This document shows, in pieces, positions 1-29,783 of a stretch of 29,783 nt of DNA. The notes under the pieces are model-generated. The model did no database searches. It was given only the letters and a program-made list of their open reading frames with translations, and was not told the origin of the DNA. Position 1 is the stretch's first letter, and every line of letters begins with the position of its first letter. Both the position numbers and the translations under genes were made by a program. This DNA comes from a virus, in IMG/VR virus record IMGVR_UViG_3300026510_000012, positions 1-29,783 of that record; one strand, 5' to 3'.

Positions 1-37
1 TTTTGTATTATTATAATTATAAAGCCAGACCGTCTAT

Positions 38-47
38 GGGGGGGGGG
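38..47. repeat. G10 homopolymer tract between GCCAGACC repeats
   Basis: Ten consecutive G in a very AT-rich context, flanked by two direct copies of GCCAGACC at 24-31 and 47-54. It lies outside any gene seen here. Long G tracts are typical slippage-prone contingency sites in Campylobacter and relatives; that it varies in length here is inference. Confidence 0.75.
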
Positions 48-116
48 CCAGACCATAATATTAAATTATAATAAATTTTAAAACTAGCTAATAAATTTAA
101 GCGTAGTTTAATCTTT

Positions 117-174
117 ATTACGTTATACGCATGTGTCTCATATAATCGCGCGGCGCGCATGCGTATAACGTAAT
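117..174. repeat. 17-bp perfect inverted repeat with GC-rich loop
   Basis: Arms at 117-133 and 158-174 are perfect reverse complements (left arm begins attacgttatacgcatg). The 24-base loop contains a TATAAT (141-146) and a CGCGCGGCGCG stretch (147-157) that can itself fold. The GC-rich island is out of character with the surrounding AT-rich DNA. It could be an operator, a terminator for transcription from the left, or a replication or packaging signal. Confidence 0.7.
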
Positions 175-237
175 TAATATTAAAATCTAATATGATATTA
201 ATATTAATATAAAAATTTAATATAGATTTAAGTTCTA

Positions 238-271
238 TTTAATCTGGTTTTAATATTAAAAAGCATATAAT
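238..271 (+). promoter_or_regulatory. Promoter P2, phased TTTAAT / TATAAT type
   Basis: TTTAAT at 238-243, a second TTTAAT at 249-254, and a TATAAT -10 box at 266-271. This is the shared pattern TTTAAT, 5 bases, TTTAAT, 11 bases, TATAAT. The expected start is near 278, within or just before a TATCAAAAG segment also found after the promoter at 4273. It would give a leader of about 110 bases to the gene at 389. Confidence 0.6.
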
Positions 272-328
272 ATAAGTATCAAAAGAGAGAGAATAGCAGA
301 TTAAATTAATTAGAAAGTTTCTTTTCAA

Positions 329-362
329 TTTAATCTTAAACTAATCTTTCTTATGATATAAT
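329..362 (+). promoter_or_regulatory. Promoter P1, phased TTTAAT / TATAAT type
   Basis: TTTAAT at 329-334 (extended TTTAATCT), a weaker ACTAAT at 340-345, then TG one base before TATAAT at 357-362 (an extended -10). Start-to-start distance of the outer hexamers is 28 bases, as in the other promoters of this set. It sits just upstream of the ribosome binding site of the gene at 389 and likely drives the first three small genes. Confidence 0.65.
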
Positions 363-388
363 TATAATATAAAAATAAAGGATAGAAG

Positions 389-586
389 ATGAAAAAACTA
401 AATGTAAGTGACTTAATTGTAGACGACCGTGTTATATATAGTTATATAACTATAGAAGATACTATAGTGTTAACCATAGTTATAAAACCTAATAAAGCTG
501 ATAGTTATTACTTTGATATATATAGAATATTACAAGGTTTTAATTGTACTTATAGTGAAAATAAATTATATGTAACTATATCTTAG
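389..586 (+). CDS. Small hypothetical early protein, 65 aa
   Basis: I do not recognise this protein. It begins 17 bases after an AAAGGA ribosome binding site region and directly downstream of promoter P1, so it is the first gene of the rightward early block. The sequence alternates hydrophobic and charged residues (for example VIYSYITIEDTIVLTIVIK, residues 15-33) and is predicted by eye to be beta-rich, without an obvious membrane helix, signal peptide or metal-binding motif. Position suggests an early host-takeover or regulatory role, but nothing in the sequence shows which. Confidence is for its being a real gene. Confidence 0.65.
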   Translation: MKKLNVSDLIVDDRVIYSYITIEDTIVLTIVIKPNKADSYYFDIYRILQGFNCTYSENKLYVTIS

Positions 587-610
587 AGCGACTCTCGAGC
601 CGTTCTATAG
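584..610 (+). other. Weak hairpin in the 389-653 intergenic gap
   Basis: An imperfect stem (agagcg with cgttct, one G-U pair) lies just after the stop codon. It is followed by TATAGATACTAGTTTATAG, which resembles the sequence following the hairpin at 1117-1134. Possibly an RNA processing or partial termination element. Confidence 0.3.
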
Positions 611-652
611 ATACTAGTTTATAGTGTCAAATTAACCAAATAGGAGTCTATT

Positions 653-1108
653 ATGACTAAAACAGAATTATATAACAAAGTGAGTGTAGAAGTGCTCGAA
701 CTACTAGAGTCGCAGCCAAAATTGTCAAAAGCATTTAAAGAAAAACTATCTAATATATTAGATACTAATTTAAGACCAAAGAGTGGTGGAAATGCAATGA
801 ATCCACCAAAAGAGATTGATGGGATAATGCACTACTATTGCCGATTCCATCAACGGTATGAACCTCAAGAAGATATGGTTATATCTAAGGACAAATCGAA
901 AGGGTATTGTAAAGCTTCAATATCTAAATGGAATAAAATAAACAGCCAAATCAAAAAACTTGACTCTAAAGCCGTTGAGGCAATGGCTAACGGTGACTTT
1001 GAAAAAGCTCAGGAACTTGCTAAAGAGGCAAAGGCTCTTAAAGGCTCTCTCAATAATCCAGAGACTTATGACTATGAGCAGGATTGGTTAGTCTTCAGAG
1101 GTGAGTAG
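653..1108 (+). CDS. Hypothetical early protein, 151 aa, possible zinc site; paralogue of the protein at 7438
   Basis: Function unknown. It is preceded by a good ribosome binding site (taggagtctatt before ATG). The N-terminus is helical, with FKEKLSNILDTNLRPKSGG at about residues 28-46. That matches the same place in the 163-residue protein at 7438 (F.EKL..IL..NL.PK..G), so I read the two as diverged paralogues. The middle has CRFHQRYEP and SKGYCKASISKWNK, a C/H...C pattern that could bind zinc as in small phage ribbon proteins. The C-terminus is a charged, alanine-rich helix (about residues 98-130), also echoed in the paralogue. A UUCG-loop hairpin follows the stop codon, as it does after the paralogue. 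Family assignment is by eye only. Confidence 0.65.
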   Translation: MTKTELYNKVSVEVLELLESQPKLSKAFKEKLSNILDTNLRPKSGGNAMNPPKEIDGIMHYYCRFHQRYEPQEDMVISKDKSKGYCKASISKWNKINSQIKKLDSKAVEAMANGDFEKAQELAKEAKALKGSLNNPETYDYEQDWLVFRGE

Positions 1109-1116
1109 TTTCTTAT

Positions 1117-1134
1117 GACTCTCTTCGGAGGGTC
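1117..1134 (+). terminator. UUCG tetraloop hairpin after the 653 gene
   Basis: A 7-bp stem (gactctc / gagggtc, one G-U pair) closes a cTTCGg tetraloop, a very stable RNA fold. Only a few T follow, so it may be a weak terminator or an mRNA-stability/processing hairpin between the 653 and 1224 genes rather than a full terminator. Confidence 0.5.
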
Positions 1135-1223
1135 TTATAGATACTATTTGTATCATATTAATACTAAGGATTATACTTTTGTAACTAACTATAGTACCTT
1201 AGAACTATATAAGGAGTTTAGCC

Positions 1224-1436
1224 ATGACAGTGAAATATAAAACCACAACTATAACTATGGAGGCTACTATGGTATATTGTAGTAGACTAATAAATAATAA
1301 GCAATATAAGCTGGAAGTGCCTATTAATGCTATTGATGTTAATGATTTGCTAACTAAATGCGTACGAGTGTCAAAGCTAGACGATAGCATGTTTGTAGAA
1401 CTAAGCAGAATACAGCGAGGTGCTATTGAACTATAG
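1224..1436 (+). CDS. Small hypothetical early protein, 70 aa
   Basis: Unknown function. The start is supported by ataaggag placed well before the ATG. The protein is beta-like at first (VKYKTTTITMEATMVYC, residues 3-19) and then has a mixed segment LEVPINAIDVNDLLTKCVRVS. Length and style resemble the 65-residue protein at 389, but I see no clear sequence relationship. It is the last gene before the iteron region, and T-rich DNA after its stop may help end transcription. An overlapping minus-strand frame (1205-1390) was judged a shadow because it has no ribosome binding site and lies antisense to this well-started gene. Confidence 0.6.
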   Translation: MTVKYKTTTITMEATMVYCSRLINNKQYKLEVPINAIDVNDLLTKCVRVSKLDDSMFVELSRIQRGAIEL

Positions 1437-1489
1437 TTGCTGTTCTATTTTGTTTTATTTTATTATCTATTTTAATTATAAATAAATAT

Positions 1490-1747
1490 AATAAGACAAA
1501 TAAGACAAATAAGACAAATAAGACAATATAAAATATATAAAAAGACGTAAAAGACGCAAAAGACTAATAAGCTGAACAGGACTGCGCAGTTGAATCACAT
1601 TCCCTTACATAAAGAGCCTCCGTCTTCTGTCTTTTGTCTTATTCGTCCCCAAGTTGTCCAATTGGAGCACAGCTAAACCACAATAAGACAAATAAGACAA
1701 ATAAGACAAATAAGACAATCCAACACATCAATAAGACTAATAAGACC
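1490..1747. other. Iteron field, candidate replication origin
   Basis: The 9-bp unit AATAAGACA occurs four times in tandem at 1490-1525, followed by three variants (AAAGACGTA, AAAGACGCA, AAAGACTAA) at 1541-1567. An inverted cluster lies at 1626-1643 (TCTGTCTTT, TGTCTTATT), with more partial units just before it. Four further direct copies lie at 1682-1717, and two variants at 1730-1747. Between the clusters (1568-1681) is a more GC-rich unique stretch. AT-rich DNA lies on both sides (1441-1490 and 1748-1811). Direct and inverted iterons beside an AT-rich region and just upstream of a primase-helicase gene are the usual layout of an initiator-dependent origin. No gene is seen between 1437 and 1840. 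Confidence 0.7.
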
Positions 1748-1783
1748 AGCAAACTAAAATAAGTTTTTGAATTAATAAAAAAT

Positions 1784-1817
1784 TTTAATATATTTTTAAT
1801 AAATAATATGATATAAT
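1784..1817 (+). promoter_or_regulatory. Promoter P3, phased TTTAAT / TATAAT type
   Basis: TTTAAT at 1784-1789 and again at 1795-1800, then TG, one base and TATAAT at 1812-1817 (extended -10). TATCAA follows, as in other members of the set. It lies immediately right of the iterons and should drive the gene at 1841 and the primase-helicase. Iteron-bound protein could therefore also control this promoter. Confidence 0.65.
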
Positions 1818-1840
1818 ATCAACAAATAAAAAGGAATATT

Positions 1841-2071
1841 ATGAATTATGAGCAATGGATAGAATATATCAAAACAAACAAGGACCCACTTTATTGGGAA
1901 CGTATAGTATCATTTGCACCAGAAATAGCTATGGATATTAAAGAGTACAAGCACCACATAGTATCTAAGAAAATAGGCTTCAAACACTCTACCTCATTTT
2001 CAATAGTTAAACCTCTAATACTGGCAATTGCCTCACGTGAGGAGGCTACTAATGCTACTAATGCCCACTAG
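1841..2071 (+). CDS. Small hypothetical protein upstream of the primase-helicase, 76 aa
   Basis: Not recognised. It starts after an AAAAAGGAATATT ribosome binding site just downstream of promoter P3. It is mostly polar and helical (EQWIEYIKTNKDPLYWERI at residues 4-22), with a basic central part (KEYKHHIVSKKIGFKHS). Its 3' end overlaps the supported start of the primase-helicase by 20 bases, and that gene's ribosome binding site (GGAGG at 2041-2045) lies inside it, so the two are translationally coupled. Its place between the iterons and the replicative primase-helicase makes an origin-binding or helicase-loading role possible, but that is inference from position only. Confidence 0.65.
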   Translation: MNYEQWIEYIKTNKDPLYWERIVSFAPEIAMDIKEYKHHIVSKKIGFKHSTSFSIVKPLILAIASREEATNATNAH

Positions 2072-4244
2072 TATACAAATAGTATCGCTCAACACACCTA
2101 AGGACTTTAAGGTAACACCAGAAACCAAGAAACAACTTAGTAACTACTACCGTAAAATAAAGTGGGGTGACCAAAACAATCAAGAGACTACCACCCTTGA
2201 CAAACTAGCTACTCTAGACACAGTGTATATAGTACCGACTACAAACCTCACTATAATAGACTTTGATACAGATGAGAGTTTTGAGGAGGCACTAAGATAC
2301 AATTCACAACTACAAGCACAATACCAATGTGCATATATAGTTAAGAGCTTAAGGAAAGGTGGACACTTCTATTACTTAGAGGACACTAGTATCCAACTGC
2401 CAGCACAACATACTAAGCAATCGACATTAGACATATTAAGCGGACCAACTCATAATGTTATTGCACCTACACTGGCAGAAACTGGTAAGGAAATACTATA
2501 CCACAATGATGCCTACACACTAACTAAATATAACACTGCTATTAACACTTTAATATCGAATATAGTTATTAATTCACTACCAAAGAATGCTAGGGCGATA
2601 GCACTATCGCCATTAGAGAGGAACTCTGACAATGCAGCCACACTAGTTAAGGAATACTTAGCGAACTTAATTACACAACACCAGTTTAATGAATTCTACA
2701 GCTTACCAGACCCTATACCACCACAGCAATCTAACGAGGTATATAAGCGACTAAGTACTCGTCTAGCATCAGACTTAACAATTAATCATGAAGACTATAT
2801 AGCGACCATGGAGAAATATAACCAGTATACAGGTAGGAAAACTCAGGCAGAGTTACACTCAGAGCATATACAGAGGATGCTAAGTAACACTAATGGACTA
2901 TGGAGATATGATCTAGATGCAGTAACTAAGCAAGTGACATATACTGTAACACATAAGGAGATTAAAACACCTATAGAAGTATTTTACGATTCATCAACTG
3001 GAGAGTATTTAGTGAGTTATAAAGATAGTAAGGCACAGCAGATACTATACCACTTAAAGAACAAATCTGTATATATAGAGTTAATGGAGAAGATAACTAG
3101 AGTGCGGCCAGAGCAACTACGTAGGGATACCACTAAAATTAAGACAGTAACTACCTATGCTGACTATTCTAAGGACTATGGTTATCATGGTAATAAGTTT
3201 AATATAGCAATTCATAACCGTTACCTACAGGCATTTAATGGCGCTAAACCTAGTACATACTCTACACCATATAGGTTTATAGAGTTATTACAATATATGT
3301 GGGGTGATGAGTATGAGTATCTTATAGGTGCTATGAAATATAGATATTCTACATTTGAGTATACACCAGTGGTAACACACATAGTTGGTGAGGAAGGTAC
3401 AGGGAAAGACCTCTCAATAAATATAATGACTAAAGGATTCTCAGAGCCAGCACAAAGCTTAGACTATACTTTAATGAAAGATAAACACTCAAACTGGCAA
3501 ACTAAAGAGAATGTAATATTTTCAGAGGTTGGGGAATGGAGATTTTCAGAGCAAGATGATATGCTAGAGAGACTTAAAACAATATCAGGGTCTAACGGTA
3601 TAGTAACGTATAGAGGGATGCAGCAGACAGCCACAACAGTACAGAGTATAATAAAAATATGGGTTACTGGGAATTCATGGGCTAAACTACACACTGATAT
3701 AAACTCATCACGTAGGATACATACAGTATATATGCCGATGCCACTAGAAAAACTTAGAGGTGGTAACTATGACAAGAGTGACCTTGATGCGCTTATGTCT
3801 GAGGCTTCACTGCTTGATTTTTACTACTGGTTAGGGAATGAGTGTACTATAACAGTAACAAGGGAAGAGTATAGTAGTGCCTATTCACGACAGCACTCTC
3901 AGTCATATCTAACGTATATTGAGGCCACTTCAGATAAATCAGATACAGCTTCTAACCTACTATATAAAGACCAGAGATACTCAACATATAGTAAGGTATT
4001 AGAGATGTTCCAGCTCTCTCCACAAGATATAGAGTATAAATATGACAAGTCTAATAACTACCTAGTTAATGCTAAGAGCTTACAGGATAAGTTAAAGGCT
4101 TCAGGTGCTTCGTATATACTAGCTAAGACAATAGATAATATAGTAGCCAGAACTAATAATAACAAAAGGGTAATATTTGACTCAGGGAAGTATAAATATA
4201 TAACCATATTAAATGCACCTAAGGAAATAGAAGACCTCTCATAA
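2052..4244 (+). CDS. Primase-polymerase (AEP) fused to SF3-type helicase
   Basis: Bifunctional replication protein of about 730 residues. The N-terminal archaeo-eukaryotic primase domain shows the three expected motifs: IIDFDTD (Asp70 and Asp72), SLRKGGHFYYL (His105) and LDILSG (Asp127). The C-terminal half is a DUF5906/D5-like SF3 helicase: Walker A VGEEGTGKD near residues 445-453, Walker B-like NVIFSEVGEW, and the sensor segment IIKIWVTGNSW. Length and domain order match the deep-sea vent phage NrS-1 polymerase type. The Walker A lysine is followed by Asp rather than Ser/Thr. I chose ATG 2052 because GGAGG lies six bases before it; an in-frame TTG at 2028 has no such support. The gene directly follows the iteron field, so the protein is the likely initiator, primase and replicative helicase. 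Biochemistry is inferred from family. Confidence 0.85.
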   Translation: MLLMPTSIQIVSLNTPKDFKVTPETKKQLSNYYRKIKWGDQNNQETTTLDKLATLDTVYIVPTTNLTIIDFDTDESFEEALRYNSQLQAQYQCAYIVKSLRKGGHFYYLEDTSIQLPAQHTKQSTLDILSGPTHNVIAPTLAETGKEILYHNDAYTLTKYNTAINTLISNIVINSLPKNARAIALSPLERNSDNAATLVKEYLANLITQHQFNEFYSLPDPIPPQQSNEVYKRLSTRLASDLTINHEDYIATMEKYNQYTGRKTQAELHSEHIQRMLSNTNGLWRYDLDAVTKQVTYTVTHKEIKTPIEVFYDSSTGEYLVSYKDSKAQQILYHLKNKSVYIELMEKITRVRPEQLRRDTTKIKTVTTYADYSKDYGYHGNKFNIAIHNRYLQAFNGAKPSTYSTPYRFIELLQYMWGDEYEYLIGAMKYRYSTFEYTPVVTHIVGEEGTGKDLSINIMTKGFSEPAQSLDYTLMKDKHSNWQTKENVIFSEVGEWRFSEQDDMLERLKTISGSNGIVTYRGMQQTATTVQSIIKIWVTGNSWAKLHTDINSSRRIHTVYMPMPLEKLRGGNYDKSDLDALMSEASLLDFYYWLGNECTITVTREEYSSAYSRQHSQSYLTYIEATSDKSDTASNLLYKDQRYSTYSKVLEMFQLSPQDIEYKYDKSNNYLVNAKSLQDKLKASGASYILAKTIDNIVARTNNNKRVIFDSGKYKYITILNAPKEIEDLS

Positions 4245-4251
4245 TTAGAGG
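4235..4251 (+). terminator. Weak hairpin at the end of the primase-helicase gene
   Basis: A 5-bp stem cctct/agagg spans the stop codon and is followed by attaattta. It is short, and a new promoter follows at 4273, so it may give partial termination only. Confidence 0.3.
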
Positions 4252-4272
4252 ATTAATTTATAAATCTAGGAA

Positions 4273-4306
4273 TTTAATAAGATTTTAATATATTATTCGT
4301 TATAAT
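4273..4306 (+). promoter_or_regulatory. Promoter P4, phased TTTAAT / TATAAT type
   Basis: TTTAAT at 4273-4278 and 4284-4289, then TATAAT at 4301-4306 preceded by CGT. The spacing equals that of the promoters at 238, 329, 1784 and 7301. TATCAAAAG follows at about 4312. It likely drives the block of small genes from 4336 through the helicase at 6077. Confidence 0.65.
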
Positions 4307-4335
4307 TATATATATCAAAAGAAGGAAATAAAGAA

Positions 4336-4536
4336 ATGATACAAGATATGTTAGCAGAAGCTAGACGTGAAGAGCTAGAAGAGCATATGTTAAGAACTGA
4401 CTTTGACTATGCTATTGAGAAAGCCTTTAATAATTTTGAGCTAGAAGAAGCTTATAATAAGTTTAAAGAAGCCTCAGATTGGCTATCAAAGTATGGGCAT
4501 GAAATGTCACCACTAGATGTGTTTAAGGAGTTGTAA
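4336..4536 (+). CDS. Small acidic helical hypothetical protein, 66 aa
   Basis: Unknown. It starts after gaaggaaataaaga just downstream of promoter P4. The sequence is almost entirely charged helix (for example EEAYNKFKEASDWLSKYGH at residues 37-55) with a strong acidic bias, no cysteine and no membrane segment. Small acidic phage proteins made early sometimes act as DNA mimics or host-protein inhibitors, but nothing here proves that. Its 3' end carries AAGGAG (4525-4530), which is well placed for a 16-codon reading frame starting at 4536. Confidence 0.6.
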   Translation: MIQDMLAEARREELEEHMLRTDFDYAIEKAFNNFELEEAYNKFKEASDWLSKYGHEMSPLDVFKEL

Positions 4537-4586
4537 TGTATCAAATATCTAAAGAATTAGAGCTGGCTGACACACAAACTAGATAA
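4536..4586 (+). CDS. Possible micro-ORF, 16 aa
   Basis: ATG at 4536 overlaps the previous stop codon (TAATG), and AAGGAG at 4525-4530 is five bases before it, a strong ribosome binding site. The peptide is MYQISKELELADTQTR and then TAA. It could be a real microprotein, a translational coupling device, or the remnant of a longer gene. There is no similarity I can name. Confidence 0.35.
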   Translation: MYQISKELELADTQTR

Positions 4587-4608
4587 ATATATATAAAGGA
4601 TAAGAAAA

Positions 4609-5217
4609 ATGACAAAAAGAGAATTAATAGAAGCCTTGATGGCTGGAAAGAAAATGACAAGCGATGAGTTAGTATACCCAGACACAGACTATTGTTATTA
4701 CGATGAAAATTATTTGGATACAGGAGAATCTCCTTTTAGATTTAATGGTGCTGGGCGTAGCATTCCTATGGAGGAACTATGGAGATATTCACATTGGAGA
4801 GAAGTTAAAGAACCAGAAACTTTTGAGCCCAAGAAAAATGATTTATGGAATGAAGTTAGTATAGAGGGAGAAATATACTCCATAAGTTATGGGAATAGTA
4901 TATACGACAACAATGTAAAAAATCAAGGGAGATTGTTTAGGACAAGAGAGGAAGCTAAGAAGTTCTCAGAATGGGAAAAAGCATCCTACAGACTTAAAAA
5001 ACGTATTTGGGAACTAAATGGGAATAAAAATAGAGGATTTGTAATTGGTTCAATAAACTATTATATTGTATTAAATACACAAACAAAAGAGCTACACATA
5101 GACTTTTTAGAATCCCTAAAATACTACCCGTCTTGGTATTATTTAGAGTCTAGAGAGTCTGCTCAACAACTTATAGACGAGATGGAAGATGATTTAAAAA
5201 TATACCTAGGGTATTGA
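4609..5217 (+). CDS. Hypothetical phage protein, 202 aa
   Basis: Function unknown. Ribosome binding site aaaggataagaaaa precedes the ATG. The N-terminal part (residues 1-65) looks like a small domain found at the start of many phage hypothetical proteins: a helix ELIEALMAGKKMTSDEL, then aromatic strands and a W.Y..W.E-like end (LWRYSHWREV). The middle has GRLFRTREEAKKFSEWEKA followed by a basic helix LKKRIWELNG, a pattern also common in phage and prophage proteins of unknown role. It is rich in Tyr and Trp, with no membrane segments. It sits in a cluster of small unknown genes between the primase-helicase and the RecD-like helicase. Confidence 0.7.
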   Translation: MTKRELIEALMAGKKMTSDELVYPDTDYCYYDENYLDTGESPFRFNGAGRSIPMEELWRYSHWREVKEPETFEPKKNDLWNEVSIEGEIYSISYGNSIYDNNVKNQGRLFRTREEAKKFSEWEKASYRLKKRIWELNGNKNRGFVIGSINYYIVLNTQTKELHIDFLESLKYYPSWYYLESRESAQQLIDEMEDDLKIYLGY

Positions 5218-5218
5218 A

Positions 5219-5437
5219 ATGACAAATGAAGAATTTACAAGATGGATTGATGCAGGGCAAGGAAGGGTTGACGATAAACACACTGAATTAAGAAAGCTAC
5301 AAATTTATGACCCAGATATAAAATTTCAAGTTAAATCAAAATTAACTAGGGAATGGAAAGATGTCTATGAGGTTTTATGGAATTTAGAAAGTGAATATCG
5401 TATAAAGCACGGGAAGTGTATGAAGACTAAACAATGA
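5219..5437 (+). CDS. Small hypothetical protein, 72 aa
   Basis: Unknown. The start lies one base after the stop of the 4609 gene, with only a weak AGGG upstream, so translation probably depends on reinitiation. The sequence is polar (FTRWIDAGQGRVDDKH, residues 6-21) with a central patch VKSKLTREWKDVYEVLWNLE and a basic tail. The same REWKDV-type segment is seen in other phage accessory proteins, but I cannot assign a family. It overlaps the next gene by four bases (ATGA). Confidence 0.55.
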   Translation: MTNEEFTRWIDAGQGRVDDKHTELRKLQIYDPDIKFQVKSKLTREWKDVYEVLWNLESEYRIKHGKCMKTKQ

Positions 5438-5883
5438 CACACACACATTTAGTTCAACAAGGTTGGGTTAAGGCAAAAGATTTTGTGGAAATGTATAATC
5501 TGTCTAATGATGCTGTTTATGCTTGTAGTAACACAACAAAGACTGAACACATAAAAAAGTTTAGCGGTACAGTATATGTTAATCACAGTGCTTTAAAGAG
5601 AAGAAGAGAATTCCACCATAGAGTCTGGTTAGAGGCGACGGATAACTATTACTTACTAATAGATGGTGCTAGCCAGTTTAAGCTTGCTAGGGTACTTTCT
5701 AAGTACCTAGGAGGTACACCGTCTAGTTGGACTGTATGGATTGATGCCGTGTTATTCTCAACAGCATATATGGATAGGACATTGTTGCAATATAAGATAC
5801 CTGAAAAGCTATGGGAATTTTGGAGGTTCACAAGATGGATAATAAAAGTAATAGAAAAAAAGAATTTACAGCTCAAAATATAG
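5434..5883 (+). CDS. Hypothetical protein with HTH-like segments, 149 aa
   Basis: Not recognised with certainty. The ATGA overlap with the previous stop points to translational coupling. Residues 10-60 (GWVKAKDFVEMYNLSNDAVY, then KKFSGTVYVNHSALKRRREF) have the shape of a small excisionase- or AlpA-like winged helix: an alternate helix-turn, a strand pair and a basic end. A second possible helix-turn-helix lies at about residues 80-110 (SQFKLARVLSKYLGGTPSSW). The C-terminus is aromatic and basic (LWEFWRFTRWIIKVIEKK). It may bind DNA; the target is unknown. The end overlaps the supported start of the next gene by 49 bases. Confidence 0.55.
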   Translation: MTHTHLVQQGWVKAKDFVEMYNLSNDAVYACSNTTKTEHIKKFSGTVYVNHSALKRRREFHHRVWLEATDNYYLLIDGASQFKLARVLSKYLGGTPSSWTVWIDAVLFSTAYMDRTLLQYKIPEKLWEFWRFTRWIIKVIEKKNLQLKI

Positions 5884-6089
5884 ATTTGCCTATTAAACAA
5901 AGATTAGCACTAGTTGAGAGACTTAAGCGTAGAAATCTAGGTGTTTATAAAATGGGCACTTATGTATCAGTTAGAGGCGGTAAAACTATAACCAATATAG
6001 CATCTATACTACACTTTAATATAGATGAGTGTTTAAAACATAGTACACTAAAGAATAGTGATAAGGAGTTAATAAAATGCTTAAGATAA
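5835..6089 (+). CDS. Small basic hypothetical protein, 84 aa
   Basis: Unknown. An in-frame ATG exists at 5811, but I chose 5835 because GGAGG (5822-5826) lies eight bases before it. The protein is basic: KSNRKKEFTAQN at the start, then IKQRLALVERLKRRNLGVY (residues 20-38) and a KMGTYVSVRGG strand-turn segment. The last part (NIASILHFNIDECLKHS) is helical. It overlaps both neighbours, and the AAGGAG of the following helicase gene lies within it. Charge suggests nucleic-acid contact, which is inference. Confidence 0.55.
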   Translation: MDNKSNRKKEFTAQNIDLPIKQRLALVERLKRRNLGVYKMGTYVSVRGGKTITNIASILHFNIDECLKHSTLKNSDKELIKCLR

Positions 6090-7273
6090 ATTATACTATA
6101 GGTATGGCTGGTACAGGTAAGTCAACTGAGCTTATTAAAAAGGCTAAGTCATTACCACCAGAAACAAGTATTGTTATAGCACCTACACACAAAGCACTAC
6201 ACAGGCTACAGCAGCATCTAACAAGTAATATAGAGGTTAAAACTATACATTCATTGCTTGGGTGGATACCTACTATAAATGAGAATGCTGAGCATATTAA
6301 CCATATAGACTCTACAGCTAAGCTAGATAAGCCACTAGGTGAGTACACACATATAGTTATTGATGAAATGGGTATGATGTCTGAAGAGATGTTCTTAGAT
6401 ATAGTAGGTAAAGTGGAGGAATACTCAGTATTCTCAGACACTGAAGAGTTAGATGTAGAAATACACTGCTTTGGTGATCCTTATCAACTATTACCAGTTA
6501 AAGGACAACAAATACAAACAGACCCTACTACAACAGTAGAATTAACTACTCAATACCGCTCAGAGAGTCCAGACATAGTAGCGCTGTTTACTAAGATGGT
6601 TAATTATATGAAAGGGACTAATACCTCAGACTTATCGACACCATACTCAGAAAATGTTAGACCTTTTGATATTAGTAAATTTAAGCAAGATGATAGATTA
6701 CTAGCATATACAAATAAAGCTGTTGGAGAATGGAACCAGAAAATAGCCAAGCAGCTAGGTATAAAATCTTATATAGGTCAAGAGGTTCAGCTAGGGAATA
6801 TGCTAGATACTATAGTATGTGATGAATTTATAAAGCCTTGTTTAGAGGATTTATTGGTTTGGAGAGAATCAGGTATATTGATACTACAGAATAACCAGAT
6901 TAATAAGAAGTTCTTAGAGGCATCCTTAAATGCACTTATAGCCAATAAAAATATTCAGTTTATTAGCTCAAATAATAAAATATACCCAGTAATAGTAGGC
7001 ATAGGTAAAGCAAACCAAGTAATTAAACAGGCTAAAGAGAAAGCTATCCAAGATAAAAAGTACTTTAAAGATGTATATGCTTTAGGTAGAGCATATATTA
7101 TGGACTATAGTTTCGCTAGTACAGTACATAAGAGTCAAGGTAATGAATGGGATACTGTATTTATAGATAAGAAAGATATTCAAAAATCTATTTTAAATAA
7201 TACATATTATATCGCTTATGCACGTATGTTATACGTCTCAATTTCTCGTGCAAGACATATTATCTATATATAA
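6077..7273 (+). CDS. RecD/Dda-like SF1B DNA helicase
   Basis: ATP-dependent 5'-3' DNA helicase of the RecD/Dda/Pif1-like superfamily 1B, 398 residues. Visible motifs in order: Walker A GMAGTGKST (9-17); motif Ia APTHKA (35-40); Walker B VIDEMGMM (94-101); motif III GDPYQLLPV (133-141); motif IV QYRS (159-162); motif V TVHKSQGNEWDTVF (about 352-365); motif VI YVSISRAR (about 386-393). It lacks the large N-terminal RecD extension, as expected of a stand-alone phage enzyme like T4 Dda. Start 6077 has AAGGAG nine bases upstream. Being last in the P4 transcript, it probably helps remodel forks or removes proteins during phage replication or recombination. Function follows from family and is not tested here. 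Confidence 0.87.
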   Translation: MLKINYTIGMAGTGKSTELIKKAKSLPPETSIVIAPTHKALHRLQQHLTSNIEVKTIHSLLGWIPTINENAEHINHIDSTAKLDKPLGEYTHIVIDEMGMMSEEMFLDIVGKVEEYSVFSDTEELDVEIHCFGDPYQLLPVKGQQIQTDPTTTVELTTQYRSESPDIVALFTKMVNYMKGTNTSDLSTPYSENVRPFDISKFKQDDRLLAYTNKAVGEWNQKIAKQLGIKSYIGQEVQLGNMLDTIVCDEFIKPCLEDLLVWRESGILILQNNQINKKFLEASLNALIANKNIQFISSNNKIYPVIVGIGKANQVIKQAKEKAIQDKKYFKDVYALGRAYIMDYSFASTVHKSQGNEWDTVFIDKKDIQKSILNNTYYIAYARMLYVSISRARHIIYI

Positions 7274-7300
7274 AATAAATATCCATATTGGAGATATACA

Positions 7301-7334
7301 TTTAATCTTCGTTTAATAATTAATACGTTATAAT
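7301..7334 (+). promoter_or_regulatory. Promoter P5, phased TTTAAT / TATAAT type
   Basis: TTTAATCT begins at 7301, a second TTTAAT lies at 7312-7317, and TATAAT at 7329-7334 is preceded by CGT. Same spacing as the others. The predicted start near 7341 puts a hairpin (7345-7371) at the very 5' end of the message for the 7438 and SSB genes. Confidence 0.65.
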
Positions 7335-7344
7335 TATATTATCA

Positions 7345-7371
7345 ATTAAGAGGATATAAAATCTTCTTAAT
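7345..7371 (+). promoter_or_regulatory. 5' leader stem-loop downstream of P5
   Basis: A 10-bp stem (attaagagga / tcttcttaat, one G-U pair) with a TATAAAA loop starts within about five bases of the predicted transcript start. A 5'-terminal stem-loop commonly protects abundant phage mRNAs from decay. About 65 more leader bases follow, including a 16-codon frame from ATG 7377 to TAA 7427 without a good ribosome binding site. Confidence 0.45.
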
Positions 7372-7437
7372 CGGAAATGAACCGCCGTAAAGAGTCTACT
7401 AAATTCGTGCAGCCTAAGCACACTTAAAGGATAAACA

Positions 7438-7929
7438 ATGGCAACAAAAAAAGAAGTATTTGAAACAACATCAAAAGCAGTAGAGGCATTATGCACTCAG
7501 TTTAAAACACCAGCACCATTTAATGAGAAGTTACAAGCTATTCTTGCAGACAACTTAGCGCCTAAAACAGCAGGTATGACAGTTAACCTTGATGAGGTAA
7601 CTCGTAAAGATGCAAATGGTAAAATCACTGAAATTCAATGTTCAGTTAGCGGTAAATGGTTACCTGCAACTAAAGAGTACTTTTACGAAGAAAAAGCTGA
7701 AGGTAAAGGTATTGTTGCACTCGATGGCTCACATCTTAAAAGGCTTTCCCGTCAAGCAGAATCTGTTCGTAAACAATTCATAAAAGCTCAACAAGCTTCT
7801 GAAAAAGCAGTTATGGCAGATGTACTTTCCGGTGACTTAACTCCAGATAAAGCTAAAGAAGCTCTTGAAGCTATTAAAGCTAAAAAACCTGATTACTCTT
7901 CAGTAGGTCTTTTAAAAGACTCTGAGTAG
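7438..7929 (+). CDS. Hypothetical protein, probably abundant, 163 aa; paralogue of the protein at 653
   Basis: Unknown function. Strong start: cttaaaggataaaca before ATG, a promoter with a long structured leader (P5), and codon use richer in GC-ending and CGT codons than neighbouring genes, suggesting high expression. The N-terminus (FNEKLQAILADNLAPKTAG, about residues 28-46) aligns with the 151-residue protein at 653. The middle IQCSVSGKWLPATKEYFYEEKAEGKG resembles the presumed zinc segment of that paralogue but keeps only one Cys. The C-terminus is a long charged helix (about residues 93-152). Co-transcription with the single-strand-binding protein suggests a role in replication or nucleic-acid binding. 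It is followed by a UUCG hairpin and a long inverted repeat. Confidence 0.7.
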   Translation: MATKKEVFETTSKAVEALCTQFKTPAPFNEKLQAILADNLAPKTAGMTVNLDEVTRKDANGKITEIQCSVSGKWLPATKEYFYEEKAEGKGIVALDGSHLKRLSRQAESVRKQFIKAQQASEKAVMADVLSGDLTPDKAKEALEAIKAKKPDYSSVGLLKDSE

Positions 7930-7938
7930 TCAAGCGCT

Positions 7939-7952
7939 TCTCCTTCGGGAGA
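7939..7952 (+). terminator. UUCG tetraloop hairpin after the 7438 gene
   Basis: A 5-bp stem tctcc/ggaga closes a cTTCGg tetraloop. It is directly followed by the longer inverted repeat at 7952-8009. Probably an RNA stability or processing element, since there is no T-run. Confidence 0.5.
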
Positions 7953-8009
7953 TGACTTAAGTAGCACCTCAAACACTAAAGGTATTTCCAGAGGTGCTAC
8001 TTAAGTCAT
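7952..8009 (+). repeat. 19-bp perfect inverted repeat between the 7438 gene and SSB
   Basis: Arms 7952-7970 and 7991-8009 are perfect reverse complements of 19 bases, with a 20-base loop. The RNA would form a 19-bp duplex next to the smaller hairpin at 7939. No T-run follows. A long perfect stem between two co-transcribed genes is the shape of an RNase III processing site, or of a partial terminator setting the ratio of the two proteins. Confidence 0.75.
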
Positions 8010-8078
8010 AAGGGCTTAGTGTGATTTGTCAAGACAATTCTAAAACATTTAAGAACAACTAAAACAAAGGAGCCAAAG

Positions 8079-8726
8079 ATGGCAAAGTGTAAAACAAAAG
8101 TAGCAGAATTAAAGTATGTATTTATTGACGGTGAAGGTCGTAATCAAGCAATGCCAGGTGAAGCACCCCGTATGCAATATGTAGTTAGTGCTGTAATGAA
8201 AAAAGATAGTCCGGAACATAAATTCTTACTTGAGCAAATTGATGCAGAGTGGAAAACTTATAAAGAAAAATTTGGTGTTAAAGGTCTTCCAAAGACTAAT
8301 GGTATCAAAGATGAAATGGCTAAAGACCCTAACGGTGAAATTGACCCAGCAACTGAAGAGGTTAAAAAGATACCTACAGGTAATGTTATTGCAACATTCA
8401 AAACAAATACTAAGTGGCCAGATGGTAATCCACAAATAGTTAAAGTTTATGACCATAAAGGTAATGACATTACAGCTGCTGTGACAAATGCATCTTGGTC
8501 AATTGGTAACGGTTCAACTGGTATAGTTCATGGTTCTTGTGTTGCTAATAATGTTGGTGGTACTCATAAAGTAACTTTATACCTTACAGCTATTCAACTA
8601 GCAAAACTAGTTAAGTATGAGGGTAATGAAGTTGAGGCCGAAGAAATTGATGGTGAAGACATTGATTTAGGTGATGCAGTTAGTGCTATCCCAACTGAGG
8701 AAACTCAAGAAGGTCCTAAGCTTTAA
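8079..8726 (+). CDS. Single-stranded DNA-binding protein, T7 gp2.5 / DUF2815-like
   Basis: Coats single-stranded DNA at the replication fork and recruits polymerase and helicase. The 215-residue protein has the gp2.5/DUF2815 look: an N-terminal strand region (residues 8-40), a long lysine-rich insertion, then the OB-fold end with IVKVYDHKGNDI (120-131), WSIGNGSTGIV (140-150) and THKVTLYLTAIQLAKLVKY (162-180). An acidic tail follows (EVEAEEIDGEDIDLGD, about 184-199), as in gp2.5 where the tail contacts partner proteins. Here the last residues are GPKL instead of the terminal aromatic residue of T7. Ribosome binding site AAAGGAG is strong. It is followed by an intrinsic terminator, so it is expressed with the 7438 protein, probably at high level. 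Confidence 0.75.
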   Translation: MAKCKTKVAELKYVFIDGEGRNQAMPGEAPRMQYVVSAVMKKDSPEHKFLLEQIDAEWKTYKEKFGVKGLPKTNGIKDEMAKDPNGEIDPATEEVKKIPTGNVIATFKTNTKWPDGNPQIVKVYDHKGNDITAAVTNASWSIGNGSTGIVHGSCVANNVGGTHKVTLYLTAIQLAKLVKYEGNEVEAEEIDGEDIDLGDAVSAIPTEETQEGPKL

Positions 8727-8752
8727 AATAAGGCCACTTATATGGCCTTATT
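8727..8752 (+). terminator. Intrinsic terminator after SSB
   Basis: A perfect 10-bp stem (aataaggcca / tggccttatt) with loop CTTATA starts at the SSB stop codon and is followed by ATTTCTCATT. The GGCC core and T-rich exit fit a rho-independent terminator separating SSB from the polymerase gene; read-through probably supplies the polymerase message. Confidence 0.7.
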
Positions 8753-8796
8753 ATTTCTCATTAATCTGAGATACAACTAAATTAAAGGAAACTGAG

Positions 8797-10491
8797 ATGA
8801 TACAGTATAAACAAATTAGAGACTTAACAGAGCTTCCACAATTCTCCATAGATTATGAAATATTTAGTGATATTGAGACACAAGGATTATATATTAATAC
8901 TAGACTAGTACAGGTATATCAACCAGAGACTAGTGAGTTAATATATATAATTGACTGTGACTATGTAGGCCTAGAAGAAGTTAAGCAATGGCTAAAACCA
9001 TTTCATACGGTATGGCAAGGTGCTTCATACGATTTTGGCACTCTTAATATGACTACAGAGAAATTTGATGATACTCTATATCTAGCTAGAATAGCTTATC
9101 CAGAGTGGCAGAATTTTACATTAGATAATATAGTTAAGATGCTAGGCTATAGCCATTTATATGATAGCTTAGATAAAAAGAAATTACAGAAGATGGGTTT
9201 TGTTAGAGGTGCATACCTTAGCAAAGACCAACTAAGATATAGTGCAACTGATGTATATGCTCTATCACTTATTTGGAAAGATGAGAAGATACAAAAAGCT
9301 AGAGAAGTCTTAGCATATAAAGTAGATATACTTAGTATGAAATATGCTATAGAGTATCAGCAAAATGGATTAATCCCTGATAGAGCAGCAGTCCGTAAAG
9401 AACTAGATGCTATTGAAGATGAAATAGAATCTAACTATATTGAATTAGATGGACTTAATCCTAACTCGCCTAAGCAAGTTAAAGAGGCTCTTGGTACCGA
9501 TAGTAGCTCTAAGGAAGTACTAATTAAATTAATTGCACAAGGTAGTAGATTAGCAGAACTAGTTTATAAACAGCGGCGACTATTAAAGCGTAGAACTATG
9601 TTAAATAGTTATAATGCTACTATGGTATACACTCGTTTTAATGTTGCTGGAGCAGCGACTGGTAGGTTTACTTCAACTGGCGGTGACCTAGACTACGGTA
9701 TTAATGCTCAACAAATTCCAAGAGACCTACAGTATATTTTTAATACTAATACTGAAAATACAGTGGTAATCCATGCTGACTATTCAACAGCAGAGTTAAG
9801 AGCTGGAGCAAGTATTATGCGTGATGAAGCAATGTATGAAGAGCTTAAGGCTCATATGGACTTACATAAGATTGCAGCAACTATGGCTTCCGGCGTTCCT
9901 ATAGAGCAGATTGATAAGGGACTACGACAAAAAGGTAAAGCAGTTAGTTTTGGTAAGATATTTGGGCAAAGTTGGAAGAGCTTTATTGAATTTGCGTATG
10001 TGAACTATGGTGTTATATTTACTGAAGAGGAGTCACAAGAAATCCATAGTAAATATAATACTAAATATACAGGCATTAGTGTATATCATAAGAAGTGGTG
10101 GAATAACTATAAAACCCATATGGTTAGTACACCATTAGGCCATAGGAATAAAGCAAGGCTAGGTACAGATGCTATTAACTATGCTACTCAAGGGTGTATA
10201 GCAGAGACCATGAAATTAGCTATACATTATTTATGCTCAGATTATCCAGAGGCTACAAAGTACATATTCAATGTAGTCCATGATGCTGCATATCTTAGAG
10301 TACCTAAAGGTAAGGAAAAAGTATGGTCAGAACGATTAGTTGATGCAATGGCTAAAGGGTGGCAAGAAATATGCAAGGTTCCAATGTTATATTATAAAGA
10401 TATACCAATGCCAATTGAACTAGAGTATACTAATGATAATGGATATTTTTGTAAAGAAGTTGAAAAAGGAGAAGAACTATGGATAGCTTAG
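8797..10491 (+). CDS. Family A DNA polymerase with 3'-5' exonuclease
   Basis: Replicative DNA polymerase of 564 residues, short as in T7-like phages and lacking a 5' nuclease domain. The exonuclease domain shows SDIETQGL (Asp25, Glu27), ASYDFGTL (Asp79), FDDTLYLARI (Asp91/92) and YSATD (Tyr148 and Asp152). The polymerase domain shows motif A HADYSTAEL (Asp328), motif B RQKGKAVSFGKIFGQ (Arg377, Lys381, Phe385) and motif C VHDAAYLRV (His495, Asp496). The usual Glu after the catalytic Asp of motif C is Ala497 here. Phe385 at the ribose-contact position is like E. coli Pol I rather than T7 Tyr526. It lies after SSB and overlaps the exonuclease gene by 13 bases. A thioredoxin-binding insert as in T7 is not obvious. 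Confidence 0.92.
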   Translation: MIQYKQIRDLTELPQFSIDYEIFSDIETQGLYINTRLVQVYQPETSELIYIIDCDYVGLEEVKQWLKPFHTVWQGASYDFGTLNMTTEKFDDTLYLARIAYPEWQNFTLDNIVKMLGYSHLYDSLDKKKLQKMGFVRGAYLSKDQLRYSATDVYALSLIWKDEKIQKAREVLAYKVDILSMKYAIEYQQNGLIPDRAAVRKELDAIEDEIESNYIELDGLNPNSPKQVKEALGTDSSSKEVLIKLIAQGSRLAELVYKQRRLLKRRTMLNSYNATMVYTRFNVAGAATGRFTSTGGDLDYGINAQQIPRDLQYIFNTNTENTVVIHADYSTAELRAGASIMRDEAMYEELKAHMDLHKIAATMASGVPIEQIDKGLRQKGKAVSFGKIFGQSWKSFIEFAYVNYGVIFTEEESQEIHSKYNTKYTGISVYHKKWWNNYKTHMVSTPLGHRNKARLGTDAINYATQGCIAETMKLAIHYLCSDYPEATKYIFNVVHDAAYLRVPKGKEKVWSERLVDAMAKGWQEICKVPMLYYKDIPMPIELEYTNDNGYFCKEVEKGEELWIA

Positions 10492-11384
10492 TTGAAATAG
10501 ATATAGATGACCAAGGGATGGTTATGCCACCAAAGAATGATAAGATACTACTCATCGATGCTGATACTATTGCATATACAGTGTGTCTTAATACGGAGGT
10601 TGCGGAAGAAGTATTAGCGGATTACATGTATACGCCAATGGAGTGGGATGCTATAGTTAATGACCCAAACTATGTTGAAGAAGATGGCTGTGTATATGTA
10701 ACTGACTCTGCTTTAGCACTAAGTAAAGCAGAAGATAAACTGCAACGTATTATGGATAAAACAGGCTGCTCTAAGTTTAAGCTACACTTTACAGGTAGTG
10801 GTAAGAATAATTTTAGATATAAAATAGCTCCCAACTATAAGGCTAATCGTACTGGAAGAACTCCAGCTGGGCTTGGGCAACTTAAAATAGATTTAGCAGA
10901 AAAATATCAAGGTACTATTCATGAAGGCTGGGAAGCTGATGACTATGTTGTTTATTCTAAGCTTAAAGAACCAGAGAAATACTTACTCACAGCAATTGAT
11001 AAAGATGTATTAAATAGTATTGAGGGAACTCATTTTAATTACTATGAGTCAGCCCTATATAGTAAAGACATGCACTTCCAAGAAGTATCTAAGCATACTG
11101 CTATGACTTGGAGGTATATACAAACACTAACAGGTGATAAGACTGATGGTATTGAGGGACTTAATAGAGTAGGACCTAAGACTGCTGAGAAGATTATAGC
11201 TGGTAAGTTTAGTCACGGTGAGATTTGGAAAGCAGTAGTTGAAGCCTATAAGATGAAAGGTAAAACAGAGGAAGATGCTATACTAACTCTTAATTTAGTT
11301 GATATGCAATTATTAACTGAGGATAAAGATAATAATCTATATATTAAATTAAGAACAAAGGAGGAGATGAATGAGCTTAAATAG
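10479..11384 (+). CDS. 5'-3' exonuclease, T7 gp6-like
   Basis: FEN/PIN-type 5'-3' exonuclease of about 301 residues that removes RNA primers and degrades host DNA in T7-like phages. Acidic metal-binding residues appear in order: LLIDADTIAY (Asp27, Asp29), GWEADDYV (Glu152, Asp154, Asp155), TAIDKDVL (Asp174, Asp176) and TGDKTDGI (Asp220, Asp223). A helix-two-turn-helix GPKTAEKII (about 232-240) follows, and the basic arch KIAPNYKANRTGR lies at about 115-127. Start 10479 overlaps the polymerase end and has AAGGAG seven bases before it. Together with the polymerase it supplies the Pol I-like repair and Okazaki activities split over two genes. The end overlaps the next gene by 14 bases. Confidence 0.88.
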   Translation: MDSLVEIDIDDQGMVMPPKNDKILLIDADTIAYTVCLNTEVAEEVLADYMYTPMEWDAIVNDPNYVEEDGCVYVTDSALALSKAEDKLQRIMDKTGCSKFKLHFTGSGKNNFRYKIAPNYKANRTGRTPAGLGQLKIDLAEKYQGTIHEGWEADDYVVYSKLKEPEKYLLTAIDKDVLNSIEGTHFNYYESALYSKDMHFQEVSKHTAMTWRYIQTLTGDKTDGIEGLNRVGPKTAEKIIAGKFSHGEIWKAVVEAYKMKGKTEEDAILTLNLVDMQLLTEDKDNNLYIKLRTKEEMNELK

Positions 11385-12072
11385 TAAGTATAAAAAATTA
11401 ATATCATATATACTAGATAATGGCGAATTACAGAGTGGTAGAAATGGCAATACACTTATTATACCTCATTATAGTTTTACATTAGATTTTAGAAAAGATA
11501 ACTCTTTACTAAGCTTACGTAAAATGTATGTTAAAGGTATTAAAGGTGAGTTTAAAACCTTAGTAAGTACTATACCTTTAACTAATGTTAGTCAATTTGA
11601 AGCTAATGGTTGTATGTATTGGAAAGACTGGGCTGGGACTAATGGTGAGCTTAATTTAGATTATTATAATGAGTTACACCCAGCATTGGATAATATAATT
11701 TGGCAAATTAAGCGAGACCCAAGTAGCCGTAGACATGTTATTAGTCTATGGAATAATGAGCATGCCTTTGATAATTCTTTATCATTACACTGTTGCTGGC
11801 ACAATCTAACATTTTCAGTAATTAATAATATATTACACCTTACATGGACTCAACGCTCAGTAGATACTATGGTAGGTTTACCAAGTGATATATTACTAAG
11901 TGATTTATTCATGCAGTATGTAGCTGAAGCAACAGGTACTATAGTTGGTAGTTGTATGTTTAGTTTATCTAATGTTCATATTTATGAGGAGCATATAGAA
12001 GGTGCTAAAGAGCTACTTAATAGAACAGAGGTAGATTTTGAGAAACCTCTTAAATTTGAGTTAAAGGCTTAG
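11371..12072 (+). CDS. Thymidylate synthase family enzyme, possibly dCMP-specific
   Basis: Folate-dependent pyrimidine C5 methyl- or hydroxymethyltransferase of 233 residues, shorter than the 264 of E. coli ThyA. Seen: Arg120-Arg121 (KRDPSSRRHVISLWN) for the nucleotide phosphate; LHCCWHNLTFSV with the catalytic Cys most likely Cys142; QRSVD (161-165); and NVHIY (201-205) with the conserved His and Tyr. The key Asn that reads the uracil ring (E. coli Asn177, in GLPFN) is Asp173 here (GLPSD). In T4 dCMP hydroxymethylase the same position is Asp, and the Asn-to-Asp change shifts E. coli ThyA toward dCMP. The enzyme may therefore make 5-methyl- or 5-hydroxymethyl-dCMP rather than dTMP. The start has a strong GGAGG. 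A DHFR-like gene follows two bases after its stop. Confidence 0.82.
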   Translation: MSLNSKYKKLISYILDNGELQSGRNGNTLIIPHYSFTLDFRKDNSLLSLRKMYVKGIKGEFKTLVSTIPLTNVSQFEANGCMYWKDWAGTNGELNLDYYNELHPALDNIIWQIKRDPSSRRHVISLWNNEHAFDNSLSLHCCWHNLTFSVINNILHLTWTQRSVDTMVGLPSDILLSDLFMQYVAEATGTIVGSCMFSLSNVHIYEEHIEGAKELLNRTEVDFEKPLKFELKA

Positions 12073-12073
12073 T

Positions 12074-12430
12074 ATGGTAGTAGGAACTATATTATTAACA
12101 AAGAGTAATAAATACATTGATACAGAAGGTAAATTACCTAAACGTCCAAAATTTGATAAAGAGCTATTAGCAGGATTGCTAAATAGTAATCCGGTTAGTG
12201 AAGAAGGCTATAAATTATTACCACCTTCACTACAAGCTTTATGTTATACTTCAATAGCTCCACAAATGAGAGTCCCAATAACTATTATAGAACTGGCTAA
12301 AGCAGAGTTACTAATAGTTTCTAGAAGTCCAGAAGACTTTGAAGGCGGTAAAGAGTTTAGGTTAGATAATTTTAAATGTTTAGTAAAAGATAGAAAGGTT
12401 GAATTATGGATTTTAAACAAGAAGCAATAA
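12074..12430 (+). CDS. Short DHFR-like protein, 118 aa
   Basis: Possible compact or degenerate dihydrofolate reductase. The N-terminus VVGTILLTKSNKYIDTEGK, then LP and RPKFDKELL, follows the DHFR pattern (strand, N.I...G.LP, then the folate Asp/Glu helix). GYKLLPPSLQ (45-54) recalls the GR.T..SLPPSLR segment. The end, LLIVSRSPEDFEGGKEF then a strand pair (about 79-114), recalls the DHFR ending with DFEGDT.F. However, it is about 40 residues shorter than typical DHFR and I cannot find the IGG.E.Y NADPH loop. It sits directly after the thymidylate synthase homologue, the classic place for DHFR. It could be an active minimal enzyme, a structural relic, or chance similarity. AAAGG is six bases before the start. 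Confidence 0.45.
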   Translation: MVVGTILLTKSNKYIDTEGKLPKRPKFDKELLAGLLNSNPVSEEGYKLLPPSLQALCYTSIAPQMRVPITIIELAKAELLIVSRSPEDFEGGKEFRLDNFKCLVKDRKVELWILNKKQ

Positions 12431-13026
12431 AAGAGGCACAAAAGTCCCCCTGCCAAAAACGTAAAGTAGGGGCTATTATAGTTAATAAGACTGGTAAAAT
12501 ATTAGCCCGTGGGCATAACTATCATCCTAATAATGATGATTGTGAGGACTTAGATGGAAATACTAAGCCTAATGTTATACATGCTGAGATTGCTGCGCTT
12601 AAACAACTAGAGGTTACTACAACTAGTGAAAGTACTATATATATAACGCATCCACCATGTAAAAATTGTTCTAAAGCTATTAAAAATCATAACTTAGAAG
12701 TAGTAATTATAGAAGACTTCATGAAATTTGATCGTGGTAAGCTTCGTTATGGATTAATACCACCAGAGGCTACTAAAGCGCTAGCTGAGGTATTAACATA
12801 TGGCGCTAAGAAATATAAGCCTAATAATTGGCAGAAAGCAGACGATACTTCTAGATACATTGACGCTTTATATAGGCATCTTGAGGCTTGGCGTGGTGGT
12901 GAAAAATTCGATAGTGAGAGTAAGTTACCTCATTTAGCTCATGCTCTCACTAATATTGCATTTTTAATTTATTTTGAAGATAAAATCAATCAAAATAATC
13001 ATATATCTCACATATATGGAGTTTAA
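12406..13026 (+). CDS. dCMP deaminase fused to a dATP/dGTP diphosphohydrolase-like (DUF5664) domain
   Basis: Two-domain nucleotide enzyme, 206 residues. Residues 1-105 are a zinc-dependent deoxycytidylate deaminase: the HAEIAALKQLE motif (His59, catalytic Glu61) and HPPCKNC (Cys85, Cys88). That would turn dCMP into dUMP. Residues 108-192 match DUF5664, known in some phages as the dATP/dGTP diphosphohydrolase (MazZ-like) domain: KFDRGKLRYGLIPPEA, LTYGAKKY, NW, SRYIDALYRHLEAWRGGE and LPHLAHALTNIAFLIYFE. That fold removes pyrophosphate from purine dNTPs in phages that alter their dNTP pool. The deaminase half is short, so regulation by dCTP/dTTP may be lacking. Start 12406 has AAAGG seven bases before it and lies inside the end of the DHFR-like gene. 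An intrinsic terminator follows. Confidence 0.8.
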   Translation: MDFKQEAIKEAQKSPCQKRKVGAIIVNKTGKILARGHNYHPNNDDCEDLDGNTKPNVIHAEIAALKQLEVTTTSESTIYITHPPCKNCSKAIKNHNLEVVIIEDFMKFDRGKLRYGLIPPEATKALAEVLTYGAKKYKPNNWQKADDTSRYIDALYRHLEAWRGGEKFDSESKLPHLAHALTNIAFLIYFEDKINQNNHISHIYGV

Positions 13027-13030
13027 AATT

Positions 13031-13060
13031 TTATCTAAGATGTTTCATCATCTTAGATAA
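13031..13060 (+). terminator. Intrinsic terminator after the dCMP deaminase fusion gene
   Basis: A perfect 12-bp stem (ttatctaagatg / catcttagataa) with loop TTTCAT, followed by TTTTATCC. It ends the nucleotide-metabolism block ahead of promoter P6. Confidence 0.7.
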
Positions 13061-13084
13061 TTTTATCCTTCACGGAGATTTGAG

Positions 13085-13118
13085 ATTAAACTAAATTTAA
13101 TAATTAATATGATATAAT
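13085..13118 (+). promoter_or_regulatory. Promoter P6, phased TTTAAT / TATAAT type
   Basis: ATTAAACT (13085, a variant of TTTAATCT), TTTAAT at 13096-13101, then TG, one base and TATAAT at 13113-13118 (extended -10). Same 28-base start-to-start spacing. It should drive the HTH, MazG-like, ligase and later genes as far as the terminator at 16931. Confidence 0.65.
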
Positions 13119-13140
13119 ATAAATTCAATAGGAGGAATAA

Positions 13141-13356
13141 ATGGTATTTATCAAAGAGTATGTAGCTTCTCAATTAGAGGAGATTACTAGTATAGAGTTA
13201 GCTGAAAAACTAGGTGTGAGCGTTAGTATGATTAGTGCTTATAAGAAGAGTTATAACCCTAGTTTAGCAGTTGCAATAAGAGTTTATGCTGCAGATAAAA
13301 TAGTACTACATCCATTTGCAGAAGAGTCACTAAAATATGAATTAGGAGAAAAGTAA
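13141..13356 (+). CDS. Small HTH DNA-binding protein, 71 aa
   Basis: Likely transcriptional regulator. Residues 15-38 form a clear helix-turn-helix: TSIELAEKLGVSVSMISAYKK, with the ELAEKLGVS first helix and turn and SMISAYKKS recognition helix, as in Cro/Cl or XRE proteins. The rest (SLAVAIRVYAADKIVLHPFAEESL) is a helix followed by a short strand, typical of small phage regulators. GGAGG lies five bases before the start, right after promoter P6. The MazG-like gene starts on its stop codon (TAATG). No integrase or partner repressor is seen, so I favour a middle-gene regulator over a lysogeny repressor. Binding site unknown. Confidence 0.7.
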   Translation: MVFIKEYVASQLEEITSIELAEKLGVSVSMISAYKKSYNPSLAVAIRVYAADKIVLHPFAEESLKYELGEK

Positions 13357-13700
13357 TGAAAGGGTTAGTAGAGTTAAGAGATTTAACACTAAGTTGGTCA
13401 CATGATAGAGGTATTCTTACTAATAGTAAATTAACTACACAAGGGCTAAAACTAGTTAGTGAAGTCGGTGAACTATGTGATAATATAGCTAAGGGTGCTA
13501 ATATAGAAGATGATATTGGAGACTGCTTAGTAGTATTAACTAATATAGCTGCACTATATGGCACTACACTTGAGAGATGCTGGGAAGTAGCTTATGAAGA
13601 TATCAAAGACCGTAAGGGTTTCTTAAATACTAATGGAAACTTTATTAAGTCAACTGACCCTAAGTATGAACAACTTAAGATGGAGTTTGATAATGTTTGA
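13356..13700 (+). CDS. MazG-like nucleotide pyrophosphohydrolase
   Basis: Small all-alpha NTP pyrophosphohydrolase of 114 residues. The MazG metal-binding pattern is visible: SEVGEL (Glu36, Glu39) and DDIGD (Asp53, Asp56), with a WSHDRGI start and QGLKLVSEVGELCDNIAKG helix. VLTNIAALYGTTLERCWEVA and YEDIKDRKG complete the core, and KG near the end is usual for this family. It would hydrolyse (d)NTP to (d)NMP plus pyrophosphate, or act on alarmones, as proposed for other phage MazG proteins; the substrate is not shown. It starts on the HTH gene's stop codon, so the two are coupled. Together with the DUF5664 domain it gives the phage two different pyrophosphohydrolase folds. Confidence 0.8.
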   Translation: MKGLVELRDLTLSWSHDRGILTNSKLTTQGLKLVSEVGELCDNIAKGANIEDDIGDCLVVLTNIAALYGTTLERCWEVAYEDIKDRKGFLNTNGNFIKSTDPKYEQLKMEFDNV

Positions 13701-13854
13701 TATTATAAAAGTTTATTGGGTAAGCGTATTCCTAACTATATTTGGTATAATATTTTTATTACTTGGAGATAAGCAAGGAATTATATTATTAGGCTTATCC
13801 TTAGTTAATAGTAGCATAGAAAAACTAATTGGAGCTAAAGATGACACAGTTTAA
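13693..13854 (+). CDS. Small membrane protein, 53 aa
   Basis: Likely inner-membrane protein. I chose ATG 13693, supported by GGAG at 13682-13685, instead of an in-frame ATG at 13633 that would lie deep inside the MazG-like gene. Residues 5-22 (IKVYWVSVFLTIFGIIFLLL) form one membrane helix; GIILLGLSLVNSSIEKLIGA after a short GDKQ turn may be a second, weaker one. No signal peptide or lipobox. It could be a holin-like or membrane-anchoring early protein, but it is far from the lysis genes. Function unknown. Confidence 0.6.
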   Translation: MFDIIKVYWVSVFLTIFGIIFLLLGDKQGIILLGLSLVNSSIEKLIGAKDDTV

Positions 13855-14731
13855 ACCACAAAAAGGAAAAGCATATGATAAATTACCCAGAAAAACTATT
13901 GAGTGTTTTAATAATACTATATACTATATATCTACTAAGTATGATGGAAACCAAGTATTTATTTCAATAGAGGCTGGAAAAGCTAGATTCTTTACATCTG
14001 ATTGGAAAGAGTTTGGTCTACCTACTATAGCTAAAGCACTTTCTAATATAAAGACTAATATGGTTTTAATTGGTGAGATGCTGTATGACTCAGATGGTAG
14101 GCTTGGTGCAAGAACTAAGGTTCAAGGGAAGATAACAACTGAAAGGGTTAATTTCAAGAAAGGTTTACCTTGTTCATTAGATGAAGATAAAGTAACTATT
14201 ATATTATTTGATATGCTGGTAATTGGTAGTGATAATATACCTATAGTTGAACTAGATACATCAGGTAGATACTTTAACCTTAATACACTATCTAAGTCTT
14301 TACCTAAGCAGTTACAAGTTATACAACCTATAGTACTAAGTGGTAAAGATGCGCAAGGCTATGCTAAGGAATTAGTTAAAGATGGTTGGGAGGGTGTAAT
14401 GCTAATAGAGCCAGAGCAGCCTTACTTTAGAGGTAAAAGGGTTAATCATGCTATTAAACTTAAGTATAGACCTACAGCTGATTTACTATGTATTAATGTT
14501 ACTGAAGGTGAAGGTAAATATACTGGACAAATTGGAGCCTTAGTACTTAAAGATAGTAAAGGTAGAGTAGTTCAAGTTGGCTCTGGGCTTGATGATAATG
14601 ACCGCTTAAATATTAGTAGTTATTATATAGGTAAAGTAATAGAAATAGAGTATGAGCAGATTATGGATACATACCAGCAACCAACTTTTGTATGTATTCG
14701 TAATGATAAAACAAAAGAGGACATAGACTAA
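13841..14731 (+). CDS. ATP-dependent DNA ligase
   Basis: Seals nicks in DNA using ATP. The adenylation domain shows motif I KYDG (nucleophile Lys33), motif III (ARFFTSDWKEF), motif IIIa (VLIGEMLY), motif IV (DGWEGVML) and motif V (HAIKLKY), all in order. The C-terminal OB domain begins with RPTADLLCINV and has GEGKYTGQIGALVL. At 296 residues it is a minimal phage ligase like that of T7, without an N-terminal DNA-binding domain. I chose ATG 13841 because GGAG sits six bases before it; the in-frame codon at 13829 is TTG without support. It overlaps the small membrane protein gene and its own stop overlaps the next start (TAATG). Confidence 0.9.
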   Translation: MTQFKPQKGKAYDKLPRKTIECFNNTIYYISTKYDGNQVFISIEAGKARFFTSDWKEFGLPTIAKALSNIKTNMVLIGEMLYDSDGRLGARTKVQGKITTERVNFKKGLPCSLDEDKVTIILFDMLVIGSDNIPIVELDTSGRYFNLNTLSKSLPKQLQVIQPIVLSGKDAQGYAKELVKDGWEGVMLIEPEQPYFRGKRVNHAIKLKYRPTADLLCINVTEGEGKYTGQIGALVLKDSKGRVVQVGSGLDDNDRLNISSYYIGKVIEIEYEQIMDTYQQPTFVCIRNDKTKEDID

Positions 14732-15132
14732 TGACTTCAAAAGAACAATATTTAAGGTTACATGTTATAAATACACTCCTTAGCTTTTATACTATGGACG
14801 AATGTACTAAGAATATTTATCGACTTAAACGTAAGGTCAAGAGAGAAATTAAAAGACTTGCTAAGTCTTTTAAGAATACTAAAGAGGCTATTAGGTATGC
14901 TGAAAGGCTATATCCAGCTTGGGAAGGTCTACATAATAACTATAAAGGTAAAAAGTATAATCTATCCATAGCTATAGTAGGTATGTGGGAAGTAGGCATA
15001 CCATTAAGCTTTAAATTGCTTGAGACATATGCTGCCAATGATGATATATCAAATGAAGAGGTAGATAATAATAGTTATATACTTATTGATATAATAACCA
15101 AAAGAATTAAGGAGATACTTAACGATGACTGA
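14731..15132 (+). CDS. Hypothetical helical basic protein, 133 aa
   Basis: Unknown. It starts on the ligase stop codon. The first half is strongly basic and helical (IYRLKRKVKREIKRLAKSF, residues 29-47); the middle RYAERLYPAWEGLHNNYKGKK may carry a compact domain, then a hydrophobic segment NLSIAIVGMWEVGIPLSF (not long enough to be sure of a membrane helix) and an acidic tail. Basic charge and the nuclease gene that follows suggest a DNA-related role, by inference only. Confidence 0.6.
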   Translation: MTSKEQYLRLHVINTLLSFYTMDECTKNIYRLKRKVKREIKRLAKSFKNTKEAIRYAERLYPAWEGLHNNYKGKKYNLSIAIVGMWEVGIPLSFKLLETYAANDDISNEEVDNNSYILIDIITKRIKEILNDD

Positions 15133-15409
15133 GCAACAGATACAAAAGAAGATTATAATTATGCTAGAAGAGACTTATGATGCATATACTGTTAAGGTAG
15201 TATCTGCATCAAAGTCAGGAGTTCCAGATATTATATGTTGTATAGAGGGTAGATTTATAGCAATAGAGGCTAAAAAACCAGAGTCTAAGAATAATGTATC
15301 TAAGCTACAAGAGTATAACCTTAGCCAGATAGAACAAAGAGGAGGTATATCTATGGTTGCTTGGGATGTAGGCATGGTAAAGGAAATATTAAGAGAGGCA
15401 GGACTATGA
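15125..15409 (+). CDS. VRR-NUC family nuclease
   Basis: Small PD-(D/E)xK nuclease of the VRR-NUC family, 94 residues, which is the full length usual for phage members. SKSGVPDII (Asp35) and FIAIEAKKP (Glu48, Lys50) form the catalytic D...ExK, and an early Gln/Glu helix (EQQIQKKIIIMLEE) precedes it. QRGGISMVAWDVGMVKEIL closes the domain. Such stand-alone enzymes can cut branched DNA such as Holliday junctions. In phages they are often next to an SF2 helicase, as here. AAGGAG lies at about 15109, and the gene overlaps the previous one by eight bases. The next gene starts inside its stop codon (ATGA). Confidence 0.85.
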   Translation: MTEQQIQKKIIIMLEETYDAYTVKVVSASKSGVPDIICCIEGRFIAIEAKKPESKNNVSKLQEYNLSQIEQRGGISMVAWDVGMVKEILREAGL

Positions 15410-15576
15410 GTAAAGAAACTGGGTTAATACAATTAGCTAGCTTACAATCACTTAGTACTATTAATGAAGCTATAAGTAAACTATGTAAACAAATAGTTAT
15501 ACTAGAGGATGAGCGAGATGAATATAGACGTAAGTGGTTAGAAGCTATAGATAAAAAATTACCAGATAAGGACTAG
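15406..15576 (+). CDS. Small coiled-coil hypothetical protein, 56 aa
   Basis: Unknown. I chose ATG 15406, which forms an ATGA overlap with the nuclease stop; an earlier in-frame ATG at 15361 would be deep inside the nuclease gene. The sequence has a helical, coiled-coil-like part (INEAISKLCKQIVILEDERDE, about residues 24-43) and a basic end. It sits between nuclease and helicase and may be an accessory subunit; that is inference. Confidence 0.55.
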   Translation: MSKETGLIQLASLQSLSTINEAISKLCKQIVILEDERDEYRRKWLEAIDKKLPDKD

Positions 15577-15579
15577 GTT

Positions 15580-15681
15580 ATGTATATAATAATAGGTATA
15601 ATAATAATAGCTATTTTAGTATTACTAGGTATAGCAGCATTATTATCATGGATAATAGAAACATTTGGACTATTAAGATGA
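15580..15681 (+). CDS. 33-aa single-pass membrane mini-protein
   Basis: Short reading frame with good start: AAGGA at 15568-15572, seven bases before ATG. It encodes MYIIIGIIIIAILVLLGIAA, then LLSWIIETFGLLR, an almost wholly hydrophobic helix of about 24 residues with a short C-terminal tail. Its stop overlaps the ATG of the helicase (ATGA at 15678-15681), so translational coupling is likely. Role unknown; it may only couple translation, or form a small membrane peptide. Confidence 0.55.
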   Translation: MYIIIGIIIIAILVLLGIAALLSWIIETFGLLR

Positions 15682-16952
15682 GCTCTATAGTACCGTATAA
15701 ACACCAAATTGAAAAGGCAGAACAATGTTGGAATATATTAAAAGAGCATGGTTACGTTTATTTAGCAGGAAAGCCAAGAACAGGAAAGACCCTAACGAGC
15801 CTTTTGATTTCAGAGAGCTCTACAAATATCAGCAGTATTCTGATTTTAACGAAGAAGATGGCAATACCAGGGTGGGAGAAATTCATTACAAATATGGACC
15901 TCAAACATAAATATTACGTTACAAACTATGAGCAAGTAGGTAAGTGGGATAACGCTAAACGTAAAGCAATACTTAAGTTAAAACCTAGTGATTACCAACT
16001 AGTAATAATTGATGAATCACATAATCTAGGTACGCTAGGTAAGCCATCTGGTAGATATAAAACTATAAAGTCATTATGTTATAATATGCCACATATACAC
16101 CTTAGTGGTACAGCAATAGTAGAGAGTCCAAATAGTATTTACCACCAGATGAGCATTAGTAAATTTAGCCCATTTAAGTTTAAGAACTTTTATGACTTCT
16201 TTAGGGTGTATGGTAAGCCATATACTATTAAGGCAGCTGGCAGAGAGATAGCACAGTATGATAGATATAAGCCTGAACTATTAGATGAAATTAATAAGTT
16301 TACAGTTTATATGAGCCAAGAAGAGGCTGGCATACCTAGTAGTTTACAGGCTATAGATAAACTACACTATGTAGAATTAAATGCTAATACTAATAGATTA
16401 TATAATACGTTACAAAAAGATAATATAGCTCTTATTTGGAAAGATTGTTTAATTGATAGCCCTATTTGCCCAGAAGCAGACGGGTCAATCCACCTAGTTT
16501 GTGATAGTACAATGAAACTAAGAACCAGTTTGCATATGTTGGAATCAGGTATAGCTAAGATTAATGATAGTTATATAGAGCTAGGCAATACTGAAAAACT
16601 AGACTATATCTATAATACATTTGGAGATACAGAAGATGTTGGAATTATGTGCCACTTTGTAGGTGAACGTATAATATTAGAAAAGAAGTTTAAATACGCT
16701 AAGATATATAGCTCTACATCGCATGCTGAGGGAGTAGACTTAAGCCACCTTAAACATTTTGTTATAATGTCTAGTGGATATAGTGGCTCAAAGTTTATTC
16801 AACGTAGAGATAGAATAGTTAATCTTAATGGCTCTAATACACTAACTGTTAACCATATACTTGTTAAAGGTGCAATTAGTGAACAAGTATATAAGACAAC
16901 TTCAAAGAAAGAAGACTTCAACAATTCTACTTATGAAGCTAATATTATTTAG
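15678..16952 (+). CDS. SNF2/DEAD-like SF2 helicase
   Basis: ATP-dependent DNA translocase, 424 residues from ATG 15678. Motif I AGKPRTGKT (about 30-38), motif II IIDESHN (DESH at 112-115), motif III LSGTAIV, motif V SSTSHAEGVDL and motif VI QRRDRIVNLNG are all visible, as in phage SNF2-type helicases. An in-frame ATG at 15648 would overlap the mini-membrane gene; ATGA coupling at 15678 is more natural, though the ribosome binding site there is weak. Gene order VRR-NUC then helicase is widespread in phages and suggests the two act together in recombination or junction processing. It ends the rightward genes: its stop overlaps the last codons of the leftward virion gene by eight bases within a hairpin. 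Confidence 0.85.
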   Translation: MSSIVPYKHQIEKAEQCWNILKEHGYVYLAGKPRTGKTLTSLLISESSTNISSILILTKKMAIPGWEKFITNMDLKHKYYVTNYEQVGKWDNAKRKAILKLKPSDYQLVIIDESHNLGTLGKPSGRYKTIKSLCYNMPHIHLSGTAIVESPNSIYHQMSISKFSPFKFKNFYDFFRVYGKPYTIKAAGREIAQYDRYKPELLDEINKFTVYMSQEEAGIPSSLQAIDKLHYVELNANTNRLYNTLQKDNIALIWKDCLIDSPICPEADGSIHLVCDSTMKLRTSLHMLESGIAKINDSYIELGNTEKLDYIYNTFGDTEDVGIMCHFVGERIILEKKFKYAKIYSSTSHAEGVDLSHLKHFVIMSSGYSGSKFIQRRDRIVNLNGSNTLTVNHILVKGAISEQVYKTTSKKEDFNNSTYEANII

Positions 16953-16960
16953 CTTCATAA
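16931..16960. terminator. Bidirectional terminator hairpin spanning the convergent stop codons
   Basis: Perfect 12-bp arms (16931-16942 ttatgaagctaa and 16949-16960 ttagcttcataa) with loop TATTAT. The + strand exit is TTTATT. The loop and inner arm hold both stop codons: TAG 16950-16952 of the helicase and TAA 16947-16945 (minus strand) of the virion protein. It probably ends transcription from both sides. Confidence 0.7.
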
Positions 16961-19911
16961 TTTATTAATCTATTAGTTAGTCTATTACTAGATAATTTTT
17001 TATCTATATTAATAACTGACTCTTTAATCTTATTGTAATCATTACCACCACTTTTTAAATATTTTAATAACTTACCATGTCTACCACCAGATTGTATATC
17101 ACCATTATATGCTAACATAAAAACCAGGTCTTTAACTTTAGTAGGTAATTTATTATATTTATCCTCTAGTACTCTATTTAAACTAGACTCTACCCTAGTT
17201 GATACTCTATTGTACAGCACAGATGCTTGCTGCTCATCTATACCATACTTTAAGTTTTTAATACCTGCAGCTTTAAAATCATTAGTTTTATACTTACTAT
17301 TTTGCTTTAAGTCATACCCATAACCTATAGTAGGATGCCCCATAACAAGTTTAACTTTACTGTTAAAGCCTTCAACATCCTTAATATACTTAGGTACTTC
17401 ATATTCAGTAGGTGCCCCCATTGTCATATCTATACCAGTATTTAATTTTTTAGGCTCATAATATACCTTTAATTGTTGCCCAGGCTTAAGACTATTTGTA
17501 GTTAAGTTATTATCTTTCTTAATACTATTTACTGTTGTGTTAAGCCTTTTAGCAATTTTAGACAAGTTATCCCCAGGCAATACTGTATAATCAGTAGCAT
17601 TACTATTTGAAACAAGTCCTAGTGAAGCTCCTGTTATTAACATAGCTTGTAATTTATGAACATTAGGTTTACTCTTTTTAAACTCAGTAAGTAAATTTCT
17701 TGTTAGGTTTTTAGTATACTCATTAATAGTACCTTTCTTAGCAGGATATGTTAAAGCATCCCAAGTTAAAGATTTAAGTAACTTTGCAGTACCTTTAGCT
17801 ACTCCAGCTAATGATGCATCATAAGCACTTGTAGCCTCTCTCCAAAATGTAGTTGGCTCACCTACATTTTTACCTATTAAATTATTTAACTTATGTAAAG
17901 CTATAAAATTATCAAGACCCTTAGTACCATATATCTCTTTAGCTAGCTCTCTACCATCTTGCGTGGATACTATATCTGATAATACATTATCAACTTTAGT
18001 TGTACTAAGATTATAACCTTTAGATAGTGATGAGGTATCAACTAATTGTTTAGGACTTATACCTAGTATCTTACTAGCATATGTTTTCTTTATATCTTTC
18101 ATTGCAGACTCAGGTAGTATTTTACCATACTGCTTAAATGCTTCTACTGCACCAGCTTTATCATTAACCATAAGAGCGCTATTAAATTTCTCTATTACAC
18201 CTATTTCATTAGCATTAAGTATTTTACCATCTATATTAGTCTTAATACCTTTATTCTTACCGGATAGGGCATAACCGAATAAATCGAATAGCTTAGAACT
18301 CTTTTGTTTAGCATCTGTATATAATGCCTGTGCTTCTTTAGGTACTAGGTTATCTAGAGTTTCATCTACTATACTGTTTATCTGCTTTAACTCACCTAAT
18401 TGTAGCTGGTTACCACCATCTATAGTGCCACCCTTAACATATACTTTATGGTTAAACTCCTGTTTAGCTTTAAGTAGGTCACCAAGGGTTATAGTTTTCC
18501 CTATTCTCTCTTTTTCTGTAGCTTTAAATTCATATTCTAATTTCTTTATTTCATTATTATAATACTTTTCTGACGCCGCACGAGCTGCACCTCTTTTACC
18601 CTTTAATGCTAAAGCCTTTGTATCTTTAAGAGATATTATTTTATCTTTTATATTCTGCCCTACAGTGTCAAGACCAGTTCTTGAGCCAAGTAATGTACGC
18701 TTAACAAAATCTCTTACAGTAGCATTAGATATAGTGGAGTCTATTTTTTTAAATAGGCCATTTTCCCAGTCCTTAGTTATAGCTAATTCTGGGTCATAGT
18801 TTTCTGAGAAGCGTTTCCATGCCTGGTCAGCCTCAGTCTTCCTGGAGGTATACACCTTAGTCATTTCATCTTGTACTACCTTAGCCATTTTATTTACTGT
18901 TAAATCTGATTTACTAAGATTATTAGACATCTCTACTAACTGGGATGTTTCAACATCCTTATACTTTTTCTTTATATTAGTAATAAGTGTATCCATAAAA
19001 GCATTACCAGTTTTAGCCTCTTTTCCTGCACCCTCCCAAGCAGTCTTAGGTATAGTTATATCATGCTCTGAGGCAAAACTAATTGCTTTAAGCATATCAT
19101 TACCTAACTCTGGTTGTTCTTGTACTATCTTGGTTATATTAGCCCTAGTGGTGCTTTTAATAGGGCTAACTAGGTCCTTGGCACTATCCACCAACTCACC
19201 ATTAATAGCTTTCGTAAATACTGTACCTGCAACAGATAAAGCCTTAGTTATACCAGCATCTATTAGCCCATGCTCTATACCCTTAACTAGTGCTTTACTA
19301 GCATCTTTACTATTAGCCCATTCTTCAGTTGCTCCTAGTGTAGCGCCAACACCAAAGTTCTTGGCAACTGATAACCCTGTCTTAGCATATGCTAGTGCAT
19401 ATGTAGCGGACTGCCCGATATTCTCAGCGCTTAATATATCATCAGAGCCGTTATCCTTTATATATTCTTTAAGCTTAGTATATGCTTCAACTTCCTTTGT
19501 GCTATCCATACCTAGCGTATCCTTAATAGTAACTGCAGCAGCAGCAGTAGGTATCCTAGCTCCTGCTATAAATAGTGTAGCACTATCATATATATCACTC
19601 AATAAATCTGATGATTCACTAGTGTTTACTTGCTCTTGAGTCATAGTACTAGTGTTATCTTCTGATTGTACCATGTCGATATTAGATGGCTGCTCAATAC
19701 TAGGTTGTTCAATACTGGGTTGTTCAATACTAGGTTGTTCAATACTAGGTTGTTCAATACTAGGTTGTTCAATACTAGGTTGTTCAATACTAGGTTGCTC
19801 CATTGGCTGGAGCTCAAACCCTTCTGGTAATGGTGGTAAATTAGTATCTTGTACACTATTAATAGACTCATTAGCAAGCTCAAACCCTTCTGGTAATGAT
19901 GGTATATTCAT
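16945..19911 (-). CDS. Internal virion protein with LysM and lysozyme-like C-terminus, 988 aa
   Basis: Large particle protein, probably ejected into the host to open the wall. The N-terminus has two LPEGFEL units (residues 6-12 and 28-34), then seven SIEQP repeats (41-75). A long helical body follows (about 100-770). Near the end is a LysM peptidoglycan-binding domain (about 774-817: YTVLPGDNLSKIAKRLNTT, SLKPGQQLKVYY) and a T4-type lysozyme fold (about 840-985) with VEGF (Glu847) and HPTIGYGYD (Thr861). The Asp expected six residues before that Thr is Leu855, so activity may be reduced. It starts one base into the portal stop codon (TAATG) with AGGAG upstream, and is the last gene of the late operon. 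It is like T7 gp16 in role rather than in sequence. Confidence 0.8.
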   Translation of the reverse strand: MNIPSLPEGFELANESINSVQDTNLPPLPEGFELQPMEQPSIEQPSIEQPSIEQPSIEQPSIEQPSIEQPSIEQPSNIDMVQSEDNTSTMTQEQVNTSESSDLLSDIYDSATLFIAGARIPTAAAAVTIKDTLGMDSTKEVEAYTKLKEYIKDNGSDDILSAENIGQSATYALAYAKTGLSVAKNFGVGATLGATEEWANSKDASKALVKGIEHGLIDAGITKALSVAGTVFTKAINGELVDSAKDLVSPIKSTTRANITKIVQEQPELGNDMLKAISFASEHDITIPKTAWEGAGKEAKTGNAFMDTLITNIKKKYKDVETSQLVEMSNNLSKSDLTVNKMAKVVQDEMTKVYTSRKTEADQAWKRFSENYDPELAITKDWENGLFKKIDSTISNATVRDFVKRTLLGSRTGLDTVGQNIKDKIISLKDTKALALKGKRGAARAASEKYYNNEIKKLEYEFKATEKERIGKTITLGDLLKAKQEFNHKVYVKGGTIDGGNQLQLGELKQINSIVDETLDNLVPKEAQALYTDAKQKSSKLFDLFGYALSGKNKGIKTNIDGKILNANEIGVIEKFNSALMVNDKAGAVEAFKQYGKILPESAMKDIKKTYASKILGISPKQLVDTSSLSKGYNLSTTKVDNVLSDIVSTQDGRELAKEIYGTKGLDNFIALHKLNNLIGKNVGEPTTFWREATSAYDASLAGVAKGTAKLLKSLTWDALTYPAKKGTINEYTKNLTRNLLTEFKKSKPNVHKLQAMLITGASLGLVSNSNATDYTVLPGDNLSKIAKRLNTTVNSIKKDNNLTTNSLKPGQQLKVYYEPKKLNTGIDMTMGAPTEYEVPKYIKDVEGFNSKVKLVMGHPTIGYGYDLKQNSKYKTNDFKAAGIKNLKYGIDEQQASVLYNRVSTRVESSLNRVLEDKYNKLPTKVKDLVFMLAYNGDIQSGGRHGKLLKYLKSGGNDYNKIKESVINIDKKLSSNRLTNRLINYEAK
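19687..19791 (-). repeat. Seven 15-bp tandem repeats encoding SIEQP
   Basis: Nearly identical 15-bp units, one with a single base change, encode seven SIEQP pentapeptides in the virion protein, preceded by one MEQP. Such uniform DNA suggests recent expansion by slippage. The unit number stays in frame whatever its length. Confidence 0.9.
19811..19904 (-). repeat. Direct repeat encoding PLPEGFEL near the N-terminus of the virion protein
   Basis: Two 28-base copies (19811-19837 and 19877-19904) differ at about one position and encode the two LPEGFEL segments. A similar motif is common at the start of other phage internal virion proteins, so it may be a short recognition or packing peptide. Confidence 0.75.
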
Positions 19912-21737
19912 TATTCTACTCCTATTTGTGCCCTGCCAGGCATATTATTTATTGCTTGCCCTTGTGGCATTTGGCCATTAAGTTGCCCTTGCTGCATGGC
20001 TTGTTCTTGCTGAGGCTGTAACATTTGTGCTGTTTGGTCAAGTATACTAGCAAGTTCTATACTATATTTAGACTTAGTATTCTTAACACTTAAGCTACCA
20101 GCTTGAAAATAGCCAGCCGGATTAACTTGACTAAGTAGGTTACCTAGAGGGCCATTAATAAACTGTTCAAGTAATGCCCGATTTTGCTGGTCATCATCAT
20201 TAAAACTAACAGTATCAATTTCTATATCTGCTTTAGCAAATGCTATATCAGTATCTAGTGTAGGTATAGGAGCTAAAATAATATTACCATTATTATCCTT
20301 TAGCGGCTTACCTGTAGCAGGGTCTAATACTTCTTCAAATACATTACGTAATATAGGCTGCCCTGTCTGCGGGTTAGTCTGCCCAGTAGGTATCTCTAAA
20401 GGCTTATTTATCTCTACCCATTTATTACCTTGGTAATTATCACTAACTCTTAGTATATCAGTAGCTGTAAAGTATTGCTTAATTAGATTAACTATATCCC
20501 AGCCTAGCAATCTATAAAAGTGCTCAATTTTAGCAACACTATATCTCTGTGCCACTGCGCTAGCATTTTGCTGTAACTTAACTTTTGTACCGCTATCACT
20601 AGCGTAGGCCATACCAAGGAAACTATCATTTATACTTAATACTCTCTGTATTCTATCAAGTGCTTTATCTATAACAGTGTACTGGTCTATTACCTCCCTA
20701 GTGAGATTTTCAACTTTTATGCCAGCTAGATTTTTAACAGGTATAATAGCATTAACCCTATTAAATTGGTCTGTAAAATCTGCTAAATTATCTATGGAAC
20801 CATCTTCAATAAATGCCTTCTGTGTATTAACCATAAGCTGTATTTTAAGTAATGCCTGATTAATAGCATTTTGTGTCTCTAGTACTTCTCTAAACATACC
20901 ATAGTATTCAGCCTTATTACTATTATTAAGCTTTTGAACTCTATAAGGATTCTTAACTTCTTTATATGTAATCTCTTCTTTACTAAGTATAGTATCCTGG
21001 CACCAATGTATACTATATGATTTATCACCATCTTGTATAATAGAGTGTACTATTAGATAATTATCAAATCTTTTATATTGTCCTTGAAACTCTGCACCAT
21101 AAATATATGTAAAGTCAGCCTCATTTACATCAAGGCTATTATAGTATGCATCAATTTCTTCACGCTTAAATTTACCATATAACTTATCAACATCTTCTTC
21201 ACTTATCCACTTATATCTATGTATATACTTTGCATCACTATAATCATCTAGCCTAGACATAGGGTCAAGTAGTATTTCCATTGAGGGTACATGGTGTATA
21301 TTTATCTTATATTTAGGCCTACCGAATTGGTCTACTTCCTCAGTTTTCTCTATATCAGTAAAGCTACACATTAAGCCAGTTAAAATACAATCTAGCTTAA
21401 TCTTGTCACCTTCACTATTAAAATTATTTGTTCTAAAAACATAGTCAGTAGTATCTTGTAATACTTGAGCTGTAATTACATTATCTTCTTTTGCTGGTAT
21501 AACTTTAATATTATTAACTATAGTAGAATAATAACCTAAAAGCATCCTACCGAATAACTTAATAACATTAAATGTCTCTGCTGGCTGTCCACGTGTAGCT
21601 AATGTATTTAATTGCTCTTTAGTATAATGCCTATTATGATAATAGTCTAAAGTCCTAAGTGCTTCTTCCCTTGAGTCTTTAAATATATCATAGCTAATTT
21701 TAAACGAATCTTTAAGATTTTCTATTGTAGGTTTCAT
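19911..21737 (-). CDS. P22-like portal protein
   Basis: Forms the dodecameric ring through which DNA enters and leaves the capsid. The 608-residue length and the N-terminal pattern (AKRTLDYYHNRHYT-type start: REEALRTLDYYHNRHYTKEQ, then RGQPAETFNVIKLFGRMLLGYY) match the P22-like portal family. Other supporting segments are YIHRYKWISEEDVDKLYG, FREVLETQNAINQALLKIQ and DDDQQNRALLEQ in the barrel part. The C-terminus is Gln- and Met-rich (QPQQEQAMQQGQLNGQMPQG). I chose ATG 21737: GGGAG lies eight bases before it and it overlaps the previous stop (ATGA); an in-frame ATG five codons earlier lacks support. It lies between two ejection-type genes, and no capsid or terminase gene is near it in this window. 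Confidence 0.8.
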   Translation of the reverse strand: MKPTIENLKDSFKISYDIFKDSREEALRTLDYYHNRHYTKEQLNTLATRGQPAETFNVIKLFGRMLLGYYSTIVNNIKVIPAKEDNVITAQVLQDTTDYVFRTNNFNSEGDKIKLDCILTGLMCSFTDIEKTEEVDQFGRPKYKINIHHVPSMEILLDPMSRLDDYSDAKYIHRYKWISEEDVDKLYGKFKREEIDAYYNSLDVNEADFTYIYGAEFQGQYKRFDNYLIVHSIIQDGDKSYSIHWCQDTILSKEEITYKEVKNPYRVQKLNNSNKAEYYGMFREVLETQNAINQALLKIQLMVNTQKAFIEDGSIDNLADFTDQFNRVNAIIPVKNLAGIKVENLTREVIDQYTVIDKALDRIQRVLSINDSFLGMAYASDSGTKVKLQQNASAVAQRYSVAKIEHFYRLLGWDIVNLIKQYFTATDILRVSDNYQGNKWVEINKPLEIPTGQTNPQTGQPILRNVFEEVLDPATGKPLKDNNGNIILAPIPTLDTDIAFAKADIEIDTVSFNDDDQQNRALLEQFINGPLGNLLSQVNPAGYFQAGSLSVKNTKSKYSIELASILDQTAQMLQPQQEQAMQQGQLNGQMPQGQAINNMPGRAQIGVE

Positions 21738-23362
21738 TGTACAGGCTCCCATTTACCATTTACTAATTGTAGCCTCTCCCCAGTCCTAGGGTTTACAGCT
21801 ATTATAGGTTGTTCTGTAGTTTCAAATCCTTTACCTATATCTTTATCATACATTCTAACAACATCTAAAGTTGTAGCTGGGTCATTAAGTAAATTAGTTT
21901 TAGCCACATCTTTAAACTGATTATCTAGCTCTGCAACAAAAGTATGCACTCCAGCTTTTAGCGTCTGAGTATTATTTAATATACTCCCATTAAACAAATC
22001 CCTTAGTCTAGCAAATTCACTATCTGATACAGCTGCACCAGATATACTCTTAATATATTTAGCTAAAAACATACCAAGCTTAGTATTCATATCAATACTC
22101 TTAAGTATCTTAGCCTTTTCTTCTGGTGAATTACTATTAAATGTATCATCACTAAATAATTGCTTTACTTTCTGTAAGCCTACATCATATAAACCTCGTG
22201 ATAACTCTTCATCTTTAAGAGCGCTTACTTCGTCATACAGTCTTTTGCCGTTACGTAGTACATTATATTGGTCCTTAAGCTCAGTAGAAGTCTTAGTATC
22301 TACTTTCATTCCAGACTGGTCAGTATATAGCTTAGCAGCTATAATATCATCTTTTAATATATCACTATTAAATAAATTATCTTTATATTTATCTACTATT
22401 TCTAGCCCACTACTTAATATCTGCCTCTTTTCATCATTATCAGTACTAAATAGTTTATCCAATACTTTTAAACGTACACTATTATCTTTATCTAATGTGC
22501 CGTTAGCTGCTGCTACTTGTAAGTTTACATATTCATCTTTTAATGATGCTGAAGATGGGGCAGCCTCTTGTCTATTTAAATTCTCGTAGTCTATAAAGTT
22601 TTTATCGGGGTTTGCTTGTAACCACTGTAATGCATCTTCTGCTTTAATCTCATTAAGCGTAGGTTTCTGCCCTATCTTAGATAGCTTATCTAATGTAGAT
22701 ACATAATTATCAAGCTCTCTTGTAGTCATACGTTTAACATACCCTGTATCTTTAACAAAATCAGGTAAGCTAACTAATTCTGAGTTACTTGTCATATAAA
22801 AATTTGATCTTATACCATCAATACCTTGTTCATCTAATAAGTTAGGCTCAACACCTAATGCTTTTAATTGTCTTCTATCTATATCACTATTAAAATCAAT
22901 AGGACGTATATATTCAGTATTATATAACTCTTTAAATTTATCTTGTAATATAGGGTTATTTTTTATGGTTCTATTAAACCTCTCATAGTCATTATTAGAA
23001 ATAAGTTCCTTAGTTGCATCATCAAGGTCTTTACCTGCCATATAGCTATTAACCACATGATTATGTAATGTTGTCTGTTCAACTTTAGCTGCAAGTTCCT
23101 GATTCTGTAATGCTAAAGCCTCTATACGTTTTTCAGTATGCTTATTAGCTATAGCGCTAGTACTAGCGGCTAAATCATATTGCATTTTTTGTAATTCTAA
23201 CCGCTTATTAGCTACTAGGTTATTTTGCTCTCTTGTTTTTTTATCTAACTCTAGTTGCTCTTTTTTTAACCTATTATCAGCCTCTACTTTATCATCTTGG
23301 CGTAAGTTATCTGCTATAGCACCACCACCTAAAGCATAACCTAAAGTACCCCATCCACTCAT
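21734..23362 (-). CDS. Probable DNA-ejection / internal virion protein, 542 aa
   Basis: Not firmly assigned. It begins MSGWGTLGYALGGGAIADN, a Gly-rich hydrophobic start common in podovirus ejection proteins, followed by a long coiled coil (about residues 22-95, rich in Lys, Glu and Gln). The rest is helical. The C-terminus AVNPRTGERLQLVNGKWEPV is a short tail seen at the end of many phage virion proteins (NP.TGE....G.W.P). AAAGGA precedes the start. It lies between the 471-residue ejection-like protein and the portal, whose start overlaps its stop. A role inside the head or in genome delivery is inferred from composition and place. Confidence 0.65.
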   Translation of the reverse strand: MSGWGTLGYALGGGAIADNLRQDDKVEADNRLKKEQLELDKKTREQNNLVANKRLELQKMQYDLAASTSAIANKHTEKRIEALALQNQELAAKVEQTTLHNHVVNSYMAGKDLDDATKELISNNDYERFNRTIKNNPILQDKFKELYNTEYIRPIDFNSDIDRRQLKALGVEPNLLDEQGIDGIRSNFYMTSNSELVSLPDFVKDTGYVKRMTTRELDNYVSTLDKLSKIGQKPTLNEIKAEDALQWLQANPDKNFIDYENLNRQEAAPSSASLKDEYVNLQVAAANGTLDKDNSVRLKVLDKLFSTDNDEKRQILSSGLEIVDKYKDNLFNSDILKDDIIAAKLYTDQSGMKVDTKTSTELKDQYNVLRNGKRLYDEVSALKDEELSRGLYDVGLQKVKQLFSDDTFNSNSPEEKAKILKSIDMNTKLGMFLAKYIKSISGAAVSDSEFARLRDLFNGSILNNTQTLKAGVHTFVAELDNQFKDVAKTNLLNDPATTLDVVRMYDKDIGKGFETTEQPIIAVNPRTGERLQLVNGKWEPVQ

Positions 23363-23403
23363 TATATATCCTTTATTTTTTTATTGAGTAACCAGCTAAT
23401 AAG

Positions 23404-24819
23404 CTAGTAACTAACTAATGAGCTAATACCACTAGCAAGACCACCCGTCAAATCTCCAACTGAGCCACTTACTTTATCATAAGTACTGGCTTGTCTATCA
23501 TATACTCCTGATGTTAGCCTAGCTTGCTCATTAGCCATACTAGTTTTAGCATTCACAGTAGTAGCATACCTAGATGCATCAGCAGCTCTAGCAGAATTAG
23601 ACATACTAGCGTCTGCTGATATCCTAGCAGATGCTACTCTTGAACTTGCAGCCATAGAAGCAGATGCAATACTAGCATCTGCACCGAGTTTAGCACTAGA
23701 CATTGAAGCAACATTATTTAAAGCTGATGTTTTTTGCGGTAAACCAATAGATAAAAAGTTCTGCCTTTTTTCTGCAGCGATATCATCAGCTGAGTTAATT
23801 GTATCACCTCTTTGATATGCTTGTTGTATAGCTATATCTGTAAGACTTTGTGCAGCTATGCCACTATCACTAAGACCTCTCTGCCCTAGTGTACGTAATA
23901 AATTATCAGAAGCCTGCTGGTACTGAGAGTCAATAGAGTTTAGTTTCTTTGCCACTACATCCATACCATCATAGTTATCATAGTATATTTTTAATTTTTG
24001 CTCAGTACTGCCATATAAGTCATCCCATTTACTAACCTGCTCTTTAGCATACCCTATTTCACCAGATCCACCACTACTAGCTCCACCACTATAGCCACCA
24101 CTACTAGCTCTGCCACCAGCTCCGCCACCAGCTCCACCATAGCTACCACCAGCTCCGCTACCAGCTCCACCACCAGCTCCGCCAGCTCCGCCACCAGCTT
24201 CTCCAAATATATCACCCATAGCAGAAGAATATATACCATTAATAGAAGCTATACTCTGTGTAGCCATTTCATCTTGATTACCACCAAGTAAATATTTATG
24301 TGCTGCATTATTAACAGAGTCAGTAGCTTTTTTTACTTGTGTTTCTACTGACTTTGCACCCTTAGTAATTTCACTATCTACAGCTCTACCAGCTCTTTTT
24401 ACTTGTGTTTCTACTGACTTCGCACCATTAGTAGTTTCCCTATCTACAGCTCTACCAGCTCTTTTTACTTGTGTTTCTACTGACTTCGTACCACTATGTA
24501 ATTCTTGCCCTGTTTTCTCTATAACTTTTACAGGGGTAGCTACTACAGATTCTACGGGCTTTATTACTCGATCACTAGTAAATTTATCTATACTTTTACC
24601 AGCAGCTTTTATTTGAGACGTAGGATTTTTAACTGTTTTAACTACGGTATTAGGTGTATCAATTACTGTATTATATGTATTACGTACTACTTTTTCACTA
24701 CTTTTAACTGCTTGCTTTGTAGCATGCTCTATACCTTTACCTGCGCTACTAACACCTTTTTCTATACTTTTACCTACAGATTTGACACCTTTTTCTACTT
24801 CCTTAAAAGGGTTACCCAT
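23404..24819 (-). CDS. Probable internal virion protein with repeats and Gly-rich linker, 471 aa
   Basis: Unassigned virion-type protein. Residues 1-105 are Lys/Ser/Val-rich and amphipathic (EVEKGVKSVGKSIEKGVSSA). Then come three 22-residue repeats (110-131, 132-153, 154-175; core G.KSVETQVKRAGRAVD), which would form a regular coiled or amphipathic rod. A Gly/Ala/Ser linker (about 208-253) separates this from a helical Ala/Ser-rich C-terminal domain (NLLRTLGQRGLSDSGIAAQS, then SSAKLGADASIASASMAASS), a composition typical of podovirus ejection proteins. AAGGAG precedes the ATG, which overlaps the GNAT stop (TAATG). It probably works with the 542- and 988-residue proteins in DNA delivery. Confidence 0.65.
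   Translation of the reverse strand: MGNPFKEVEKGVKSVGKSIEKGVSSAGKGIEHATKQAVKSSEKVVRNTYNTVIDTPNTVVKTVKNPTSQIKAAGKSIDKFTSDRVIKPVESVVATPVKVIEKTGQELHSGTKSVETQVKRAGRAVDRETTNGAKSVETQVKRAGRAVDSEITKGAKSVETQVKKATDSVNNAAHKYLLGGNQDEMATQSIASINGIYSSAMGDIFGEAGGGAGGAGGGAGSGAGGSYGGAGGGAGGRASSGGYSGGASSGGSGEIGYAKEQVSKWDDLYGSTEQKLKIYYDNYDGMDVVAKKLNSIDSQYQQASDNLLRTLGQRGLSDSGIAAQSLTDIAIQQAYQRGDTINSADDIAAEKRQNFLSIGLPQKTSALNNVASMSSAKLGADASIASASMAASSRVASARISADASMSNSARAADASRYATTVNAKTSMANEQARLTSGVYDRQASTYDKVSGSVGDLTGGLASGISSLVSY
24061..24198 (-). repeat. Gly/Ala/Ser-rich low-complexity linker
   Basis: GGC/GGT-GCT type codons encode about 46 residues of mostly Gly, Ala and Ser in the 471-residue virion protein. It is locally GC-rich and internally repetitive. 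Likely a flexible linker. Confidence 0.8.
24295..24492 (-). repeat. Three 66-bp tandem repeats (22-aa units)
   Basis: Each unit encodes G-A/T-K-SVETQVK-R/K-A.. and the first two are nearly identical in DNA. They form a repeated amphipathic segment within the 471-residue virion protein. Confidence 0.8.
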
Positions 24820-25211
24820 TATATCTCCTTATAACCAGTAGTACTAAAACCTAATTTAATACCTATTTGTTTACCTTCATTAGTAGCATAATTACTAGAT
24901 AACAAGATAATACCAATATCTTTACATATATACTCTGTAAAGATATATAATTTTTTAGCATGTACTCTATATCTTGGTAATATATACACAGCCTCTATTA
25001 TACCTAGTGTACCAGATACTGTAATAAGCATAAAGCCTACTATTTTATTATCTATATAGATGCCAGTATACACACCAGAGTACTCTAGTATTTTATTTAA
25101 CTTTACACTATACTCAAAGTCCGTATTAATACTACCAATACTATTATGATATTTTATATATAACTTAAGTAAATCTATATAATCTATATCATTTATATAA
25201 TCTATTTTCAT
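24819..25211 (-). CDS. GNAT-family acetyltransferase, 130 aa
   Basis: Probable N-acetyltransferase. The GNAT core is visible: KIVGFMLITVSGTLGIIEAVYI (about residues 60-81, strands beta3-beta4), then the acetyl-CoA loop and helix (RYRVHAKKLYIFTEYICKD), then YATNEGKQIGIKLGFSTTGY (about 108-127), the usual ending. The R-x-x-G-x-G/A acetyl-CoA loop is degenerate (PRYRVHAKKL). Acetyltransferase-like genes lie among virion genes in several T7-like phages, so a virion or late host-modification role is possible. I see no ribosome binding site before ATG 25211. A promoter with -10 boxes at 25222-25217 and 25217-25212 would start transcription almost at the ATG, so a leaderless message is possible. Confidence 0.7.
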   Translation of the reverse strand: MKIDYINDIDYIDLLKLYIKYHNSIGSINTDFEYSVKLNKILEYSGVYTGIYIDNKIVGFMLITVSGTLGIIEAVYILPRYRVHAKKLYIFTEYICKDIGIILLSSNYATNEGKQIGIKLGFSTTGYKEI

Positions 25212-25216
25212 ATTAT

Positions 25217-25249
25217 ATTATACAATAATAAGATTAATCTAAGATTAAA
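25217..25249 (-). promoter_or_regulatory. Promoter P7, leftward, phased TTTAAT / TATAAT type
   Basis: On the minus strand: TTTAATCT starting at 25249, ATTAAT at 25238-25233, and TATAAT at 25222-25217, with a second overlapping TATAAT at 25217-25212. Outer hexamers are 27 bases apart start to start, one less than in the rightward set. It lies in the 3' end of the small gene at 25234 and would serve the GNAT gene and the ejection and portal genes after it. Confidence 0.5.
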
Positions 25250-25404
25250 TTTAGAGTTTTTTGTATATTCTCTATTTCTACCTTAGTAGGAGGGTCACTT
25301 ATATCCTGAGTTAACTTTTTTATATTTAACTTACTTAGTATTTGTTTAAGTAATAACCTTAATTGTATTTCATCTGTTAAATCATTAGGTAGCTTAACGG
25401 CCAT
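25234..25404 (-). CDS. Small hypothetical protein, 56 aa
   Basis: Unknown. I chose ATG 25404 (MAVKLPNDLTDEIQ), preceded by AAGGAG, over an ATG five codons earlier that lies upstream of that site. The protein is helical and polar (LRLLLKQILSKLNIKKLTQDI) with an acidic segment DPPTKVEIENIQ. It overlaps the gp10-like gene by 11 bases and precedes the GNAT gene. Small genes in this place sometimes encode head-tail joining helpers, but there is no direct evidence. Confidence 0.6.
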   Translation of the reverse strand: MAVKLPNDLTDEIQLRLLLKQILSKLNIKKLTQDISDPPTKVEIENIQKTLNLILD

Positions 25405-26872
25405 TTTGTCTCCTTTCAACTATATATTGTATCTCACTTATTGTACCAGTACCTTTTATAATAAATTGAATATTATAACCAACCCTATGTAACTGTGGGA
25501 CTTTAAACTCCCTAGTAGTAGTTGAAACATTAATAGTTGCTACAAGTACCTCTGATATATAAATATCAATAGTAAATGTGCCTTCACATGTTATATAGAA
25601 TTTATTATAATTTTTTATCTCGCAAGCACTGCCATCAGATATTATAGGAGACTTATATATAAATTCCCTATAGGCACTAGATGAATATAATGTATATATA
25701 TTGGTACCATTACTATAATATATTTGGCTTTTATTAACTAATATGTCAGTGCAGTCTACATCTACATAGTAAAAAGCATTATCATAAACTAATAGTGATG
25801 TACCTACTTTAAGATAGTATATATTATTATTTACAACGCTTAATGAGCAGGTGGAAAAATCTATACCATCTATAATATGTCTAGTTAGTGTCCTAATACT
25901 ACCACCAGATGTGGTACATATACCACTATAACTAGCCCATAAAACATTATTTTCTATATAATTAATAGACTTGTGGTTTACACAACCTATATCATTACTT
26001 AAGATATCCTTACTAAATGAAGTACTATCAGTCCCAGTTATTATATAAGTTTTATACTTAGAAAATACTAATATGCCATTAGATAGAATGCCTAAGCCAG
26101 TAATATTATAATTAAAATTTATAAAGTTATAAGGGCTCCATCTATCTAAAAATGCTATATCACTATAGTATAATTTATTATTAACAGAGCAAAATAGCAT
26201 CCCGCCAAACTCAATAATATTAGATGCACCTATTGGTGATACCTCCCTATCTGTACTATCTAGTACACCACCAGGTAAATCAGCATCTAATAAATTATCA
26301 TTAAATATAGTGGTAGTATTTGGTAGCTCTACAACTAGTGTCATTACTGTATAGTTTATACCTAGCCTATATATCCTAATTGTATCTACCTGTGGGTCAA
26401 TAGATGCACTAACACTGATATCTACACTATTTGAAGTTAGTACTAACTCTGAGCTAAATATAACTGGTTTAGACTCAGCCCCTGTAGTACTATTATAATA
26501 GGTATATGTATATGATACTGTACCTGATAGCTGCCCAGTAATAACACTAGTAGCCATATCCGTAGGTTTATCGATACCTAGCTGATACCATGCTATACCA
26601 TCATTTGTATACTCTATTGTAGATACGCCATTTGTTCTATATAATGTACTATTAACTTGTACAAAATTATATTCTGATGTAAAATGTAAAATAGTATCAT
26701 TAAATATGGTAAAGTATCCTGTAGAAGTATCTACAATAGTATCTGCACTTAATGATCTTAAATCATAAGATTTAACATCAGCATTTAGTAAGTACCTAGC
26801 TGTATTTATTGGGGCACTATATTTAGATATACTATTATTTATGCCACCACTAAAATCTATTAACTGTGCCAT
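25394..26872 (-). CDS. Tail protein, P22 gp10-like / beta-propeller-like (tentative)
   Basis: Probable tail or head-tail stabilising protein, 492 residues. It is beta-rich throughout. Segments typical of podovirus tail hub proteins of the P22 gp10 type are LIDFSGGINN at the start, TVSYTYTYYNSTTGAESKP (about 118-136), TIRIYRLGINY, FGGMLFCSVNNKLYYSDIA and WSPYNFINF. The short repeated Tyr/Val strands (INYIENNVLWASYSG, NNIYYLKVGTSLLVYDN) could form a propeller. AAAGGA is upstream of the start, ten bases from the lysozyme stop. It is placed with lysis and tail genes. The exact family is uncertain; a tail tube or receptor-contact role is possible too. Confidence 0.55.
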   Translation of the reverse strand: MAQLIDFSGGINNSISKYSAPINTARYLLNADVKSYDLRSLSADTIVDTSTGYFTIFNDTILHFTSEYNFVQVNSTLYRTNGVSTIEYTNDGIAWYQLGIDKPTDMATSVITGQLSGTVSYTYTYYNSTTGAESKPVIFSSELVLTSNSVDISVSASIDPQVDTIRIYRLGINYTVMTLVVELPNTTTIFNDNLLDADLPGGVLDSTDREVSPIGASNIIEFGGMLFCSVNNKLYYSDIAFLDRWSPYNFINFNYNITGLGILSNGILVFSKYKTYIITGTDSTSFSKDILSNDIGCVNHKSINYIENNVLWASYSGICTTSGGSIRTLTRHIIDGIDFSTCSLSVVNNNIYYLKVGTSLLVYDNAFYYVDVDCTDILVNKSQIYYSNGTNIYTLYSSSAYREFIYKSPIISDGSACEIKNYNKFYITCEGTFTIDIYISEVLVATINVSTTTREFKVPQLHRVGYNIQFIIKGTGTISEIQYIVERRQNGR

Positions 26873-26881
26873 TTCAATCCT

Positions 26882-27274
26882 TTAATATGTATTCATTATA
26901 CTAGCTAGTTTTCTGGCTCTATTTGGTGTTTGTTTAGCCCATTTACTATCAAGCATCTCCTCTGACGCCTTTACCCAGTCTGTACTTTTTAATGCACTCC
27001 ACATCTTTTTAAACTTTAATAAACCGCCTACACCAAGTTGGTATGCCATCTCATATAATACTTCTTGCCTAACATCATCAAGGTTTTCAATAAATGGGTA
27101 ATAAGTAAGTAGTTCTTTTTTCTTTTTATCTAATCTATGATATAATAAAAGCTCTGCCTCCTCTTTATCTAAAGGTAACTTTGTACCATACCCTATTGTA
27201 GGGATACCTAAACTATCCTCATAAGGCATACCTACAAAACCCTCACTTCTTTTTATATTTTCAATTAACCCCAT
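26882..27274 (-). CDS. T4-type lysozyme (endolysin), GH24
   Basis: Cleaves the peptidoglycan glycan strand for lysis. It is 130 residues, and the E-D-T triad is intact with exactly the T4 numbering: SEGF (Glu11), YEDSLG (Asp20) and PTIGYG (Thr26). The rest, EAELLLYHRLDKKKKEL, VLYEMAYQLGVGGLLKFKKM and WAKQTPNRARKLASIM, follows the T4 lysozyme core and C-terminus, including the Q.P.RA end. No signal peptide, so a holin is needed to let it through the membrane. AAAGG precedes the start. It is downstream of the lipoprotein and membrane coiled-coil genes, completing a lysis cluster. It is distinct from the lysozyme-like domain of the 988-residue virion protein. Confidence 0.9.
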   Translation of the reverse strand: MGLIENIKRSEGFVGMPYEDSLGIPTIGYGTKLPLDKEEAELLLYHRLDKKKKELLTYYPFIENLDDVRQEVLYEMAYQLGVGGLLKFKKMWSALKSTDWVKASEEMLDSKWAKQTPNRARKLASIMNTY

Positions 27275-27313
27275 ATCTATACCTTTCTACAAATTTAATA
27301 TTACACAAATACA

Positions 27314-27733
27314 TTACTTAGCCTTTAGAGAACAGGTCGATAATAATTCTACTAACTCTCCAAGCTTTCCCTCCATCTTTTCTACTCTGCGGTTTGTATC
27401 ATCCATTTTAGAGCTTGTGTTCTTTGCTATAATCTCAATGTTCTTAAAATGTAGTTCAAGTTCTTTTTTAGATACAAACTTCTCTTCAGCTCTTTCCATG
27501 TTTAGATGAGTAGCAGTATTCTGCTCAAGCACAACAACTCTCTCTATGGTTGTATCTACTCTATTAAACTGAGCAGACAACTTTCTATCCAAATCACTAT
27601 TATTAAGGGTACTGTTATTACTGTATTGAGCAAAGTCTTTCTCTAATCTATCAACTCTATTTCTTAATACTGCATAAGTCGCAACCGCACCTGTAATGGC
27701 TATACCAAGATTAATGGTCCATTCTTCTATCAT
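27314..27733 (-). CDS. Membrane-anchored coiled-coil protein, possible i-spanin or holin
   Basis: Likely inner-membrane lysis protein, 139 residues. Residues 7-24 (NLGIAITGAVATYAVL) form one membrane helix near the N-terminus, followed by a long coiled coil (about 28-130: RNRVDRLEKDFAQY, RKLSAQFNRVDTTIERVVVLE, TSSKMDDTNRRVEKMEG). An N-in single helix with a periplasmic coiled coil is the shape of Rz-type i-spanins; some phage holins look similar. It lies between the lipoprotein and lysozyme genes, which supports a lysis role. No other clear holin is visible in the window, so it could serve as one. Weak aaaggg lies before the start. Confidence 0.6.
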   Translation of the reverse strand: MIEEWTINLGIAITGAVATYAVLRNRVDRLEKDFAQYSNNSTLNNSDLDRKLSAQFNRVDTTIERVVVLEQNTATHLNMERAEEKFVSKKELELHFKNIEIIAKNTSSKMDDTNRRVEKMEGKLGELVELLSTCSLKAK

Positions 27734-27768
27734 AATTTATACCCTTTACCAATAGCAATACAGCCAGA

Positions 27769-28032
27769 TTAATTTGTTTTGTTCTCTTGTGTAGAATTCA
27801 TATCCACATTTGTTTTTAATGACTTTTTTATCGTTGCCCTAGCCTTATCGTACGGAACAGCATAGCTGTCTATTTTTCGTAACTCTTCCATTGTCTTTTC
27901 ATCTAGTAGTGTTGGATTATCTTTTACAACAGTTTTACCTGTTGTGTAAACTGTTTTTCCAACACTATACGGTTTGTCTGTTATGCACCCCGTAAAAGAT
28001 AGTGCAACTAATACAAATATTAAATATCTCAT
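27769..28032 (-). CDS. Small lipoprotein, candidate o-spanin
   Basis: Probable outer-membrane lipoprotein, 87 residues. I chose ATG 28032, which has AAGGAG six bases before it; the earlier ATG (28053) would put that site inside the gene. MRYLIFVLVALSFTGC is a short signal peptide with a lipobox ending at Cys16 (FTGC). The mature part has KTVYTTGKTVVKDNPT and charged helix (EKTMEELRKIDSYAVPYDKAR), with an Asn/Lys/Thr tail. With the neighbouring membrane coiled-coil protein it could form a two-component spanin that fuses the membranes, but many Rz1-like proteins are Pro-rich and this is not. The start overlaps the DUF1353 gene end. Confidence 0.6.
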   Translation of the reverse strand: MRYLIFVLVALSFTGCITDKPYSVGKTVYTTGKTVVKDNPTLLDEKTMEELRKIDSYAVPYDKARATIKKSLKTNVDMNSTQENKTN

Positions 28033-28436
28033 TTTAATCTCCTTACTTGGCAATATTTCTTACCATCATTAATAGTAACTTGTGTATGTTTTTTCCATAC
28101 AAAGTACCCGCCAGCTCTAACAGCCAAATACATTGAGTACCTCTTTAACCAAGCCACATTCTCTGCTTCCATCATCTCTAGGAATAAGTTATCACAATCC
28201 TTTCTAAGCAGTCTTTCACTTGCGTATAAAGCATCGTGTATTAAAGCAGGTCTTGTATATCTACCTGTAAAAGGAGAACCAACTATACCCCATAGGTATT
28301 TTGGTACTGATGCACCATCTGTTATAAGTCCAGCTTTTGCTGTAACAGAAATATCACTATTTGTGTAAGTAATATCTGTGAGTAGTTCCCACTCTCTTTT
28401 ATTAAGCCGTCTTAGCTCTACAGTTCCATTAAACAT
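28029..28436 (-). CDS. DUF1353 phage protein
   Basis: Function not established. The 135-residue protein matches the DUF1353 family: FITDGASVPKYLWGIVGSPFTGRY (split here as residues 38-60), ALIHDALYASERLLRKDCDNLFLEMM and MYLAVRAGGYFVW. The conserved TDGASVP, HD.LY and AVR..G motifs are all present. Family members are common near lysis and tail genes of tailed phages. The HD pair suggests a metal or hydrolase site, but activity is unknown. AAGGAA precedes the start, and the end overlaps the lipoprotein gene by four bases. Confidence 0.8.
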   Translation of the reverse strand: MFNGTVELRRLNKREWELLTDITYTNSDISVTAKAGLITDGASVPKYLWGIVGSPFTGRYTRPALIHDALYASERLLRKDCDNLFLEMMEAENVAWLKRYSMYLAVRAGGYFVWKKHTQVTINDGKKYCQVRRLK

Positions 28437-28451
28437 TTTATTTCCTTAGTT

Positions 28452-28505
28452 GTGCCTATGTAATTTATAATTTCGTGCGAACTCAATAAGAATACACATA
28501 GGCAC
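28452..28505. repeat. 10-bp inverted repeat with 34-base loop between the 28512 gene and DUF1353
   Basis: Perfect arms 28452-28461 (gtgcctatgt) and 28496-28505 (acataggcac). No T-run on the late strand, so an RNA processing site, partial terminator or protein-binding site is more likely than a full terminator. Confidence 0.55.
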
Positions 28506-28511
28506 GATTAG

Positions 28512-28982
28512 CTATTGTTGTATTACAATAGCATCTAGTTCTGCTTGTGTAGTACAAGCTTTAATAGCTGTTCTTGTTGTATCTTCATACTGCTCTAGTT
28601 GAGCTACTTGTACAACTTTAGCCAATATGGCATTTAACAAATCAACTCTTGCAGTTGCATCTACTGTCCCGTCCGGTAAAGTACATAACATATCAACATA
28701 AGGAGTTATTGCTGTATTATCTATTTTCCAAGCTAACGCCTCTTTACGCTTGTCTGCAAATGAGCCGACTGATATGTCAGAGTAGCTATTTTCCATTTCA
28801 GTCTTCTGATTGTTAATGTAATCTTTTAACAAATTTAGCTTAGCTACTATTAATTCACCTACTGTTTGTATTATTAAAGTCTCATCTGGTTTTAATACCC
28901 AGTCTTGACTGTTGCTCAAACTATCAATAAACGCTTGGTCAGCCACTATTACATTTTTTGTATTTTTATTTATAAACTTCAT
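28512..28982 (-). CDS. Hypothetical tail-associated protein, 156 aa
   Basis: Unknown. AGGAG precedes the start. The N-terminus is short beta (KFINKNTKNVIVADQAF), followed by a helical part with NNQKTEMENSYSDISVGSFADKRKEALAWK (split over residues 58-88). The S.ADKR.EAL.WK type of segment occurs in small phage proteins encoded beside tail fibres, some called tail-fibre accessory. The C-terminus ends CTTQAELDAIV, common in that group. It lies directly after the glycine-rich tip gene. A tail-fibre assembly or capping role is inferred from place. Confidence 0.6.
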   Translation of the reverse strand: MKFINKNTKNVIVADQAFIDSLSNSQDWVLKPDETLIIQTVGELIVAKLNLLKDYINNQKTEMENSYSDISVGSFADKRKEALAWKIDNTAITPYVDMLCTLPDGTVDATARVDLLNAILAKVVQVAQLEQYEDTTRTAIKACTTQAELDAIVIQQ

Positions 28983-28983
28983 T

Positions 28984-29739
28984 TTATACTCCTAGATAAC
29001 ACATTAAAACAAAACCATCACCACCAGCACCTGAAGTATATGAAGTTGTTGATCCATAGCCTGCCCCGCCTCCGCCTGAACCGTTCCTACCTGCTAAACC
29101 GTTGTTACTTCCTGCTCCACCACTAGTTATTATACTCGCTCCACCTCCTGTATTAACAGAGTATGTAGAATTAATGTAGGTTACACCATCTGCAGGAGAA
29201 GATACACTCTTTAGTGTTATTCCTACGTCTGGTAACACTGTTTCATCATACGATAATGTACTGCTAGAATAAAGGTCTGCTACTCTATACCCATCACTTG
29301 GAAATTCCGCATTAGTTTCTGTGTCTACTTGTACTTTACCTTTATTTGATAGAAGAGGAGATGTCAAATAACTTCCAAATGATGTTTGACCTCCATCATT
29401 ACCATCTGAAGAACTTGGAGCTGGAGCGCCCCCAGCTCCAATAGTTACACTAATACTTTCAGCAGCTGTTAGATTAAGGATTCCATACGCAACACCACCA
29501 CTTCCACCACCAGTTGAGTGAATGGCAGAACTATATCCATATGCACATCCACCACTTCCACCTCCTCCTGATACAAGTACAAAATATTTTCCTGTCTTTG
29601 GTACAACAAAGTTTTGTGATATAGTTAGTATGGGGAAGTCTTCTGTTATTGAAGTACTCCCTTGCATTCTAACGCTTGATTCTTTAACCTCTATTGTAAT
29701 AAAACTTTTTTCGCCTATAAAATCCGTTATATTGCTCAT
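28984..29739 (-). CDS. Glycine-rich tail tip / adhesin-like protein, 251 aa
   Basis: Likely distal tail-fibre protein that touches the host. Residues 58-80 and 205-245 contain dense Gly motifs (GGGGSGGCAYGY, GGGSGGVAYG, GGGASIITSGGAGSN, GSGGGGAGYG, SGAGGDGFVLMCYLG), the pattern of the phage Gly-rich domain that forms exposed loops in adhesins such as T-even gp38. The N-terminal part (about 1-55, FVVPKTGKYFVLVSG) is a beta sandwich-like entry, and SVTIGAGGAPAP is a typical conserved piece. GGAGG precedes the start, which overlaps the upstream fibre stop (TAATG). The Gly loops probably vary between related phages and set host range. Confidence 0.7.
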   Translation of the reverse strand: MSNITDFIGEKSFITIEVKESSVRMQGSTSITEDFPILTISQNFVVPKTGKYFVLVSGGGGSGGCAYGYSSAIHSTGGGSGGVAYGILNLTAAESISVTIGAGGAPAPSSSDGNDGGQTSFGSYLTSPLLSNKGKVQVDTETNAEFPSDGYRVADLYSSSTLSYDETVLPDVGITLKSVSSPADGVTYINSTYSVNTGGGASIITSGGAGSNNGLAGRNGSGGGGAGYGSTTSYTSGAGGDGFVLMCYLGV

Positions 29740-29783
29740 TATTTAATCCTCCAATCATTGTTTACATAAATCAGTTCAAAACT
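29739..29783 (-). CDS. Partial CDS, C-terminal end of a probable tail fibre protein
   Basis: Only the last 14 codons lie in the window: SFELIYVNNDWRIK, then TAA at 29741-29739. The gene continues beyond the right edge. LIYV..DWR-type endings are common at the end of tail-fibre and tail-spike genes, and the next gene is a Gly-rich tip, so a tail fibre is likely. The following gene's ribosome binding site (GGAGG) is inside this end and its ATG overlaps the stop. Confidence 0.6.
   Translation of the reverse strand, partial: SFELIYVNNDWRIK

Follow-up and report, generated by a model that had tools for sequence, protein, structure and literature searches.

The 404-bp gap at positions 1437–1840 of the window (the whole stretch of viral DNA analysed, 29,783 nucleotides) is non-coding, without a credible ORF, and is probably the iteron-type replication origin of the phage. 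This putative assignment is the best supported reading of the gap because a repeat array is found at the same place in five relatives, its units have turned over while the layout was kept, a block of very low stability lies alongside and a gene for a PrimPol-helicase is adjacent. The initial annotation had proposed a plasmid-like, initiator-controlled origin; the iteron-origin part of that proposal is supported. No match to a Rep_3-type initiator or a similar Pfam family was found among the 20 early proteins scanned.

The array comprises about 16 units of 9 bp on both strands, spans 260 bp and runs in the order direct, inverted, direct (Table 1). As the initial annotation had described, eight exact copies of AATAAGACA form two tandem blocks of four (starts 1490, 1499, 1508 and 1517, and 1682, 1691, 1700 and 1709; blocks 1490–1525 and 1682–1717), with AAAAGAC variants every 9 bp and a minus-strand cluster with 7-bp spacing between them. 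The left AT-rich block holds a further degenerate reverse pair (1442–1460). The most frequent 9-mer occurs eight times in the gap, compared with at most six times in 500 dinucleotide shuffles, the sequence matches itself strongly at lag 9 (z = 8.0), compared with z values of 2.6 and 4.0 at lags 8 and 10, and 11 of the 12 AATAAGAC sites of the 29.8-kb window fall inside the gap. The gap thus shows a hallmark of iteron origins, a single non-coding region with several short, nearly identical repeats that are in phase. Its single-strand fold is somewhat better than that of shuffles (z −2.4), as explained by the inverted repeats. Other repeats occur elsewhere in the record, with seven 15-bp repeats at 19694–19797 coding for (IEQPS)n near the N terminus of a 988-residue late protein (16945–19911, minus strand) and 66-bp repeats (2.7 copies) at 24325–24503 within the gene of a 471-residue late protein.

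Table 1. Features of the repeat-bearing gap and of the two genes downstream of it
Feature	Position	Strand	Description
Left AT-rich block	1442–1488	none	Two iteron-like units (1442, 1452) forming a degenerate inverted pair; low stability
Direct cluster Ia	1490–1525	+	Four exact AATAAGACA, no spacer
Direct cluster Ib	1541–1565	+	Three AAAAGAC, one every 9 bp; RGAC-to-RGAC distance from Ia 22 bp
Central block	1572–1621	none	Less AT-rich (CAGTTGAAYCACATTCCCTTACRTAAAGAGCC); from alignment and stability
Inverted cluster	1622–1645	−	Three units: AGAAGAC, AAAAGAC, AATAAGAC
Direct cluster II	1682–1746	+	Four exact AATAAGACA and two additional AATAAGAC (1730, 1739)
Right AT-rich block	1759–1818	none	Putative unwinding element and promoter of the HTH-helicase operon
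Small HTH-like protein, 76 aa	1841–2071	+	ORF; profile; AlphaFold (AF2) model
Diverged PrimPol + DUF5906 (D5/SF3-type) helicase, 727 aa	2061–4244	+	Domain matches, profiles, model
C-terminal winged-helix-like region	Helicase residues ~640–717		Predicted

The AT-rich DNA noted in the gap was found to form two low-stability blocks, both of which sit outside the arrays, with more stable DNA between the arrays. The 60 bp of the right block are among the least stable 0.03% of the record, and the array is thus accompanied by the adjacent AT-rich, low-stability element expected of an iteron origin. A promoter had been placed right at the iterons; a TATAAT at 1487–1492 does abut the first unit, but the strongest promoter-like match, TATGATATAAT at 1807–1817, lies ~60 bp past the last iteron, so that the conserved promoter-like block is apart from the repeats, and general promoter scans of the gap were at chance level. 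Autoregulation through the motif at 1807–1817 or that at 1487–1492 is possible. An Rfam scan of positions 1–4500 returned no RNA family. GC skew, which had been suggested as a check, was rejected as an origin test, as it follows gene direction and is uninformative on the origin.

Searches with the helicase identified six viral relatives, two at 91–93% identity (G001 and G002) and four at ~47–49%, and further viral scans yielded no records beyond these. A genome scan gave one match, a short MAG contig (L010) with 256 bp upstream. This 3.5-kb contig, assigned to a Thermoproteota MAG, has genes for the phage HTH protein and primase-helicase and is probably a misbinned phage contig. A search for the same iterons in related phages had been suggested as a check; an array was found in place in five of them, but in three (G003, G004 and G005) it is written in other letters, and G006 has the same two genes yet no detectable iterons in the gap (rank 137 in the scan described below). 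The unit is AAATAAGAC in the window phage, TAATAAGAC in G001, AA[T/A]A[A/G]GAC in G002, AAATATACT in G003, AAATATATC in G004 and AAATATCAT in G005. Both close relatives keep the RGAC core of clusters Ia and Ib at the same 9-9-9-22-9-9 spacing as the window phage, in G002 despite drift of the other letters of the unit. The three more distant phages, whose helicases are ~48% identical, have an array at the same place that again consists of 9-bp units, first direct and then inverted. Inverted units are present in all five relatives, and the full direct, inverted, direct order is seen in the window phage and G001–G004, with G005 having direct and inverted clusters. Tandem CTACTAAGTA units lie 3′ of the iteron clusters in G005 (L024:1478–1516), where an additional ORF of ~108 residues also separates the array from the HTH gene.

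An unbiased scan was made of every 400-bp window (step 100) in the seven phage records, scoring the best 9-mer family, with one mismatch and on both strands, against dinucleotide shuffles. In the window record, G001, G002, G004 and G005 (295–440 windows each), the top rank went to the gap before the HTH-helicase operon. In G003 this gap came sixth among 105 windows, and four of the five above it lie on a coding repeat. The units of G003–G005 were first picked by eye, and unit densities computed for those letters are not independent of that choice; the scan, which chooses its own 9-mer, recovered the G004 and G005 arrays as the top of their genomes. The HTH gene of G003 carries this coding repeat at its 3′ end (L003:4893–4977), as eight to nine in-frame ACTAAAGAC units that encode repeated Thr-Lys-Asp. 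With AAGAC every 9 bp, the repeat matches the iterons of the window phage in core and spacing and may be an iteron array within coding sequence.

Across the three close phages, identity is 91% in the left AT-rich block, 81% in cluster Ia, 90% in cluster Ib and 79% in the right AT-rich block, compared with 52% in the next coding sequence, the HTH gene; conservation is uneven over the gap, with the spacer at 1646–1680 only 29% identical. A function for the gap is argued from non-coding blocks that are better kept than the neighboring gene. Slippage in AT-rich DNA can produce tandem 9-mers and AT-rich units, and the record does contain other repeats, but functionless drift is very improbable as the source of an array that is better conserved than the adjacent coding sequence and recurs in synteny with four different units, inverted copies and fixed spacing.

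The first gene after the array encodes the 76-residue protein, a homologue of which was found by its profile in six of the seven records; the G005 homologue was read from the end of its contig. Its AlphaFold model (pLDDT 89.4) is helical with an HTH-like pair at residues 38–44 and 50 onward, and the predicted structure fits a DNA-binding role. Comparison of the protein with Pfam and PHROGs gave weak single-member matches only, its sequence profile found nothing meaningful among PDB sequences, and the best hit in a fold look-up of the model, a transcription repressor with Z of 4.0, was not decisive. The HTH region is identical at 20 of 21 positions between the window phage and G001 and at 6 of 21 between the window phage and G002, in which the N-terminal part of the protein is still ~77% identical to that of the window phage. 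The G002 gap also carries a repeated AAGACAAGCGAATTCTCCCAAAAGAC element (L002:2071–2130), and this may be a new operator for the altered HTH.

The proximity of this gene raises the question of whether the units are operators only, with the HTH protein or another phage regulator controlling early promoters at 1487–1492 and 1807–1817 and replication starting elsewhere. The promoter-like motifs on both flanks and the transcription regulators among the weak fold matches of the model (Z ≤ 4.0) would suit such an arrangement. However, some 16 units on two strands over 260 bp far exceed usual operators, the units are absent from the other promoters of the record, with all but one of the AATAAGAC sites confined to the gap, and the AT-rich block is extremely unstable. 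Moreover, the RGAC core and its spacing stay the same in G002, where the HTH region has been replaced. An operator array without origin function consequently appears unlikely, although it is the strongest of the competing explanations.

The helicase gene overlaps the HTH gene by 11 bp, and the two candidate initiator genes adjoin the array directly downstream, an arrangement conserved in the relatives. The predicted primase-polymerase-SF3 helicase of the initial annotation is supported by PHROG primase matches in all eight members of the helicase family, by DUF5906 and Prim-Pol matches in relatives and by hhalign comparison with the primases of KF-1, VPMS1 and PH1 (probability 99%). The Pfam DUF5906 match is above cutoff in G006 and just below it in L010, and that to Prim-Pol is below cutoff in G006, G003 and L010; the window helicase itself has a Prim-Pol match under the curated cutoff and no DUF5906 match, and its family assignment is made because its relatives and profiles match. 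By domains, PHROG matches and alignability, it belongs to the D5/SF3-type primase-helicases of KF-1-like podophages. The whole-helicase AlphaFold model is poor (pLDDT 52.9), but its C-terminal 90 residues are predicted to form a helix-strand-helix-helix-strand arrangement with a pLDDT of ~70–85 that resembles a winged helix. Foldseek with the helicase model gave no meaningful match, and sequence profiles of the helicase and of its C terminus found nothing meaningful among PDB sequences. The winged helix is tentative, given the poor overall model and the empty fold search. No relative of the helicase was found in the plasmid collection.

In the mechanism we propose, an initiator would bind the 9-bp units, which have an RGAC core in this phage, in the direct, inverted and direct blocks and melt a flanking AT-rich block, most likely that at 1759–1818. 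The PrimPol-DUF5906 helicase would assemble there, unwind the DNA and prime synthesis by the phage family A polymerase, loading itself in the manner of P4, SaPI and SCCmec Cch2; these steps of assembly on the iterons, melting and priming are drawn by analogy with SCCmec Cch2, SaPI Rep and P4 α. By the same analogy, the reader of the iterons is somewhat more likely to be the C-terminal winged-helix-like domain of the helicase itself, in which case the small HTH protein would act as co-initiator or regulate the operon. The helicase is favored because G002, despite its replaced HTH region, keeps the RGAC core, the spacing of that core and a nearly unchanged helicase C terminus, which is almost invariant among the window phage, G001 and G002. 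As a less probable but reasonable alternative, the iterons would be read by the HTH protein, which would then bring in the helicase; letters outside the core of the G002 unit have drifted too, and this could point to the HTH protein as reader.

The initial annotation regarded such an origin as unusual beside a T7-like replisome. This description is not supported, as cultured podophages of the KF-1/VPMS1/PH1 type share the replication cassette, without iterons at this spot. The genes of the window phage run in the order 151-residue protein, HTH protein, primase-helicase, Dda-like helicase, gp2.5-like SSB, family A polymerase, thymidylate synthase, deaminase, MazG, ResIII-type helicase, ligase and VRR-NUC. 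A single ORF at 12406–13026 joins a dCMP deaminase domain to a dATP/dGTP diphosphohydrolase N-terminal domain. KF-1 (Kafunavirus), Vibrio phage VPMS1, Pseudoalteromonas phage PH1 and MW202744 have in common this helicase family, the Dda-like helicase, SSB, family A polymerase and ligase. The replisome is of the kind found in this podophage assemblage and not that of T7, since KF-1, VPMS1 and PH1 resemble it in genes and order, and the PrimPol-helicase is, judged from gene content, the normal replicative helicase of the assemblage. KF-1 and VPMS1 also have an HTH-type protein ahead of the primase-helicase. Unlike in the window phage, no long gap or iterons were seen at the syntenic spot in VPMS1, KF-1 or PH1, whose helicases are ~21% identical to that of the window phage; just 63–71 bp separate the upstream gene from the HTH gene in KF-1 and VPMS1. 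The array seems peculiar to the clade of the window phage because of these short, iteron-free spacers.

MW202744 likewise shows no iterons at this spot, but PH1 and MW202744 have other repeat arrays at different places. In PH1, the gap that separates terminase from early genes holds ~330 bp of tandem 8-bp units of degenerate sequence (CTGGACGT; L047:23118–23450), and in MW202744 a non-coding gap close to the early genes has CCTAAAACAGTGC repeated roughly every 20 bp (L048:110–290). The PH1 array, together with the position of the iterons, 1.2–5.5 kb away from the early end in the orientation used for the assemblies, might suggest a packaging site (pac, bound by TerS) near the early end of the genome. 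This is improbable, however, as the array is tied in five relatives to the HTH-helicase operon and not to terminase genes, which are located away from the primase operon in KF-1-like genomes.

Self-loading helicases that act at iteron origins are already known. The P4 primase is of the bacterial TOPRIM type, and the ori and crr of P4 lie far apart. P4 α is a primase-helicase whose winged-helix domain reads origin repeats (summarised in PMC4234260), and the window phage has a primase-helicase near repeats, for whose C terminus winged-helix-like secondary structure is predicted (pLDDT 70–85) and searches by fold and by sequence gave no match. In PICI origins, an AT-rich region lies between two sets of iterons (PMC6092414), and the SaPI/PICI module (Rep or Pri-Rep) combines a self-loading helicase initiator, short iteron sets and an AT-rich melting block alongside (PMC6092414, PMC7581432), a combination that is putatively present here. 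The PICI layout of iteron sets 3′ of rep flanking the AT-rich block was not found: in SaPI/PICI the iterons are directly 3′ of rep, whereas here they are 5′ of the HTH-helicase operon with the AT-rich blocks outside the arrays. The present replicon also differs in being a podophage that encodes a polymerase of its own and in having a PrimPol-type primase domain. SCCmec Cch2 (D5/Primase_Cterm) is similarly a D5-type helicase beside short direct repeats, and its C-terminal domain binds these AAGTG iterons (PMC7581432), but its three 5-nt iterons lie 3′ of the gene and its primase is separate, in contrast to ~16 units of 9 bp on the 5′ side and a fused PrimPol. In the crenarchaeal plasmid pRN1 (orf56/orf904), the gene of a small repressor precedes that of a replication protein with PrimPol, SF3 and winged-helix parts (PMC4234260), the gene order found here, where the HTH and winged helix are predicted only; pRN1 has no iterons, and its proposed origin is a stem-loop of ~100 nt 3′ of orf904. 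A pRN1-like stem-loop 3′ of the helicase gene was considered and rejected, as positions 4230–4345 fold no better than shuffles (z 0.5).

What is new here is the fused PrimPol-DUF5906 protein, the 5′ place of the array, the presence on both strands of 9-bp units without spacers, and a layout that stays fixed as the unit letters turn over. Within incomplete literature coverage, no report linking DUF5906 to iterons was found and no title or abstract describes a phage system of PrimPol, SF3 helicase and iterons; nor was an origin with its cognate initiator found described for this podophage assemblage in the literature searched. A broader proposal, which we regard as speculative and rather unlikely in full, is that this podophage clade has an iteron origin of fixed direct-inverted-direct layout and 9-bp unit whose letters change together with a self-loading PrimPol-D5 helicase reading them through its C-terminal winged helix, the (Thr-Lys-Asp)n stretch in the HTH gene of G003 being a second, in-frame nine-base array with an AAGAC core.

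The authors of the pRN1 study proposed that PrimPol-SF3-type proteins assemble at stem-loops (PMC4234260). If the origin reading is true, initiators of this type can use iterons instead, and the phages would provide a natural series of matched origin-initiator pairs, with different 9-bp units in one frame, in which initiator specificity, helicase self-loading and origin layout would be testable by swaps.
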